Assembly: GCA_902767135.1 (NCBI GenBank)
Contig: CACXGE010000027.1
Span: 1 to 64,000, forward strand
DNA length: 64,000 nucleotides
Source of the DNA: an uncultured Lachnospiraceae bacterium
Lineage (GTDB): Bacteria; Bacillota; Clostridia; Lachnospirales; Lachnospiraceae
Direction: 5' to 3'
In this document: piece by piece, positions 1 to 64,000 of the stretch
Numbering within the stretch: position 1 is the first letter of the stretch
Layout of the letters: every line of letters starts with the position of its first letter
Translations under genes and position numbers: made by a program
Notes under the pieces: generated by a model
What the model was told of the DNA's origin: nothing
Database searches by the model: none
Seen by the model: only the letters and a program-made list of their open reading frames with translations

Positions 1-83
1 GAATGGGTAACAACCCAATGGTAGGTGCTACTGTTGCAGTTGCCGTTTCTATCGAGGAAGCAGCTAAGGCTGGTAAGTTCTAA
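1..83 (+). CDS. C-terminal end of an unidentified protein (partial)
   Basis: An open frame entering from the left edge (codons in phase with position 3) ends at TAA 81-83. The visible 26 residues contain NNPMVGATVAVAVSIEEAAK followed by AGKF. Codon choice is strongly biased (ggt, gct, gtt, atc, aag), as in the ilvC and rplU genes of this window, which suggests a highly expressed gene. A terminator follows about 80 bp downstream. The family cannot be identified from so short a tail. Confidence 0.6.
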   Translation, partial: MGNNPMVGATVAVAVSIEEAAKAGKF

Positions 84-164
84 GAAATCCCGTAAAATCG
101 GCATTTTAGAATGCAGCAAACTGTATAAAAGTGTAGCGGTTGCACACACGTTGCACACATATTG

Positions 165-193
165 AAAGCCCGGCATATTTTGCCGGGCTTTTT
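165..193 (+). terminator. Rho-independent terminator
   Basis: An 11-bp stem (AAAGCCCGGCA at 165-175 with TGCCGGGCTTT at 181-191) and a 5-nt loop run straight into a T tract. It closes the gene that ends at 83. The stretch between them carries an imperfect direct repeat of TTGCACACA but no gene. Confidence 0.9.
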
Positions 194-382
194 ACTGTGC
201 GCCCACAATCAAAATAATGTGAACAGTATCTAAAAGTAATAGATATGAAATGCAAATTAATGAAATAGCAACAAAAATGAAATAAATCTGAAAAAGATAT
301 AGAAAAATTGCGAAGAAACGGTTATAATGTAATTCGTAACGTTAGAATCACATTTCATTATGTAGGAAGCGGGATAATAGAT

Positions 383-1414
383 ATGAGCAAAAGAAAAGGA
401 AAAAATCGAAGCAGGCTGGTACAAAATGGTTCTCTTATTGGAACCTGGGTGCTTTTTTTTATCGCGTTGTTTGCTGGTATATGGCTTGGATATCGAGGAG
501 AAAAGTTAGAACAGGATTATGCAAGCAGAGTATCCCTGGATAAAATCTCTTTGGAGACATTAAAGGAAGGAACTTATGTGGAAGGGACAGTACATACCAC
601 TTTGTGTAATTATGGTTCCTATCATTTGTATGATCATTATGTAGTAAATATAGGTGGGGAAGATTCCAAACAGTACATTACACTGCTAAGTAATACCTCA
701 AATAGTATAGAATTGGAAAAACTGCCAACTTATGATTACAAATACCAGGATGACATGGGAACGCTTCAGGAGGGAGAAGGAGAATTTTCTTTTGTAGGAG
801 TGATTGAGCCTTTAAAAGAGGGAACTTTTAATTACGAATATTTAGAAAGTCAGCTGAATACTACCAGTGCTGTTCGGGTGGCAGATATGGTGTCCAATAA
901 GTATGGGATTCGATTGATTGATGAAAGTATTGTCTCAAACACCAAAAATCTATCCAAAGTCTTGTTTGCGTTTGCACTGTTAGCTTTTGTTTTTGTGATT
1001 TTGCCAAGCTTAAGATACGTAAGCCACATGGAATATGAGGAGATAGATGAGGTGGCAGAAAGAAAGAAAGCCAGACAACAGACATCTGACCTCATTCGAC
1101 ATTTTTTTGAAAAAGCGCATAAAAATGTAGAAAATGTTGTCATTGAACACAATGGGAATGTAGTTAAGGTTTCCGAAAAAAGAACCGTAGAAGATATGGT
1201 GGATTGCTTTTCTAATGCAAGGTATGATAAAGTATATGAAGATTACATAGAAGAGGAGGAATACTACGATATAGATTTCATACAGAAAGACGGAGAGTCT
1301 ATTCCTGTGAAATTAAGTAAACAGAATGTTTTGCTCTGGTATGGAAACTATAATCGTATGGATTCCAATTCTAGTAATCATATAAAAAGTATAATAAAAA
1401 ATTGCGGTATTTAG
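383..1414 (+). CDS. Membrane protein of unknown function with two transmembrane segments
   Basis: A protein of 343 residues. A basic N-terminus (MSKRKGKNRSR) precedes a hydrophobic segment at about residues 17-38. A predicted extracytoplasmic domain of about 155 residues follows, then a second membrane segment near 195-215 (VLFAFALLAFVFVILP), then a charged cytoplasmic tail rich in Glu, Lys and Tyr. The frame stays open upstream to a TTG at 308, but ATG 383 has a plausible ribosome-binding site (AGGAAGCGGG) and begins just before the charged/hydrophobic signal anchor. A TATAAT lies at 323-328 without a clear -35 box. Two large GT-C-like genes follow 24 bp after its stop, so the three probably form one transcript. 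I do not recognise the family; an accessory role for the neighbouring transferases is only inference from position. Confidence 0.75.
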   Translation: MSKRKGKNRSRLVQNGSLIGTWVLFFIALFAGIWLGYRGEKLEQDYASRVSLDKISLETLKEGTYVEGTVHTTLCNYGSYHLYDHYVVNIGGEDSKQYITLLSNTSNSIELEKLPTYDYKYQDDMGTLQEGEGEFSFVGVIEPLKEGTFNYEYLESQLNTTSAVRVADMVSNKYGIRLIDESIVSNTKNLSKVLFAFALLAFVFVILPSLRYVSHMEYEEIDEVAERKKARQQTSDLIRHFFEKAHKNVENVVIEHNGNVVKVSEKRTVEDMVDCFSNARYDKVYEDYIEEEEYYDIDFIQKDGESIPVKLSKQNVLLWYGNYNRMDSNSSNHIKSIIKNCGI

Positions 1415-1438
1415 GTATCCAATGAGAAGGGAGAAAAA

Positions 1439-3490
1439 ATGTTAGCAGTACTTTATTTGTTTGTATGTATCCTTACAGGATATGCCGTTTGTAGTTATGT
1501 GATACCGGAGGTGTTTGAGGGAAATGTCCGGACCTTTGGAAAAAAGGAGTTGAAAGTGTCACCATATTTTGTGTGGGTTCCCGCGATAACCATCACAGGA
1601 TTGTTTTTGGTCACATGGACGGTATATCTTTTGGGGAACTTGTTTCATGGATTGAGAACACCACTGATTCCCGCAAATGCGGTGGCAATGATGCTGTACT
1701 TGATTGTATCTGGTGTATTGTTGTTTATGAAATTCAAAAAGAAAGAATGGAAGAAACCTGTGTTTTTGTATGACACCCAAAAGAAGCTAAAGGCATACGG
1801 AATTGAGGTAGTCTTTCTTGGATTCTTTCTGGCTCTTATGAGTTGGTTAATGTTTTATACATTTCATATCAAAGACGGAAATTTGTGTGTGGGATATACT
1901 GTATTTAGTGATTTCTCACCACATTTAAGTATGATTCGTTCATTTTCTTATGGTAACAATTTTCCTACATGGTATCCATATTACTCTGGAATTGATGTGA
2001 AGTATCATTTTATGTTTCAATTTTTAACGGGAAATCTTGAATTTTTAGGCCTACCCCTTGACTGGGCATTTAATCTGCCTAGTATTGCCAGTATGGTATT
2101 TGTGTTCATGTTGCTATATACACTTGCGGTGAAAATTACTGGTAAAAGGCTGGCAGGTGTTCTGTCCGGTTTATTGTTTGCTTTTCGCAGTTCGGAAAGC
2201 TTGTTTATCTTTCTTTCGGAAACTCCGGAAGGGGAAAGTGGATGGAAACGCTTGGTAGAAAATACAGAATTTCTTGGATATACTACCAATGAGAATTGGG
2301 GATTGTGGAATCTGAATGTATATCTGAATCAGAGACATCTTGCATTATGTCTTGCCATGCTGTTACTTGTTTTAATCCTGGTACTTCCAAGACTGTATGA
2401 AACCTTTGAAATGTGGAAGGATATGTCAAAAGGAGAACAGGTAAGTGTCAAAGAATATCTGATTCAGACATTTTTCACAAAAGATGGCTGGTGTTTTGGC
2501 AACCTAAAGATGGCGGTATATATTGGATTGCTGGTAGGCGCAAGTGCCTTTTGGAATGGAGCTGCTTTGATAGCTTTGGTGTTAATGCTATTCTTTATCG
2601 CGGCGCTGGCAAGAAAACGCTTGGATTTTGTGGTAATGGCTGGGATTGCAGGGGTTTTATCTATGATACAATCCCATGTTTTCATGAAAGAATCCTCCAT
2701 TTCGGCACAGTTCTTTTTTGGCTTTATTGCTGAGACAAAAAATATCTGGGGCACTGCAGACTACATATTGAGATTGATTGGACTGCTTGCATTCATGGTG
2801 GTTGCAGCATTTTTGTACTACCGTGGTGTAAAGAGATACTTGATTTTTGTGTTTGCCACACCGTTTATCTTCTCATTCACCGTTTCTCTGACGGTGGATC
2901 CTACCGTAAACCACAAATACATTATGATGTCATGTATGTTGTTGGATGTTATGGTTGCAAGCTTTATCAGTGATTTTTTGAAGAAAAAAGATGTTTGCCG
3001 CTATATTGGTGGGGTGTTGGTCATGGTGCTGTTGACCTCCACAGGAGTATACGATACCTATAGTATTTATGTGAGAAATGGAGAGGGAAGACAGTGTGAA
3101 TTGAATCTGGATTCAGAAGTGACACAGTGGGTTCACGAAAATGCAGATTCTAAGGATATCTTCCTTACTTCAAATATTACAGTAAATGAACTTACCATGG
3201 GTGGCGCCATGCTCTACAATGGCTGGCAGTATTTTGCCTGGTCAGCTGGGTATGATACAGGGTATCGAGACGAACAGACGGCAGCTATGTATTCGGCTTC
3301 CACGCCGGAAGAGCTGAAAAGTCTGGTGGAGGATAATGATATCCGGTTTATTGTGGTTAATTCTGATGTGCGAGCATCAAGTGACTATGAGGTAAATGAG
3401 GAAAATATTGCAAATACCTATGGAGCAGTATTTACTCAGCCAGACTATGACGGATATTACACGATTTATGATACGGCAAGTGAATTATAA
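1439..3490 (+). CDS. Polytopic membrane protein, probable GT-C-type glycosyltransferase, copy 1
   Basis: A protein of 683 residues with roughly a dozen hydrophobic segments and a soluble C-terminal domain of about 140 residues starting near 550. The first large external loop holds Asp158 and His162 in SDFSPHLSMIRSF, followed by a conserved KYHFMF and GNLEFLGLPLD block. An acidic residue in the first extracytoplasmic loop, many membrane helices and an external C-terminal domain are the layout of lipid-phosphate-sugar dependent GT-C transferases (PMT/DUF2298-like families). That would imply transfer of a sugar from a polyprenyl carrier outside the membrane. The start has a GAGAAGGGAG ribosome-binding site. 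The next gene is a full-length paralogue. Substrate and exact family are unknown. Confidence 0.6.
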   Translation: MLAVLYLFVCILTGYAVCSYVIPEVFEGNVRTFGKKELKVSPYFVWVPAITITGLFLVTWTVYLLGNLFHGLRTPLIPANAVAMMLYLIVSGVLLFMKFKKKEWKKPVFLYDTQKKLKAYGIEVVFLGFFLALMSWLMFYTFHIKDGNLCVGYTVFSDFSPHLSMIRSFSYGNNFPTWYPYYSGIDVKYHFMFQFLTGNLEFLGLPLDWAFNLPSIASMVFVFMLLYTLAVKITGKRLAGVLSGLLFAFRSSESLFIFLSETPEGESGWKRLVENTEFLGYTTNENWGLWNLNVYLNQRHLALCLAMLLLVLILVLPRLYETFEMWKDMSKGEQVSVKEYLIQTFFTKDGWCFGNLKMAVYIGLLVGASAFWNGAALIALVLMLFFIAALARKRLDFVVMAGIAGVLSMIQSHVFMKESSISAQFFFGFIAETKNIWGTADYILRLIGLLAFMVVAAFLYYRGVKRYLIFVFATPFIFSFTVSLTVDPTVNHKYIMMSCMLLDVMVASFISDFLKKKDVCRYIGGVLVMVLLTSTGVYDTYSIYVRNGEGRQCELNLDSEVTQWVHENADSKDIFLTSNITVNELTMGGAMLYNGWQYFAWSAGYDTGYRDEQTAAMYSASTPEELKSLVEDNDIRFIVVNSDVRASSDYEVNEENIANTYGAVFTQPDYDGYYTIYDTASEL

Positions 3491-3523
3491 GTCAGTAAAC
3501 TACAAAGAAACGAGGAGAGATAA

Positions 3524-5569
3524 ATGTTAGGATTATTATACTTGACCATCTGCCTTGTGGCAGGGATATCAGTGGTAAGTTTTCTGAATCCGAAATTATT
3601 TTCAAAGGATATGTATTCTTTTGGAAAGAAGAGGATTTTAGTTTCGCCTGTGTTACTTTGGATGCCTGTAAGTTTTCTTACAGGCATTGTTTTGCTAACC
3701 TGGTGTGTTTATATTGTGGGAAGGCTTCTTATCAGTACGGAACGACCGTTGGCCTATGCAAATGGGATTGTGATGACGGCAGCCGTTGTTTTGGCAGTGT
3801 TTCTCTTTTTCTTAAATAAAAGGAGAAACTGGCATTGTAGGTGTGTGATAACAGAAAAGAAAAATACAATGTGGGAAGTCATTTTCTTTCTTGTGATGAC
3901 AGTGTTTGCATCGTATTTCATGATTCGCTCTTTTCATATCAAGGATGGAGTTATCTGCGTAGGTTCTCCTATTGCAGGGGATTTTGCTGTACACCTGGGG
4001 ATGATTCGTTCTTTTTCCTGGGGGGGAAATCTTTTGACAGCCTATAATCTGTATGGGGGTCAGGATATAAAGTACCACTTTATGTTTGAGTTTTTGGCAG
4101 GAAATTTGGAATTTTTGGGACTGCCTCTGGACCTGGCATTAAATATTCCCAGCATTTTGTCCATGGTTTTTATGTATATGTTGGTGTACGTTCTCACGGT
4201 AAAAATATCAGGGAAGAATCTGGCTGGTTATCTGGCAGTGATTTTTGTGAATCTTCGTAGTTCTGAAAGCTTCTTTCATTATGTAGCAGAAACACCAAAA
4301 AAGGAAAATTTACTACAAAAATTGCAGAATAATTCAGCTTATATAGGATATACAGCAAATGAAAGCTGGGGAATCTGGGGCTGGAATGTTTATATCAATC
4401 AGCGCCATCTGGCAATAGCAATCGCAGTTTGTCTCATGGTTATTATCCTAATGATGCCTTCCTTATACGGGATGTTTCAAAAACTTCGAAGGCTGGGAAA
4501 GACTGCGGAAGGTAAAAATAAGGTAGGGGTGATGTTAAAGGCCTGTTTCTTTGAGATGGATGGTTGGAAGGTCTCAAATGTAAAAATGGCAGTATTTTTG
4601 GGAATCCTAGCTGGAGGTATTGCTTTTTGGAATGGAGCGGCTTTGATTTCACTGCTTACAGTATTGTTTTTTATGGCAGCATTAAGCAAAAATCGTTTGG
4701 ATTACGTGATTGTTGCAGCCATTGCAGGTGGATTGTCCATGTTGCAGAGTCATACTTTTATCGACGGGAAAGCTGTCTCACCAGAATATTTCTTAGGCTA
4801 CATATTGGAAGCAAAGACAGTGTGGGGAATTCTGTATTTTCTGATTCACCTGCTTGGAATGTTGGTGATTTTGCTGGGTGCAGCATTTATGCACTACAAA
4901 GGGGTTCGAAGATACTTGATTCTAGTATTCTTTGCCCCAGCGGTGATTACTTTTACAGTGAAAATGACAAATGATGTGAATGTGAATCATAAATATTTAT
5001 TTATATCCTGCATTTTGTTAAATACGATAGCGGCAACATTGGTTGGAGATATGATACGGAAAAAAGACTGGATTCGCAATGTTTGTGCAGCTTTGATTGT
5101 TGTGATGATGGTAAATACCGGAGTATATGATTTGTATGTTGTCAACAAACTGACACGGGAAGAAATTGCAGTGAAACTGGACGAAAATGCTCCTCTTACA
5201 CAATGGATTGGTGAGAATGCCACCTCTTATGATGTGTTTCTCACTCCAGAGTATGGCCTAAACCGTGTGACAGTAGCGGGAGCGATGTTATACCAAGGAT
5301 ACGGTTATGTATGCTGGTCCGCAGGCTATGATGTTGACTATCGTAATCAAAAAATAAGGGAAATGTATGGTGCTACATCAAGAGAAACATTAACACAGTT
5401 GATAGACCAGGAAGGAATCCGCTACATTATTGTAGACCAGTCCGTGAGAACCAATCCTAATTATATTGTAGACGAAGCTTTGATTGCTTCTACTTATGAG
5501 AATGTATATCAGGAAGGTGAGGGGGAAACCCTTCTAAATATATATGATACGGCACAGATGATAGAATAA
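3524..5569 (+). CDS. Polytopic membrane protein, probable GT-C-type glycosyltransferase, copy 2
   Basis: A protein of 681 residues, collinear with the preceding 683-residue protein along its whole length. The putative catalytic loop is kept (Asp153 and His157 in GDFAVHLGMIRSFS), as are the KYHFMFEFL and GNLEFLGLPLD blocks, the INQRHLA motif and the external C-terminal domain ending in a similar IYDTA sequence. The two differ most in the second half of the cytoplasmic or loop regions. The pair therefore arose by tandem duplication followed by divergence. The start at ATG 3524 follows a GAGGAGAG ribosome-binding site. A terminator closes the three-gene unit ten bases after the stop. Confidence 0.6.
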   Translation: MLGLLYLTICLVAGISVVSFLNPKLFSKDMYSFGKKRILVSPVLLWMPVSFLTGIVLLTWCVYIVGRLLISTERPLAYANGIVMTAAVVLAVFLFFLNKRRNWHCRCVITEKKNTMWEVIFFLVMTVFASYFMIRSFHIKDGVICVGSPIAGDFAVHLGMIRSFSWGGNLLTAYNLYGGQDIKYHFMFEFLAGNLEFLGLPLDLALNIPSILSMVFMYMLVYVLTVKISGKNLAGYLAVIFVNLRSSESFFHYVAETPKKENLLQKLQNNSAYIGYTANESWGIWGWNVYINQRHLAIAIAVCLMVIILMMPSLYGMFQKLRRLGKTAEGKNKVGVMLKACFFEMDGWKVSNVKMAVFLGILAGGIAFWNGAALISLLTVLFFMAALSKNRLDYVIVAAIAGGLSMLQSHTFIDGKAVSPEYFLGYILEAKTVWGILYFLIHLLGMLVILLGAAFMHYKGVRRYLILVFFAPAVITFTVKMTNDVNVNHKYLFISCILLNTIAATLVGDMIRKKDWIRNVCAALIVVMMVNTGVYDLYVVNKLTREEIAVKLDENAPLTQWIGENATSYDVFLTPEYGLNRVTVAGAMLYQGYGYVCWSAGYDVDYRNQKIREMYGATSRETLTQLIDQEGIRYIIVDQSVRTNPNYIVDEALIASTYENVYQEGEGETLLNIYDTAQMIE

Positions 5570-5578
5570 GGAGATAAT

Positions 5579-5606
5579 AAAAAGGAAGATAATATCTTCC
5601 TTTTTT
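5579..5606 (+). terminator. Rho-independent terminator after the GT-C pair
   Basis: The stem AAAAGGAAGAT/ATCTTCCTTTT with a 3-nt loop (AAT) is followed by a continuous run of T residues. Confidence 0.85.
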
Positions 5607-5607
5607 C

Positions 5608-5636
5608 TTTACCTTTTTTGGGAAAAATGTTACAAT
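5608..5636 (+). promoter_or_regulatory. Probable SigA-type promoter for the secreted Big_2/InlB protein
   Basis: TTTACC (5608-5613), a 17-bp spacer and TACAAT (5631-5636) sit just after the terminator, 33 bp before the start codon of the next gene. Confidence 0.65.
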
Positions 5637-5668
5637 ATAGTTAACTATAGCAAAATGGAGGGGTTCCT

Positions 5669-7261
5669 ATGAAAGCAAAGAAAATATTAGGAGGTATTTT
5701 AGCCATAGCCCTTGTGGTTCAGGGGGTGTGTGAAAATCAATACCTGACAGTAATGGCAGAGGAGAATACATCATTTCGTGTGGAATATAAACTGGATGGT
5801 GGCGAAAATGATGAGAGAAATCCAAGTAAGTATGAACAAGGCGTGGGAATAGACCATCTGTATGAGCCATACCGCTTTGAACATGATTTTGAGGGGTGGT
5901 ATCTGGATGGGGCATACCAGATTCCAGCGGATGGGATGGATGAGACTTCCACTGGAGATGTGGTGCTGTATGCAAAGTGGAAAATGTATGATTATGACTA
6001 TACCATAAATTACAATACACATTACGGGTATAATGGAAAACATAATCCTTCAGGATATTATGAAGGTGTAGGGGTGCGCAATCTGGAGGATGCATCCAGG
6101 GTTGGTTATACGTTTCAGGGGTGGTTTTTAAAAAACGTGGAACATCCTTTTACCAAACAGATTTATAGTATATCTGAGACAGAAAAAGGTACCATATCAT
6201 TGGAAGCAAAATTTGAACCCAATGTATACCAGATTGCATATTATCTCAACGGAGGAAATTTTATAGAAGATAATGAGCCGCCTAAGGAATATACTTACGG
6301 GGAAAAATTAAATGAATTTCCAGAACCGGTTCAGCGGGGAATGAGATTTAACGGCTGGTATACCGATGAGGAGTGCACCCAAAAATTCACAGGGATAAAG
6401 GAAGATACTATAGATAATCTTACTCTTTATGCAGGGTGGAAAGAGGTGAAAGTCAGCGATTTTGAGTTAGACAAGGTAACGTTGGAGCTTACAGAGGGAG
6501 CGGAAGATGTTTTAAAGGTCGGTGAGATTTTTCCGTCAGATGCTTTAGACAAACAAGTTTATTTTTCTTCCGAGAATGAAGAGGTGGCAAGGGTAGACGA
6601 GGATGGGAACATCCAGGCAGTAAGTCCGGGAAACACAAGAATTTGTGTTAAAGTTGGTGATGTGGAAAAGTTTTGTGAAATTACAGTAAAGGCAATTCCC
6701 ACACCAACCTTGGAGCCCACAGCTACCCCTACCATAACATTGACTCCCACACCGACCATAACGAAAAAAGTGTACAAGGTATCTTTTGTACCGTCAAAAT
6801 ACAGCGTAAAAACTACAAAGGTACTGGCCACAAAGCTGGTAATAGATCAGGATGATGCAGTGAAGTCCTACACCAGTTCCAACAAAACAGTAGCTACTGT
6901 GAACAGCAAGGGCGTGGTGTATGGAGTAAACACAGGCACGGCAATTATCACGGTAGAGACGAAAAAAGGTGCTAAGGCACAGTGCAAGGTTACAGTAAGT
7001 AAAAATGTAGTGAAGACCCAAAAGATTACTTTGAAGAATATAAAAAAGTCAAAGGTTAGTGTAAAAAGAAAGGGAACCTTTACCATAAAGGCAGTGATTT
7101 CTCCAAAGAATTCTACCCAAAAACTAAGCTATGTAACATCAAATAAAAAAATAGCCACAGTGAGTGCAAAAGGAAAGATAACAGGAAAAAAGAAAGGAAA
7201 TTGTGTGGTTACCGTAAAGAGTGGAAGTAAGTCGAAGAAAATACTTGTGACGGTAAAATAA
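5669..7261 (+). CDS. Secreted cell-surface protein with InlB-type repeats and Big_2 domains
   Basis: A protein of 530 residues. The N-terminal signal peptide (KAKKILGGILAIALVVQGV) has a likely cleavage after VMA near residue 31. Three InlB B-repeat-like modules follow (about 35-105, 110-185 and 187-258), recognisable by GGW or EGWY turns and closing YAKWK or YAGWK. A first bacterial Ig-like (Big_2) domain lies near 262-343, then a Thr/Pro linker (about 345-368), then two more Big_2 domains (about 372-445 and 450-530) with SNKTVATV and SNKKIATV motifs. No catalytic domain and no sortase motif are visible, so attachment is unclear; the very basic C-terminus could bind wall polymers. Its own promoter lies upstream. 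Adhesin or structural surface roles are typical for such domains; the ligand is unknown. Confidence 0.8.
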   Translation: MKAKKILGGILAIALVVQGVCENQYLTVMAEENTSFRVEYKLDGGENDERNPSKYEQGVGIDHLYEPYRFEHDFEGWYLDGAYQIPADGMDETSTGDVVLYAKWKMYDYDYTINYNTHYGYNGKHNPSGYYEGVGVRNLEDASRVGYTFQGWFLKNVEHPFTKQIYSISETEKGTISLEAKFEPNVYQIAYYLNGGNFIEDNEPPKEYTYGEKLNEFPEPVQRGMRFNGWYTDEECTQKFTGIKEDTIDNLTLYAGWKEVKVSDFELDKVTLELTEGAEDVLKVGEIFPSDALDKQVYFSSENEEVARVDEDGNIQAVSPGNTRICVKVGDVEKFCEITVKAIPTPTLEPTATPTITLTPTPTITKKVYKVSFVPSKYSVKTTKVLATKLVIDQDDAVKSYTSSNKTVATVNSKGVVYGVNTGTAIITVETKKGAKAQCKVTVSKNVVKTQKITLKNIKKSKVSVKRKGTFTIKAVISPKNSTQKLSYVTSNKKIATVSAKGKITGKKKGNCVVTVKSGSKSKKILVTVK

Positions 7262-7276
7262 CACAGAATAAGTAAC

Positions 7277-9052
7277 ATGGATATAAAAGCATATTTACAG
7301 AAAAATAAAATTGTTTCTGATGGAGCATTTGGCACATATTTTGGACAACTCTATAAAGATACTAATGTTCTTCCCGAGTTGGCAAATATAACAGAGAAAG
7401 AAAAAGTTCAGAGAATTCACAGGGAATATATAGAAGCAGGGGCAAGGTTAATCAGAACCAATACCTTTGCGGCCAATACCATATCATTGAACCGGGATAT
7501 CCAGGTGGTAAAGCAGATCATAAGGTCTGCTTTTGACAATGCCATAGTAGTGGCAAATACCGCCAAAGAGCAGGTGTTTGTGGCCGCAGATATAGGTCCC
7601 ATACCAGAAATGCCTTTTGAAGATGAAGGTGATGTGGAGGATGAATACAAAGAGATTATAGATACTTTCCTGGTAGAAGGGGCGCAGATTTTCTGTTTTG
7701 AAACTTTTTCGGATGATTCTATGGTGGCCACTTTGGCTCAGTATATTAAAGAAAAAGAGCCAGAAACCTTTGTGTTTGCGCAGTTTAGTCTGAACAAATA
7801 TGGTTATACCAAAATGGGAATCAGAGCCCAGAGAATTTTGGATGGTTTGGATTCCTGTGAATATTTGGATGGTGTGGGCTTTAATTGCGGAATTGGTCCG
7901 GCACATCTAAAGGAAATTTATGGAAAGTTATCTCTGAAAGGAAATAAATTTTACACAGCAATGCCCAATTCAGGTTATCCGGAGCTTCTACAGGACAGGG
8001 CAGTTTATTCAGGAAACAGTGACTATTTTGCGGACAGCATCTGTAAAATTGCCCAAAATGGTATCAGTATTCTGGGTGGATGCTGCGGTACCACTCCGGA
8101 CGATATAAAGAAAATTGCAAAAAGTTTAGATACAAAGCAGGTCTTTGGCAACAGCATTGTGCCAAGGAAAGAAGAGGGAATGATAGAAGAGCCAAAGATA
8201 AATTCCTTTATCAGCCAGCTGGAACAAGGGAAAAAGGTGATTTTGGTAGAGCTGGATCCACCCTACGATGCAGAGGATGAAAAGATTATGGACTGTGCCC
8301 ATCTATTGAAGGCAAGCGGAGTGGATATGATTACTTTTGCGGATTCTCCTATGGGGAAGGCAAGGGTGGATTCCATCATGATGGGAATCAAAGTGAAAAA
8401 TCAGGTAGGGATTCCGGTGATGCCTCATATTGCCTGCAGGGATAAAAACAGAATTTCTATGAGAGCAGGAATCATGGGAGCGTATTTAAATGGAATAGAA
8501 AACTTTTTGTTTGTGACAGGAGATCCTGTACCAGCCGATAGCAGAAGCGAAATCTCTGGTGTGTTCGATTTTAATTCTATTAAATTAATGCAATATGTAT
8601 CGGAAATGAATGAGGAACATTTTAAACAGAGACCTGTCAGCTTTGGAGGGGCTATAAACTACAACCGTGCCAACCTGGATATGGAAATGAAGAGGGTGGA
8701 AAAGAAGATGGCTGCAGGTGCTCAGTTCTTTTTGACCCAGCCGATTTTTGATGAGGAAGATGTAAATAAAGTGCGTAAAATAAAAGAAAAAACAGGGGCG
8801 AAGATTCTATGTGGGCTTATGCCGCTAATCAGTTACCGCAACGCTTCCTTTATCAAAAATGAAATTTTTGGAATCAATGTACCGGACGAAGTATTAGAGT
8901 GCTTTCGGCCGGATATGACAAGAGAGGAAGGAGAGGCTGCAGGGGTTAAAGTAGTACGAAGTGTAATGGAAAAGTTAGAGTCGATAGCAGACGGATATTA
9001 TTTTATGTTGCCATTTAACAGAGTTCATCTTGTAAAACAGATTTTAAAGTAA
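7277..9052 (+). CDS. Bifunctional homocysteine S-methyltransferase / methylenetetrahydrofolate reductase (YitJ type)
   Basis: A protein of 591 residues with two domains. Residues about 1-285 are a homocysteine S-methyltransferase barrel with the expected zinc ligands Cys204 (GFNCGIGP), Cys269 and Cys270 (GGCCGTTP). Residues about 305-591 are a 5,10-methylenetetrahydrofolate reductase domain (VELDPPYDAED, GDPVPADSRSE, QPIFDEED). The family, as in Bacillus YitJ, reduces methylene-THF to methyl-THF and can methylate homocysteine. The gene begins 15 bp after the secreted-protein stop with no visible terminator and only a weak ribosome-binding site, and is followed 13 bp later by metH. I see no S-box leader, so SAM-riboswitch control is not supported here. 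Confidence 0.92.
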   Translation: MDIKAYLQKNKIVSDGAFGTYFGQLYKDTNVLPELANITEKEKVQRIHREYIEAGARLIRTNTFAANTISLNRDIQVVKQIIRSAFDNAIVVANTAKEQVFVAADIGPIPEMPFEDEGDVEDEYKEIIDTFLVEGAQIFCFETFSDDSMVATLAQYIKEKEPETFVFAQFSLNKYGYTKMGIRAQRILDGLDSCEYLDGVGFNCGIGPAHLKEIYGKLSLKGNKFYTAMPNSGYPELLQDRAVYSGNSDYFADSICKIAQNGISILGGCCGTTPDDIKKIAKSLDTKQVFGNSIVPRKEEGMIEEPKINSFISQLEQGKKVILVELDPPYDAEDEKIMDCAHLLKASGVDMITFADSPMGKARVDSIMMGIKVKNQVGIPVMPHIACRDKNRISMRAGIMGAYLNGIENFLFVTGDPVPADSRSEISGVFDFNSIKLMQYVSEMNEEHFKQRPVSFGGAINYNRANLDMEMKRVEKKMAAGAQFFLTQPIFDEEDVNKVRKIKEKTGAKILCGLMPLISYRNASFIKNEIFGINVPDEVLECFRPDMTREEGEAAGVKVVRSVMEKLESIADGYYFMLPFNRVHLVKQILK

Positions 9053-9065
9053 TAGGGAAGAGAAC

Positions 9066-11477
9066 ATGACAAAACAGGAATTTAAAGCATTAACAGAAAA
9101 TAAGATAGTAATATTAGATGGAGCAACAGGTTCCAATCTTCAAAAATGTGGTCTGGAATCGGGAATGTGTCCTGAGGCGTGGATTCTTGAACATCCACAA
9201 ACCTTAATTGAATTGCAGAAAGCCTTTGTAGAGGCGGGAAGTGATATTGTATATGCACCTACGTTTACCGCAAACAGAATCAAACTGGCAGAGTATGGTC
9301 TGGAAGATAAACGACGTGAAATGAACCTTGCGCTGGTAGAACTATCCAAGAAAGCAGTAGGGGACAGGGCTTTGGTTGCCGGCGACCTTACTATGACCGG
9401 AGAACAGCTTGCTCCAATGGGAACCTTGGATTTTGAGGAACTTGTGGATGTTTACAAGGAACAGATTGGTTTTCTGTGTGAAGCAGGTGTGGATTTACTT
9501 GTGGTGGAAACCATGTTAAGCCTTCAGGAGTGCAGGGCAGCATTGATTGCGGCAAAGGAAAGCTGTGATTTACCTGTAATGATTACACTCACATTTAATG
9601 ATGATGGAAAGACTTTATTTGGTACAGAACCTTCCGCAGCAGTGGTTGTATTAGAAAGTCTGGGGGCAGATGCAGTGGGGGTGAATTGTTCGGCTGGTCC
9701 GGATAAGATGATTCCTATTATCAAGGAAATGGAAAGAGTGTCCAATATTCCGTTAATAGCAAAACCTAATGCGGGATTGCCCCAGTTGCAGCCGGATGGA
9801 ACGACAGAATACAATATGGATTCAGAGGAATTCCTAAAACATACTAAGGAATTGATCCAGGCAGGTGCGGATATTATTGGGGGATGTTGTGGTGCTACCC
9901 CAGAGTTTATCAGAAAAATAAAAGAGTATACTGACACCATAGAAAAAAACAAAAGGGAAGAGAAGTCTTTGCGCGTGCTCTCCTCAGAGAGAAAAATTTT
10001 ATCCATAGAGTTGGATGGAAAGTTTTTGATTGTGGGGGAAAGAATTAATCCTACAGGAAAGAAGGCATTGCAGGCTGAATTAAGAGAGGAAAATTATGAA
10101 CGGGTTCTTGATTTTGCAAGAGAACAGGAAGCCTGTGGTGCGGCTATTTTGGACATCAATGTAGGAATGAGTGGGATTGATGAGAAGGCAACCATGTTAA
10201 AAGTGGTAGAGGAAGTGAGCATGGCCAGCAGTTTGCCGCTGTGTATTGATTCTAGCTATGTGGAGGTTATTGAGGCTGCGCTGCGCAGATATCCGGGAAG
10301 GGCTTTGATTAATTCCATCTCTCTGGAAACTCCCAAATTTGAACAGTTGATTCCTATTGCGGCAAAATACGGAGCTATGTTTATCATTCTGCCAGTGTCA
10401 GACAAGGGATTGCCGGAGAATCTTGAAGAAAAGAAGCAGATTATTCGCAAAATATATGACAAAGCAATTGCCTACGGAATGAAAAATACTGATATGGTGG
10501 TGGATGGTCTGGTTGCTACGGTAGGAGCAAATAAAAAAGCTGCCCTGGAAACCTTAGAAACCATAGAATACTGTAAAAATGAACTAAAAGTAGCTACTAT
10601 ATGCGGATTGTCAAATATTAGTTTTGGGTTGCCAGACAGAAGCTTTGTAAATACCACATTCTTAACTATGGCAATTATGAAGGGGCTTACTATGGCAATT
10701 TCCAACCCATCCCAAGAGATGCTGGTAAAATGTGCATATGCTGCGGATTTGCTCATGAACAAAGAGAATGCTGATATGGAATATATTAACACTGTGCAGC
10801 GACTGAAGAAAGAAGAAACTACACCAGGAGTGGAGAAAAAAGAAAAGTCGGTCAGAGAACTGATTTACGAAGATGTGCTAAAAGGAAATAAAGGTACCAT
10901 TGTAGAAAAGACAAAACAGGCATTAGAACAGGGAGAAGATGCATCTGTGTTGTTGAATGATATCTTAATCCCGGCAATCAATCAGGTGGGAGATTATTTT
11001 GACCAGAAAAAGTATTTTCTGCCCCAGTTGATTTCCAGTGCAGAGGCTATGAAAACAGCTATCGAGTTTCTGGAACCATATTTGCAGGCAGGGAAAGGTG
11101 AGGATAACCTACCCACAATCGTAATCGCAACGGTGGAAGGTGATATTCATGACATTGGTAAGAACCTGGTTGCGTTAATGCTGAAAAATTACGGGTATCG
11201 TGTCATAGATTTGGGAAAAGATGTTCCAGAAGAAGTTATTTTGGAGACTGCCATAAAAGAAAAGGCTGATGTGATAGCTCTTTCAGCCTTGATGACAACC
11301 ACCATGCAAAAGATGCGGGATGTGATTGAAGGTGCAAGAGAAAGGAAAGTCACAGCAAAAATTATCATAGGAGGTGCTGTGATTACCCAGGAATATGCGG
11401 ATGAAATAGGTGCAGATGGATATTCAAAGGATGCGGCAGAGGCTGTGAAGCTGGTGCAGAGATTATTGGGTTTATAG
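9066..11477 (+). CDS. metH: Cobalamin-dependent methionine synthase lacking the reactivation domain
   Basis: A protein of 803 residues, against about 1200 for the full-length enzyme. Domains in order: homocysteine-binding barrel (about 1-290; zinc ligands Cys208, Cys274 and Cys275), pterin-binding barrel (about 315-560; GERINPTGKKALQ, DINVG, LINSIS), helical B12 cap (about 590-675) and B12-binding Rossmann domain (676-803) with the DxHxxG signature at Asp693, His695 and Gly698. It transfers methyl from methyl-THF through cobalamin to homocysteine. The C-terminal AdoMet-dependent reactivation domain is absent, so oxidised cobalamin must be rescued by a separate protein, not encoded in this window. 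Start ATG 9066 has a GGGAAGAG ribosome-binding site. It is probably co-transcribed with the MTHFR fusion upstream. Confidence 0.93.
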   Translation: MTKQEFKALTENKIVILDGATGSNLQKCGLESGMCPEAWILEHPQTLIELQKAFVEAGSDIVYAPTFTANRIKLAEYGLEDKRREMNLALVELSKKAVGDRALVAGDLTMTGEQLAPMGTLDFEELVDVYKEQIGFLCEAGVDLLVVETMLSLQECRAALIAAKESCDLPVMITLTFNDDGKTLFGTEPSAAVVVLESLGADAVGVNCSAGPDKMIPIIKEMERVSNIPLIAKPNAGLPQLQPDGTTEYNMDSEEFLKHTKELIQAGADIIGGCCGATPEFIRKIKEYTDTIEKNKREEKSLRVLSSERKILSIELDGKFLIVGERINPTGKKALQAELREENYERVLDFAREQEACGAAILDINVGMSGIDEKATMLKVVEEVSMASSLPLCIDSSYVEVIEAALRRYPGRALINSISLETPKFEQLIPIAAKYGAMFIILPVSDKGLPENLEEKKQIIRKIYDKAIAYGMKNTDMVVDGLVATVGANKKAALETLETIEYCKNELKVATICGLSNISFGLPDRSFVNTTFLTMAIMKGLTMAISNPSQEMLVKCAYAADLLMNKENADMEYINTVQRLKKEETTPGVEKKEKSVRELIYEDVLKGNKGTIVEKTKQALEQGEDASVLLNDILIPAINQVGDYFDQKKYFLPQLISSAEAMKTAIEFLEPYLQAGKGEDNLPTIVIATVEGDIHDIGKNLVALMLKNYGYRVIDLGKDVPEEVILETAIKEKADVIALSALMTTTMQKMRDVIEGARERKVTAKIIIGGAVITQEYADEIGADGYSKDAAEAVKLVQRLLGL

Positions 11478-11518
11478 TGTTACTGTAACCTTTATAGGTA
11501 ATAAGGAAAGAAGGATTT

Positions 11519-12487
11519 ATGGACAAGCTGGTATCTATGATTATGCCGGTGTACAATACAGGGGAACGTCTGATTCCGTGCCTGGATTCTGCATTGGCAC
11601 AAACTTACAAAAATATTGAAATCATAATAATTGACGATGGCTCAGAGGATGAAAAGACGAGAGAAATCTTAAGAAAATACGCAGAGGAAAACGAACAGAT
11701 TCGCCTGTTTACTGTCAGCAATGCAGGTGGAAGCAGCGCAAGAAACAAAGGACTGGAGAAAGCTACGGGAGAATATATCTGCTGGGCAGATTCCGATGAT
11801 ATTTTGGCTCCGGATTTTGTGGAAACTCTGTATCAGGGCATGGAAACAGGAGAGCTGTCTATCTGTGGGTTTAAAGAAGTAAAGGGCGATGTAATCATCA
11901 ATGAAACTACAGGCTCAAAACAGGTTGTGAGTGCCAAGGATGCCATGACAATGCTCTTAAGGGAGGATTCTTTTAAGGGCTATGTTTGGAATAAGATGTT
12001 TCGAAGAGATATCATTGAAAAGATGAAGCTTAGATTTGATGTAAATATTGATGTTTGGGAAGATGTGTTATTTGATTTTACCTACATGACAATGATTCAA
12101 CAGGTAACCTATCATCCGAAACCGGTGTATACATATATCTATTGGGAGGATTCTCTTTCTCATGCAAGAAATCATGTTCTTGGGGTCAAACGTTCCTACA
12201 GTGCACTGGAAGCAGAACTTCGCATGGAAGAGATGTTGACGGGAGATGGTGACCAGGAACTTCGAAGGCAGATGAGTATTCGATATGTCCAGAGTGCTTT
12301 GGCTGTGATTCGTAATGTGGGGTATCAGAGAGCCGGAACAAAAGATGAATACTATAGAAAAAGTCTTGTACTTCTTAAGAAGCACAAAAAAACAGCCATG
12401 CCATATTTATCAAAAAAGGATAAATTCCTTGCCAATATTTGTTGTGTTTGTCCAGGATTGTTGTTGTTACTTTACAGATTCAGGTAA
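11519..12487 (+). CDS. GT2-family glycosyltransferase
   Basis: A protein of 322 residues. The N-terminal GT-A fold is clear: SMIMPVYNTGERL, IEIIIIDDGSEDEK, NAGGSSARNKG and the metal-binding DSDD near residue 98, followed by WEDVLFDFTY. The C-terminus is hydrophobic (LLLLLYRFR), suggesting membrane contact. Members transfer a sugar from a nucleotide donor, usually for surface polysaccharide or teichoic-acid-like polymers. It starts 41 bp after metH, with AGGAAAGAAGG as ribosome-binding site, and may read through from it; a partly palindromic GTTACTGTAAC occupies 11479-11489. The acceptor cannot be predicted. Confidence 0.9.
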   Translation: MDKLVSMIMPVYNTGERLIPCLDSALAQTYKNIEIIIIDDGSEDEKTREILRKYAEENEQIRLFTVSNAGGSSARNKGLEKATGEYICWADSDDILAPDFVETLYQGMETGELSICGFKEVKGDVIINETTGSKQVVSAKDAMTMLLREDSFKGYVWNKMFRRDIIEKMKLRFDVNIDVWEDVLFDFTYMTMIQQVTYHPKPVYTYIYWEDSLSHARNHVLGVKRSYSALEAELRMEEMLTGDGDQELRRQMSIRYVQSALAVIRNVGYQRAGTKDEYYRKSLVLLKKHKKTAMPYLSKKDKFLANICCVCPGLLLLLYRFR

Positions 12488-12494
12488 AGTGGTG

Positions 12495-12523
12495 TTGACA
12501 AATACAAATGGTCTTGCTAAAAT
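12495..12523 (+). promoter_or_regulatory. Strong SigA-type promoter for ilvN
   Basis: A perfect TTGACA (12495-12500), a 17-bp spacer and TAAAAT (12518-12523) lie 32 bp before the ilvN start. The short leader leaves no room for a T-box. Confidence 0.85.
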
Positions 12524-12554
12524 GTGAGATGGTAGAAAAAAGGAAGGGAAGAGA

Positions 12555-13058
12555 ATGGTCATGAAAAGACAGGTTTTTTCGCTTCTAGTTGAGAATACTT
12601 CGGGTGTGTTAAGTCGTATTGCAGGACTGTTCACACGTAGGGGATACAATATTGACAGCATTACAGCAGGTGTGACAGCAGATGACAGGTTTTCGAGAAT
12701 CACCGTTGTAGTGATGGAAGATGAAGTTGTACTAGAGCAGATTGAAAAGCAGTTAGCGAAATTAGAAGAAGTAATTGATATTAAGGAATTGAAAGCAGGT
12801 GCCTCAGTTTGCCGTGAACTTGTGATGGTTAAAGTGACGGTGAAACCGGAGACACGACAGGAGATCATTTCAATTGCAGATATATTTAAAGGCAAAATCA
12901 TGGATGTTTCCAATGAGGCCTTGGTAATTGAATTGACAGGAAATCTGGATAAGGTGGAGGCATTTATTAAACTGCTTGAGCCATATGGAATTCTGGAACT
13001 TGCCAGAACCGGGGCAACAGGATTGTCAAGAGGAACGGATGACGTAAAAATGTTATAA
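12555..13058 (+). CDS. ilvN: Acetolactate synthase small (regulatory) subunit
   Basis: A protein of 167 residues with an N-terminal ACT domain (FSLLVENTSGVLSRIAGLF, then RRGYNIDSIT) and the conserved C-terminal half (ILELARTGATGLSRG). It binds the catalytic IlvB subunit and confers valine feedback inhibition in branched-chain amino-acid synthesis. ATG 12555 has AGGAAGGG at good spacing; a second ATG two codons on is possible. No ilvB or ilvD is adjacent, but ilvC follows 89 bp later. The catalytic subunit must be encoded elsewhere. Confidence 0.93.
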   Translation: MVMKRQVFSLLVENTSGVLSRIAGLFTRRGYNIDSITAGVTADDRFSRITVVVMEDEVVLEQIEKQLAKLEEVIDIKELKAGASVCRELVMVKVTVKPETRQEIISIADIFKGKIMDVSNEALVIELTGNLDKVEAFIKLLEPYGILELARTGATGLSRGTDDVKML

Positions 13059-13110
13059 TGTAACAGTATAATTAATTTGTTAACCTAAGACCTTTTTAGG
13101 CTGTTAAGTT

Positions 13111-14167
<1,057 letters not shown>

Positions 14168-14182
14168 TCTTTTACATAAAGG

Positions 14183-14221
14183 CACCCCTAATGTCATGAA
14201 ACTGACATTGGGGGTGTTTTT
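14183..14221 (+). terminator. Rho-independent terminator of ilvC
   Basis: A 14-bp stem (14183-14196 with 14203-14216, one mismatch or wobble) and a 6-nt loop are followed by TTTTT. Confidence 0.92.
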
Positions 14222-14355
14222 CTTGTGTAGGGAACCTTTTTGGGGTATAATAAGAATCAGTGGCAGGTTGGTAACACCACTAGTTACAGGAACGAAAGCA
14301 TTTTCAGTGAGAAAAAAAGAAAACAAACATATGTTTGGAAAAATGCAAAAAATTA

Positions 14356-14384
14356 GTGACGTAAAGTGAAACATATGCTATAAT
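14356..14384 (+). promoter_or_regulatory. Probable promoter for the secreted repeat protein
   Basis: GTGACG (14356-14361; 4 of 6 to TTGACA), a 17-bp spacer and a perfect TATAAT (14379-14384) lie 29 bp before the start codon. A second TATAAT at about 14246-14251 lacks a good -35 box. Confidence 0.6.
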
Positions 14385-14413
14385 TAAACTATATTTTATT
14401 AGGGGGAATCGGT

Positions 14414-16138
14414 ATGAGTAGATTTAGTAATACATCCATAAAGATAACAACTGTTGCAACTGCATTGGCACTTTCGGTATCTGCCACAGGGATTCAGACA
14501 ACAGTGCTGAATACCTACGCATCAGAGCAAATTAATTTTGAAGATTTGACAACAGAACTTGAAATTACAGGGATTGAAAATGCAACCTATACAGGTAGGG
14601 AAATCAAACAGGATTTGACTGTAAAATACAAAGGGGAGACTTTGCGGGAAAATGTAGACTATGAGTGCATATATACTGCCAATATAGGTGCTGGGGAAGC
14701 TTCTATTTTAATCAGAGGAATCGGTGATTATCAGGGGAGAAAGATTGTTCATTTTACCATTGAGAAGGCCACACCGGATTATAGTATTGCAGGTCAGATT
14801 ACGGGTACTTATGGAGATTGCCTGGGAGACATTGTACTGCCCAAAAGAGATAATGGAGAGTTTGAATGGTGGGAGGATGTAAAGACGGTTCCAGAGGAAG
14901 TGGGAGAGTACAACTATCATTTGAATTTCCATCCTTTTGACAAGGATAATTATAACGATGTGGAAAAATTCATGGTGACAGTTCTGGTAGAACCCAAAAA
15001 TTTATCGGATAATGATGTGGAGATTTCCGGAATCGAAGATGCCATCTATTGTCAGTCTGCCATTACATATGAGCCTACGGTGAAGATTGGTGAAACCGTA
15101 TTAGAGAAAGAACAGGATTATACAGTTTCTTTTGACAATAATATCAATGCTGGTACGGCAATCTGCACTATAGAAGGGATAGGGAACTACACAGGAAGAG
15201 TGCAGAAGACCTTTACTATTTTAAAGGCGAATCCGGACTATGGAACAATAGATACACTCCAGGCAATTTACAGAGATTGTCTAGGGGATATTAAGCTTCC
15301 GGAAAGAGAGAATGGAACTTTTATATGGGAATATAATCAGAGCATGAGTGTGGGAACCGTGGGGCTGAATTCTTCTTATGCTTTGCGATTTGTACCAACA
15401 GACAAGGCAAATTTTAATATAATAAAAGATATTCCAGTAAATATTCAGGTATCTAAAAAAGATATCTCTTTGGTAACATTTCCGGAAATGAAATTAAAGA
15501 CCTATACAGGGGAAGAAATTTTTCAAAATATATATTTAAAGGATGGAGAAATAAAACTGGTAAAAGATAAGGACTATATTGTTACATACAAAGATAATGT
15601 AAATGCGGGTATCGGGTCTGTAACAATCAAAGGGGTTGATAATTACAAGGGAGAGAAGACCTTAAAGTTTACCATAGAAAAGGCAGTGCCAAAGTATACG
15701 AAACCTGCCACTTTGTCTGCTACCTACGGTGAAACACTTTCCCAAGTGAACCTGCCACAGTGTGACAATGGAAATTTTTATTTTGAACAGGATTCTGATA
15801 CTATGGTGGGAGATGTAGGCGTAAATGGCTTCACTCTGAAATTTGTACCCTCAGATGAAGACAATTATGTAGCCATAGAAGGGATTCTGGTAAATATTAA
15901 GGTAGAACCTTTGGATTTGTCAGACGCCCAGGTGGTAGGGGTGGAAAAGTCCTACAAGGCCACAGGAAGAGAAGTAAGACCGGAAATCAAGGTAATACAT
16001 AACAAAAAAGAACTGGTAAATAACAATGATTTTAGTGTGGGCTATGCCAACAATATCTATCCGGGAAAAGCGGCAGTAGTGGTAAAAGGCTGTAAAAACT
16101 ACACGGGCAAAATTATAACATTTTATCAGGTAGAGTAG
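14414..16138 (+). CDS. Secreted protein with tandem Ig-like repeats of unknown function
   Basis: A protein of 574 residues. The signal peptide spans about 1-37 (TTVATALALSVSATGIQTTV, cleavage near TYA-SEQ). The rest is two alternating repeat types. Type A occurs four times (near 45, 197, 350 and 495) and reads like xxGIxxxxYTGxEI, then VDYxxxYxxNxxAGxAxxxIxGxxxYxG. Type B occurs three times between them (TYGDCLGDIVLP, IYRDCLGDIKLP, TYGETLSQVNLP). Such repeats are common in lachnospiral surface proteins and resemble bacterial Ig-like folds. No enzyme domain, wall-anchor motif or membrane tail is visible, so it is either released or part of a surface assembly. It has its own promoter. Confidence 0.75.
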   Translation: MSRFSNTSIKITTVATALALSVSATGIQTTVLNTYASEQINFEDLTTELEITGIENATYTGREIKQDLTVKYKGETLRENVDYECIYTANIGAGEASILIRGIGDYQGRKIVHFTIEKATPDYSIAGQITGTYGDCLGDIVLPKRDNGEFEWWEDVKTVPEEVGEYNYHLNFHPFDKDNYNDVEKFMVTVLVEPKNLSDNDVEISGIEDAIYCQSAITYEPTVKIGETVLEKEQDYTVSFDNNINAGTAICTIEGIGNYTGRVQKTFTILKANPDYGTIDTLQAIYRDCLGDIKLPERENGTFIWEYNQSMSVGTVGLNSSYALRFVPTDKANFNIIKDIPVNIQVSKKDISLVTFPEMKLKTYTGEEIFQNIYLKDGEIKLVKDKDYIVTYKDNVNAGIGSVTIKGVDNYKGEKTLKFTIEKAVPKYTKPATLSATYGETLSQVNLPQCDNGNFYFEQDSDTMVGDVGVNGFTLKFVPSDEDNYVAIEGILVNIKVEPLDLSDAQVVGVEKSYKATGREVRPEIKVIHNKKELVNNNDFSVGYANNIYPGKAAVVVKGCKNYTGKIITFYQVE

Positions 16139-16180
16139 TGGATAGGTTTGTATCATAACTACAGGAAATAGGAGCAGAGA

Positions 16181-16780
16181 ATGATTGGATTTGTAAAAGG
16201 AGAAGTTTCGGATATTGGAGATGACTATGCAATAATTGATGTGAATGGAATTGGGATGATTGTGTACTGCACCAGCCAGGCATTGGTGAGAATGAGAACT
16301 ATGGGGGGAAGTGTGAAATTATTTACCTATATGAATGTGAAAGAAGATTCTATGACGTTATATGGTTTTTTTCACCAGGAAGATTTGGAGTTCTTTAAGC
16401 TTTTGATTACGGTAAATGGAATCGGTCCAAAGGCAGGATTAAGCATACTGAATACCATATCGCCAAAGGATTTAAGGTTTGCAATTTTAGCGGAAGATAA
16501 AAAAGCCATTGCGCAGGCACCGGGTGTGGGAACAAAGACAGCCAGTCGTATTATTTTAGATTTGAAGGACAAGATTTCGGTGGGCGAAGCCTTTCAGGTT
16601 CAGCTATCTCAGGAGGATGAAGGTGAACTGCAGGAGGATGCAAAAGCTGAAGCAGTTCAGGCTCTGACTGCGCTGGGATACGGTCAGGCAGAGAGCTTAA
16701 AAGCAGTAAAGAATGTGGAATTAAAAGCTGAGATGACAACCGAGGATGTGTTGAAGGCAGCGTTAAAATATTTATTGTAA
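16181..16780 (+). CDS. ruvA: Holliday junction branch-migration protein RuvA
   Basis: A protein of 199 residues with the three RuvA parts: an OB fold (about 1-62, MIGFVKGEVSDIGDDYAIID), two helix-hairpin-helix motifs (VNGIGPKAGLSIL and APGVGTKTASRIILDLKDK) and a flexible linker followed by domain III (about 150-199, AVQALTALGYGQAES) that contacts RuvB. A tetramer binds the junction and loads RuvB. RuvB starts 15 bp downstream, the standard operon. The ribosome-binding site is GGAGCAGAG. Confidence 0.97.
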   Translation: MIGFVKGEVSDIGDDYAIIDVNGIGMIVYCTSQALVRMRTMGGSVKLFTYMNVKEDSMTLYGFFHQEDLEFFKLLITVNGIGPKAGLSILNTISPKDLRFAILAEDKKAIAQAPGVGTKTASRIILDLKDKISVGEAFQVQLSQEDEGELQEDAKAEAVQALTALGYGQAESLKAVKNVELKAEMTTEDVLKAALKYLL

Positions 16781-16795
16781 GATGTAGGAGTTATT

Positions 16796-17785
16796 ATGGC
16801 AAGAAGAGTTATCACCACCGAGGTCTTGGAAGAAGACAAAAAATTGGAAGGCAGTTTAAGACCTCAAAGCTTAACGGAATATATTGGGCAGGTTAAGGCA
16901 AAGGAAACCCTGAAAATATTTATTGAGGCTGCAAAACAGAGAAAAGAAGCATTGGACCATGTACTTTTTTATGGGCCTCCAGGATTAGGAAAAACTACTT
17001 TGGCGGGAATTATAGCCAATGAAATGGGGGTAAATATGAAGGTTACCTCCGGACCGGCCATTGAAAAACCTGGGGAAATGGCTGCGATTTTAAACAATCT
17101 CCAGGAAGGAGATTTGCTGTTTGTAGATGAAATTCATCGACTAAATCGACAGGTGGAGGAAGTTTTATATCCGGCAATGGAGGATTATGCTATTGATATT
17201 ATGATAGGGAAAGGTACTGGAGCCAGATCGGTGCGTTTAGATTTGCCCCAATTTACCCTGGTAGGGGCAACCACCCGGGCAGGGCTTTTAACAGCACCTT
17301 TGAGAGACAGATTTGGTGTGGTTAGTAAACTGGAATTTTATTCTACAGAGGAATTGACAACCATTATCATGCATTCAGCCAAGATACTTGATGTGGAAAT
17401 CGAAAAAAATGGAGCTATGGAAATGGCAAGACGCTCCCGGGGAACACCTAGACTTGCCAATAGGTTACTCCGCAGAGTAAGGGATTTTGCTCAGGTGAAG
17501 TATGATGGAGTGATTACAGAGCAGGTTGCCTGTTTTGCACTGGACTTACTTGAGGTGGATAAACTAGGCTTGGATCAGATGGATAGAAATATTTTATCTA
17601 CTATCGCAGTGAAGTTTCAAGGAGGGCCAGTAGGTTTAGATACTTTGGCCGCTGCCATCGGAGAGGATTCGGGAACCATAGAGGAGGTCTATGAGCCGTA
17701 TCTGATTAAGAATGGTCTCATTGACAGAACCCCCAAAGGAAGAAGGATTACAGAGCTGGGAAGAGCCCATATTTCCCTTGACTAA
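16796..17785 (+). CDS. ruvB: Holliday junction branch-migration helicase RuvB
   Basis: A protein of 329 residues, full length. It has Walker [10 protein letters not shown], Walker [11 protein letters not shown], sensor 1 GATTRAGLL and the arginine-finger region (APLRDRFG), then a C-terminal winged-helix domain ([11 protein letters not shown]). It is the ATP-driven motor that migrates junctions with RuvA. The resolvase in this organism is probably RecU (63359-63901) rather than RuvC. The 160 bp after its stop contain a hairpin element rather than a simple terminator. Confidence 0.98.
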
Positions 17786-17814
17786 TTTTTAACGATGGCT
17801 TATACTAAATTAGT

Positions 17815-17862
17815 CGTATCTGTTCAGGAACATTGGTAAGATACGTAAATCCGGCAATGTTC
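17815..17862 (+). repeat. Intergenic hairpin element (GTATCT family) between ruvB and zapA
   Basis: CGTATCT (17815-17821) can pair with AGATACG (17839-17845), which is followed by TAAAT as in other copies. A competing perfect 8-bp stem, GAACATTG (17828-17835) with CAATGTTC (17855-17862), overlaps the first topologically. There is no T tract. Related elements occur near 24206, 30827, 50033 and 56086. Confidence 0.55.
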
Positions 17863-18026
17863 AGGGATGCATAATTGTCAGATTTTTTATTATTTATATT
17901 TCCCAGGGTCTCAGCAACAAATGTTTAGAATTGTACTGAATAGTTACCGTGGGGCGAAATCATATAAGTGAAAACAGCGGTGCAGGCGAAGGCTTGTATG
18001 GCAGTGAAGCAGAGAGGAAGATAGTT

Positions 18027-18446
18027 ATGGCTGAAAAGGTTACTGCCCAGGTTTTGATTGGCGGAAGAATATATACATTAAGTGGATATGAAAGTGAAGA
18101 ACATCTGCAAAAGATTGCGAATTATGTAAATGGAAAATTGACTGAGATGAAGGAATCAGAGTCTTTTCGTAAGCAGTCTTACGATTTACAGGCTACTTTG
18201 ATTCAGCTAAGTATTGCAGATGATTATTTTAAGGCAAAACAGCAGTTAGATATTCTGGAGAGTGAAAATGAAAGCAAAGATAAAGAGATTTATGATTTAA
18301 AGCATGAAGTTATCTCAACCCAGATTAAAGCGGAGACTACAGAAAAGACAGAGATGCAGTTGCAGGAACAGGTAACGGAGTTGAAGGAAAAAATAGCATC
18401 TCTGGAAGCAGAATTAGAGGAATATAAAGAGTTAATTGATTCGTGA
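18027..18446 (+). CDS. zapA: Cell division protein ZapA
   Basis: A protein of 139 residues. The N-terminal ZapA domain (VTAQVLIGGRIYTLSGYESE, LQKIANYVNGKLTEM) is followed by a long coiled coil rich in Glu, Lys and Leu to the C-terminus. ZapA tetramers cross-link FtsZ protofilaments. The frame is open upstream, but ATG 18027 is preceded by AGAGAGGAAG and matches the family start. It precedes a U32 peptidase and an FtsW/RodA-PBP pair, a context of wall growth and division. The coiled coil is longer than in Bacillus ZapA (85 residues), which is usual in clostridia. Confidence 0.9.
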   Translation: MAEKVTAQVLIGGRIYTLSGYESEEHLQKIANYVNGKLTEMKESESFRKQSYDLQATLIQLSIADDYFKAKQQLDILESENESKDKEIYDLKHEVISTQIKAETTEKTEMQLQEQVTELKEKIASLEAELEEYKELIDS

Positions 18447-18469
18447 GAAGATATTGGAATGTGAAAGTT

Positions 18470-18494
18470 ATGGCTGTCTAGGACAGCCATTTTC
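18470..18494 (+). terminator. Hairpin terminator after zapA
   Basis: A perfect 9-bp stem, ATGGCTGTC with GACAGCCAT, and a 3-nt loop are followed by a short TTTTCT tract. The weak T run may allow partial read-through to the next gene. Confidence 0.7.
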
Positions 18495-18513
18495 TACATA
18501 ATAAGGAGAGATT

Positions 18514-20727
18514 ATGACAAAAACGGTTGAACTGTTGGCACCAGCAGGTTCTTACCAGGGGTTGGTGGCGGCCATCAATGCAGGAGCGGATGCGGTATAC
18601 ATCGGGGGACAGAAGTTTGGAGCCCGTGCGTATGCCCAGAATCCGGAGCAGGAAAGATTGATTGAAGGTATTGAATACGCTCATTTACATGGGAAAAAGG
18701 TACATATGACAATCAATACATTGTTAAAGGAAAAGGAATTACAAAAGGAGTTGTACCAGTATTTGTTACCCTACTATAAGGCGGGACTGGATGCAGTGAT
18801 AGTTCAGGATGTGGGTGTGGCAAGCTTTATCCGGGAGAATTTTGGAGATTTGCCAATCCATGCCAGTACACAGATGACTCTTACCGGAGAGCTGGGAGCG
18901 AAATTCTGGGAGGAGCAAGGAGTAGAACGAGTGGTTTTGGCCAGGGAGCTTTCTCTAAAGGAAGTGGAGCGTATCTGTAAGAATACAAACATTGAGGTAG
19001 AATGTTTTGTACATGGAGCTATCTGCTATTGTTACTCTGGCCAGTGTCTGTTTAGCAGTTTCCTGGGAGGACGAAGTGGAAACCGGGGAAGATGTGCCCA
19101 ACCCTGTCGCCTTCCATACGAGGCTTATCAGGGAAATAAAAGGATTTGCGGAAAAGAAGAATTGTATCCATTAAGTCTAAAGGATATGATGACAGTGGAA
19201 TATCTGCCACAGCTGATTGATGCCGGAATTACATCCTTCAAGATAGAAGGAAGGATGAAGCGAATGGAGTATGGGGCAGGGGTAGTTGAAATTTACCGCA
19301 AGTATATAGATTTGTATCGAAACGACCCGGATAACTATAAGGTTAAGGAAGAGGATATAGAACAACTTTTGAATTTATATAGCAGAAGTGGAAATTCCAA
19401 GGGGTATTACTTGCAACACAATGGAAGAGAAATGTTGAGTCTAAGCAATCCTGCATATCGCATGGGTGAGGAAGAGATATTTTATAAACTAAAGGAAATG
19501 TACTGTAATGAGCCAAAGCAAAAGAAAATTTCGGGAAAATTAAAAGTTTTTGAAGGTGAAAATTTAGAATTTTGGGTTACAATGGAAGAATATCAGGTCC
19601 ATGTTACCGGAAATGTGGTGGAGAAAGCCAAAAATCAGCCAATGACCATAGAGAAAATAGAAAAACAGATGAAGAAAACCGGTGGGTCATTGTTCCAGTT
19701 TGAAGAAATGCAGGTTGAGGTAAAGGGGGAGGTTTTCGTTCCCCTGCAATGGTTAAATGAATTGCGCAGACAGGCTCTGGACAAATTAAAAGATAAAATT
19801 TTAAGTCCATATGCAAGACAGGAAGAAAATAACGCAAAGGAAATAGAACTTCCTTTTGCTGCAGGGAAAAAAGAAAATCACCAGCCGTTAGAGTACAGAT
19901 ATCACGTGTCTGTGGAGACAAAGGAACAGTTAGAGGCAGTGTTGGAGACTCGGACAGGAAGTATTGAGGCAGTTTATGTCGATTGTAGTATATTTTCTCT
20001 TCAAGATGAAAAAGAATACATCAATCAGCTTAGAAAGACAGTCCACAGGGGAAGGGAAAAGCACCTTGAAATTTATTTTATGATGCCTGGAATTTTTCGG
20101 GAAAACACCCAAATTATATTCGATAGGATTTGGGATGAATTGTCAGGACTTGGTTTTACGGGTATAGTGGTTCGGAATTTTGAAGAATTGCAGTGGTTGA
20201 AAATGGCTGATTATTCTGGAAAAATAATTACAGAATTTAATATGTATGTCTTTAATCAGAGAGCAAAGGAGTTTTATTTGCAAAATGGTGTGGATATGAT
20301 TACATATCCCTTGGAGCTGAATCTGTATGAGATGAGAGATTTAAATTTAAAACAGGGAATTTTGTGCGTATATGGACATATCCCTTTTATGACAACAGCA
20401 CAGTGTGTCAATAAGACATTTCAGGGGTGTGATAATACAACAAGGAAAAATATCTCTTTAAAAGACAGATACAAGAAAAAATTTCTTGTAAGCAACTATT
20501 GTGATTATTGTTATAATGTGATTCGCAATGGAGTTCCTTTGTCCTTTTTGGGGGCCAGAAAACAGGTAGATATGTTAAAGTGTGATAAATTACGCCTAAT
20601 GTTTACGGTAGAGTCTAAGAAGAAAACCTCAGAAATCCTGGAGGCATTTTCTAAAAATGTATGGGAAAATGAAGAGAAGATTTTACCAGAGATTACCAGA
20701 GGACATATGAAAAAAGGAGTAGAGTAA
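18514..20727 (+). CDS. U32 family peptidase with DUF3656-type C-terminus
   Basis: A protein of 737 residues. The N-terminal TIM-barrel-like part starts ELLAPAGSYQGLVAAINAGA, and the U32 signature with its cysteines lies near residues 165-200 (ECFVHGAICYCYSGQC, GNRGRCAQPCRLPY). This is the long form carrying the collagenase-like DUF3656 insertion and a second half with further cysteines (YCDYCYN near 660). U32 proteins include peptidases and, in other branches, tRNA or ubiquinone hydroxylation factors with iron-sulfur clusters, so protease activity is not assured. It is followed 13 bp later by an FtsW/RodA gene. Ribosome-binding site AAGGAGAG. Confidence 0.88.
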   Translation: MTKTVELLAPAGSYQGLVAAINAGADAVYIGGQKFGARAYAQNPEQERLIEGIEYAHLHGKKVHMTINTLLKEKELQKELYQYLLPYYKAGLDAVIVQDVGVASFIRENFGDLPIHASTQMTLTGELGAKFWEEQGVERVVLARELSLKEVERICKNTNIEVECFVHGAICYCYSGQCLFSSFLGGRSGNRGRCAQPCRLPYEAYQGNKRICGKEELYPLSLKDMMTVEYLPQLIDAGITSFKIEGRMKRMEYGAGVVEIYRKYIDLYRNDPDNYKVKEEDIEQLLNLYSRSGNSKGYYLQHNGREMLSLSNPAYRMGEEEIFYKLKEMYCNEPKQKKISGKLKVFEGENLEFWVTMEEYQVHVTGNVVEKAKNQPMTIEKIEKQMKKTGGSLFQFEEMQVEVKGEVFVPLQWLNELRRQALDKLKDKILSPYARQEENNAKEIELPFAAGKKENHQPLEYRYHVSVETKEQLEAVLETRTGSIEAVYVDCSIFSLQDEKEYINQLRKTVHRGREKHLEIYFMMPGIFRENTQIIFDRIWDELSGLGFTGIVVRNFEELQWLKMADYSGKIITEFNMYVFNQRAKEFYLQNGVDMITYPLELNLYEMRDLNLKQGILCVYGHIPFMTTAQCVNKTFQGCDNTTRKNISLKDRYKKKFLVSNYCDYCYNVIRNGVPLSFLGARKQVDMLKCDKLRLMFTVESKKKTSEILEAFSKNVWENEEKILPEITRGHMKKGVE

Positions 20728-20740
20728 TGGAGGTATATTC

Positions 20741-22066
20741 ATGTTAAATTTATTAACAGAATTTTTGAAGTATGTATTTATTGTGATGATAGCTGTATAT
20801 ACTATCTGTGCTTTTCGAAGCGCCTCTGCAAAAACAGAACGGAGAAAAAATAAGTTGGCATTGAGACAGCGTATCATTATGTTTTCGTTTCATGGATTGT
20901 GTTTTTTGTTGTTGTATTTAAAGACCATGGATGTACAGATGGTTGTATTTTACCTTGCACAGTTGATATTTTTTGTGGCATTGCCCTTGCTTTACAAGGT
21001 AATTTATCCGAAGACTTCTAAATTGCTGCTAAATAATATGTGTATGCTGTTAATGATTGGAAGTATTATGCTGGCAAGGCTGAGTTTTCCAAAAGCAGTG
21101 AGACAATTTGAAATTGCTGTAGTCTCATCGATTATAACGTTAGCGATACCTTATGTTTTTCGGAAATTGCATAGTCTGGAGGATATTACATGGGTGTATG
21201 CTGTGTCAGGAATTGTGTTGCTAGCCTCGGTATTTATTATTGGACAGGTTACGTATGGAGCAAAGTTATCTTTTGAGATTGCCGGAATCGGAGTTCAGCC
21301 TTCAGAATTTGTAAAAATAATATATGTTTTTTATATTGCCTCCATGCTTGCAAAATCAAAGGAACTTTACCAAATTGGACTGACAAGTGTGTTTGCGGGA
21401 CTTCACGTAATCATTCTGGTAGTCTGCAAGGATTTGGGTAGTGCTTTCGTGTTTTTTGTGGCATATCTATTTATGGTATTTGTTGCAACCCACCGTGTGA
21501 TGTATTTTGCCCTGGTTACTTTTGCAGGCTGTGTAGCGGCGATTGTGTCCTATTATTTATTCAGCCATGTAAGGGTGAGAGTTCTTGCCTTTTTAGACCC
21601 ATTTAGTGTAATAGACAGGGAAGGATATCAGGTAACTCAGTCCCTGTTTGCTATTGGCACTGGTGGCTGGTTTGGAATGGGCTTATATGGAGGATATCCA
21701 AAACTGATTCCGGTTGTGGAAGAGGACTTCATTTTCTCTGCCATATCGGAAGAATTTGGAATTTTGTTCTCTGTTTGTGTGGTGTTGCTTTATCTGTGCT
21801 GTTTTGTGGCATTTGTGCAGACTGCGTTGAGAACCAGAAACCAGTTCTTTTGTCTTGTGGCAATCGGGTTAGCATGTGTATTTGGATTCCAGACGTTTTT
21901 AACCATTGGTGGTGCTGTGAAGTTTATTCCATCCACAGGGGTGACGTTACCTTTGATTAGTTATGGTGGAAGCTCCTGCTTTAGTACATTGATTATATTT
22001 GCTATAATACAGGGGATTTATATTTCTCTAAGGGAACGTGAAGAAATGGAAAGGGGGGAATATTGA
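20741..22066 (+). CDS. SEDS peptidoglycan glycosyltransferase (FtsW/RodA/SpoVE family)
   Basis: A protein of 441 residues with about ten transmembrane segments. SEDS hallmarks are present: GIGVQPSEFVKIIYVFYIAS, KDLGSAFVFF and the C-terminal IPSTGVTLPLISYGGSS. It polymerises lipid II glycan strands and works with a class B transpeptidase. The next gene, a class B PBP, overlaps its stop by one base (TGATG), so the pair is translationally coupled. An additional N-terminal region (about 70 residues with two hydrophobic helices) precedes the core. RodA versus FtsW versus SpoVE cannot be decided without phylogeny; the PbpA-like partner resembles the actinobacterial and clostridial rodA-pbpA arrangement. 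Confidence 0.9.
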   Translation: MLNLLTEFLKYVFIVMIAVYTICAFRSASAKTERRKNKLALRQRIIMFSFHGLCFLLLYLKTMDVQMVVFYLAQLIFFVALPLLYKVIYPKTSKLLLNNMCMLLMIGSIMLARLSFPKAVRQFEIAVVSSIITLAIPYVFRKLHSLEDITWVYAVSGIVLLASVFIIGQVTYGAKLSFEIAGIGVQPSEFVKIIYVFYIASMLAKSKELYQIGLTSVFAGLHVIILVVCKDLGSAFVFFVAYLFMVFVATHRVMYFALVTFAGCVAAIVSYYLFSHVRVRVLAFLDPFSVIDREGYQVTQSLFAIGTGGWFGMGLYGGYPKLIPVVEEDFIFSAISEEFGILFSVCVVLLYLCCFVAFVQTALRTRNQFFCLVAIGLACVFGFQTFLTIGGAVKFIPSTGVTLPLISYGGSSCFSTLIIFAIIQGIYISLREREEMERGEY

Positions 22067-23610
22067 TGAAAAATAGAAAAAGGAATCCGAACATGGAAAG
22101 AGAACATTTTGGAGAGTACCAGGAAATTCCATATGAGGATGAGGAAAGGGAAGAAGAGTATGATTCCTACGATTTTGAAAGGTCATCGGAGAGAAAGATA
22201 AAGAATCCCAATGCCAAGTACATTATGTTTGTCACTTATGTTTTTGTAGGGATTTTTGTAAGTATGTTGGGGTATATGGTTTATTATAATCTCATATGCG
22301 CACCAGAAACAATCAATAGTTCGTATAATAAAAGACAGGATATTTTTGCAGAAAAGATTGTGAGAGGAAAAATTCTTGCCAATGATGGGACGATTTTAGC
22401 CCAGACAAATGTGGCGTGGGATGGAACAGAAACCAGGGAATACCCGTATGGCAGAACCTTTGCCCATGTGCTTGGTTATTCTGCAAAGGGAAAGGCGGGG
22501 ATTGAATTAAATGGCAATTTTAAATTGTTAGATTCTCATGCCTTCCTTTTGGAGCGAATAAAGAATACCGTGAAAGGCGAAAAAAATATCGGTGATGATG
22601 TGGTATCAACACTTGATGTGCAACTACAGCAGATTGCATATGACTCTTTCGGGAAAAATAAAGGTGCGGTGATTGTTATGGAACCGGAGACAGGGAAAAT
22701 ACTGGCTATGGTTTCAAAACCGGACTATAATCCCAATGAAATAGAAAGTACCTGGGAAAGTTTAAATGAGGATACTTCAGGAGACAGCCCGTTGTTAAAT
22801 CGTGCAACCCACGGTGTGTACCCGCCAGGCTCCACCTTTAAGATTATTACAACATTAGCATACATCAGACAAAATAAGAATTATGAAAATTATAGTTATG
22901 ACTGTACCAGTAGTATTACGCAAGATGATGTTACCATCAACTGTTATCACAATAAAACCCATGGAACGGTGGATTTGCCAACATCCTTTGCAAAATCATG
23001 TAATTCTTCTTTTGCAAACATAGGCTTGTCCTTAGATAAAGGAAAATTTAAAGAAACCTGTGACAGTCTGCTGTTTAATCAGAAATTGTCACTGCCATTT
23101 TCTTATAAACAAAGCAGTGTGACAATTTCTGAAGATTCGGATACGGATGAAGTGATGCAGACGTCTATTGGACAGGGGAAAACTCAGATGACACCATTGC
23201 ACATGGCAATGCTCACCTCAGCGATTGCCAATGATGGGATTTTGATGAAACCATATCTCATCAATTCTGTTCAGAATTATTCTGGCACGGTGATAAAGGA
23301 ATATCATTCCAAAGAAATGGCTAAACTAATGACGACGCAGGAAGCAGAAGCGTTGCAGAAGTTGATGCGGGGCGTTGTGACAGATGGAACTGCAAGCAAG
23401 TTGAATACATCAAGTTACGAAGCCTACGGAAAAACAGGTTCTGCAGAGTATGGAACCCAAAAGGGAAAAAGTCATTCCTGGTATACCGGGTATGCTACAA
23501 AGAATGGAAAAACCATTGTTACAACCATCATTATGGAAGGTGCGGGTTCAGGCAGCGAGTACGCAGTTCCTGTTGCAGGAAAATTATATCAAAATTATTT
23601 TTCTAGATAA
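22066..23610 (+). CDS. Class B penicillin-binding protein (PbpA-like transpeptidase)
   Basis: A protein of 514 residues. A charged N-terminal cytoplasmic stretch (about 1-48) leads to one membrane anchor (IMFVTYVFVGIFVSMLGYMV), a short pedestal (GKILANDGTILAQT) and the transpeptidase domain with SxxK at Ser256-Lys259 (PGSTFK), SxN at Ser311-Asn313 (KSCN) and KTG at 456-458. It cross-links peptidoglycan outside the membrane. Start ATG 22066 has AGGGGGG and overlaps the stop of the SEDS gene; an in-frame TTG at 22063 is less likely. The compact pedestal resembles PbpA rather than FtsI. Confidence 0.9.
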   Translation: MKNRKRNPNMEREHFGEYQEIPYEDEEREEEYDSYDFERSSERKIKNPNAKYIMFVTYVFVGIFVSMLGYMVYYNLICAPETINSSYNKRQDIFAEKIVRGKILANDGTILAQTNVAWDGTETREYPYGRTFAHVLGYSAKGKAGIELNGNFKLLDSHAFLLERIKNTVKGEKNIGDDVVSTLDVQLQQIAYDSFGKNKGAVIVMEPETGKILAMVSKPDYNPNEIESTWESLNEDTSGDSPLLNRATHGVYPPGSTFKIITTLAYIRQNKNYENYSYDCTSSITQDDVTINCYHNKTHGTVDLPTSFAKSCNSSFANIGLSLDKGKFKETCDSLLFNQKLSLPFSYKQSSVTISEDSDTDEVMQTSIGQGKTQMTPLHMAMLTSAIANDGILMKPYLINSVQNYSGTVIKEYHSKEMAKLMTTQEAEALQKLMRGVVTDGTASKLNTSSYEAYGKTGSAEYGTQKGKSHSWYTGYATKNGKTIVTTIIMEGAGSGSEYAVPVAGKLYQNYFSR

Positions 23611-23640
23611 TTTTTTAGAAAATCGTGTTTTTGATTGTGG

Positions 23641-23669
23641 TTGACTGAAATGGTAAAAAGGGGTATACT
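23641..23669 (+). promoter_or_regulatory. SigA-type promoter for the Nudix gene
   Basis: TTGACT (23641-23646), a 17-bp spacer and TATACT (23664-23669) give a leader of about 75 nt before the Nudix start. Confidence 0.8.
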
Positions 23670-23751
23670 TAGAACAGTCTTTCAGCGTAAACAAAGCACG
23701 TTAAGAGGACACACCAGGGGTGGAAACGCTCAAAAAACAGGAGGAATTGCA

Positions 23752-24204
23752 ATGATAGAAGCAACGAGCTGTGGTGGTGTGGTCATATTTAGAGGAAAAA
23801 TTTTATTGTTGTATAAAAATTTTAAAAATAAGTATGAAGGCTGGGTATTGCCAAAGGGAACCGTAGAACAAGGCGAGGAATATAAGGATACAGCCACCAG
23901 GGAAGTTTTAGAGGAGACAGGTGTACGTGCTCAGATTATTAAGTATGTAGGAAAGAGTCAGTATTCCTTTAATGTTCCGGAAGATGTGGTTGAGAAAGAA
24001 GTTCATTGGTACCTAATGATGGCAGATAGTTATTACAGCAAACCACAACGGGAAGAATTTTTTGAGGACTCAGGGTATTATAAATATCATGAGGCTTACC
24101 ATTTGTTAAAGTTTTCTAACGAAAAACAGATTTTAGAAAGTGCTTATAATGAGTATCTGGAATTAAAACGCTGTAATTTGTGGGGAAGCAAAAAATATTT
24201 TTAA
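23752..24204 (+). CDS. Nudix hydrolase
   Basis: A protein of 150 residues. The Nudix box runs from GTVEQGEEYKDTATREV to LEETGV, matching Gx5Ex7REUxEExGU. The start ATSCGGVVIF and the WVLPKG before the box resemble diadenosine-polyphosphate hydrolases and related enzymes that cleave nucleoside diphosphates linked to another moiety. Substrate is not predictable. The frame stays open upstream to 23635, but ATG 23752 has a strong CAGGAGGAATTG ribosome-binding site and a promoter lies upstream. A terminator follows directly, so it is a one-gene unit. Confidence 0.92.
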   Translation: MIEATSCGGVVIFRGKILLLYKNFKNKYEGWVLPKGTVEQGEEYKDTATREVLEETGVRAQIIKYVGKSQYSFNVPEDVVEKEVHWYLMMADSYYSKPQREEFFEDSGYYKYHEAYHLLKFSNEKQILESAYNEYLELKRCNLWGSKKYF

Positions 24205-24205
24205 T

Positions 24206-24239
24206 GTATCTGTTCTGAATCTGGGAACAGATGCTTTTT
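24206..24239 (+). terminator. Rho-independent terminator built from a GTATCTGTTC-family hairpin
   Basis: GTATCTGTTC (24206-24215) pairs with GAACAGATGC (24225-24234, one GU pair) around a 9-nt loop and is followed by TTTTT. The stem sequence is almost the same as in intergenic elements near 30848 and 56106, which lack a T tract. A second hairpin (GACCG at 24254-24258 with CGGTC at 24271-24275) follows. Confidence 0.8.
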
Positions 24240-24297
24240 GACAGTAATTGTAAGACCGGGCAAAATCGCTCGGTCAATCTATTCATGGAGTGAATGA

Positions 24298-24627
24298 ATG
24301 AAGCGCATAGAATGGTATAAAAAGTTGTATGTATCCTCATCTGCTCAAAATGACAAGAAGAAAATAATGTGGAAGGTAACTCACAAAGCAGGTTTGCTGG
24401 ACACATATTTGATTATTTTGCCTCAGAATGGGAATAATCAGTTAGAGATTATAAATTCTTCAGAACTTCTGCAAAAATACTACAATAAGTTGACTACATA
24501 TGTGGTGGGAATTGCTGTGGGATATGAAGAAGCGTTAGGGTTGGTTGAGCAGATGGTAAATGATATTATGATAAAGAAGCAGGAAAAAAATATCAGAGTT
24601 TATTTTGAGAGAGAGCTAAAATGTTAG
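24298..24627 (+). CDS. Hypothetical protein upstream of ytfI
   Basis: A protein of 109 residues, not recognised. It has no signal peptide or clear membrane segment; a moderately hydrophobic stretch near 68-80 (YVVGIAVGYEEALGLVEQMV) looks like a helix in a soluble fold. The start codon follows GGAGTGAATGA. Its last bases overlap the start of the DUF2953 gene by 7 bp, so the two are translationally coupled and a shared role with YtfI/YtfJ (spore-related) is an inference from position only. Confidence 0.7.
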   Translation: MKRIEWYKKLYVSSSAQNDKKKIMWKVTHKAGLLDTYLIILPQNGNNQLEIINSSELLQKYYNKLTTYVVGIAVGYEEALGLVEQMVNDIMIKKQEKNIRVYFERELKC

Positions 24628-25571
24628 GAATTATATTGGGAGTGTTAAAACTCCTGGGGATTTTGTTACTTCTTTTACTCATAATGATTTTGTTTCTAGG
24701 AATTTGTGTATTGTTTTATCCAATATCTTATTGTTTTCAAGGGGAAATCAAAGGAGAGGCAAAAGGAAAGATTGTTATCCGATGGCTTTTTGGAATGGTG
24801 AGACTGAAGGGAAGTTACCAAAAGGATACAGGGTTTCTATATGGGATATACCTATTGCTTTTTAAGATATATCCCAGAGAGGAAAAGAAAAAAAGGATAG
24901 AGAAAAAATCAAAAAAGGCATCCGGGAAAAGGAAAAAATCAGGTAACGGGAGAGGGGGGGAAAGCCATATTGCAGAAAGCAGTGTGGTGGAAAACAATAT
25001 GGTAGAAGCCAGGAGACCGCCGAAGGAATCGGCTTGTAGTGACCAGGCAAAGGATGCAGGAAGGATACCGGGAATTGAAACAATAAAAGTACAGGAAAAG
25101 GAAGAAAAAACGGGATTTCTTTTCAAACTTCGTGGAATATATCAGGGTGTTGTAAAGAAAATTCAGGGAGTGATTAAGAAAATCCAAGAGATAGGGAAGA
25201 ATATAAAAAATGCTTTGTCTGAGATAGAAAAATTTTCTGAATTTGTACAAAGCAAAGAATTTAAGGATACCCTGTGTTTTTTGAAGGAACAGAAGCGTTA
25301 TCTTGTCAGACACATAGCCCCTAAAAAGTGTGTGATAGAGGCAAAATATGGCACCGGTAACCCGGCGTCTACAGGAGAAATCTTGGCCATATTAAGTGTA
25401 GTGAGAACTTTTATTCCGGGGCACTGGAGAATTTATCCGGATTTTGAGAATGTTTTATTTGAGGGAAATGCCTGTATCAAAGGAAGGTTTCCGTTGTATG
25501 TAATTATCTTGGTAGTATATAGATGCTATCGAAATGACATGATAAAAGAGATATATAGAAAATTTGATTAA
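24621..25571 (+). CDS. ytfI: DUF2953 membrane-associated protein (YtfI-like)
   Basis: A protein of 316 residues. An N-terminal membrane segment (LLGILLLLLLIMILFLGICV) is followed by a DUF2953-type region, a long charged Lys/Arg/Glu stretch at about 88-170, and a C-terminal domain containing KYGTGNPASTGEILAI and a final hydrophobic segment. In bacilli and clostridia this family lies directly upstream of the sporulation gene ytfJ, exactly as here (21-bp gap). The function is unknown; expression in the forespore is known for relatives. The variable charged insert differs greatly between species. Confidence 0.8.
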   Translation: MLGIILGVLKLLGILLLLLLIMILFLGICVLFYPISYCFQGEIKGEAKGKIVIRWLFGMVRLKGSYQKDTGFLYGIYLLLFKIYPREEKKKRIEKKSKKASGKRKKSGNGRGGESHIAESSVVENNMVEARRPPKESACSDQAKDAGRIPGIETIKVQEKEEKTGFLFKLRGIYQGVVKKIQGVIKKIQEIGKNIKNALSEIEKFSEFVQSKEFKDTLCFLKEQKRYLVRHIAPKKCVIEAKYGTGNPASTGEILAILSVVRTFIPGHWRIYPDFENVLFEGNACIKGRFPLYVIILVVYRCYRNDMIKEIYRKFD

Positions 25572-25592
25572 AAATGAAAAGGAGGAGCAGAA

Positions 25593-25973
25593 ATGTCAGA
25601 ATTTAGTTCAACAGTAGAAAGCTTATTTAAAGGGATGGATAGTTTTATTTCGTCTAAGACAGTAGTAGGAGATGCAGTGACTGTGGGGGACACCATAATT
25701 CTTCCACTTGTAGACGTAACTTTTGGTGTGGCTGCAGGTGCATTTCAGGAGGATAAGAAAAATAAAGGAACCGGTGGTATGGGAGGAAAGATGTCTCCAA
25801 GTGCAGTGCTGGTAATTCAAAATGGACAGACAAAACTGGTAAACGTCAAAAATCAGGATGCAGTGACAAAGATTTTGGATATGGTTCCCGATGTAATCAA
25901 CAAATTGACAGGAAAAGAAGAAAAAGCAGAGTCCAATCCGGAAGTGGACAAAACAATAGAGGAAATGATGTAA
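25593..25973 (+). CDS. ytfJ: Sporulation protein YtfJ/GerW
   Basis: A protein of 126 residues. It matches the GerW family: VESLFKGMDSF near the start, TIILPLVDVTFGVAAGA in the middle, a glycine-rich loop (GTGGMGGKMSPSAVLVIQ) and a conserved end (VPDVINKL). In Bacillus it is a forespore protein needed for germination in some media. It follows the YtfI homologue, as in other spore formers. Ribosome-binding site AAGGAGGAG. A bidirectional terminator separates it from rpmB on the other strand. Confidence 0.92.
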   Translation: MSEFSSTVESLFKGMDSFISSKTVVGDAVTVGDTIILPLVDVTFGVAAGAFQEDKKNKGTGGMGGKMSPSAVLVIQNGQTKLVNVKNQDAVTKILDMVPDVINKLTGKEEKAESNPEVDKTIEEMM

Positions 25974-25992
25974 CTATTTAATTTTGAAAATC

Positions 25993-26021
25993 AAAAAAGA
26001 CCTGAAATTCAGGTCTTTTTT
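25993..26021. terminator. Bidirectional terminator between ytfJ and rpmB
   Basis: AAAAAAGACCTG (25993-26004) pairs with CAGGTCTTTTTT (26010-26021) around a 5-nt loop. The A and T runs on both sides serve the two convergent genes. Confidence 0.92.
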
Positions 26022-26067
26022 ATATCTCAATGTCTAATGTTTAGAATTGAAACCGGATATAGAAAGA

Positions 26068-26253
26068 CTAAGCTCTTTCTACTTTTCCAGAACGTAAACA
26101 AGAAGTACATACGTACATTCTCTGAGCGGCACCGTTTACCTTTACTCTAACAGATTTTACGTTTGAGTTCCAAATTCTATTTGATCTTCTATGAGAATGG
26201 CTCACGTTGTTTCCGAAATGAGCACCTTTCTGACATACTGCACACTTTGCCAT
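26068..26253 (-). CDS. rpmB: 50S ribosomal protein L28
   Basis: A protein of 61 residues. The start MAKCAVCQKGAHFGNNVSHS and the end CTSCLRSGKVERA give two CxxC pairs, the zinc-ribbon (C+) form of L28. The frame is open upstream, but ATG at 26253 has a strong AAGGAGGTG ribosome-binding site and matches the family start. It is the only ribosomal protein gene on the minus strand here and is monocistronic. The promoter is at 26326-26354, and a leader hairpin (GAGCC ... GGCTC at 26299-26314) lies between promoter and gene. Confidence 0.97.
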   Translation of the reverse strand: MAKCAVCQKGAHFGNNVSHSHRRSNRIWNSNVKSVRVKVNGAAQRMYVCTSCLRSGKVERA

Positions 26254-26325
26254 GACTTTGCACCTCCTTGACTCTATTGGCCTAAATTGAACTTTTTTGA
26301 GCCCACTTAGGCTCACAACATGAAC

Positions 26326-26354
26326 ATTCTATCAGAAAATACATAATAATGCAA
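26326..26354 (-). promoter_or_regulatory. Promoter of rpmB
   Basis: On the minus strand, TTGCAT (26354-26349), a 17-bp spacer and TAGAAT (26331-26326) precede a leader of about 65 nt. Confidence 0.75.
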
Positions 26355-26498
26355 GAAAAATAATCAAATTTCATAAAAAATATTATTTTTTGCTAATTTC
26401 ATAAAAAATCCTATTTCTTTTTTATGGGAAAAAGGGTATACTGTATGTGATTATGCGTATGCATGAAGATGGAATTAGAATCATAGGGAGGTATTGGT

Positions 26499-26858
26499 AT
26501 GAAAGCACATATAAATACAGGTCTCGGAGATGTTTTAGTAGACAACAATGTCATTGCTAAATATGCAGGCTCCGTGGCCGTGGAATGTTTTGGTATTGTA
26601 GGAATGGCAGCGTTGAGTGTGAAGGACGGACTGTTCAAGCTGTTAAATAAGGAGTCCTTGACCAATGGAATTCAGGTGTCAGTGGATGAACAGAAAAAAA
26701 TTACCATTGATTTTCATGTGATTGTGGCTTATGGTGTGAGTATTAATGCAGTGGCAGACAATCTTATGGATAGCGTGAAATACAAAGTAGAAGAATTTAC
26801 CGGGATGGAATTGGACATGATTAATGTTCATGTTGTTGGTGTCAGAGTGATTGATTAA
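26499..26858 (+). CDS. Asp23/Gls24 family protein (YloU type)
   Basis: A protein of 119 residues with the Asp23/Gls24 fold (GDVLVDNNVIAKYAGSVAVE, ITIDFHVIVAYGVSINAVA, VINVHVVGVRV-like end). Members are envelope-associated or regulatory proteins of unknown molecular role. The gene is next to yloV, the same order as yloU-yloV in Bacillus, with a 12-bp gap. Ribosome-binding site AGGGAGGT. A TATACT at 26437-26442 could be the -10 box, with a poor -35. Confidence 0.9.
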   Translation: MKAHINTGLGDVLVDNNVIAKYAGSVAVECFGIVGMAALSVKDGLFKLLNKESLTNGIQVSVDEQKKITIDFHVIVAYGVSINAVADNLMDSVKYKVEEFTGMELDMINVHVVGVRVID

Positions 26859-26870
26859 GGAGGAAATTTA

Positions 26871-28541
26871 GTGATTATGAAACAAATCGATGCACAGATG
26901 CTGTCTAAAATGTTCTTGGCAGGAGCAAAGAATCTTGAAGCGAAGAAAGAATGGATTAATGAACTAAACGTATTTCCTGTTCCAGATGGAGATACTGGTA
27001 CCAATATGACCATGACAATTATGGCGGCAGCAAAAGAGGTCTCCGCACTTACAAATCCAACGATACAGGAGCTTGCAAAAGCAATTTCTACCGGTTCCCT
27101 CAGAGGTGCCAGAGGAAATTCGGGAGTTATCTTATCGCAGCTTTTCAGGGGTTTTGCAAAATGTGTAAGTGAATACGATGCTATAGATGTAGAGATTTTG
27201 GCAAAGGCTACACAAAAAGCTGTGGAGACTGCATACAAGGCTGTAATGAAGCCCAAAGAAGGAACCATTCTTACGGTTGCAAGGGCGGCAGCAGACAAAG
27301 CTTTGGAAATGGCAGAACGAACCGATGATCTGGAGGAATTTATTTCTGAGGTAATGAAACATGCCGATGTTACACTGAGCCAGACCCCGGAAATGTTGCC
27401 GGTATTAAAAGAAGCCGGTGTTGTAGATTCTGGTGGTCAGGGATTGATGCAGGTATTGAAGGGGGCATTTGACGCCTTCTTAGGGAAAGAGTTAGACTTG
27501 ACCATTGAGGGTACAGCGGTAACAAAAACAAACTTCAACACAGAGACGGCAGCTGGGGATATTAAGTTTGGATATTGCACAGAGTTTATTATTATGCTGG
27601 AAAAAGAATTTGATTTGGAAGAGGAAAGAAAATTTAAGGATTATTTATCTTCCATTGGAGATTCGATTGTGTGCGTTTCCTTGGATGATATTGTCAAGGT
27701 TCATGTGCATACCAATGATCCGGGGCTTGCAATCCAAAAGGCATTGACCTACGGTTCTTTAAGTAATATGAAGATTGATAATATGCGTTTGGAACATCAG
27801 GAAAAAGTTATCAAGGATTCGGAAAAACTTGCAGCCCAACAGAAAAAAAACAAGGATGAAGACATAGAGTCAAAAGAGGAAAAGGAAGTAGGATTTATTG
27901 CTGTTTCTATCGGAGAGGGGGTAAATCAGATTTTCAAGGACTTAGGGGTTGATTACATTATTGAAGGTGGTCAGACCATGAATCCAAGTACCCAGGATAT
28001 GCTAAATGCCATGGAACAGGTGAATGCAAAAAATATCTTTATTTTACCAAACAATAAGAATATTATCCTTGCGGCAGAACAGGCAACATACCTGGTGGAA
28101 GATAAGAGAATTGTAGTGGTTCCAACCAAGACCATTCCTCAGGGAATTACGGCAGTGATTAATTTTGTACCGGAAAAATCCATTGATGAAAATTTTGATA
28201 CCATGAAGGAAGAAATCAAAAGGGTGAAGACAGGACAGGTAACCTATGCGGTTCGCGAAACCAGTATTGACGGACATGAAATCAAGCAGGGAGATATCAT
28301 GGGGATTGGAGACAGTTCCATTTTGACCGTAGGCCAGGATTTGCAGGAGACTACCCAGAAAATGGTTGAAAAATTAATCGACCAGGAGTCGGAGTTGGTG
28401 AGCATTTATTACGGAGCAGAAGCAACTGAGGAACAGGCTATGGAAATTGCAGATTTTGTAGAAGAAAACTATCCTGATATGGAAGTAGAAGTACAGATGG
28501 GTGGGCAGCCAATTTACTATTATGTGATTTCGGTAGAATAG
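26871..28541 (+). CDS. yloV: DAK2 domain / DegV-like protein YloV
   Basis: A protein of 556 residues. The N-terminal DAK2 (dihydroxyacetone kinase L-like) domain has NVFPVPDGDTGTNM and GARGNSGVILSQLFRG, the ATP-Mg binding motifs; a central FAK-type domain (about 200-330, VHVHTNDPG) and a C-terminal DegV/FakB-like region follow. Related FakA proteins phosphorylate fatty acids bound to FakB, so a fatty-acid kinase role is likely. GTG 26871 lies 7 nt after AAGGAGG; ATG 26877 is the alternative. No fakB gene lies in the window. Confidence 0.9.
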   Translation: MIMKQIDAQMLSKMFLAGAKNLEAKKEWINELNVFPVPDGDTGTNMTMTIMAAAKEVSALTNPTIQELAKAISTGSLRGARGNSGVILSQLFRGFAKCVSEYDAIDVEILAKATQKAVETAYKAVMKPKEGTILTVARAAADKALEMAERTDDLEEFISEVMKHADVTLSQTPEMLPVLKEAGVVDSGGQGLMQVLKGAFDAFLGKELDLTIEGTAVTKTNFNTETAAGDIKFGYCTEFIIMLEKEFDLEEERKFKDYLSSIGDSIVCVSLDDIVKVHVHTNDPGLAIQKALTYGSLSNMKIDNMRLEHQEKVIKDSEKLAAQQKKNKDEDIESKEEKEVGFIAVSIGEGVNQIFKDLGVDYIIEGGQTMNPSTQDMLNAMEQVNAKNIFILPNNKNIILAAEQATYLVEDKRIVVVPTKTIPQGITAVINFVPEKSIDENFDTMKEEIKRVKTGQVTYAVRETSIDGHEIKQGDIMGIGDSSILTVGQDLQETTQKMVEKLIDQESELVSIYYGAEATEEQAMEIADFVEENYPDMEVEVQMGGQPIYYYVISVE

Positions 28542-28578
28542 TTTCCGTGTGCTTATTCCGTTATGTTTGGTAGTAAGA

Positions 28579-28613
28579 ACAAAGCCATCCTTGAGCTAAG
28601 GGTGGCTTTGTTT
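28579..28613 (+). terminator. Hairpin terminator after yloV
   Basis: ACAAAGCCATCCTT pairs with AAGGGTGGCTTTGT (one GU pair) around a 5-nt loop; only TTT follows, so it may terminate incompletely before recG. Confidence 0.7.
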
Positions 28614-28629
28614 CAGTGGAGAAAAATAT

Positions 28630-30684
28630 ATGAATATAACAGACAATATTACAGCATTAAAGGGGATTGGGGAAAAGAGTGCAGCTTTATTTCACAAACT
28701 AAACATATATACCATTGAAGACCTGATGCGGCATTATCCTAGAGATTATGAAAGCTATGATATGCCTGTTGGGATACGAATGGTAGAAAAAGATACCCTT
28801 CAAAGCATCCGCCTGTCCATAAAGAAAATCGAGGGAGTGAAAAAAGTCAAGAATCTTCAGATATTGAATGCAATAGGGGGCGACAGTGAAAATACCATTT
28901 TTCTCACCTGGTTTAATATGCCTTTTTTGAGAAATAAATTATCATCTGGTCAGGTAATTGTGAGAGGGACTCCCTTTATCAAAAATGGTCGTCTGACTAT
29001 GGAACAGCCAGAGGTATTTACTTTGGCTGAGTATGAGAAAAAGCAGGGGCAGCTTTTGCCGGTTTATCCCTTGACTAAGGGACTCACCAACAATGCTATT
29101 ACCAAGGCAGTGAAACAGGTAATTGACAGCGGAGTGTTAAAGAAAGAATATCTGCCTATAGGGATTCGAAAAGAGTATGAGTTGGCAGAATATAACTATG
29201 CTGTTTCCACCATACATTTTCCCAAGAAATTTGAAGATTTGGTTTATGCCAGAAAGCGTCTTGTGTTTGATGAATTCTTTTTCTTTGTTCTGTCTCTTCG
29301 TTTGTTAAAGGAGAGTACAGAGAAAATCAGGAATGAATTTGAATTTTCAAAGGATACCATGACAAATTATTTGTTAGAACATTTGCCCTTTCAATTGACA
29401 AAGGCACAAAAAAGAGCCTTTGAGGATGTGAAAAACAATCTTCGCTCCGAGTACGTAATGAATCGGTTGATTCAAGGGGATGTGGGTTCGGGAAAGACTA
29501 TTGTTGCAGCACTTGCCTTGTGTCTGGCGGCTGAGAATGGATATCAGTCAGCCATGATGGCACCCACAGAAGTTTTGGCAAAACAGCACTATGAATATTT
29601 TGAAGAACTAAGGAAGCAATATGATTTGGATATTACCCCCATCCTTCTCACCGGATCCATGACAGCTAAACAAAAGCGGATGGCAAAAGAACGGATAGAG
29701 ATGGGGATGGCAAATATTGTAATCGGAACCCATACGTTGTTTCAGGAAAGTGTGCATTTTGACCGTCTGGCACTGGTGGTTACAGATGAACAGCATCGCT
29801 TTGGTGTAAGGCAAAGAGAGATGTTGATGGAAAAGGGAAATAATCCCCATGTGCTTGTTATGAGTGCTACTCCAATTCCCAGAACACTGGCGATTATCAT
29901 CTATGGTGACCTGGATATTTCTGTGATTGATGAGCTTCCTGCCAACAGAATTCCAATAAAAAATTGTGTGGTTGGAACTTCTTATCGTCAGAAAGCCTAT
30001 GAGTTTATAGAAAAAGAGGTCAGGGCCGGACATCAGGCTTACGTGATTTGTCCTATGGTAGAGGAGAGGGAAGGAAGGGAAGCAGAGAATGTAGTTGACT
30101 ATGAAGAAAAATTAAAAGAGATTCTCCCAACAGATATCCATGTGGAATGTTTGCACGGTAAAATGAAACCAGGAGCCAAAAATGATATTATGGAGCGTTT
30201 TGCATCCAACCAGATTCAGGTGCTGGTATCTACTACGGTGGTGGAAGTAGGGGTCAATGTTCCCAACGCAACGGTTATGATGGTGGAGAATGCAGAGTTG
30301 TTTGGACTTGCCCAATTACATCAGCTCAGAGGAAGAGTGGGAAGAGGAAGTGCCCAGTCTTACTGTATCTTTGTCAGTGGAAGTGAGAAAGAGGAAACAA
30401 AAAAACGTTTAGAAATTCTGAATAAATCCAATGATGGATTCTATATTTCATCAGAGGATTTAAAACTTAGGGGACCAGGCGACTTATTTGGCGTACGGCA
30501 AAGTGGGATTATGGAATTTAAAATCGGAGATATTTTTACAGACGCTGCAATTTTACAGGCTGCCGCAGATATGGCAGGAGAGATATGCGAAAATAAGGAA
30601 GTATTAGAACAACAGGAATATTGGGAATTAAAGAAATGTCTCAAACGATATTTAGATGGAGAGAGCACATCTTTAAGTTTGTAA
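28630..30684 (+). CDS. recG: ATP-dependent DNA helicase RecG
   Basis: A protein of 684 residues, full length. The wedge/OB domain occupies about 1-200 and includes the conserved early motif ALKGIGEKSAALFHKL. The helicase core has Walker A GDVGSGKT, DEQH box TDEQHRFGVRQREML, motif III MSATPIPRTLA, and C-terminal motifs TTVVEVGVNVPNA and QLRGRVGRG. RecG remodels stalled forks and branch-migrates junctions, acting beside RuvAB and RecU in this window. The ribosome-binding site (GTGGAGA) is modest. Confidence 0.98.
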   Translation: MNITDNITALKGIGEKSAALFHKLNIYTIEDLMRHYPRDYESYDMPVGIRMVEKDTLQSIRLSIKKIEGVKKVKNLQILNAIGGDSENTIFLTWFNMPFLRNKLSSGQVIVRGTPFIKNGRLTMEQPEVFTLAEYEKKQGQLLPVYPLTKGLTNNAITKAVKQVIDSGVLKKEYLPIGIRKEYELAEYNYAVSTIHFPKKFEDLVYARKRLVFDEFFFFVLSLRLLKESTEKIRNEFEFSKDTMTNYLLEHLPFQLTKAQKRAFEDVKNNLRSEYVMNRLIQGDVGSGKTIVAALALCLAAENGYQSAMMAPTEVLAKQHYEYFEELRKQYDLDITPILLTGSMTAKQKRMAKERIEMGMANIVIGTHTLFQESVHFDRLALVVTDEQHRFGVRQREMLMEKGNNPHVLVMSATPIPRTLAIIIYGDLDISVIDELPANRIPIKNCVVGTSYRQKAYEFIEKEVRAGHQAYVICPMVEEREGREAENVVDYEEKLKEILPTDIHVECLHGKMKPGAKNDIMERFASNQIQVLVSTTVVEVGVNVPNATVMMVENAELFGLAQLHQLRGRVGRGSAQSYCIFVSGSEKEETKKRLEILNKSNDGFYISSEDLKLRGPGDLFGVRQSGIMEFKIGDIFTDAAILQAAADMAGEICENKEVLEQQEYWELKKCLKRYLDGESTSLSL

Positions 30685-30906
30685 GAATATTTTATGTTTT
30701 TTTGTGACGGGTGTGATATAATGTAGATATGAGTGAGACGTAGTATTTATTCAGTGTTGGTTTTGGCATTTACTGCCCAGACCGTAGGAAGATGTAGATG
30801 ATACAAAATCGGACAATTTTGTATGCGTCAGCATTGCCCGATTTGCCCATTTGTTCAGTGGTTCTGAACAGATGCGTTACGTAAATATTTTGAAAGGGGA
30901 AGATTT
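30685..30906 (+). promoter_or_regulatory. Promoter and structured leader of the SpoVK-like ATPase gene
   Basis: An extended -10 promoter (TGA then TATAAT, 30714-30722) is followed by a leader of about 175 nt. It contains a small symmetric hairpin (GGCA/TGCC near 30765-30777), a perfect 9-bp stem ATACAAAAT (30801-30809) with ATTTTGTAT (30816-30824), and the dispersed hairpin CATTTGTTCA (30848-30857) with TGAACAGATG (30865-30874). AAATCGG (30806-30812) can instead pair with CCGATTT (30838-30844), excluding the 9-bp stem. No open reading frame explains the region. Confidence 0.6.
30827..30888 (+). repeat. Dispersed intergenic repeat, copy related to 56086-56144
   Basis: This block and the one at 56086-56144 align over about 60 bp: GTC(A/G)GCATTG, CCGATTTGC, the TGTTCA/TGAACAGAT hairpin with a (G/T)TGGTTC loop, and a closing GTAAATAT. 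The arms of the hairpin are conserved by compensating or wobble pairs. Confidence 0.7.
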
Positions 30907-32637
30907 ATGGTACAAGCATACACAAACGAACAGTTGTTTTCCATCGCAAAAGAAAATTATAACACATTGCTCTACCACTGTAAGGTCCTTGAAGTGGAAG
31001 GGTATTGGGAGGAACCGGAAAAATTATTAAAGTATACTATCAGTGAAGCTTTGGATTTGTATGTTCAATCTTTTTTGCTGTTGTATCCAGTATATAATAA
31101 CAGGATGACAGAGGAAGAGAGAAAATTCCTACTTTGTGTGACAGACAGAAATATGTTGTCCATAGCAGAAGAAGGGCCGATTTTGGAAGAATCCATTGCC
31201 CAGGCGGAAAAAATGATAGCTTCTCCACCAATTTTAATGCAGTTGTGTTCCTTAAAAGACACGCGCAGCGAAACGAACCTGGCGGAAATGTTTACCGAGA
31301 CTTTACTGAATATATTTATGGCCATGGCTTATTTGAACCAGGAGAAGGGAACGGCAGCAGTCAGCTACATACGAGCTTATTTTAAAGAGGTACAGGCTTT
31401 TATCACAGGAGATTTGTTGTATTTAAAAGAGATTGACGAAAAATATATGTTCCGTAAGATTTGCAGTGAGCATTTTGAAAGAGGACATTTATTTGATGAA
31501 AAAGCATCCAGGGCTCAAATGAAAAAGAGAAAAGAAAAGCAACAGCGGGAAGCTGAAAGGATTGCCTTAGAGGAAGCCAAAGAATTGGAAGAGATGGAAA
31601 ACGATGACAATCTTGAACTCCAAAATGAGGACAATATAGAGATAGAACTTCAGGAGGTAGTCTTTGAAGGTTCCGAGGAAGAAGTTGAGACCCAGGTGGT
31701 AAGAGAACAGACCATTCCCTCCAAAAAAGAAGTGGTGCTGTCGGAGGAAGAGATTGCCAAGGCTGCCCAAAAGGCAAAGATGGAAATGGAAGAAGTGAAA
31801 GAGGCAAAGAGAGCCGCTGCGTTAGAAAAACTGATGAACGAATTAAATAATCTGATTGGTTTGGAAAATGTAAAAAACGAAATGCAGTCCTTGGTGAATC
31901 TAATCAAAGTCCGAAAAATGAGGGAACAGCATAATATGCCGCAGATGGAAATGTCTTATCACATGGTATTTACCGGAAATCCGGGAACAGGAAAAACTAC
32001 CGTGGCAAGGATTGTGGCTGGTATCTATAAGGAACTTGGAATTTTGTCCAAAGGCAATTTTATCGAAACAGACAGGGCAGGGCTGGTAGCTGGATATATT
32101 GGACAGACAGCCATGAAGGTAACAGAGGTAGTGGAGAAAGCTAAGGGAGGCATTCTTTTTATTGATGAGGCATATTCCTTGAGCAGTCATGATGGTTTGG
32201 GGGCTGATTTTGGCACAGAGGCTATTGACACGTTGGTAAAGTTAATGGAAGATAATCGAAATGACTTGGTGGTGATTGTGGCTGGTTATACAGAAGAAAT
32301 GAAGGATTTTTTAAAGTCAAATACAGGACTGGTATCCAGATTTAATAAATTTGTGGAATTTAAGGATTATTCCAATGAAGAATTGCTTAACATTTTAGTA
32401 CAGATGGGGAAAAAATCGGCCATGGAATTCACAGAAGATGCATTGGAACATGTAAGAAAAATGTTGGATGAAATGACAAAGGAAAAGAGACAGGTGTTTG
32501 GAAATGCCAGAGGAATCCGCAATGTATTTGAAAAAATTGTAACCAATCAGGCAAATCGAATTATTGTGCTGCCGGAGCCAACCATCCAGGAATTATGCCA
32601 GATTACATATGTGGATGTGCTGGGAACTATCACATAA
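30907..32637 (+). CDS. CbxX/SpoVK-type AAA ATPase with an N-terminal extension
   Basis: A protein of 576 residues. Residues about 1-200 are helical and unrecognised; about 200-310 are a highly charged Glu/Lys coiled coil. The AAA module starts near 318 (LIGLENVKNEMQSLVNL), with Walker A GNPGTGKTT (357-365), Walker B ILFIDEAYSL (Asp420, Glu421), sensor 1 VIVAGY and a C-terminal lid (FGNARGIRNVFE). The core matches the CbxX/CfxQ family to which stage V sporulation protein K belongs; SpoVK itself is about 320 residues, so the N-terminal half is an addition. It has its own promoter, a long leader and a terminator. A spore role is plausible but unproven. Confidence 0.85.
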   Translation: MVQAYTNEQLFSIAKENYNTLLYHCKVLEVEGYWEEPEKLLKYTISEALDLYVQSFLLLYPVYNNRMTEEERKFLLCVTDRNMLSIAEEGPILEESIAQAEKMIASPPILMQLCSLKDTRSETNLAEMFTETLLNIFMAMAYLNQEKGTAAVSYIRAYFKEVQAFITGDLLYLKEIDEKYMFRKICSEHFERGHLFDEKASRAQMKKRKEKQQREAERIALEEAKELEEMENDDNLELQNEDNIEIELQEVVFEGSEEEVETQVVREQTIPSKKEVVLSEEEIAKAAQKAKMEMEEVKEAKRAAALEKLMNELNNLIGLENVKNEMQSLVNLIKVRKMREQHNMPQMEMSYHMVFTGNPGTGKTTVARIVAGIYKELGILSKGNFIETDRAGLVAGYIGQTAMKVTEVVEKAKGGILFIDEAYSLSSHDGLGADFGTEAIDTLVKLMEDNRNDLVVIVAGYTEEMKDFLKSNTGLVSRFNKFVEFKDYSNEELLNILVQMGKKSAMEFTEDALEHVRKMLDEMTKEKRQVFGNARGIRNVFEKIVTNQANRIIVLPEPTIQELCQITYVDVLGTIT

Positions 32638-32679
32638 ACCTATTATTTATAAGATTTTAGATGTGGGAACAGAAATGAA

Positions 32680-32710
32680 AAAAAGCGTTGGCCATGTGCC
32701 AACGCTTTTT
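32680..32710. terminator. Bidirectional terminator between the AAA ATPase and pilT
   Basis: AAAAAGCGTTGGC pairs with GCCAACGCTTTTT around a 5-nt loop; A and T runs serve both convergent genes. Confidence 0.93.
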
Positions 32711-32728
32711 GTAAAGGGTTATGTAATA

Positions 32729-33787
32729 TTAGAATAACTTTTTCTCCATTGCAAGTTTATCTACGGAAAATTCTAATGCCTCGGCAGCATTGATGCGCTC
32801 TTTAGAAAATAAATCGTAGATGCAGTCATCCATAGTCTGCATTCCGATTTTCTTATTTACCTGCACAATAGAGTCAATCTGGTGATTCTTACATTCACGA
32901 ATCAAACTCTTAATCGCAGGGGTACCAAGCATTACCTCAAAAGCAGCCACACGACCCTCGCCGTCGGAGGTAGGAATTAACTGCTGGGAGATAACGCCCT
33001 CCAACACGAAACCAAGCTGTGTACGAATCTGTTGCTGCTGGTGAGGTGGAAATACGTCAATAATACGGTCAATGGTAGCAGAAGCACCGATGGTATGTAA
33101 GGTAGAGAATACCAGGTGACCGGTTTCGGCAGCAGTGATAGCTGTGGAAATAGTGTCAAGGTCACGCATTTCTCCTACCAGAATAACATCCGGGTCTTCA
33201 CGTAGTACCGCACGAAGAGCGTTGCCGTAGGACTGGGTGTCAAGGCCGATTTCTCTTTGGTTTACAATACAATTTTTATGTGTATGCAGGTATTCAATCG
33301 GGTCTTCCAGTGTTACAATGTGTGAGGTTTTATTCTGATTGATAATGTCAATCAGGGAAGCAAGTGTGGTAGATTTACCACTACCTGTTGGCCCAGTGAC
33401 AAGAACCAAACCTCTTTTTCTCTTTGTCAGATTGATTACTGCTTCTGGTACGCCTAACTTTCTGGCATCAGGAATCTTTGTGGTAATGGTACGCATTACA
33501 GCAGCAAGGGTTCCTTTTTGTTTGAAAATATTAACACGAAATCGTCCAATAGAATCAATGGCATGGGAAAAGTCCACTTCCCCTTTTTCATCAAGAATTG
33601 CCTGAGTACGCTTATCTAATATGGGGCGTAACAACTCAACGGTATCCTCGGCACTTAAACGTGGATAAGGCATGGTCTGTAATTCACCATGCAAACGCAT
33701 TTTTGGTGGAATACCTACTGAAATATGTAAGTCAGAGGAACCGTTGTTCATTGTGGTAGTCAATAAATCTTCAATTGTAAAATCCAT
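32729..33787 (-). CDS. pilT: PilT-type retraction ATPase
   Basis: A protein of 352 residues. PilT features: SDLHISVGIPPKMRLHGEL near the start, Walker A GPTGSGKSTT (about 130-139), Asp box LEDPIEYLH, Walker B ILVGEMRDL, and the PilT-typical AIRNLIRE-like segment (PAIKSLIRECKNHQ). It powers disassembly of type IV pili and twitching or DNA uptake. The second ATG (33787) lies 8 nt after GGGAG and is preferred over ATG 33793. No pilB, pilC, pilin or prepilin peptidase is adjacent. It has its own promoter and terminator, so it is a stand-alone gene. Confidence 0.93.
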   Translation of the reverse strand: MDFTIEDLLTTTMNNGSSDLHISVGIPPKMRLHGELQTMPYPRLSAEDTVELLRPILDKRTQAILDEKGEVDFSHAIDSIGRFRVNIFKQKGTLAAVMRTITTKIPDARKLGVPEAVINLTKRKRGLVLVTGPTGSGKSTTLASLIDIINQNKTSHIVTLEDPIEYLHTHKNCIVNQREIGLDTQSYGNALRAVLREDPDVILVGEMRDLDTISTAITAAETGHLVFSTLHTIGASATIDRIIDVFPPHQQQQIRTQLGFVLEGVISQQLIPTSDGEGRVAAFEVMLGTPAIKSLIRECKNHQIDSIVQVNKKIGMQTMDDCIYDLFSKERINAAEALEFSVDKLAMEKKLF

Positions 33788-33866
33788 AGTCATATCTCCC
33801 TTATTTTTAATAATTCTGATGTAAGTATAAATGTTTATGACATTCTATTTTATACACTTATCTAAA

Positions 33867-33895
33867 AGTATACTGAATATTGATGAAAATATCAA
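33867..33895 (-). promoter_or_regulatory. Promoter of pilT
   Basis: On the minus strand, TTGATA (33895-33890), a 17-bp spacer and TATACT (33872-33867) give a leader of about 75 nt. The remaining divergent region to 34067 is AT-rich and must carry the promoter for the + strand operon, which I cannot place with confidence. Confidence 0.8.
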
Positions 33896-34067
33896 GGGAA
33901 TTGTATAAAAAAGTTGTGATTTTGAATAGAAATTTATCATTATTCACGAAAAATAAGTGGTTTTTTCCTACTATACAAAAATTCTGCTGTTTGATATACT
34001 GATATACGTGTAAATGTGTATTTGAAAAGATATGTAAGTTTATAAAAAACAGTATGGAGGAAAAACT

Positions 34068-35933
34068 GTGAGAAAACAGGCGTTGTCAGATGAGATTTTA
34101 TTAAAAATAGATAAACCGGCACGATATATTGGAAATGAAGTCAATTGTATTGTGAAAAATAAAGAGGAGGTAGAGGTTCGTTTTGCTATGTGCTTTCCGG
34201 ATGTGTACGAAATAGGAATGTCACATTTGGGAATCCAAATATTGTATGATATGTTTAACCAGTGGGAGGATGTATGGTGTGAACGTGTATATTCTCCATG
34301 GATGGATTTGGATAAAATTATGAGAGAACAGGATATTCCATTGTTCGCTTTAGAGAGTCAGGATAGTGTGAAGGACTTTGACTTTTTAGGAATCACCATT
34401 CAGTATGAGATGTGCTATACCAATATTTTGCAGGTGTTAGATTTAAGCAAAATTCCATTGTATTCTGTGGACAGAACCTGGGATGACCCCATTGTCATTG
34501 GCGGTGGCCCATGCGCTTACAACCCGGAACCGTTGGCGGATTTCTTTGATTTGTTTTATATGGGAGAGGGGGAAACCGTTTACCGCAGATTGGTGGATTT
34601 GTATAAGGAATGTAAAAAGAAGAATGTGTCCAGAGAAGAATTTATCCGGGAAGCTGGAAAAATTCCTGGAATCTATGCTCCTTCCATGTATCAGGTAGAG
34701 TATAAAGAAGATGGAACCATTCAAAGATTTTATCCTAAATATGAGGATATGCCAAAGAAAATTAAAAAAGAAATTGTGATGGATATTACCAATACCTATT
34801 ATCCGGAAGCTCCTGTGGTGCCGTTTATCAAAGCAACCCAGGACAGGGTGGTATTGGAAATTCAAAGGGGGTGTATCCGGGGCTGTAGATTCTGTCAGGC
34901 TGGTATGGTTTACCGTCCGGTGAGAGAACGGGATGTAGAGATGTTAAAAGACAGAGCCTATAAGATGCTGAAAAATACCGGACATGAGGAGATTTCCTTA
35001 AGTTCTCTAAGTTCTAGCGATTACTCCCATTTAGGAGAATTGGTGAATTTTTTAATTGATGAATTTAAGGGGCAGGGAATCAATGTATCTTTGCCATCCC
35101 TTCGAATCGATGCCTTTGCCTTAGATGTTATGAGTAAGGTGCAGGATGTGCGTAAAAGTTCCCTTACCTTCGCTCCTGAGGCAGGTTCCCAAAGAATGAG
35201 AGATGTGATTAACAAAGGTCTCACAGAGGAGGTAATCCTCCGGGGGGCAGGGCTTGCTTTTGAGGCAGGATGGAACCGGGTGAAGTTGTATTTTATGCTG
35301 GGACTGCCGACGGAGACAGAGGAAGACATCAAGGGAATTGCTTATTTGTCAGAGACAATCGCAAAGCGCTACTACGAAATTCCCAAGGAAGAAAGAAATG
35401 GAAAAGTACAAATTGTGGCAAGTTCTTCCTTTTTTGTGCCAAAGCCTTTTACCCCATTCCAGTGGGCATCTATGAATACCAAGGATGAATTTTTGCATAA
35501 GGCACACATTGTGAATTCTACCATCAAGGAACAGTTAAACAAGAAGAGTATCAAGTACAATTGGCATGAGGCAGATGTGACGGTATTAGAGGGGGTGCTT
35601 GCCAGAGGTGACAGAAGAGTGGGTAAGGTGATATTAAATGCCTATAAAAATGGAGCCTTGTACGATGCCTGGTCAGAAACCTTTGACAATGAGATTTGGA
35701 TGAAGGCCTTTGAGGAAGAACAGGTGGATATCATGTTCTATACCAAAAGAGAACGGGATGTGGAGGAGATATTGCCATGGGATTTTATCGATGTAGGTGT
35801 TTCTAAGGAATTTCTTAAGAGAGAGTGGGAACGTGCCAAGAGTGAAGTGGTGACCCCTAACTGTCGTATGGAATGTCAGGGATGTGGAGCAGCAGGCTTT
35901 GGAGGAGGTGTTTGTTTTGAAGCTAAGAATTAA
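34068..35933 (+). CDS. Radical SAM protein with B12-binding-like N-terminus (TIGR03960 family)
   Basis: A protein of 621 residues. The N-terminal part (about 40-190; MCFPDVYEIGMSHLG, VIGGGPCAYNPEPLADF) resembles a cobalamin-binding-like domain. The radical SAM core has the CxxxCxxC cluster motif in RGCIRGCRFCQAG (near residue 270), and two cysteines near the C-terminus in CRMECQGCGAAGFGGG may bind metal. The function is unknown, but the family is found next to DUF2344 and rng in clostridia, suggesting RNA or ribosome modification. GTG start with ATGGAGG ribosome-binding site. First gene of the conserved cluster. Confidence 0.9.
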   Translation: MRKQALSDEILLKIDKPARYIGNEVNCIVKNKEEVEVRFAMCFPDVYEIGMSHLGIQILYDMFNQWEDVWCERVYSPWMDLDKIMREQDIPLFALESQDSVKDFDFLGITIQYEMCYTNILQVLDLSKIPLYSVDRTWDDPIVIGGGPCAYNPEPLADFFDLFYMGEGETVYRRLVDLYKECKKKNVSREEFIREAGKIPGIYAPSMYQVEYKEDGTIQRFYPKYEDMPKKIKKEIVMDITNTYYPEAPVVPFIKATQDRVVLEIQRGCIRGCRFCQAGMVYRPVRERDVEMLKDRAYKMLKNTGHEEISLSSLSSSDYSHLGELVNFLIDEFKGQGINVSLPSLRIDAFALDVMSKVQDVRKSSLTFAPEAGSQRMRDVINKGLTEEVILRGAGLAFEAGWNRVKLYFMLGLPTETEEDIKGIAYLSETIAKRYYEIPKEERNGKVQIVASSSFFVPKPFTPFQWASMNTKDEFLHKAHIVNSTIKEQLNKKSIKYNWHEADVTVLEGVLARGDRRVGKVILNAYKNGALYDAWSETFDNEIWMKAFEEEQVDIMFYTKRERDVEEILPWDFIDVGVSKEFLKREWERAKSEVVTPNCRMECQGCGAAGFGGGVCFEAKN

Positions 35934-36627
35934 GTTTACGAAATCAGGTGTTATGGTCTTTATTGGGCATCTGGACATTATGAGATATTTTCAAAAGGCA
36001 ATGCGCCGGGCAGAGATTGATATTGCGTATTCCCAAGGATTCAACCCACACCAGATTATGTCTTTTGCACTACCCTTGGGAGTGGGCGTCTATAGCGATG
36101 GAGAATACCTGGATATCGAGGCAAACTCTGTAACTTCCTCTGAGGATATGAAAGCAAGGTTAAATAAGGTGATGGTAGAGGGTGTGACAGTAGAGAGTGT
36201 GCGACTTCTTCCAGAGGGAACTGCCAATGCCATGAGCGTTGTGGCAGCGGCAGACTATATTGTAGATTTTAGAGAAGGTCATCAGTTAAAGGGCTTTGAT
36301 ATGGAAGGGTTCTTAAAATTTTGTGCCCAAGATTCTATTGTGGTGACAAAACAGACCAAGAAGAACACTCGGGAAATTGACTTGAAGGAATATATGTACC
36401 GGATAGAAGAGAAAGATGGAAAAATTTATATGATGATAGGTGCAGGAAGTGCCAATAATATTAAGCCGGATTTGATTATGAAGGCATATGCGGATAGTAT
36501 CGGGGAAGAACTAGATGAACTTGCCCTAAAAGTGAAACGTCTGGATTTGTATGGAGACACAGCAGACGAAGAGGGAGAACACAATTTTGTATCCCTGGAA
36601 GATTTTGGAGAAGAGTTTCATGAGTAA
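35917..36627 (+). CDS. DUF2344 / TIGR03936 radical-SAM-linked protein
   Basis: A protein of 236 residues starting at TTG 35917, which sits 8 nt after GGAGGAGG and overlaps the end of the radical SAM gene by 17 bp. Recognised by KLRIKFTKSGVMVFIGHLD, MRYFQKAMRRAEIDIAYSQG and FNPHQIMSFALPLGVGV. In some genomes it is fused to the preceding radical SAM protein, so the two probably form one complex. Molecular function is unknown. It overlaps the next gene, rng, by 8 bp. Confidence 0.88.
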   Translation: MKLRIKFTKSGVMVFIGHLDIMRYFQKAMRRAEIDIAYSQGFNPHQIMSFALPLGVGVYSDGEYLDIEANSVTSSEDMKARLNKVMVEGVTVESVRLLPEGTANAMSVVAAADYIVDFREGHQLKGFDMEGFLKFCAQDSIVVTKQTKKNTREIDLKEYMYRIEEKDGKIYMMIGAGSANNIKPDLIMKAYADSIGEELDELALKVKRLDLYGDTADEEGEHNFVSLEDFGEEFHE

Positions 36628-37828
36628 GGTTGTGATTACCAAACTTCATAAAGCTTTGGTGGCAGCAGGATATGAGGAAAACCGTCCTGTGTGGTTTGAG
36701 TGCCGGGCGGAGAACCAACCTTCCGTTCTGGGAAATATTTATGTGGCAAAGGTTGTGAATGTAGTAAAAAATATACAGGCAGCTTTTGTCCAGATTAGTC
36801 CGGAACAAATGTGTTACTATTCCTTAAAAGAAAATACAGAGCCGATTTTTGTAAAACAGCAATGCCAGGGAAAACTGGTGCAAGGGGATGAAATCATTGT
36901 CCAGATAGAAAAGGAAGCTTTGAAAACAAAGGACCCGGTGGTTACAGGAAAATTAAATATCCCAGGGAAATACATGGCATTGACCACAGAGGATAGAGGA
37001 ATTGGAGTCTCCAAAAAGTTATCTGTCAAACAGAGAGCAAAATTAAAAGAGTTTTTTGCCACGTTATATAGAAAACAGGAGTCTTTTGGAATTGTGGTTA
37101 GAACCAATGCAGCTTTTGCTACGTTAGAAGAGTTGGAACAGGAATATGAGTATTTAAAGGAGCAAATGCAGGGTATTATCGAAAAGGGTATTTACCGGAC
37201 AGTATACAGCAGGCTCTATGAAGCAAAAGATTTTTATATGGAAAGAATTCAGGATATTCCCATGGATTCCATGGAAAAGATTGTGACAGATCAAAGGGAT
37301 GTCTATGAGCAATTGTTGGAATATTACAAAGCCTATGGTTTACAGGGAGCCATGGAGGGAAAACTGGTGTTTTACCAGGATGAACTATGCCCCCTTAGTG
37401 CGCTGTTCAATCTTAAACGTGACCTAGAACGGGCATTGAGTAAACAGGTATGGATGAAGTCGGGAGCCTACCTGGTGATAGAGCCTACGGAGGCTTTGAC
37501 CGTTATTGATGTGAATACAGGAAAGTTTACAGGAAAAAATAAAGACAGACAGCAAACCTTTTTAAAGATTAATTTAGAAGCAGCGAGGGAAGCTGCTTTG
37601 CAGATACGGTTGAGAAATCTGTCGGGAATCATTCTTATCGATTTTGTGGATTTGGAACAGGAAGAGGACCGTGAGACATTGGTGCAGGCGTTGGAGCAGG
37701 AACTGGCAAAGGATTCCCTGCCGGTAAATTTTGTGGAGTTGACCAAATTACAACTGGCAGAAATCACCAGAAAAAAGGTAAAAAAACCGTTGCATGAGCA
37801 AATAAGTATACAGGATATCAAAGGATAA
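36620..37828 (+). CDS. rng: Ribonuclease G/E family enzyme without the zinc-link
   Basis: A protein of 402 residues starting at ATG 36620 (GGAG nine bases upstream). An S1-like region lies at about 35-120 (LGNIYVAKVVNVVKNIQAAF). The DNase I-like catalytic part has Asp297 in VIDVNTGKFTGKN and Asp341 in LIDFVDLEQEED. The protein ends after ITRKKVKKPLHEQ, so the CPxC zinc-link and the small domain of E. coli RNase G are missing. It is an endoribonuclease acting on rRNA precursors and mRNA in relatives. It is the last gene of the radical SAM-DUF2344-rng unit. Confidence 0.92.
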   Translation: MSKVVITKLHKALVAAGYEENRPVWFECRAENQPSVLGNIYVAKVVNVVKNIQAAFVQISPEQMCYYSLKENTEPIFVKQQCQGKLVQGDEIIVQIEKEALKTKDPVVTGKLNIPGKYMALTTEDRGIGVSKKLSVKQRAKLKEFFATLYRKQESFGIVVRTNAAFATLEELEQEYEYLKEQMQGIIEKGIYRTVYSRLYEAKDFYMERIQDIPMDSMEKIVTDQRDVYEQLLEYYKAYGLQGAMEGKLVFYQDELCPLSALFNLKRDLERALSKQVWMKSGAYLVIEPTEALTVIDVNTGKFTGKNKDRQQTFLKINLEAAREAALQIRLRNLSGIILIDFVDLEQEEDRETLVQALEQELAKDSLPVNFVELTKLQLAEITRKKVKKPLHEQISIQDIKG

Positions 37829-37918
37829 TATAAATCATTTACCAAGAAAGTTTACAATGAATTTTATCCGTTGGGAGACGGATGGAAGAGTCATGGTGAA
37901 AAGGGGAAGTGAATAGAA

Positions 37919-40900
37919 ATGGAATACATCAAGGTAAGTAAAGGAAGAAGAAAAAAAATTTTGTCTGCAATGCTTGCGTTTACTGTAGGTTGCACTAACA
38001 TGGGAGTGAGCGGTTGTTTTGCAGGTCCGTTGGGAGATGAAAAGGAAATTTTAGAGGAAGCCTTGGTCGCAGAAAAAGTAATAGGGGCACAGAATTCTAC
38101 AGAGGATAAATTCACCTGGGACAATGCCACTGTATACTTTGCCCTGACAGACCGTTTTTATAATGGAAATGTCCAAAATGATCATTCCTACGGACGTTCT
38201 GTAGAAGAAGCAGATGCAGAAAATTATGCCACAAGAGTAGGCACTTTTCACGGCGGAGATTTGGCAGGGTTGACTTTGAAGTTGAAGGAAGGATATTTTG
38301 ATGATTTGGGTGTGAATGTCATATGGATATCCGCCCCGTATGAGAACTCCCACGGTGCTGTCTGTGGAGAGGGATTCAAATATTATGCGTATCATGGATG
38401 CTGGCCCTTGGACTTTTCACAGTTAGATGCCAATGTGGGTACTGAGGAAGAGATGGCAGAGTTTGTAAAAACAGCCCACCAACATGGAATCCGGGTGGTA
38501 TATGATGTGGTAATGAATAATGTAGGATATGCGGACCCGATTACTGTCAGTGAGTATGTAGGAGATGGTGCACTGACTTCCGATTGGAAAACGTTTTATT
38601 ACGGAATGGATGAAGAAGGTTACCGCTGGTATCACAATTACACTTCCGAGACAGAAGACGGCATTGCCATTTTAAATTCCGGCTCTAGTAGCTGGATAAG
38701 AAGCTGGTGGGGAACCGACTGGGTTCGCGCTGTTACCAGTAGGTTTCAGGGATATGAAGGAAATGAGAGCTATGTAGATAATCTGAAATGTTGTCTAAAT
38801 GGTCTTCCTGATATCCGGACAGAAGATGAATTTGATTATTCTATTCCTACAATTTTGAAGACAAAGTGGACCATAGAAGGTAATTACGGCACCAAAATGG
38901 AAGAATTAAACGGTTTTTTTGAAACATCGAATCTCCCAAAAAGAAATGTAAACTATGTCATTGCATGGCTGTCATCCTATGTAGAAAACTATGGAATTGA
39001 TGGATTTCGCTGTGATGCAGTAAAGTACGTGGAGCCAGAGCATTGGGCTACCTTAAAGGAAGTATGCAATGAGAGATTGCAGAAATGGAGAATGGCAGAA
39101 AAACAGAAAGAAAACCCGGATCCGGCCTGCAATTGGGATGAGAACTTCTGGATGGCAGGAGAAATTTATGGTTGGTCCGGTGGAAAAAATAGCTATCTTA
39201 CCTCGGGGGGATTTGACGCTTTAGGTAATTATGGTTTTCAGTCAAAGGCAGGGAAAACAGGAGCTGATTTGGAAACCACCTATGCAGACTATGCCAATAC
39301 AGTCAACAGCAATGCAAGTCAAGGGTATAATTTATTATCCTTTGTCTCATCTAACTCTGCGGGGTTGGGAGCTCTAGGATCGTACGATGGCACCTCAGTT
39401 TTCAAAAATACAGGTGCAGCTTTGTTGCTCTGTCCGGGAGCAGTTCAAATCTATTATGGCGATGAATATGGACGGGATGCTCAAGGTGCTTTGGATGAAC
39501 AGGGATGGAATTCCCAGATGGAGTTTGGCAAGAATACAGAACAGCTGACCAATTGGCAGAAAATTGGAAACTTCAGAAAGAATCATCCGGCTGTTGGTGC
39601 AGGTGCTCATACCATGTTGTCTAAAAGTGTGTATACTTTTTCCCGAACTTATCATGTAGGTGAATCGGACGAAGATAAGGTAATAGTAGCATTGCCTGTG
39701 GTGGCAGGAGAATACGATGTGAATGTGGGAACTGTCTTTGAAGATGGAGAGACAGTGAAAGATGCATACTCAGGAAAAACTTACATAGTTCAAGATGGAG
39801 TTATATCAGCAAGTTGTGATGATAATGGTGTGATTTTACTGGAAGCAGTAGAACCTTATGTGGCGGCAACTATCACCAGGGGAAGTTCACCTTTTGCAAC
39901 GGAAACCATTGAACTTACCTTGTCGGCAGCTGGAACCACAGAAAGCTACTACGCTATCAACGGGGAAGACAAGGTTGCTTATGATGATGGAGATAAGATT
40001 GAAATTGGTGCAGGTTCTGCCTATGATGAGATAACCAATGTTACCCTTTCGGCGAGAACTAATGATGGTTCATTTATAGAGCAGAGTTATATCTATATTA
40101 AGTGTTCAGAACCTGAGGTGGATTGTAGAACAGGTATCAGAGTGCTGAAGTCAGAATTTGCAGAGGCACCATATTGTTTTGCGTACATTGGTAATGCCAC
40201 AATTTTGAATGGGTCATGGCCTGGAAACAGGATGACTTCCCTGGGTGATTACTGGGTATTTATTCCAGATGCAGAGCAGGATTTTTCTTTTATTCTTTCG
40301 GATGGCACAGGTTGGCGGAGCCCTGAAGAAAGTCAACCGGGTTTAGAGACCCAAGGAAATACTTTGTTTACCAAGACTACAGGGAAAACCACACAGCTTG
40401 CGGGTAGTGCAGGAAGGGTGAATGTAAAATATGTAAATGAAGCTGGAGAGGAATTAAAGACTGGAGTGTACCGGATAGGTGGGGTGGGTGATACCTATGA
40501 GACCAGTGCTCCGAAAAGCATCAATGGGGCACGGTTGATTTACAGTTCTGGAAATACTACAGGTACTTTTACTGAGGAAACCATTGAAGTGATATATACA
40601 TACCAAGGGGGAAATGTGGCTACATCCACCCCGACGGTGACGAACACCCCAACTCCAACAGTGACGAACACCCTAACTCCGACGGTGACCAATACGCCAA
40701 CTCCAACGGTGACCAACACGCCCACCCCGACGGTGACTAATACGCCAATTCCAACGACTACAATGGCTCCAGAGGTAACGGAGGAGGTTGTGGTTACAGG
40801 AATTCCATCTGTAACGCCAGAGCTTGCAAAAGGAAAGATTATTTTGCATTGTTATAGTAAGGAAGGACAGCCAGTGATGGTATACCAGAACCGAAACGGA

Positions 40901-42106
40901 GTGGCGGATAGGGAATACATGGTGCAGATGTCCTATGAAGAGAATAATTGGTTTACCTGTACCATGGACCAGACGGATATGATGCAGGTGCGCTTTTACT
41001 GGGGAGATGGTGAGACTTCCACAGAGTGGTTTGAAGTAACCAATGGAGAATGGTGGTATTTAGACGAAATGACTCAGGAAAACTTACAGATAAAGACCCC
41101 GGATGCTACATTGACACCTACGATCACCGGTGGGGGAGAACTGACTCCAATGGTGACGCCCACTTTGGCGCCAACAGCAACCTTAACACCGACCGCGGAG
41201 CCAACTCCCACCTTGACCTCGAAGCCGGAGAGTACAGTAACTGTCACGAAAGCCATAAAACCTACAGCAAAGCCTGCCACTGTAAGCTATCGGGTAACTT
41301 ATCAGGGAAACGGTGGGAAAATTGGGAACGTAACATTAAAAACCGCCACCAAAAAGAAAAATGAAATTTTAGGAACTCTCCCTACACCAAAACGAAGTGG
41401 CTACCAGTTCTTAGGGTGGTATACGAGAAAGACAGGTGGAAGTAAGGTAAGTGGTCAGCTTAAAGTGCAGGGAAATTTAACTTTGTACGCTCAATGGCAA
41501 AAGAAGTTAGGAAAAACCAAGATTACTGTGACTGCTGATACCAAGCGTTCCTATAAAGTCAGCTTCAAAAAGGTGAAAGGTGCCAAAGGATATGAAGTCT
41601 ACCGTTCCACCAAGAAAAAGAGTGGATATAAAAAGATTGCTTCCCTTAGTTCAAAAAAGAGTAATTATGTGGATGAAAATCTGGTTAATAAAAAAACGTA
41701 TTACTACTATGTGTTGCCTTACCAGACAGTAAACGGTAAGAAATCCTATGGAGCAAAATCCAATGTAGTAAAGAAAAAATGCATTATGCGCCTAAACCAG
41801 CCGAAAATGGACCCGCCAGAGTACAATCCGATTACAAAACATCTTGACTTATCCTGGAAAAAGGTGGAAAATGCACAGTATTATAAAATATATTGTCAGC
41901 GTGGTGTAAAGGATGCCCAAGGTATCATACGATTAGGAGACAGTGTTTTCGTAAAGAAAATTACCAAGACAGGATGCAGTGTGGATGTGTCTAAGTATGA
42001 GACATCACAATATTGGTACCATTTCAGTGTGGTAGCTTGTACCAAAGATGGGAAAATAGAGATTATGTCAAGTCCTTCATCAGATAAATATGTTTTGGGA
42101 AGGTAG
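37919..42106 (+). CDS. Secreted MalS-like GH13 protein with starch-binding modules; catalytic site altered
   Basis: A protein of 1395 residues. The N-terminal signal (KVSKGRRKKILSAMLAFTVG) includes a possible lipobox VSGC. A GH13 barrel (about 60-590) resembles E. coli MalS in sequence (NYGIDGFRCDAVKYV, FWMAGEIYGW, CPGAVQIYYGDE). The nucleophile Asp366 and acid/base Glu415 are present, but region I reads DVVMNN (Asn201 for His), region II KY (Tyr370 for His) and region IV FVSSNSAG (Asn479-Ser480 for His-Asp). Then come a CBM26-like module (about 737-825), a MucBP-like domain (830-900), a TPTVTN linker, a second CBM26 (973-1060), a second linker, an InlB repeat (1122-1195) and two Fn3-like domains. 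It probably binds starch at the cell surface; hydrolysis is doubtful. Confidence 0.85.
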   Translation: MEYIKVSKGRRKKILSAMLAFTVGCTNMGVSGCFAGPLGDEKEILEEALVAEKVIGAQNSTEDKFTWDNATVYFALTDRFYNGNVQNDHSYGRSVEEADAENYATRVGTFHGGDLAGLTLKLKEGYFDDLGVNVIWISAPYENSHGAVCGEGFKYYAYHGCWPLDFSQLDANVGTEEEMAEFVKTAHQHGIRVVYDVVMNNVGYADPITVSEYVGDGALTSDWKTFYYGMDEEGYRWYHNYTSETEDGIAILNSGSSSWIRSWWGTDWVRAVTSRFQGYEGNESYVDNLKCCLNGLPDIRTEDEFDYSIPTILKTKWTIEGNYGTKMEELNGFFETSNLPKRNVNYVIAWLSSYVENYGIDGFRCDAVKYVEPEHWATLKEVCNERLQKWRMAEKQKENPDPACNWDENFWMAGEIYGWSGGKNSYLTSGGFDALGNYGFQSKAGKTGADLETTYADYANTVNSNASQGYNLLSFVSSNSAGLGALGSYDGTSVFKNTGAALLLCPGAVQIYYGDEYGRDAQGALDEQGWNSQMEFGKNTEQLTNWQKIGNFRKNHPAVGAGAHTMLSKSVYTFSRTYHVGESDEDKVIVALPVVAGEYDVNVGTVFEDGETVKDAYSGKTYIVQDGVISASCDDNGVILLEAVEPYVAATITRGSSPFATETIELTLSAAGTTESYYAINGEDKVAYDDGDKIEIGAGSAYDEITNVTLSARTNDGSFIEQSYIYIKCSEPEVDCRTGIRVLKSEFAEAPYCFAYIGNATILNGSWPGNRMTSLGDYWVFIPDAEQDFSFILSDGTGWRSPEESQPGLETQGNTLFTKTTGKTTQLAGSAGRVNVKYVNEAGEELKTGVYRIGGVGDTYETSAPKSINGARLIYSSGNTTGTFTEETIEVIYTYQGGNVATSTPTVTNTPTPTVTNTLTPTVTNTPTPTVTNTPTPTVTNTPIPTTTMAPEVTEEVVVTGIPSVTPELAKGKIILHCYSKEGQPVMVYQNRNGVADREYMVQMSYEENNWFTCTMDQTDMMQVRFYWGDGETSTEWFEVTNGEWWYLDEMTQENLQIKTPDATLTPTITGGGELTPMVTPTLAPTATLTPTAEPTPTLTSKPESTVTVTKAIKPTAKPATVSYRVTYQGNGGKIGNVTLKTATKKKNEILGTLPTPKRSGYQFLGWYTRKTGGSKVSGQLKVQGNLTLYAQWQKKLGKTKITVTADTKRSYKVSFKKVKGAKGYEVYRSTKKKSGYKKIASLSSKKSNYVDENLVNKKTYYYYVLPYQTVNGKKSYGAKSNVVKKKCIMRLNQPKMDPPEYNPITKHLDLSWKKVENAQYYKIYCQRGVKDAQGIIRLGDSVFVKKITKTGCSVDVSKYETSQYWYHFSVVACTKDGKIEIMSSPSSDKYVLGR
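40625..40744 (+). repeat. 24-bp tandem coding repeat (PxPTVTNT linker)
   Basis: Five consecutive 24-bp units encode (P/L)xPTVTNT in the linker between the MucBP-like domain and the second CBM26 of the GH13-like protein. Codons alternate between units (aac acc, aat acg, aac acg), as in the longer array at 43275. Confidence 0.85.
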
Positions 42107-42149
42107 GATGGGTATCGCATAGTTAGTTTAAGAAGAAAGAGGAGCGAAA

Positions 42150-44858
42150 ATGAAAAATAAAGTAATTGCAGTTTTTTTGTGTATGTGTGTGACAGGTGCC
42201 ACTTTCGGAGGCCAGTGTGAAGCTATAGCACAGGAATATGACGTGCAGGAGAAGGGTGTTTATGGATATGCAGATGGTGAACGTTTTACAGAACAGGGCA
42301 TAGAGTATCAGTACATTGCATCAAGTCAGAGCCTTAGGACCTACAGCTTTGAAAAATGTTCAGATGAGATTATTGACATTCCATCCTATGTGAATGGTTA
42401 TCCTGTTACGGAGATTCATTACTATGGTTATTTTCCAAGCACAGCTACAGCTGTAAACATTCCGTATACAGTTACTTATGTGAAAAGTAGTTTTTTGGGG
42501 TCAGGTTTACAAAATTATTATGTGGATAGCAACAATCAAAAGTATACTTCCAAAGATGGTGTGCTGTTCAGTAAGGATGGCACAGTGTTGTATGCCTACC
42601 CATACGGAAGAACGGATAAATCCTATAAAGTGCCGGAGGGCACAAAGAAACTTGCTTCCTGGTCAATTGAGAGTAAGGCCTTAGAAACTGTCAAAGTTCC
42701 GTACACCGTAAATGATATACGCAGAGCATTTACTATGGCAAATGGACTAAAGAACATAGAAGTTGACAGTGAAAACCAGGTGCTTAAATCTATTGATGGA
42801 GTAGTGTTCTCAAAATTTGGTGATACGATTGTTCGTGTACCAAATAATAAAAAGAATTTTACCTTTGCAAGTCAGGTATCGAATATTAAAGAGTATGCTT
42901 TTGAGTTCTGGCAAGGGGAAGAAATTGTAATTCCTGAGTCTGTAACAGAAATTGGGTTCAGCGCATTTGGAGGTAGTAGAATAAAAAAACTTACAATTGC
43001 AGGAAATCCTACATTGCAGGGAGCTATTTTTCAGAACTGCACTACGTTGGAAACTGTGGATTTGGGAAATAAAATACAATATATTAAATCTGGGTTGTTC
43101 TCAGGGTGTAGTAGTTTGAAACAGATGTATATTCCAGCTTCTGTTACAATTATAGAGCCAGATCTTGTGAATAGTAAATATGTAAGTCAGCTTACAATTT
43201 ATGGACCAGCAAATCAGACTGCATATAACTATGCTGTTGCTAATGGTATAAATTTTGTGGTTGGATATGGGTTACCAACTCCAACGGCAACCAACACGCC
43301 GACCCCAACAGCGACGAATACGCCAAGACCAACGGCAACCAACACGCCAAGACCAACAGCGACGAATACGCCAAGACCAACAGCAACCAACACGCCGAGA
43401 CCAACGGCGACGAATACGCCGAGACCAACAGCAACCAACACGCCGAGACCAACAGCGACGAATACACCAAGAGCAACAGCGACGAATACGCCAAGACCAA
43501 CGGCAACCAACACGCCAAGGCCAACAGCGACGAATACACCGATGACAACAGCGACGAACACGCTGATGCCAACGGTTACACGGGAACCGGAAGTGACAGA
43601 AATCCCTTTTGTAACGCCAGAACCTGAAGTGGGAAAGATTATCCTGCATTGCTATAGCAAGGGAGGACAGCCGGTAATGGTATACCAGAATCGGAACGGA
43701 GTAGAGGACAGGGAATACATGGTACAGATGTCCTATGAAGGAGATGATTGGTTTACTTGTACCATGGATAAGACAGAGAAGATGCAGGTACGCTTTTACT
43801 GGGATCTTGGCGAAACTTCCACAGAGTGGTTTGATGTAACCGATGGGGAATGGTGGTATTTAGATGAAATGACTCAGGAAAATTTACAGATAAAGATTCC
43901 GGAGGCTACATTGACCCCTGTTGTGACCAGAAAAGTGGAACCGACGTCAACGGTGACACCAACAGTAACGCCAACATTGACTCAGGCAGTGACACCAACC
44001 AAGGTGGTGAAACCTACAGCTACTCCAACCCCTGTTACTTACCAGGTAACCTATCAGGGAAATGGTGGGAAAATTGGAAATGTAACAATCAAGATAGTCA
44101 GCAAAAAGAAGGGTGAAATCTTAGGTACACTTTCTACACCTAAAAGAGACGGATATATATTTTTAGGATGGTATACGAAAAAGACAGGTGGAAATAGGGT
44201 AGATAGTCGGCTGAAAGTAAACGAAAATGCTACTCTGTATGCTCGATGGCAAAAGAAGCTAGATAAAACCAAGGTTACGGTAACGGCAGACAGCAAGCAT
44301 TCCTATAAGGTCAGCTTCAAGAAGGTAAAGGGTGCGAAGGGCTATGAAGTATATCGCTCTACAAAGAAAAACAGTGGATATAAAAAGATTGCTTCCTTAA
44401 GTTCAAAAAAGAGCAGCTATGTGGATGAAAATCTGACAAACGAAAAAACATATTACTATTATGTGTTGCCTTATCAGACAGTAAACGGAAAGAAGAATTA
44501 TGGAGCAAAATCAAATATAGTAAAGAAAAAATGTATTATCCGTTTGGAACAGCCTAAAATGAACCCACCAGTGTACAATTACATCACGAAACAGCTGGAC
44601 TTATCCTGGAAAAAAGTGGACAATGTCAAGTATTATAAGATATATTGCCAGCGTGGGGTGAAGGATGCCAGAGGAGTGATTCGCCTTGGCGATGGTGTTC
44701 TGGTAAAAAAAGTTACAAAGACAGAATACAGTCTGGATGTATCTGATTACCAGACATCTAAATATTGGTATCATTTCAGTGTGGTAGCCTGCACCAAAGA
44801 TGGAAAAGTAGAGATTATGTCAAGCCCTTCATCGGATAAATATGTTTTGGGAAGGTAA
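42150..44858 (+). CDS. Secreted leucine-rich-repeat protein with CBM26 starch-binding module
   Basis: A protein of 902 residues. Signal peptide about 1-27 ([17 protein letters not shown], cleavage near AIA-QE). Residues about 40-370 are BspA-type leucine-rich repeats ([43 protein letters not shown]). A 12-unit PRPTATNT linker spans 376-471. A CBM26 follows (about 496-585; [17 protein letters not shown]), then a second linker, an InlB repeat (about 628-700) and two Fn3-like domains to the end. From the CBM26 on it is nearly identical to the C-terminus of the preceding GH13-like protein. No enzyme domain is present, so it is most likely a starch-adhesion or scaffold protein. It starts 43 bp after that gene and may be co-transcribed. 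Confidence 0.85.
43275..43562 (+). repeat. 24-bp minisatellite, 12 in-frame units (PRPTATNT)
   Basis: Twelve 24-bp units code for (P)(R/T/M)(P/A/T)TATNT. Many alternate between two synonymous spellings (gcaaccaacacg and gcgacgaatacg), producing a partial 48-bp higher-order period. All frames on the opposite strand are open here purely because of the repeat. Confidence 0.95.
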
Positions 44859-44969
44859 GAGTGCTCCTGTAGTTGTATTCCGGGGCGTGCTGTCTGTGAC
44901 TTTTAGCGTCTTTGATGGAGTAAACGATTAAAATATCAAAGAGATTTAGAAAAGGCGAGTGAAGTAATT

Positions 44970-45458
44970 ATGTACAGAAGAATGAGTTCTTTGGGTGAGA
45001 TGATTTTATTGGGATATATATCCTTAGCTATGGGCAGGTGGTTTGGCCTGCTGGGAATCGTGTGTTTTGTGGCAGGGTGGTACTGTATTGTGTATTACCC
45101 TCCTGTGCTTCGAACAGTTATTTTCTGGACGATGTGTTTTGTGGCTGGGGTTTCGCTGCTTGGCATGACGCTTTTTCTTGGTTCCTATACTCCAATCATG
45201 TTTGTTTTTGTTGTGTTTTTTTTGCTGTCCGTACAATTTTTGCTGTGGAGTGTTGTACAGGCGAAAAAGTATCCATGGGATTATCAGGAAAGACGTTATA
45301 TTATTTCTACATTGGAGGATTTTATACTTTATCATGCAGGGGCAATTATGTGGATTTGCCTGGCCTGCATTGGCTTTTTGGAAAAAGGGGGAACCTTTGA
45401 TATGGATGGAAAAGTGATTTCAATGGATACTTTTCTTCAATTTCTTATAATGAAGTAA
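44970..45458 (+). CDS. Hypothetical polytopic membrane protein
   Basis: A protein of 162 residues with about four hydrophobic segments: residues 8-45 (two short ones, ILLGYISLAMG and GLLGIVCFVAGWYCIVYY), 50-72 (VIFWTMCFVAGVSLLGMTLF), 75-98 (IMFVFVVFFLLSVQFLLWSV) and one near 125-140 (AGAIMWICLACIGFLE). Not recognised. It lies between the LRR-CBM26 gene and the rplU promoter, and its stop is 46 bp before the -35 box. A weak stem (TCTTTGAT 44909-44916 with ATCAAAGA 44935-44942) precedes it. Confidence 0.65.
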   Translation: MYRRMSSLGEMILLGYISLAMGRWFGLLGIVCFVAGWYCIVYYPPVLRTVIFWTMCFVAGVSLLGMTLFLGSYTPIMFVFVVFFLLSVQFLLWSVVQAKKYPWDYQERRYIISTLEDFILYHAGAIMWICLACIGFLEKGGTFDMDGKVISMDTFLQFLIMK

Positions 45459-45504
45459 CAAAAAGTATGAGCGGGAAAGTTGAGCGGGAAAGTAAAAATA
45501 TCTC

Positions 45505-45533
45505 TTGACAAACAAAAAAACAGATGGTATTAT
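45505..45533 (+). promoter_or_regulatory. Promoter of the rplU-prp-rpmA operon
   Basis: TTGACA (45505-45510), a 17-bp spacer and TATTAT (45528-45533). Directly upstream, the 13-bp TGAGCGGGAAAGT is repeated head to tail (45468-45480 and 45481-45493). Confidence 0.85.
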
Positions 45534-45535
45534 AT

Positions 45536-45616
45536 CGGAGTATGCCGCACAGTGAGGTTATAAGAATGCGCAAGCAGCACCGAAGCTGGCGAGTAATTAT
45601 TATAGGAGGTGCCCGT
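45536..45616 (+). ncRNA. L21 leader (cis-regulatory RNA of the ribosomal L21 operon)
   Basis: An 80-nt leader between promoter and rplU contains GCCGCACAGTGAGGTTATAA, a GCGCAAGC loop and GCACCGAAGCTGGCGAG, with the ribosome-binding site AGGAGGTGCCC at its end. Position and motifs agree with the Firmicutes L21 leader, thought to control the operon by ribosomal-protein feedback. The frame of L21 stays open through the leader, which is not evidence of translation. Confidence 0.75.
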
Positions 45617-45925
45617 ATGTACGCAATTATTGCAACAGGTGGAAAGCAGTATAAAGTTGCTGAAGGAGACGTAATCAGAGTTGAAAAGTTAGATACTGAA
45701 GCAGGTGCTAAGTTCACATTTGATCAGGTTCTCGCAGTAAGCAATGATAAACTTGTAGTTGGAAACCCAACAGTTGCTGGTGCAACCGTTGAAGCTTCTG
45801 TTGTAGGCGAAGGAAAAGGTAAGAAAGTCATCGTTTACAAGTACAAGAGAAAATCAGGCTACCACAAAAAGCAGGGTCATAGACAAGCATACACAGAAGT
45901 TAAGATCGAAAAAATCAATGCTTAA
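45617..45925 (+). CDS. rplU: 50S ribosomal protein L21
   Basis: A protein of 102 residues, start [20 protein letters not shown], ending [20 protein letters not shown] plus a short basic tail; typical L21 length and motifs. It binds 23S rRNA with L20. ATG 45617 is chosen because of AGGAGGTG and the family start, although the frame is open upstream through the leader RNA. Biased codon use. First gene of rplU-prp-rpmA. Confidence 0.98.
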
Positions 45926-45947
45926 TTTTGTATGTAAATAAGGGAAA

Positions 45948-46289
45948 ATGATTAAGATAACAATCTACAAAAACCAGGAAGAAGAGTATGTAGGATTTCA
46001 ATGTGAAGGTCATGCCGCATATGATGAGAGTGGACATGATATTGTCTGCTCTGCGGTATCCATTCTTGTGATAAATACCATCAATGCAATTGAGAAGTTT
46101 ACTTATGACAAGTTTAAAGGAGAGGCAGAAGAGGAAAAAGGCTTCATAGAGTTTATGTTCCATTCTGAGCCCAGCGCAGAAGCTGCACTATTGATTGACA
46201 CTATGATTCTTGGACTGGAATCCATTCGTGAATCGCTAAGCGAGACATCGGATGACTCGTACTTACTATTAACTTTCAAGGAGGTGTAA
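45948..46289 (+). CDS. prp: Ribosomal-processing cysteine protease Prp
   Basis: A protein of 113 residues. The catalytic His22 ([19 protein letters not shown]) and Cys34 fall at the positions known for Prp of Staphylococcus. It removes the N-terminal extension of L27, encoded by the next gene, before L27 enters the ribosome. The stop codon overlaps the first possible ATG of rpmA by one base, and the rpmA ribosome-binding site lies inside the last codons. Formerly annotated YsxB or DUF464. Confidence 0.96.
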
Positions 46290-46294
46290 TGACA

Positions 46295-46579
46295 ATGATG
46301 AAAATGAACCTTCAGTTTTTTGCTCATAAAAAAGGAGTTGGTTCTACTAAGAACGGTAGAGACTCTGAATCAAAGAGATTAGGAGCAAAGAGAGCAGACG
46401 GACAGTTCGTTAAGGCTGGTAACATTCTTTACAGACAGCGTGGAACAAAGATTCATCCAGGTACTAACGTAGGTATCGGTGGAGATGATACTTTATTCGC
46501 TTTAACAGATGGTGTTCTTCGTTTCGAAAGAAAAGGTAGAGACAAGAAGCAGGCTTCTGTTTATCCGGTTGAGAAATAA
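46295..46579 (+). CDS. rpmA: 50S ribosomal protein L27 with cleavable N-terminal extension
   Basis: About 94 residues. Four in-frame ATGs lie close together (46289, 46295, 46298 and 46304); AAGGAGGTG ends at 46286, so 46295 or 46298 fits best. The N-terminus has [20 protein letters not shown], where Prp cuts after the second Phe to expose the Ala-His-Lys end that reaches the peptidyl-transferase centre. The rest is ordinary L27 ([19 protein letters not shown]). Last gene of the operon, with a terminator 23 bp on. Confidence 0.97.
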
Positions 46580-46601
46580 TTGTTCCTATGATATAGGATA
46601 T

Positions 46602-46634
46602 GAGAGCTTCAAACGTTTGTTTGGAGCTCTTTTT
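46602..46634 (+). terminator. Rho-independent terminator of rplU-prp-rpmA
   Basis: GAGCTTCAAAC pairs with GTTTGGAGCTC (one GU pair) around a GTTT loop and is followed by TTTTT. Confidence 0.9.
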
Positions 46635-46686
46635 AGAAAGTAATGTAAACAATTCATAAATATTTTGAGAGAGACGGAGGTAAAAT

Positions 46687-47994
46687 ATGTTTGCGGATCA
46701 TGCCAAAATTTATGTGCGTTCCGGCAAGGGAGGCGACGGTCACGTAAGCTTTAGACGTGAAAAATATGTTCCTAACGGTGGACCAGATGGCGGTGACGGT
46801 GGTCATGGCGGAGATGTGATATTTATTGTAGATGAAGGCTTGAATACCCTTTCAGATTTCCGTCACATTCGAAAATACTGTGCCGGGGACGGAGCAGTAG
46901 GTGGAAAACGCAACTGTCGGGGAAAAGACGGTGAAGATATATATATTAAGGTGCCATTAGGTACTGTCATCAAGGAATTGGAAAGTGACAAGGTTATCGT
47001 GGATATGTCGGATGCCAAAAAGGAATTTCGTATCCTGACCGGTGGAAAAGGTGGACTGGGAAACCAGCATTTTGCTACTTCTACCATGCAGGCACCAAAG
47101 TATGCCCAGCCAGGTCAGCCAGCCAAGGAATTGAATTTAAAATTGGAATTGAAAGTAATTGCTGATGTTGGACTCATTGGATTTCCAAATGTAGGTAAGT
47201 CTACGTTGCTTTCCAGAGTTACCAATGCAAGACCAAAGATTGCCAACTATCATTTCACCACCATACATCCCAATTTGGGAGTGGTGGATTTAGACGATGC
47301 CAGAGGATTTGTCATTGCAGATATTCCAGGTCTCATAGAAGGAGCTTCGGAAGGCGTAGGCTTAGGCCATGAATTTTTGCGTCATATTGAGCGAACAGGT
47401 GTAATGATTCATCTGGTAGATGCAGCTTCTACGGAGGGAAGAGACCCTGTTGAAGATATTTATGCCATCAATAAGGAATTGGAAAATTATAATGAAGAAT
47501 TGGCAAAGAGACCACAGGTGATTGCAGCAAATAAAATAGATTGTATTTATACAGAAGAGGGAGAGGAAAGTCCGGTGGATAGGATTCGTAAGGAATTCGA
47601 ACCGCAGGGAATGAAAGTTTTCCCAATTTCTGCAGTGTCGGGGGAAGGTTTAAAAGAGCTTCTATATTACGTAAGTTCTATTTTGGAAGAGAACCAGGTA
47701 GAGCCAGTAGTATTTGAACAGGAATACTTCCCGGAAGAGGAACTTTCCTCAGGAAATGAATTTGATGGAGATGGATACACAGTAGAATACTATGCGCAGG
47801 ATGACGTATACCTGGTGGAAGGTCCAAAAATCGAGAAGATGTTAGGGTATACGAATCTGGATTCGGAAAAAGGATTTGCTTTCTTCCAGAAGTTTTTAAA
47901 GGACCAGGGAGTGCTGGACAAATTAGAAGCAGCCGGAATTACAGAAGGTGATACTGTCCGTATGTATAGTTTAGAGTTTGATTACTATAAATAG
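46687..47994 (+). CDS. obgE: GTPase ObgE/CgtA
   Basis: A protein of 435 residues with three domains: a glycine-rich Obg fold (about 1-158; GGDGGHGGDVIF), a GTPase domain (G1 GFPNVGKST, G3 DIPGLIEGA, G4 ANKID, G5 SAVSGEG), and a C-terminal OCT domain (about 355-435). It assists 50S assembly and links to the stringent response; a small alarmone synthetase is encoded at 57362. Ribosome-binding site GACGGAGG. It heads a run with yhbY and nadD. Confidence 0.97.
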   Translation: MFADHAKIYVRSGKGGDGHVSFRREKYVPNGGPDGGDGGHGGDVIFIVDEGLNTLSDFRHIRKYCAGDGAVGGKRNCRGKDGEDIYIKVPLGTVIKELESDKVIVDMSDAKKEFRILTGGKGGLGNQHFATSTMQAPKYAQPGQPAKELNLKLELKVIADVGLIGFPNVGKSTLLSRVTNARPKIANYHFTTIHPNLGVVDLDDARGFVIADIPGLIEGASEGVGLGHEFLRHIERTGVMIHLVDAASTEGRDPVEDIYAINKELENYNEELAKRPQVIAANKIDCIYTEEGEESPVDRIRKEFEPQGMKVFPISAVSGEGLKELLYYVSSILEENQVEPVVFEQEYFPEEELSSGNEFDGDGYTVEYYAQDDVYLVEGPKIEKMLGYTNLDSEKGFAFFQKFLKDQGVLDKLEAAGITEGDTVRMYSLEFDYYK

Positions 47995-48003
47995 GAGGAA
48001 AAT

Positions 48004-48297
48004 ATGACAAGCAAACAAAGAGCGTATTTAAAAAGTCTTGCAAGTACTATGGAACCTATCTTTCAGGTGGGAAAGTCAAGTCTGACACCAGAATTGACAA
48101 AGGCGATTGACGAGGCTATCACGGCAAGGGAGTTAATCAAAATCAGTGTGCTGAAGAATTGTTTTGATGATCCTAAGGAAATTGCAAACATTGTTGCAGA
48201 GCGTACCCGTTCGGAAGTGGTAATGGTCATTGGAAAGAAGATTATTCTTTATAGAATAGGCAAGAATAAGAAAAAGAAAATTAATCTTCCTTTATAA
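48004..48297 (+). CDS. yhbY: YhbY-type CRM-domain RNA-binding protein
   Basis: A protein of 97 residues, a single CRM domain: LKSLASTMEPIFQVGKSSLT, LIKISVLKNC, IVAERTRSEVVMVIGKKIIL. Homologues bind pre-50S particles. It lies 9 bp after obgE and 19 bp before nadD, the standard Firmicutes order. Ribosome-binding site ATAGGAGG. Confidence 0.94.
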   Translation: MTSKQRAYLKSLASTMEPIFQVGKSSLTPELTKAIDEAITARELIKISVLKNCFDDPKEIANIVAERTRSEVVMVIGKKIILYRIGKNKKKKINLPL

Positions 48298-48316
48298 AAA
48301 TAAAAAGGGGTGGACT

Positions 48317-48931
48317 ATGAGGCGGAAAAAAATAGGAATTTTAGGCGGTACTTTTAATCCGGTGCATATTGGACATTTGCAGCTTGCAAAAAATGCCTAC
48401 GAAACCTTTGGCCTGGATTCGGTGTTGATGATGGTAAACGGTGTACCGCCTCATAAAAGGTCATCGGAAGTTTTGGATGGTTATATTCGCTTGGAAATGT
48501 TAAAAAGAGGCATCTCTCATACCAAAGGTTTGCAGGCATCTGACTTTGAGTTAAAAAGAGAAGAAGTAAATTTTACGTATAAAACCTTAGAACTATTGAC
48601 CTTGGAATATCCCGATACAGATTTTTATTTTATTATGGGCGCAGATTCCTTGTGTGCGATTGATTCCTGGAAACACCCTGAGAAAATCTGCCAACTTGCT
48701 ACTTTGCTTGTGGCGGTTAGGGATGACTGGGATAGAATTTTAATCTCTCGTGAAATTGGCAGGGTAAAGGAAAAATATCAGGCAAACATAGAATTGTTGG
48801 ATATGCCGGAAATAGAAATTTCCTCAAGTGAAATCCGAGAACGGGTAAGGCAGGGGAAATCTATTTTACGTTATGTACCGGTGGAGGTAGACCAATATAT
48901 TAGAAAACATCAATTGTATCGGGAAGGTTAA
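48317..48931 (+). CDS. nadD: Nicotinate-nucleotide adenylyltransferase
   Basis: A protein of 204 residues. Nucleotidyltransferase motif GILGGTFNPVHIGHLQLA at the start, PPHKRS in the nicotinate-binding loop and the C-terminal EISSSEIRERVRQG. It makes deamido-NAD from nicotinate mononucleotide and ATP. Next gene is yqeK, the usual partner. Ribosome-binding site AAAAGGGGTGG. Confidence 0.96.
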   Translation: MRRKKIGILGGTFNPVHIGHLQLAKNAYETFGLDSVLMMVNGVPPHKRSSEVLDGYIRLEMLKRGISHTKGLQASDFELKREEVNFTYKTLELLTLEYPDTDFYFIMGADSLCAIDSWKHPEKICQLATLLVAVRDDWDRILISREIGRVKEKYQANIELLDMPEIEISSSEIRERVRQGKSILRYVPVEVDQYIRKHQLYREG

Positions 48932-48941
48932 AAACGAAAAG

Positions 48942-48973
48942 GTAACAGTTTGGCAAATAGTCTGAACTGTTAC
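48942..48973 (+). repeat. Intergenic hairpin before yqeK (GTAAC type)
   Basis: A perfect 9-bp stem GTAACAGTT (48942-48950) with AACTGTTAC (48965-48973), a 14-nt loop, then GTGAAT. No T tract follows, so termination is unlikely. Similar GTTAC-ended hairpins are at 57194-57229 and 63952-63971. Confidence 0.6.
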
Positions 48974-49007
48974 GTGAATCGTGTGAATGAATACAGGGAG
49001 GAGAATT

Positions 49008-49610
49008 ATGTCGAAAGCAGGTTGTTTTCCAGAATATCAAAAAAAATTAAAAAAAGAACTGGATGAAGCTCGTTATGAACACACTCTTGGGGTTGCGTAT
49101 ACAGCGGCAGCTCTGGCTATGCGCTATGGTGCAAATCTGCAACAGGCCCAGGTGGCAGGCCTGCTTCACGACTGTGCAAAGTGTATTCCAAATCCAAAGA
49201 AGATTCAGATGTGTGAAAAATACAATATCACCATTACGGAATTGGAGCGGAAGAATCCTTTTTTGTTACATGCAAAGTTAGGAGCCTTCCTGGCAATGGA
49301 GAAATATGGGATTACAGATAAAGAGATTACCAGTGCAATTTTAAATCATACCACGGGAAAACCCAATATGTCCCTATTGGACAAGATTATCTTTGTGGCG
49401 GATTATATTGAACCTATGAGAAAGAAACAGCCAAATCTGTCACAGATACGTCAACTGGCATTTTTGGATTTAGATAAAGCGTTGGTTTGGATTTTAAGGG
49501 ATACCTTAAATTTCCTAAATGCTTCAGATGGAGAGGTAGACCCAATGACAGAGAAAACCTACAACTATTACCGGGAGAAGGTAGAGGATTGTGAAAAGAA
49601 AAATGTGTGA
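49008..49610 (+). CDS. yqeK: HD-domain hydrolase YqeK (symmetrical Ap4A hydrolase type)
   Basis: A protein of 200 residues starting at ATG 49008 (AGGGAGGAG five bases upstream; the frame opens at 48987). HD motifs: HTLGVAYTAAALA, GLLHDCAKCI (His-Asp pair), LLHAKLGAF, ILNHTTGKPNM, IIFVADYIEP. Firmicutes YqeK cleaves diadenosine tetraphosphate to two ADP. It is part of the nadD-yqeK-rsfS order. Confidence 0.93.
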   Translation: MSKAGCFPEYQKKLKKELDEARYEHTLGVAYTAAALAMRYGANLQQAQVAGLLHDCAKCIPNPKKIQMCEKYNITITELERKNPFLLHAKLGAFLAMEKYGITDKEITSAILNHTTGKPNMSLLDKIIFVADYIEPMRKKQPNLSQIRQLAFLDLDKALVWILRDTLNFLNASDGEVDPMTEKTYNYYREKVEDCEKKNV

Positions 49611-49674
49611 TTTGGTGCACTTGATTTTCAAGCTGTGATAGGACAGCTATTATAATGAAAGAAAGGGAAAGCTA

Positions 49675-50031
49675 ATGTTGGAAGATTCAAAGAAAATGGC
49701 AAAGCTCGTAATTGAGGCTTTGGAAGACAAGAAAGCAGAGGATATAAAAATTATCGATATCAGTGGAGTATCGGTGTTGGCAGATTATTTTATTATCGCA
49801 AATGGAACTAATACCAATCAGGTCCAGGCAATGATTGACAATGTGGAAGAAACTTTGGGAAAAGCCGGATACACTCCAAAGCAGATTGAAGGTTATAACA
49901 CAGCCAACTGGGTGTTGATGGATTACACAGATGTCATCGTACATGTATTTGATAAAGAAAACAGATTGTTCTACGATTTGGAAAGAATCTGGAGAGATGG
50001 TAGGGAAGTATCAAAAGATGATATAAAATAA
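49675..50031 (+). CDS. rsfS: Ribosome silencing factor RsfS
   Basis: A protein of 118 residues: VIEALEDKKAEDIKIIDISG, VLADYFIIANGTNTNQVQAM, VLMDYTDVIVHVFDKENR and YDLERIWRDG are all family hallmarks. It binds L14 and blocks subunit joining in starvation. It follows yqeK by 64 bp, as in many Firmicutes (a lytR-type gene often found between them is absent). Confidence 0.96.
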   Translation: MLEDSKKMAKLVIEALEDKKAEDIKIIDISGVSVLADYFIIANGTNTNQVQAMIDNVEETLGKAGYTPKQIEGYNTANWVLMDYTDVIVHVFDKENRLFYDLERIWRDGREVSKDDIK

Positions 50032-50032
50032 C

Positions 50033-50061
50033 GTATCTGTTGTAAACTACGGACCAGATAC
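50033..50061 (+). repeat. Intergenic hairpin between rsfS and the topoisomerase pair (GTATCT family)
   Basis: GTATCTG (50033-50039) pairs with CAGATAC (50055-50061), followed by TAAATAA. The arms match the outer seven bases of the hairpin at 56106-56134, but the loop differs. Confidence 0.5.
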
Positions 50062-50099
50062 TAAATAAATGGATTATATGACAGGGAAGGTAATGAAAA

Positions 50100-52022
50100 A
50101 TGGCAAAACAGGTAACTTATGATGCACAGAATATATCGGTTTTGGAAGGCTTGGAGGCAGTTCGTAAACGTCCTGGAATGTACATTGGTAGTACAACCAC
50201 AAAAGGATTGAATCATTTGATTTATGAAATTGTGGACAACTCTGTAGATGAACATCTGGCAGGCTTTTGTTCCAAAATTGAGGTGACCTTGGAGAAAGAT
50301 GGTTCGGCAACCATCAGCGATAATGGCAGGGGAATTCCAGTGGATATGCATGAGAAAGGGATGAGCGCAGAACGATTGGTGTTTACTACACTCCACGCGG
50401 GAGGAAAATTTGATGATTCTGTATACAAAACCAGCGGTGGTCTTCATGGCGTGGGTTCTTCTGTTGTAAATGCCCTGTCCAATTACCTGGATATTGAAAT
50501 TAAGCGGGATGGATTCATACATCACGACAGATATGAGAAAGGAAATCCTGTTATTCCATTAGAGAATGGATTGTTGCCAACTTTGGGTAAGACCAAGGAA
50601 ACAGGTACCAAAATTAATTTCCTTCCAGATGATGCCATTTTTGAAAAGACTAAGTTCAAGGCAGAAGAAATTAAATCAAGGCTGCACGAGACTGCTTACC
50701 TGAATCCGGAACTTACCATTATTTTCACAGATATGCGTCAGGTGGAACCAGAGGTAGTAGAGTACCATGAACCGGATGGAATTGTAGGCTTTGTAAAAGA
50801 CATTGACCATAAAAGCGAAGCTGTGACGGATGTGGTATATTTTAAAGGGGAAAGTGACAATATTACAGTGGAAGTTGCATTTCAGTTTGTCAATGAGTTT
50901 CATGAAAATATATTGGGATTTTGTAATAACATCTATAATGCAGAAGGTGGCGCCCATTTAACCGGATTTAAGACGGTGTTTACTACCATCATAAATTCCT
51001 ATGCAAGAGAGTTAGGGATATTAAAAGAAAAAGATGCAAATTTCACGGGAGCGGATATTCGAAATGGAATGACAGCAGTTGTCTCTATCAAACATCCGGA
51101 TCCTAGATTTGAAGGACAGACAAAGACAAAGCTGGATAATCAGGATGCAGCCAAGGCGGTAAGCAAAGTAACCGGCGATGAAATCACAAGATTTTTTGAT
51201 AGAAATTTAGAAACTTTAAAAAGTGTTATTGGCTGTGCCGAAAAGGCAGCTAAAATCCGAAAAACAGAAGAAAAGGCAAAGACCAATATGTTGAGTAAGC
51301 CTAAATTCTCTTTTGATTCCAACGGAAAATTAGCAAACTGCGGAAGCCGTGATGCTTCCAAATGCGAAATTTTCATTGTGGAGGGAGATTCGGCAGGGGG
51401 TTCTGCAAAGACAGCAAGAAACCGGGAATATCAGGCAATTCTTCCTATCCGTGGTAAGATTTTGAATGTGGAAAAAGCAAGTATGGATAAGGTGTTAGCC
51501 AATGCAGAAATCAAGACCATGATTAATGCCTTCGGTTGTGGTTTTTCAGAAGGCTATGGCAACGATTTTGATATTACAAAACTTCGCTATGACAAGATTA
51601 TTATCATGGCAGATGCGGACGTGGATGGAGCACATATCTCCACACTTTTGCTGACCTTATTTTACCGTTTTATGCCGGAACTAATTTTTGAAGGACACGT
51701 ATATATTGCTATGCCACCACTTTATAAGGCTATGCCGTCTAAGGGAGAAGAAGAATATTTATATGACGATAAAGCGTTGGAAAGATATCGAAAAACCCAC
51801 AAAGGAAGTTTTACCTTACAAAGATACAAAGGATTAGGAGAAATGGATGCAGACCAGTTGTGGGAGACAACCTTAAACCCAGAGACCAGAATGCTCAAGC
51901 AGGTAGAAATTGAAGATGCCAGAATGGCATCGGAGGTTACAGAAATGCTGATGGGAACAGAGGTTCCACCGAGAAAAGCATTTATCTATCAGCATGCTCA
52001 GGATGCTGAATTAGACATATAG
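50100..52022 (+). CDS. Type IIA topoisomerase subunit B (GyrB/ParE family)
   Basis: A protein of 640 residues. GHKL ATPase domain (about 1-220): RKRPGMYIGSTTTKG, catalytic Glu in YEIVDNSVDEHLAG, GRGIPVD, GGLHGVGSSVVNALS. Transducer domain to about 400; TOPRIM domain with EGDSAGGSAKTARNREYQ, PIRGKILNVEKA and MADADVDGAHISTL. It pairs with the A subunit 16 bp downstream. Because clostridia carry gyrBA beside dnaA, recF and the origin, this copy in a ribosome-gene neighbourhood is probably a second enzyme (topoisomerase IV-like). Phylogeny would be needed to name it. Confidence 0.93.
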   Translation: MAKQVTYDAQNISVLEGLEAVRKRPGMYIGSTTTKGLNHLIYEIVDNSVDEHLAGFCSKIEVTLEKDGSATISDNGRGIPVDMHEKGMSAERLVFTTLHAGGKFDDSVYKTSGGLHGVGSSVVNALSNYLDIEIKRDGFIHHDRYEKGNPVIPLENGLLPTLGKTKETGTKINFLPDDAIFEKTKFKAEEIKSRLHETAYLNPELTIIFTDMRQVEPEVVEYHEPDGIVGFVKDIDHKSEAVTDVVYFKGESDNITVEVAFQFVNEFHENILGFCNNIYNAEGGAHLTGFKTVFTTIINSYARELGILKEKDANFTGADIRNGMTAVVSIKHPDPRFEGQTKTKLDNQDAAKAVSKVTGDEITRFFDRNLETLKSVIGCAEKAAKIRKTEEKAKTNMLSKPKFSFDSNGKLANCGSRDASKCEIFIVEGDSAGGSAKTARNREYQAILPIRGKILNVEKASMDKVLANAEIKTMINAFGCGFSEGYGNDFDITKLRYDKIIIMADADVDGAHISTLLLTLFYRFMPELIFEGHVYIAMPPLYKAMPSKGEEEYLYDDKALERYRKTHKGSFTLQRYKGLGEMDADQLWETTLNPETRMLKQVEIEDARMASEVTEMLMGTEVPPRKAFIYQHAQDAELDI

Positions 52023-52038
52023 AGGATGGTAGAGGAAA

Positions 52039-54321
52039 ATGGAAGAACAGATTATTAAAACGGAATATTCGGATATTATGCAGAAATCCTACATTGACTA
52101 TGCCATGAGTGTTATTATTGCAAGAGCATTGCCAGATGTAAGAGATGGATTAAAACCGGTGCAAAGAAGAACGTTATATGATATGTATGAATTGGGAATT
52201 CGGTATGATAAGCCATATAGAAAATGCGCGCGTATTGTAGGTGATACTATGGGTAAGTATCATCCTCATGGTGACAGTTCCATATACGATGCTTTGGTTG
52301 TGATGGCCCAGGATTTCAAAAAGGGTCAGCCTTTAGTACAAGGACATGGAAATTTTGGCTCCATTGAGGGAGATGGTGCGGCAGCCATGCGTTATACGGA
52401 AGCTCGTCTGGAGAAGATTACCCAGGAAGTTTTTCTTGCGGATCTGGACAAAAACGTAGTAGATTTTGGACCGAACTTTGATGAGACAGAGAGAGAACCT
52501 TTGGTCTTGCCGGTAAAGGTGCCCAATTTTCTGCTAAACGGAGCGGAAGGTATTGCGGTAGGTATGGCTACCTCAGTGCCACCTCACAATCTGGGAGAGT
52601 TAATAGAAGCGGAAAAAGCATTCTTAAAAAATCCTGATATTACCACGGAAGAATTGATGAAATATATCCAGGGACCGGATTTCCCTACTGGTGGAATTGT
52701 GGTCAATAAGGACGAACTCACTGAAATATATAAGACAGGAGTTGGTAAGATTAAAGTCCGGGGCAAAGTGGAAATAGAACATGGAAAGGGTGGTAAAGAC
52801 AAGATTGTCATCACAGAAATTCCTTACACTATGGTAGGTGCCAACATTGGAAAATTCTTAAATGATGTTGGCAATCTGGTGGAGAGCAGAAAAGCACCGG
52901 ACATTGTTGATATTTCAAACCAGTCTTCCAAGGAGGGTATCCGCATTGTACTGGAATTGAAGAAAAATGCGGATACAGAGCAGATTATCAATATGCTTTA
53001 CAAAAAAACCAAGCTGGAAGATACCTTTGGGATGAATATGCTGGCAGTGGCAGATGGAAAGCCTGAGACTATGGGGCTAAAGCAGGTGATTGAATACCAT
53101 TTGGATTTTCAGTATGAAGTGACAACCAGAAAGTATCAAACGCTGCTTCAAAAAGAACTGGAAAAAAAGGAGATTCAGGAAGGTTTAATGAAAGCCTGTG
53201 ATGTGATTGATCTCATCATTGAAATTCTTCGAGGAAGTAAAAATATTAAACAGGCCAAGGCTTGTCTGGTGGAAGGTGATACGGAAAATATCAGCTTTAA
53301 GTCAAAGGCATCAGAGAAGGCTGCCGCTAAACTAAGGTTTACAGAACGCCAGGCACAGGCAATTCTAGACATGAGACTGTATAAACTCATCGGCCTGGAA
53401 ATAGATGCACTGATAAAAGATCATGAAAACACAATGGCAAACATTGCAAAATATGAGGATATTCTGAATAATAATACATCCATGACCAAGGTCATCCGTA
53501 AGGAACTGGATGATATTAAGAAGGCATATGCAAAGCCAAGAAAAACAGTGATTGAAAACGGCGTAGAAGCAGTTTATGAGGAAAAGAAAATAGAAGAACA
53601 GGAAGTGGTGTTTGTCATGGACAGATTTGGATATGCAAAAACCATTGATACTTCTACCTATGAGAGAAACAAAGAAACTGTAGACGGGGAAAACAAATAT
53701 GTCTTTTGCTGTATGAATACGGACAAGGTCTGTCTTTTTACCAAGAATGGAATGATGCATAGCCTAAAGGTGCTGGATCTTCCGGCTGGAAAAATGAGGG
53801 ATAAGGGAACTCCGGTAGACAACCTGAGCAATTTTAACAGCGCAGAGGATGAACTGGTATATGTTCAGGCAGTGAAAAATATGGAGGATAAGAATTTTGT
53901 ATTTGTAACAGAACATGGTATGATGAAAAAGGTAATGGGCAGCGAGTTTAACGTTTCAAAGAGGAGCATTGCGGCAACTAAGTTATCAGAAGAAGATAAA
54001 GTTTCCAAAATTTTAGAGGAAGCTTTGATACTGATTACAGAGGATATGGAGGTATCAGATATTCCAAAGAATACCAATAATATCTGTCTGATTACGAAGA
54101 AAGGAATCTTTTTAAGATTTGACTCTAGGGAAGTCTCAGAAATGAAACGAGGAGCCGTCGGAGTGAAAGGGATTGCTTTAGATGGGGATGATTTGGTGGA
54201 AGATGCTTATATATTTGACGAAAATGATTCTTATACTGTTTCCTATGGTGAAAAAGAAGTTACCCTCACCAGATTAAAGAAGGCAAAAAGAGGAACCAAA
54301 GGAAATAAGTATAGAGGCTAG
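52039..54321 (+). CDS. Type IIA topoisomerase subunit A (GyrA/ParC family)
   Basis: A protein of 760 residues. Winged-helix breakage-reunion core: [20 protein letters not shown], quinolone-determining [13 protein letters not shown] (Ser80, Ser81, Asp84 unmutated-looking), catalytic Tyr119 in AMRYTEARL, coiled coil and a C-terminal beta-pinwheel of degenerate blades (about 520-750). The conserved GyrA box (QRRGGKG-type) is not visible; [10 protein letters not shown] stands where it would be expected. Loss of the box is typical of ParC and reduces DNA wrapping, so decatenation or relaxation rather than supercoiling is the likely job. Coupled to the B subunit gene. Confidence 0.92.
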
Positions 54322-54330
54322 GAGGATGAA

Positions 54331-54894
54331 ATGAGAGTCATAGCAGGAAGTGCAAGAAGGTTGCTGTTAAAGACAGTGGAAGGACAGGATACCCGACCAA
54401 CCCAGGACAGGATTAAGGAAACACTGTTTAATATGTTGCAGTATGATTTGGCAGACTGTCGTTTCTTGGATTTGTTTAGTGGAAGTGGTGGAATTGGAAT
54501 CGAGGCATTGAGCAGAGGAGCTCGTTATGCCTGGTTTGTGGAAAAAAATCCGGCGGCAGCAAAATGCATACGTGAGAATTTAAAAACTACCCACCTTGCA
54601 GATAAAGGTGAGTTGATGGAAACAGATTACCTTACTGCCTTGAAGCGTTTGGAAGGTCAGAAGGGATTGGATTTTATTTTTATGGACCCACCCTACAATC
54701 ATGAATATGAGAGAGAAGTGCTGCGTTATCTAAATCAGTCCTCTCTGGCAGATGAAAACACTACGATTATTGTAGAGGCGTCTCTGGAAACAGATTTTAC
54801 ATTTCTGGAGGAGGAACAACTTGACTTTGAAGTTGTAAAATATAAAAAATATAAAACAAATATGCACGTATTTATAGCGAGAAAAGAGGCTTGA
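54331..54894 (+). CDS. rsmD: 16S rRNA guanine-N2 methyltransferase RsmD
   Basis: A protein of 187 residues: [37 protein letters not shown]-binding [20 protein letters not shown] and the catalytic DPPYN in FIFMDPPYN. It methylates G966 (E. coli numbering) of 16S rRNA. It begins 9 bp after the topoisomerase gene and is followed after one base by coaD, a common pairing. Ribosome-binding site TAGGAGG. Confidence 0.95.
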
Positions 54895-54895
54895 G

Positions 54896-55381
54896 ATGGC
54901 AAAAGCGTTGTATTCCGGAAGTTTTGACCCAGTAACATTAGGACATTTAGATATTATAAAAAGAGCAGCCAATGTATTTGACGAGGTTGTGGTGGCGGTT
55001 TTAAATAATAAGGCGAAAAATCCATTGTTTTCTGTGGAAGAACGTGTTAATATGTTAGAAGAAACTACCAAGGATTTGCCAAATGTAAAAATCACATCAT
55101 TTCGTGGTTTGCTGGTAGATTTTGCAAGAGAAGAAAACATAAATGTAATTGTGAGAGGATTAAGGGCAATTACAGATTTTGAATACGAACTTCAGATGGC
55201 ACAGACCAATCATGAGTTATTACCGGATGTGGATACGATGTTCCTTACAACAAATATCTTATATTCCTATGTAAGTTCTACGATCGTAAAAGAGGTGGCC
55301 TCATACCATGGAGATGTCTCCCATTTTGTGCCGGAATGTATTGAAGAGAAGATAAAGGAAAAATACGTTAGTGTGCAGTAA
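54896..55381 (+). CDS. coaD: Phosphopantetheine adenylyltransferase
   Basis: A protein of 161 residues: nucleotidyltransferase motif [39 protein letters not shown] and the C-terminal [20 protein letters not shown]. It makes dephospho-CoA from phosphopantetheine and ATP. Paired with rsmD, probably co-transcribed with the topoisomerase genes. Confidence 0.97.
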
Positions 55382-55428
55382 CAAAAACACAAAAGTGTAT
55401 AAAATGGAGCAGAAGGAGAAGGGTTATC

Positions 55429-56076
55429 ATGGCTAGTGTAAGTAGAATAGAAGAAATTATAGATGATATTGAAGATTATATTGAAAGCTGTAAATTTGTA
55501 CCGTTATCTTCCCAGAATCTGATGGTATCAAAATCAATTATTGAAGATTTGATTCGGGAACTTAGGATGAAAACACCAGAAGAAATCAAAAGATATCAGA
55601 AGATTATTGCCAACCGGGAGGCAATACTAGAGGATGCTCAGTTGAAAGCGGACGCTATGTTGGAAGAGGCGAATAGACAGACTGCGGCATTGGTAAACGA
55701 ACATGAAGTAATGCAGCAGGCAGTGGAGCAGGCAACAGAAATCGTCAATCAAGCCACACAGCAGGCACAGCAGATTTTGGATGATGCCACAAGAGATGCC
55801 AATGAAATCCGTATAAGCGCAATGGAATATACGGATGATTTGCTGAAAAGTTTACAGCATATTATAGGGCATGCTATGGATTCCGCATCTGCCAAATATG
55901 ACAGCCTGATTTTTGAATTAAAGAAGACCTGTGATGTGGTAGATGCAAACAGAGCCTCTCTGGGAGAATCACTGGGTACGGCACCACAGCAGGAATATCC
56001 GGAACAGGAATTCTCACAGGAACAGCAGATGTCACCAGAGTTTCCGGAGGATATGGAGATTACATATCAAGAGTAG
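55429..56076 (+). CDS. Coiled-coil protein, ATPase-subunit-like, of unknown function
   Basis: A protein of 215 residues. After a conserved start (RIEEIIDDIEDYIESCKFVP) most of the chain is a long coiled coil rich in Ala, Glu and Gln (about 60-150), then a C-terminal segment (SASAKYDSLIFELKKTCDVVD) and a Gln/Glu/Pro-rich tail. Such proteins next to coaD in clostridia are often annotated as DivIVA-like or V-ATPase subunit H-like on coiled-coil similarity alone; the true role is unknown. Ribosome-binding site AGAAGGAGAAGGG. Confidence 0.8.
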   Translation: MASVSRIEEIIDDIEDYIESCKFVPLSSQNLMVSKSIIEDLIRELRMKTPEEIKRYQKIIANREAILEDAQLKADAMLEEANRQTAALVNEHEVMQQAVEQATEIVNQATQQAQQILDDATRDANEIRISAMEYTDDLLKSLQHIIGHAMDSASAKYDSLIFELKKTCDVVDANRASLGESLGTAPQQEYPEQEFSQEQQMSPEFPEDMEITYQE

Positions 56077-56085
56077 CTTGCATTT

Positions 56086-56144
56086 GTCGGCATTGACCGA
56101 TTTGCGTATCTGTTCATTGGTTCTGAACAGATACTAGTAAATAT
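56086..56144. repeat. Dispersed intergenic repeat containing an 11-bp hairpin; overlaps the end of ylbJ
   Basis: A perfect stem GTATCTGTTCA (56106-56116) with TGAACAGATAC (56124-56134) and a TTGGTTC loop, preceded by GTCGGCATTGACCGATTTGC and followed by TAGTAAATAT. About 60 bp align with 30827-30888. Read on the minus strand, the hairpin supplies the last codons and the TGA stop of ylbJ. Confidence 0.75.
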
Positions 56145-57052
56145 AGGATAAGTAGTAAAGTAGAGATTCCGCATTGAATCCACTTGTTTTTTATGTAAGA
56201 TAGTGGAGATAGTGGGGAATCTTTTATTATGCTACAGGTTTGTAGAATACCACAGAGCCCTCCAAAGACAGACAAAGGTAGGGAGAATAATATTTTTGTC
56301 GTAACAGGAATATCTAAGGAATTTAGATGGTTTAATCCGGTGGTTATCTCAGTAAAGGTAGAAAGGACACCACTGACAATAGGGGGGCAAGGCAGCATGG
56401 TGAAGCAACCGGAGCAGATGGAGCAAAGGATAATATATCCTCCCAGTTTGGTAATATTCACAAAGCCATTCATAATGGCATTGTCAACCATTTCCATCGT
56501 CAGGGAGTTTGTCTGGTTTTGGGAAGAATCTCTCGGTTGGTCTATGGAGTGGATTTTCTCTTTTGGACGTCTTATGAGACCATAGATCAGTGGGATTCCG
56601 TAAATTATGAAAAGAATGAAAGACAGGGAACACTGCTCCTTGAAACAGGTGCTATACAGAAAGGTAGTGACAAATACCGGACTCAAATTGTTACAGAATG
56701 ACAGCAGATAATCAGCTTCCTGTTCAGAGATTATCTTTTTTTGCAGTAAATCAGATACAAGTTTTGCCCCCATAGGGTAGCCGCTTAGAAAACCTGAAAA
56801 GATGACAAAGCTTCCTGGGTGTGATACGTGGAAAAGACGGGAGAGAATGGGGGAGAGAAACCTGTATATTATGTAAATTGCACCTGTCTCCATCAATAGA
56901 CGGGATAATACCATAAAGGGAAACAAAGATGGCAAAATCACGTGAAACCATAAAAGAAGTCCACCTTTAGCATAATCTACACAGGTATTTGGAAATAAAA
57001 CGAGAAATACCAAAGTCAGAAATAATAACAAATAGGTACAAGGTTTTTGCAT
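56114..57052 (-). CDS. ylbJ: Sporulation integral membrane protein YlbJ
   Basis: A protein of 312 residues with about eight membrane segments and nucleoside-recognition (Gate) motifs: LWFHVILPSLFPFMVLSRLL, FSGFLSGYPMGAKLVSDL, LLSFCNNLSPVF. YlbJ homologues are needed for heat-resistant spores in Bacillus and are made under SigE in the mother cell. It is the only gene in this part on the minus strand and convergent with the coiled-coil gene. The final residues (LLVSVQNQ) and the stop lie inside a dispersed repeat. The start has an AGGTGG ribosome-binding site. Confidence 0.92.
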   Translation of the reverse strand: MQKPCTYLLLFLTLVFLVLFPNTCVDYAKGGLLLWFHVILPSLFPFMVLSRLLMETGAIYIIYRFLSPILSRLFHVSHPGSFVIFSGFLSGYPMGAKLVSDLLQKKIISEQEADYLLSFCNNLSPVFVTTFLYSTCFKEQCSLSFILFIIYGIPLIYGLIRRPKEKIHSIDQPRDSSQNQTNSLTMEMVDNAIMNGFVNITKLGGYIILCSICSGCFTMLPCPPIVSGVLSTFTEITTGLNHLNSLDIPVTTKILFSLPLSVFGGLCGILQTCSIIKDSPLSPLSYIKNKWIQCGISTLLLILYLLVSVQNQ

Positions 57053-57361
57053 AGTCCACCTGAAAAATCTTTTGTTATCTAGTTTATGAAAATAAAAAAA
57101 ATATATGTGCAGTAAGAAGAGGAAGATATCATTTCAAAAAACGTGGTTATAATTCAAAAATAACATTCATAAAATAAATGTGTTAAATTGTAAGTTACAG
57201 TACAAAGCTGCCTGCGTCTGTACAGTAACCTATAATTACCTAAATAGTTGTGAAAGTTCTGTAAAATCGTGGAAATCGTAGGAAAAATGTGATAAACTAT
57301 AGTAAGGTTTGGAAAAGGAAATGAGAACGGAGATTAGAGTAAAATAAATGGAGTGTTTTTT
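57053..57361. other. Divergent AT-rich intergenic region between ylbJ and the alarmone synthetase
   Basis: No gene is seen in these 309 bp. They must carry promoters for both flanking genes. A TAAACT at 57293-57298 is a possible -10 for the + strand gene, with a weak -35. A hairpin, GTTACAGTACA (57194-57204) with TGTACAGTAAC (57219-57229), one A-A mismatch, sits in the middle. Confidence 0.6.
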
Positions 57362-58177
57362 ATGGAAATACAGTTGTGGAGAGAGCTGCTAAATCCCTAT
57401 GAGTTGGCAGTGGAAGAGCTTCAGGTGAAATTTAATCACAATATTAGAGAGCATAGGGAAAGGGGATTGTATTCTCCCATAGAACAGGTGCTGGGCAGAG
57501 TAAAATCTGTTACAAGTATTATAGAAAAGGCACAGAAAAAGAATATACCAATGGAACGGATTGAAGAAGAAATTGAAGATATTGCAGGTATTCGACTGAT
57601 TTGTCAGTTTGTGGAAGATATTTATGCCATTGCAGATATGATTCAACACAGAGATGATATGAAGGTAAAGCAGATTAAGGATTATGTTGCCAACAAAAAG
57701 GAAAGCGGATATCAAAGCTATCATATGATTGTCACATACAAAATCCAGACATTAGAGGGACCAAAGGTGATTCCGGTAGAGATTCAGATTCGAACATTAG
57801 CTATGAATTTTTGGGCTACCATTGAGCATTCTTTGCAGTATAAATATCGGGAGAATATGCCACAATATATCAAGGACAGCTTAAGTGGTGCGGCGACAGC
57901 GGTTATTGTCTTGGACAAGGAAATGTCTGCTGTGAGAAGTGAAATTATGGATGCCCAGAATTCCTTTCATATCAAAGCAAATGTGGTGGCATCCATCCTC
58001 AATACTATGCAGAATTTATATAAGGTTGCCAATAAGCGTGAACTATTAAAGATTCAAGAAGAATTTTACAGGATTTATGAGAAGGATGATTTAGAACAAT
58101 TAAATCGGTTTGAGCATGAGTTAGATTTAATTGCAGAAGGTTACAAAGTACAAGGAATCAAACATGCACTAAATTAA
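57362..58177 (+). CDS. relQ: Small alarmone synthetase (RelQ/YjbM-type (p)ppGpp synthetase)
   Basis: A protein of 271 residues, one RelA/SpoT synthetase domain: RGLYSPIEQVLGRVKSVTSI, the EDIAGIRLIC segment, NKKESGYQSYHMIV and PVEIQIRTLAMNFWATIEH. There is no HD hydrolase, TGS or ACT domain, so it only makes (p)ppGpp. Start ATG 57362 has GGAG at good spacing; a GTG at 57353 overlaps that site. It is followed closely by a pseudouridine synthase gene. ObgE, a ppGpp-binding GTPase, is encoded 10 kb upstream. Confidence 0.93.
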   Translation: MEIQLWRELLNPYELAVEELQVKFNHNIREHRERGLYSPIEQVLGRVKSVTSIIEKAQKKNIPMERIEEEIEDIAGIRLICQFVEDIYAIADMIQHRDDMKVKQIKDYVANKKESGYQSYHMIVTYKIQTLEGPKVIPVEIQIRTLAMNFWATIEHSLQYKYRENMPQYIKDSLSGAATAVIVLDKEMSAVRSEIMDAQNSFHIKANVVASILNTMQNLYKVANKRELLKIQEEFYRIYEKDDLEQLNRFEHELDLIAEGYKVQGIKHALN

Positions 58178-58199
58178 CTTGACGAAAGGTGTTAAAAAC

Positions 58200-58913
58200 A
58201 TGTTAGTAAGACTGGATAAGTTTCTGACTGAGGCGAAAGTGGGAAGCAGAAGCGAAGTGAAAAACTATATTAAAAAGGGGCTGGTGTCGGTGAACGGGAT
58301 ACCAGCCTTAAAACCGGAGACAAAGATAGAGACAAAGAAAGACAAAGTGGAATATCAGGGGGAAGTAATTGCAGAAAAGAGATTTGTCTACTATATGTTG
58401 AATAAGCCTAAGGGGGTAGTGAGTGCCACGGTGGACAATGTAAACCAGACAGTTGTTTCTTTGATAAAAGAAAAGTATCAGGATGAGTTGTTTCCGGTGG
58501 GGAGACTGGACAAAGATACGGAAGGTTTATTGCTACTGACCAATGATGGACAACTGGCCCATGATTTACTTTCCCCCAAAAAACATGTAGACAAGACCTA
58601 CTATGCATTGATACGGGGCTATGTTACAAATTCAGAGGTGGAGAAATTTAAGGAAGGTCTGGACATAGGAGAGAAGAAACCTACTATGCCTGCAGACCTT
58701 TCTATTTTACAGCCAGGTGATGTTTCGGAAATACAGGTTACCATCTGTGAAGGGAAATTTCATCAGGTAAAACGAATGTTTCAGGCGGTGGACAAAGAAG
58801 TGATTTATCTAAAAAGAATTTCTATGGGGAGATTGAATTTGGATAAAAACTTACAGCCTGGGGAATATAGACAGCTAAGTGAATCAGAAATACAGATGCT
58901 AAAGGAGAAGTAA
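58200..58913 (+). CDS. RsuA/RluB/RluF-family pseudouridine synthase
   Basis: A protein of 237 residues. N-terminal S4 RNA-binding domain (VRLDKFLTEAKVGSRSEV, IKKGLVSVNG), then the synthase core with LNKPKGVVSAT, catalytic Asp in PVGRLDKDTEGLLLLTNDG and the C-terminal ICEGKFHQVKRMF. It isomerises uridine in 16S or 23S rRNA. ATG 58200 follows GAAAGGTG; the frame opens at a TTG at 58179. It follows relQ by 22 bp. Confidence 0.93.
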   Translation: MLVRLDKFLTEAKVGSRSEVKNYIKKGLVSVNGIPALKPETKIETKKDKVEYQGEVIAEKRFVYYMLNKPKGVVSATVDNVNQTVVSLIKEKYQDELFPVGRLDKDTEGLLLLTNDGQLAHDLLSPKKHVDKTYYALIRGYVTNSEVEKFKEGLDIGEKKPTMPADLSILQPGDVSEIQVTICEGKFHQVKRMFQAVDKEVIYLKRISMGRLNLDKNLQPGEYRQLSESEIQMLKEK

Positions 58914-58916
58914 GCC

Positions 58917-60899
58917 ATGGAAAAAGGTTTTTTGCCTATTTGTAAAGAGGATATGATAGAGAGAGGGATAGAGCAGTTTGACTTTGTTTACGTTATCGGA
59001 GATGCGTACGTAGACCATCCTTCTTTTGGACATGCCATCATCAGTAGAGTGCTGGAAGCACATGGATATACTGTGGGAATCATCTCCCAGCCAGACTGGA
59101 AGGTAAAGGAAAGTGTTGGAATCTACGGTGAGCCAAGGTTAGGGTTTATCGTTACCGGGGGGAATATGGATTCTATGGTAAATCATTATTCTGTATCCAA
59201 AAAACGAAGGGAGATGGATGCCTTTACCCCAGGGGGGATCATGGGAAAACGACCGGATTATGCAACGGTAGTGTATTGCAATCTGATTCGCCAGACCTTT
59301 AAAAAGACACCGATTATTATTGGAGGAATTGAAGCTTCTTTAAGAAGGCTGGCACATTATGATTACTGGTCAGATTCCATGAAACGTTCCATTTTGTTAG
59401 ATTCAGGTGCGGATTTGTTAATCTATGGAATGGGGGAAAGACCCATTATAGAAGTGGCTGAGGCATTAGAAAGTGGCATTCAGGTGAAGGATATTACATT
59501 TATTGATGGGACGGTGTACAAGACCAACAGTCTGGAAAGTGTGTATGATGCCATTACCCTTCCAAGTTATACCGAATTGAAAACGGAAAAAAAGAAGTAT
59601 GCCCAGAGTTTTTATGTGCAATACTGTAACACAGATCCTTTTGTGGCAAAACGGCTGATAGAGCCTTACAAGGAGAGACAGTTTGTGATTCAAAATCCAC
59701 CGGCAAAACCTTTGCCACAAAGTGAGATGGATCATGTTTATGCACTGCCATATATGAGAAACTACCACCCAAGTTATGAGGCAGCAGGCGGTGTTCCGGC
59801 GATTAAGGAAGTGAAATTTAGTCTGGTAAGTAATCGAGGCTGCTTTGGGGGCTGTAGTTTCTGTGCACTCACGTTTCATCAGGGAAGAATCATCCAGACA
59901 AGAAGTCATGAGTCGTTGTTAGCAGAAGCACAGCAGATAATCTGGGACAAGGATTTTAAAGGCTATATTCATGATGTGGGAGGTCCCACGGCAAATTTCA
60001 GGCATACAGCCTGTGAAAAGCAAAAGACAAAGGGAGCTTGTCCAAACAAGCAGTGTCTGTTCCCAAAACCCTGTGCCAATTTAAAAGTTGACCATAAAGA
60101 TTATCTTTCTCTGCTGAAAAAACTACGCCAGTTGCCAAATGTAAAGAAAGTATTTGTTCGTTCCGGGATTCGTTTTGATTACCTTATTGCGGATAAAGAT
60201 GATACTTTTTTTAAGGAGTTGTGTGAGCATCATATCAGTGGACAGCTTAAGGTGGCTCCAGAGCATATCTCAGACAATGTATTAAAATACATGGGAAAAC
60301 CGGAAAATGCAGTGTATGAGCGTTTTCAGAAAAAATATAAGCGTATCAATGAAAAACTTGGGAAGAAACAGTTTTTGGTGCCTTACCTTATGTCCAGCCA
60401 TCCGGGTTCCACCATTAAGGAGGCGGTGGAGCTTGCTGAATATTTAAGAGATTTGGGATATATGCCAGAACAGGTACAGGATTTTTATCCAACGCCATCC
60501 ACACTTTCCACCTGTATGTACTATACCGGGTATGACCCAAGAACCATGGAAAAAGTATATACCCCTAAGAATCCCCATGAGAAGGCAATGCAAAGAGCCT
60601 TAATTCAGTACCGTAATCCAAAGAACTATGATTTGGTGAAGGAAGCATTGATTTTGGCGGGAAGGCAGGATTTGATTGGTTTTGATGAGAAGTGTCTGAT
60701 TCGTCCAAGAAATATGGGAAACCATTACAGTGGTGGAGTTGGAAAAAACAGTAAGAAAAATGGAACTTCCACATCAGGTGGCTACAGAGAAAAAAATAAA
60801 AATGGAGTCAGTGGAAAGGGAAAAAATACAAAGCAGCAGAGAGTGGAAAGACCAAAGAATAAAAAAACAATTCGCAATGTACACAAGAAGAAAAAATAG
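58917..60899 (+). CDS. YgiQ-family (UPF0313) radical SAM protein
   Basis: A protein of 660 residues. An N-terminal domain (about 1-280; [39 protein letters not shown]) precedes the radical SAM core with the CxxxCxxC motif in [13 protein letters not shown] (near 307). A cysteine-rich stretch near 365-390 ([13 protein letters not shown]) may hold an extra cluster. The last 50 residues are a Lys/Asn/Gly-rich basic tail suggesting nucleic-acid or ribosome contact. Function unknown in the family. Starts 3 bp after the pseudouridine synthase gene. Confidence 0.93.
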
Positions 60900-60942
60900 G
60901 GTAGGAGAAATATGGTTTCAAGTGTAGGAAGGTGAGATAGAA

Positions 60943-61755
60943 ATGGAAACATCTTGTAATGAAAAGAAAGAGAAACAAAGGAAAAAGGTAGCTATTGTTA
61001 CCGGTGCCTCCTCTGGAATGGGGAGGGAGTTCGTACGTGCCATTGCCAGAGACTATGAAAAAACAATTCAGGAAATCTGGGTAATTGCAAGAAGAAAAGA
61101 ACGCTTAGTAGAATTGCAAAAAGAGTTATCTGGCAGTATGAAATTAAGGCTGATTGCCCTGGACATTACAGATGATGCAGCTTATGAAGAATATGTAAGC
61201 CTTTTGAAAAAAGAAAATCCAAAGGTATGCATTCTGATAAATTCCGCAGGGTATGGAAAGATTGGAAATTTTCAGGAACTCTCCAGAGAAGACAATCTTG
61301 GAATGGTGAAACTAAACTGTGAGGCTTTAGTGAAAGTGACCTACGATACCTTGGAGTATATGGTAAAAAAAGGAAAAATTATTCAACTTGCATCAGCGGC
61401 ATCTTTTTTGCCACAGCCTGCCTTTGCAATCTATGCAGCAAGTAAGTCTTTTGTCACAAGCTTTTCGAAAGCTTTGTCCTGGGAACTGTCCTGGAGACAG
61501 ATTACCGTGACTGCTGTCTGTCCGGGACCTGTAAAAACAGAGTTTTTTGATATCGCAGAGGAGAAAAACAGCATTGCACTGTACAAGAGATTGGTTATGG
61601 CAAACCCGGTAAAGGTTGTGAGGAAAGCAATGAGGGATATGAGAAAGGGAAAAATGGTGTCGGTGTACGGAATCACTATGAATCTCTTCCGCTTGCTTTG
61701 TAAACTATGTCCCCAGGAAATAATCATGAACTTAGGATTTAAAAAAGAGGAGTAA
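60943..61755 (+). CDS. Short-chain dehydrogenase/reductase
   Basis: A protein of 270 residues with the classical SDR fold: TGASSGMGREFVRAIA (cofactor loop), NSAGYGKIGNF, a Ser in LASAASFL, the catalytic YAASK and PGPVKTEFF. The substrate is not predictable. It is followed 4 bp later by a small membrane protein gene. The start has a GGAAGGTGAGA ribosome-binding site. Confidence 0.92.
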   Translation: METSCNEKKEKQRKKVAIVTGASSGMGREFVRAIARDYEKTIQEIWVIARRKERLVELQKELSGSMKLRLIALDITDDAAYEEYVSLLKKENPKVCILINSAGYGKIGNFQELSREDNLGMVKLNCEALVKVTYDTLEYMVKKGKIIQLASAASFLPQPAFAIYAASKSFVTSFSKALSWELSWRQITVTAVCPGPVKTEFFDIAEEKNSIALYKRLVMANPVKVVRKAMRDMRKGKMVSVYGITMNLFRLLCKLCPQEIIMNLGFKKEE

Positions 61756-61759
61756 TAAG

Positions 61760-62350
61760 ATGCAAAAAGGTGAATATGGATATCTACAATACAAAAGAAA
61801 AATAGAAACCGTGAAAAGTGTTGCATTTTTTGCTGTGGCTATGGCAATTTTTCTCATCGGTTATATTTCTACCGGAACTAAGAAAAACTGGTTTACTGTT
61901 TTGGCAGTGGTTTCCATGTTGCCTGTGGCAAAGCAGATTACGGTGACTGTACTGTACTACAGATACAAAAGTGGAACGAAAGAGGTTTTTGACAGAATGA
62001 AAGCTCATGAAAAAAGTGCATTGTGTCTTTCGGATATTGTGATTACCGCTTATGACAAAACCTTTGAACTGATGCATGTGGGGATTGTTGCCAATACAGT
62101 GATAGGGTATTCGGAAAAAGAGAAAATGTCAGAGAAAGATGGAGAAGTTTATTTAAAAAATGTCATCGAACAAAATGGTTATCAGGGGGTTTCTGTTAAG
62201 ATTTACAAAAAAGAAAAAGACTATATAGAAAGACTGGTTCAAATGCAGGAACATCTGTCAAAGGACAAGGATATGAACAAAGAAAAGGCGGAGAAAAACC
62301 ACCGGCTGGAGGGGAAAATTGCCCAGGTAATCAAGGCAGTTTCCATCTAA
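61760..62350 (+). CDS. Hypothetical membrane protein
   Basis: A protein of 196 residues. Two membrane segments near the N-terminus (SVAFFAVAMAIFLIGYIS and WFTVLAVVSMLPVAKQITV), then a cytoplasmic domain of about 130 residues with no recognised motif, and a charged end. A short gap to the SDR gene suggests one transcript. Family unknown to me. Confidence 0.75.
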   Translation: MQKGEYGYLQYKRKIETVKSVAFFAVAMAIFLIGYISTGTKKNWFTVLAVVSMLPVAKQITVTVLYYRYKSGTKEVFDRMKAHEKSALCLSDIVITAYDKTFELMHVGIVANTVIGYSEKEKMSEKDGEVYLKNVIEQNGYQGVSVKIYKKEKDYIERLVQMQEHLSKDKDMNKEKAEKNHRLEGKIAQVIKAVSI

Positions 62351-62385
62351 CGGTGCAATTTGGATAAAGGATAAGAAAAAGAATT

Positions 62386-63354
62386 ATGAGACAGATTGAT
62401 ATTGGAGAAAATGAGGCAGGGATTCGCTTAGAAAAGCTTCTTGCAAAGTATTTAAATAAGGCTCCTAAAAGTTTTATTTTTAAAATGCTTCGAAAAAAGA
62501 ACATAACTTTAAATGGGAAAAAAGCAGACGGAACGGAAAAAACCAAGGTAGGGGATGTGGTAAAACTCTTCCTAAGTGATGAAACCATCGAGAATTTCAG
62601 GGAAATAAAGGAACCAGTGCGCAGGAGGCAAATTCCCAGCTTGGATATTGTCTATGAAGATGATAATATTGTGCTGATAAACAAGCCAAGTGGAATGTTA
62701 GTACAAAAGGCAAATCCCAAAGATTATTCGTTAAATGAAATGCTTATGGATTATCTGGTACAAAAAGGTGAGATTTCAAAGGAAAGTTTAAGTACATTTA
62801 AACCATCTATCTGTAATCGTCTGGACAGAAATACCAGCGGCCTGGTGGCAGCGGGAAAATCCATGGCAGGGTTACAGGAATTGTCACAAATGTTTCGGGA
62901 CAGAACGATTCACAAATATTATTTGTGTTATGTCAGTGGAAAGTTAGACCACCCTTGTGTCATCAACGGATATCTGTATAAGGATGAAAAAAGAAATAAG
63001 GTGACAATTTTGAAGACAGCACAAAAGGATGCCAAGGAGATAATTACGGAATATTATCCCATGAAATCCACAAAAGAGTTTACCTTGCTAAAGGTCAAAC
63101 TGGTGACAGGAAAGAGTCACCAGATTCGTGCCCATTTAGCATCCATAGGTCATCCTATTATCGGAGACACAAAATATGGATTAAAATCCGTGAATGAAAA
63201 ATATAATAAAGAGACAAAGGTTGGCTCCCAGCTATTACATGGGTTTGAGTTGGAGTTTCCTGTTACCCAGGGAAAGTTAGCTTATCTTTCGGGCAAATCC
63301 TTTCAGGCAAATCCACCAAAAGAATTTGAAAGAATGGAAAAATTAGGCGGGTGA
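62386..63354 (+). CDS. RluA-family pseudouridine synthase
   Basis: A protein of 322 residues: N-terminal S4 domain (GIRLEKLLAKYLNKAPKSF, NITLNGKKADG), catalytic Asp in NRLDRNTSGLVAAGKSM and the C-terminal VKLVTGKSHQIRAHLASIGH. This resembles RluC/RluD-like enzymes that modify 23S rRNA. It is followed 4 bp later by recU. Confidence 0.93.
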   Translation: MRQIDIGENEAGIRLEKLLAKYLNKAPKSFIFKMLRKKNITLNGKKADGTEKTKVGDVVKLFLSDETIENFREIKEPVRRRQIPSLDIVYEDDNIVLINKPSGMLVQKANPKDYSLNEMLMDYLVQKGEISKESLSTFKPSICNRLDRNTSGLVAAGKSMAGLQELSQMFRDRTIHKYYLCYVSGKLDHPCVINGYLYKDEKRNKVTILKTAQKDAKEIITEYYPMKSTKEFTLLKVKLVTGKSHQIRAHLASIGHPIIGDTKYGLKSVNEKYNKETKVGSQLLHGFELEFPVTQGKLAYLSGKSFQANPPKEFERMEKLGG

Positions 63355-63358
63355 TACT

Positions 63359-63901
63359 ATGGCAACATGGAATTCCAGAGGATTGAGGGGTTCTACCCTA
63401 GAAGAAATGATTAATCGCACAAATGAAAAATACAGAGAGAAACATCTGGCACTGATTCAGAAGATTCCTACTCCCATTACGCCGGTAAATATTGAAAAAT
63501 CCACCCGGCATATTACATTGGCTTATTTTGAACAGAAAAGCACCGTGGACTATATTGGAGCAGTACAGGGGATTCCAGTTTGTTTTGATGCTAAGGAATG
63601 TAATACGGATACCTTTCCCTTACAGAACATCCATGAACATCAATATAGGTTCATGAAAGATTTTGAACAGCAGGGAGGGATAGCCTTTTTGGTGATTTAT
63701 TACACCCACAAAGGCGTATTGCATTATCTGAGATTTCAGGAGTTGGAACGGTTTTATCAGCGTATGGTCCAGGGAGGGAGAAAAAGTTTTCGCTATGATG
63801 AACTTGATGAGACCTATCATATGAAAGGAAAAAATGGGATTTTGGTGCCTTTTTTGGAAAAAATACAAAAAGACCTGGATGAAAGAGACGTCTTGACATA
63901 A
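63359..63901 (+). CDS. recU: Holliday junction resolvase RecU
   Basis: A protein of 180 residues with RecU features: WNSRGLRGSTLEEMINRTNE, STVDYIGAVQGIPVCFDAKE (nuclease core with Asp and the Glu-x-Lys-like segment) and QHQYRF-like EHQYRFMKDF. It cuts junctions in Firmicutes, replacing RuvC, and cooperates with the RuvAB encoded at 16.2-17.8 kb. In many Firmicutes recU is next to a PBP gene; here it follows a pseudouridine synthase. The last codons overlap a strong promoter. Confidence 0.95.
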   Translation: MATWNSRGLRGSTLEEMINRTNEKYREKHLALIQKIPTPITPVNIEKSTRHITLAYFEQKSTVDYIGAVQGIPVCFDAKECNTDTFPLQNIHEHQYRFMKDFEQQGGIAFLVIYYTHKGVLHYLRFQELERFYQRMVQGGRKSFRYDELDETYHMKGKNGILVPFLEKIQKDLDERDVLT

Positions 63902-63921
63902 TAATAAACAATCGTTATAAT
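63893..63921 (+). promoter_or_regulatory. Consensus SigA promoter overlapping the recU stop
   Basis: TTGACA (63893-63898), a 17-bp spacer and TATAAT (63916-63921) match the consensus exactly. The -35 box lies on the final recU codons. The product lies beyond the window. Confidence 0.88.
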
Positions 63922-63951
63922 GTAAAAAAGTTTATTGGATTAGTACGTTAC

Positions 63952-63971
63952 CACTTTATTGCGGTAAAGTG
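63952..63971 (+). repeat. Hairpin in the leader of the gene beyond the right edge
   Basis: CACTTTA (63952-63958) pairs with TAAAGTG (63965-63971) around TTGCGG, and the arm is preceded by ACGTTAC. It lies about 25 nt after the likely transcription start. Confidence 0.6.
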
Positions 63972-64000
63972 ATATACATACATTTCTATTGCTATACGGA

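Follow-up and report, generated by a model that had tools for sequence, protein, structure and literature searches.

Non-catalytic members of GH13 are known from plants and animals, and a literature search revealed little on bacterial ones. The animal SLC3 proteins provide one GH13-like non-catalytic precedent. Plant ISOAMYLASE 2 (ISA2) is a non-catalytic GH13 paralogue that selection has maintained alongside an active one (PMC12510319), and R. bromii Sas20 is a non-catalytic surface protein for starch (PMC9112005); ISA2 and Sas20 demonstrate real roles for GH13 proteins that lack catalysis and for surface proteins that bind starch without cutting it. In the BmaN1 group of GH13, the third catalytic Asp is replaced, the nucleophile is a Lys and the stabilizer a His, and activity has been reported (PMC5347038). 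An aberrant GH13 site can accordingly keep some activity, which serves as a warning for the protein described here. Among the active enzymes, E. coli MalS (GH13_19, PDB 8im8) uses D460 as nucleophile, E503 as proton donor, and D565 as transition-state stabilizer (PMC10223318), and R. bromii Amy4 (PDB 9qf3) is an active amylase with a cohesin and a dockerin (PMC5814915).

We analyzed a stretch of 64,000 nucleotides from an uncultured Lachnospiraceae bacterium (the window; assembly GCA_902767135.1, contig CACXGE010000027.1, positions 1 to 64,000). It contains a gene whose product, the window protein, is a GH13 protein of the MalS/Amy4 type (GH13_19-like) by sequence and fold. The evidence supports well its assignment as a bacterial GH13 pseudo-amylase, so far from a single genome. 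It differs from ISA2, which belongs to GH13_11, is a plant protein in complex with ISA1, and shows a loss that is conserved across its whole lineage, and also from Sas20, which has other binding domains, takes part in a cohesin–dockerin complex, and lacks a GH13 barrel. With the BmaN1 group the window protein shares the replaced third Asp; however, it falls outside the aberrant triad of that group, as Asp366 and Ser480 stand where BmaN1 has the Lys nucleophile and the His stabilizer.

Domain layout and fold

The best PDB sequence matches of the window protein were the GH13 domain of Amy4 (phmmer E 2.8e-120), followed by MalS and a Klebsiella maltohexaose-forming amylase. NCBIfam alpha-amylase equivalog models gave E values down to 1e-128, yet these matches remained under the curated cut-offs. 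For the barrel, AlphaFold2 predicted an intact fold (mean pLDDT 85.6, pTM 0.90), and a fold search with this model gave Amy4 9qf3 as the closest structure (Z 38.0, rmsd 2.4, 539 residues), with MalS at Z 34.5. A preliminary description made from the sequence alone had proposed a MalS-like GH13 protein with an intact barrel; the sequence and fold matches confirm the family, and the model together with the fold match predicts the barrel to be intact. The order of domains, with the barrel followed by a C domain and GH13 followed by CBM26, is that of Amy4, whereas MalS has the same type of catalytic domain and a permuted C domain (PMC10223318). The features of the gene are compiled in Table 1.

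Table 1. Features of the pseudo-amylase gene and its downstream neighbor (positions in the window; residue numbers refer to the window protein)
Feature	Position	Strand	Remarks
Whole gene, secreted multidomain pseudo-amylase	37919..42106	+	ATG start, 1395 aa, uninterrupted ORF
N-terminal signal sequence	37919..38023	+	Read from the sequence
GH13 barrel, MalS/Amy4 type	38117..39709	+	Residues 67-597 as searched; sequence and fold matches
C161 for the -1 stacking Tyr (YHGCW; Taka-amylase Tyr82 position)	38399..38401	+	Tyr in 85/86 relatives
N201 (codon AAT) for the region I His	38519..38521	+	His in 86/86 relatives
R364 and nucleophile D366, kept	39008..39016	+	86/86 relatives
Y370 for the region II His	39026..39028	+	His in 83/86 relatives
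Acid/base E415, kept	39161..39163	+	86/86 relatives
N479-S480 for the region IV His-Asp; third catalytic Asp gone	39353..39358	+	His-Asp in 86/86 relatives
D490 of GSYDG, candidate substitute acid	39386..39388	+	Inserted, low-confidence loop
N531 for the Arg after region IV	39509..39511	+	Arg invariant in 86/86 relatives
CBM26-like starch-binding module	40154..40324	+	Residues 746-802, under Pfam cut-off
MucBP domain	40418..40606	+	Residues 834-896, Pfam
Thr/Pro-rich linker, boundary of amylase part and LRR-type end	40607..40831	+	24-base tandem units
C-terminal part common to the downstream LRR gene	40832..42103	+	All-beta domain, linker, List-Bact repeat, FN3-like pair
BspA-type LRR surface protein, neighbor with the same C-terminal end	42150..44858	+	902 aa

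Pfam matches above cut-off were obtained for Alpha-amylase, MucBP, and the List-Bact repeat, and matches below it for CBM26 and the C-terminal FN3-like part. Of the two starch-binding modules previously regarded as intact, the first stands in part, as a sub-threshold match to CBM26 (PF16738, residues 746-802, E 3.6e-4, 21.0 bits versus a cut-off of 28.1); the second does not, giving no match in the Pfam search and no convincing relative in a sequence search of the PDB. As a consequence, glucan binding may be weak. The Pfam search revealed neither cohesin nor dockerin in the window protein, and the C-terminal part was modeled with low confidence (pLDDT 66.3).

The layout of a secreted CBM26-MucBP protein with the end of a surface protein points to an extracellular location. 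Near the N-terminus, VSGC (38006-38017, ending with C33) matches the lipobox pattern and is a candidate lipobox, and cleavage by signal peptidase I would also be possible. The intact paralogues apparently carry an ordinary signal peptide without the VSGC-type lipoprotein pattern of the window protein.

Active-site residues lost and kept

The window protein was aligned with 86 relatives, comprising 80 genome-contig loci and six paralogues from the genus (approximately 84 distinct sequences, as a few genes were named twice). Its motifs are DVVMNN (region I), FRCDAVKY (region II), AGEIYG (region III), and FVSSNSAG (region IV). In the alignment with MalS (PDB 8im8), D366, E415, and S480 correspond to D460, E503, and D565, respectively. 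Thus, the first two acids of the Asp/Glu/Asp triad of an active GH13 alpha-amylase are present and the third is S480, and its three conserved active-site His residues are N201, Y370, and N479 in the window protein. The kept nucleophile and acid/base had been read from the motifs beforehand, in agreement with the MalS alignment, and the loss of the third Asp and the three His residues, likewise proposed in the preliminary description, was verified by the 86 relatives. In contrast to the window protein, Amy4 has the usual His and Asp residues in the alignment. Three further changes had escaped notice: C161, N531, and an insertion of approximately five residues after region IV, which the relatives lack. 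N531 holds the position of what we take to be the subsite -2 Arg.

Compared with the 86 relatives, the window protein alone lacks all five active-site residues and the invariant Arg. It is changed in 11 of 95 near-invariant columns, every other sequence in four at most. By site, the changes affect 5 of 10 first-shell near-invariant columns versus 6 of 85 others (p = 0.0015), with the first-shell set derived from knowledge of Taka-amylase and chosen partly after the data were seen. Relative to every genus relative compared, H370Y corresponds to CAT to TAC, H479N to CAT to AAC, and D480S to GAT to TCT; since several losses take two or three base changes, they are unlikely to stem from chance or from a sequencing error. 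Judged by GH13 enzymology, normal hydrolysis is very likely lost, and the loss of the -1 Tyr and of the conserved Arg also speaks against tight binding of glucan in the cleft.

The Asp of GSYDG had been suggested as an acid that might occupy the region IV position. D490 is an unlikely replacement for the third Asp, as it lies ten residues past S480, beside the insertion and in a loop modeled with a pLDDT of approximately 56.

In a homologue from a Ruminococcus MAG (L127:6001-7419), Asn and Ser are found at the usual His and Tyr of YHGY, and the rest of the site is intact. Three Clostridium homologues (L085, L092, L101) carry Asn-Gln where region II has Lys-His, indicating that conservation of the region II His within the family has exceptions.

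Four congeners, 397 family genomes (E 1e-120), and the 80 genome-contig loci yielded no orthologue that carries the losses of the window protein; these collections may omit its nearest conspecific genomes. The active-site loss is therefore known from one MAG only, and the conservation of the loss across species that characterizes ISA2 was not seen in the sampled genomes. The viral contigs searched contained no relative of the window protein. In a crude motif scan of the other GH13 genes of the same genome, His-Asp was present in most, and several did not fit the simple pattern. Automatic annotation would name the gene an alpha-amylase, and GH13 gene counts in gut starch degraders can take in non-cutting members.

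Paralogues, locus, and C-terminal end

The genome (2.86 Mb, 171 contigs) encodes two intact paralogues that were not part of the preliminary description, C69 (1013 aa, 68% identical) and C134 (58% identical). C69 shares the signal peptide, GH13, CBM26, and MucBP with the window protein, whereas its catalytic residues are all intact and it terminates with a Y_Y_Y Ig-like domain instead of the LRR-type end. Its gene adjoins sugar ABC transporter genes and a malQ-like gene in a maltodextrin locus, the gene names in these loci being our own reading of the sequences, and intact homologues in the congeners G001 and G004 lie beside the same genes. The counterpart of C69 in G003 is also intact (77% identical to C69). 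The window copy sits apart from the maltodextrin locus between rng and rplU; in G001, G002, and G004, rng is followed by a Nudix-type gene, and in G003 by the contig end. The tree grouped the window copy with C69 and the C69 counterpart from G003, with poor resolution of the node (support 43). The named records of related sequences are Lachnospiraceae MAGs, several of them from goat gut. Together with an intact paralogue from its own genome, the window copy would form a before-and-after pair for the conversion of an enzyme barrel into a binding or scaffold protein.

The resemblance of the window protein to its amylase paralogues extends up to the MucBP domain and the Thr/Pro linker. From residue 972 onward, it shows 80% amino acid identity to the terminal part of the BspA-LRR protein encoded next to it, a common C-terminus that had not been recognized before; a weaker C-terminal match was obtained with a 1720-aa LRR protein from another place in the genome. 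For the LRR part of the neighbor, no close homologue was found in the sister species, and a literature search on BspA-LRR plus amylase gave nothing relevant.

Amylase genes repeatedly adjoin BspA-type LRR genes in the genus (G000:C133, G000:C134, G001:C41, G002:C41, G003:C37, G003:C74, and G004:C19, with G000 denoting the window's own genome), and the LRR protein G000:C161 carries a CBM26 module. The neighboring LRR gene contains a long Thr/Pro-coding tandem repeat (43281-43563, 24-base unit, approximately 11 copies), and a shorter tandem repeat of the same period is present in the pseudo-amylase gene (40634-40756).

Selection and possible function

In a codon model, omega was 0.098 for the window branch versus 0.062 for the background, a difference that was not significant (0.9 log-likelihood units). 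An omega of 1 on the window branch was rejected (lnL -12608.9 versus -12631.1; 22 log-likelihood units), with the branch value averaging the times before and after the loss because synonymous sites are near saturation. The C-terminal pair formed by the window gene and the LRR gene is less saturated and gave dN 0.121, dS 0.97, and omega 0.125. As both omega values are low, the gene is most likely kept for some function. The loss of catalytic residues in a fold and gene under purifying selection is that expected of a pseudoenzyme, where omega has to be taken as a whole-branch average. A pseudo-enzyme, as suggested at the outset, is the best reading and is strengthened by the purifying selection.

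With moderate confidence, we propose that a MalS/Amy4-type alpha-amylase was duplicated and that the copy became a non-catalytic surface protein, recruited for glucan binding or as a scaffold. The intact closest paralogue is in the maltodextrin locus and the copy between rng and rplU. The copy has its C-terminal end in common with the BspA-LRR surface protein next to it and has lost the -1 subsite (three His, third Asp, and stacking Tyr) together with the conserved Arg, and its frame and most of the barrel have stayed under purifying selection. Starch hydrolysis at a useful rate would be gone. The product, which would be extracellular and probably located on the surface, could bind or position alpha-glucan via the CBM26-like module and any surface sites left on the barrel, or act as a scaffold, beside the LRR neighbor and the intact amylases of the genome. 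The architecture suggests such a surface role, and since selection kept the copy, its task is probably to bind starch or to hold a complex together, and not to cut. The kept nucleophile and acid/base are not needed by a pure scaffold and count against this explanation. A function as a sensor, named as an option in the preliminary description, may also be considered. We regard as tentative the idea that the amylase barrel is a surface glucan receptor which, together with the LRR neighbor, would correspond in a Gram-positive bacterium to the starch-binding proteins without catalysis that belong to the Sus system in Bacteroides.

It appears rather unlikely that the window protein has remained enzymatically active with an altered reaction, an option also named in the preliminary description, or with a very slow one. 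In this case, D366 and E415 would form and release the glucosyl-enzyme in spite of the missing third Asp, possibly in a transferase reaction or with an unusual substrate. The nucleophile, the acid/base, and the neighboring Arg are kept, and BmaN1 with its aberrant GH13 site was reported to be active on starch, but its mechanism was left open by the authors (PMC5347038), and in the window protein five residues of the -1 subsite and the conserved Arg are missing together.

The MucBP domain and the C-terminal end common to the BspA-LRR protein would also suit an adhesin unrelated to glucan, in which the barrel would be no more than a stable spacer, and MucBP and the LRR-type end would bind host mucin or other cells. 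We consider this improbable: the intact amylase paralogues carry MucBP too, as do R. bromii pullulanases (PMC5814915), so the domain is no mark of a new role, and the CBM26-like module is retained. There is little likelihood, too, that the copy is inactivated and becoming a pseudogene. Its occurrence in one genome only, the 11 changed near-invariant columns, and the finding that no relative has an amylase at the rng-rplU locus would fit such decay; however, 1395 codons have remained open at a saturated dS, and the omega values of the branch and of the C-terminal end, with omega = 1 rejected for the branch, are opposed to it.

A wrong joining of two MAG genes in the Thr/Pro-rich repeat is very improbable although the junction lies inside a tandem-repeat linker of an assembly of 171 contigs, because the whole gene and the LRR gene have no exact match longer than 24 bases; for the linker, the longest one elsewhere in the sequences compared is 16 bases, the frame is intact, and the catalytic losses are located far from the junction.
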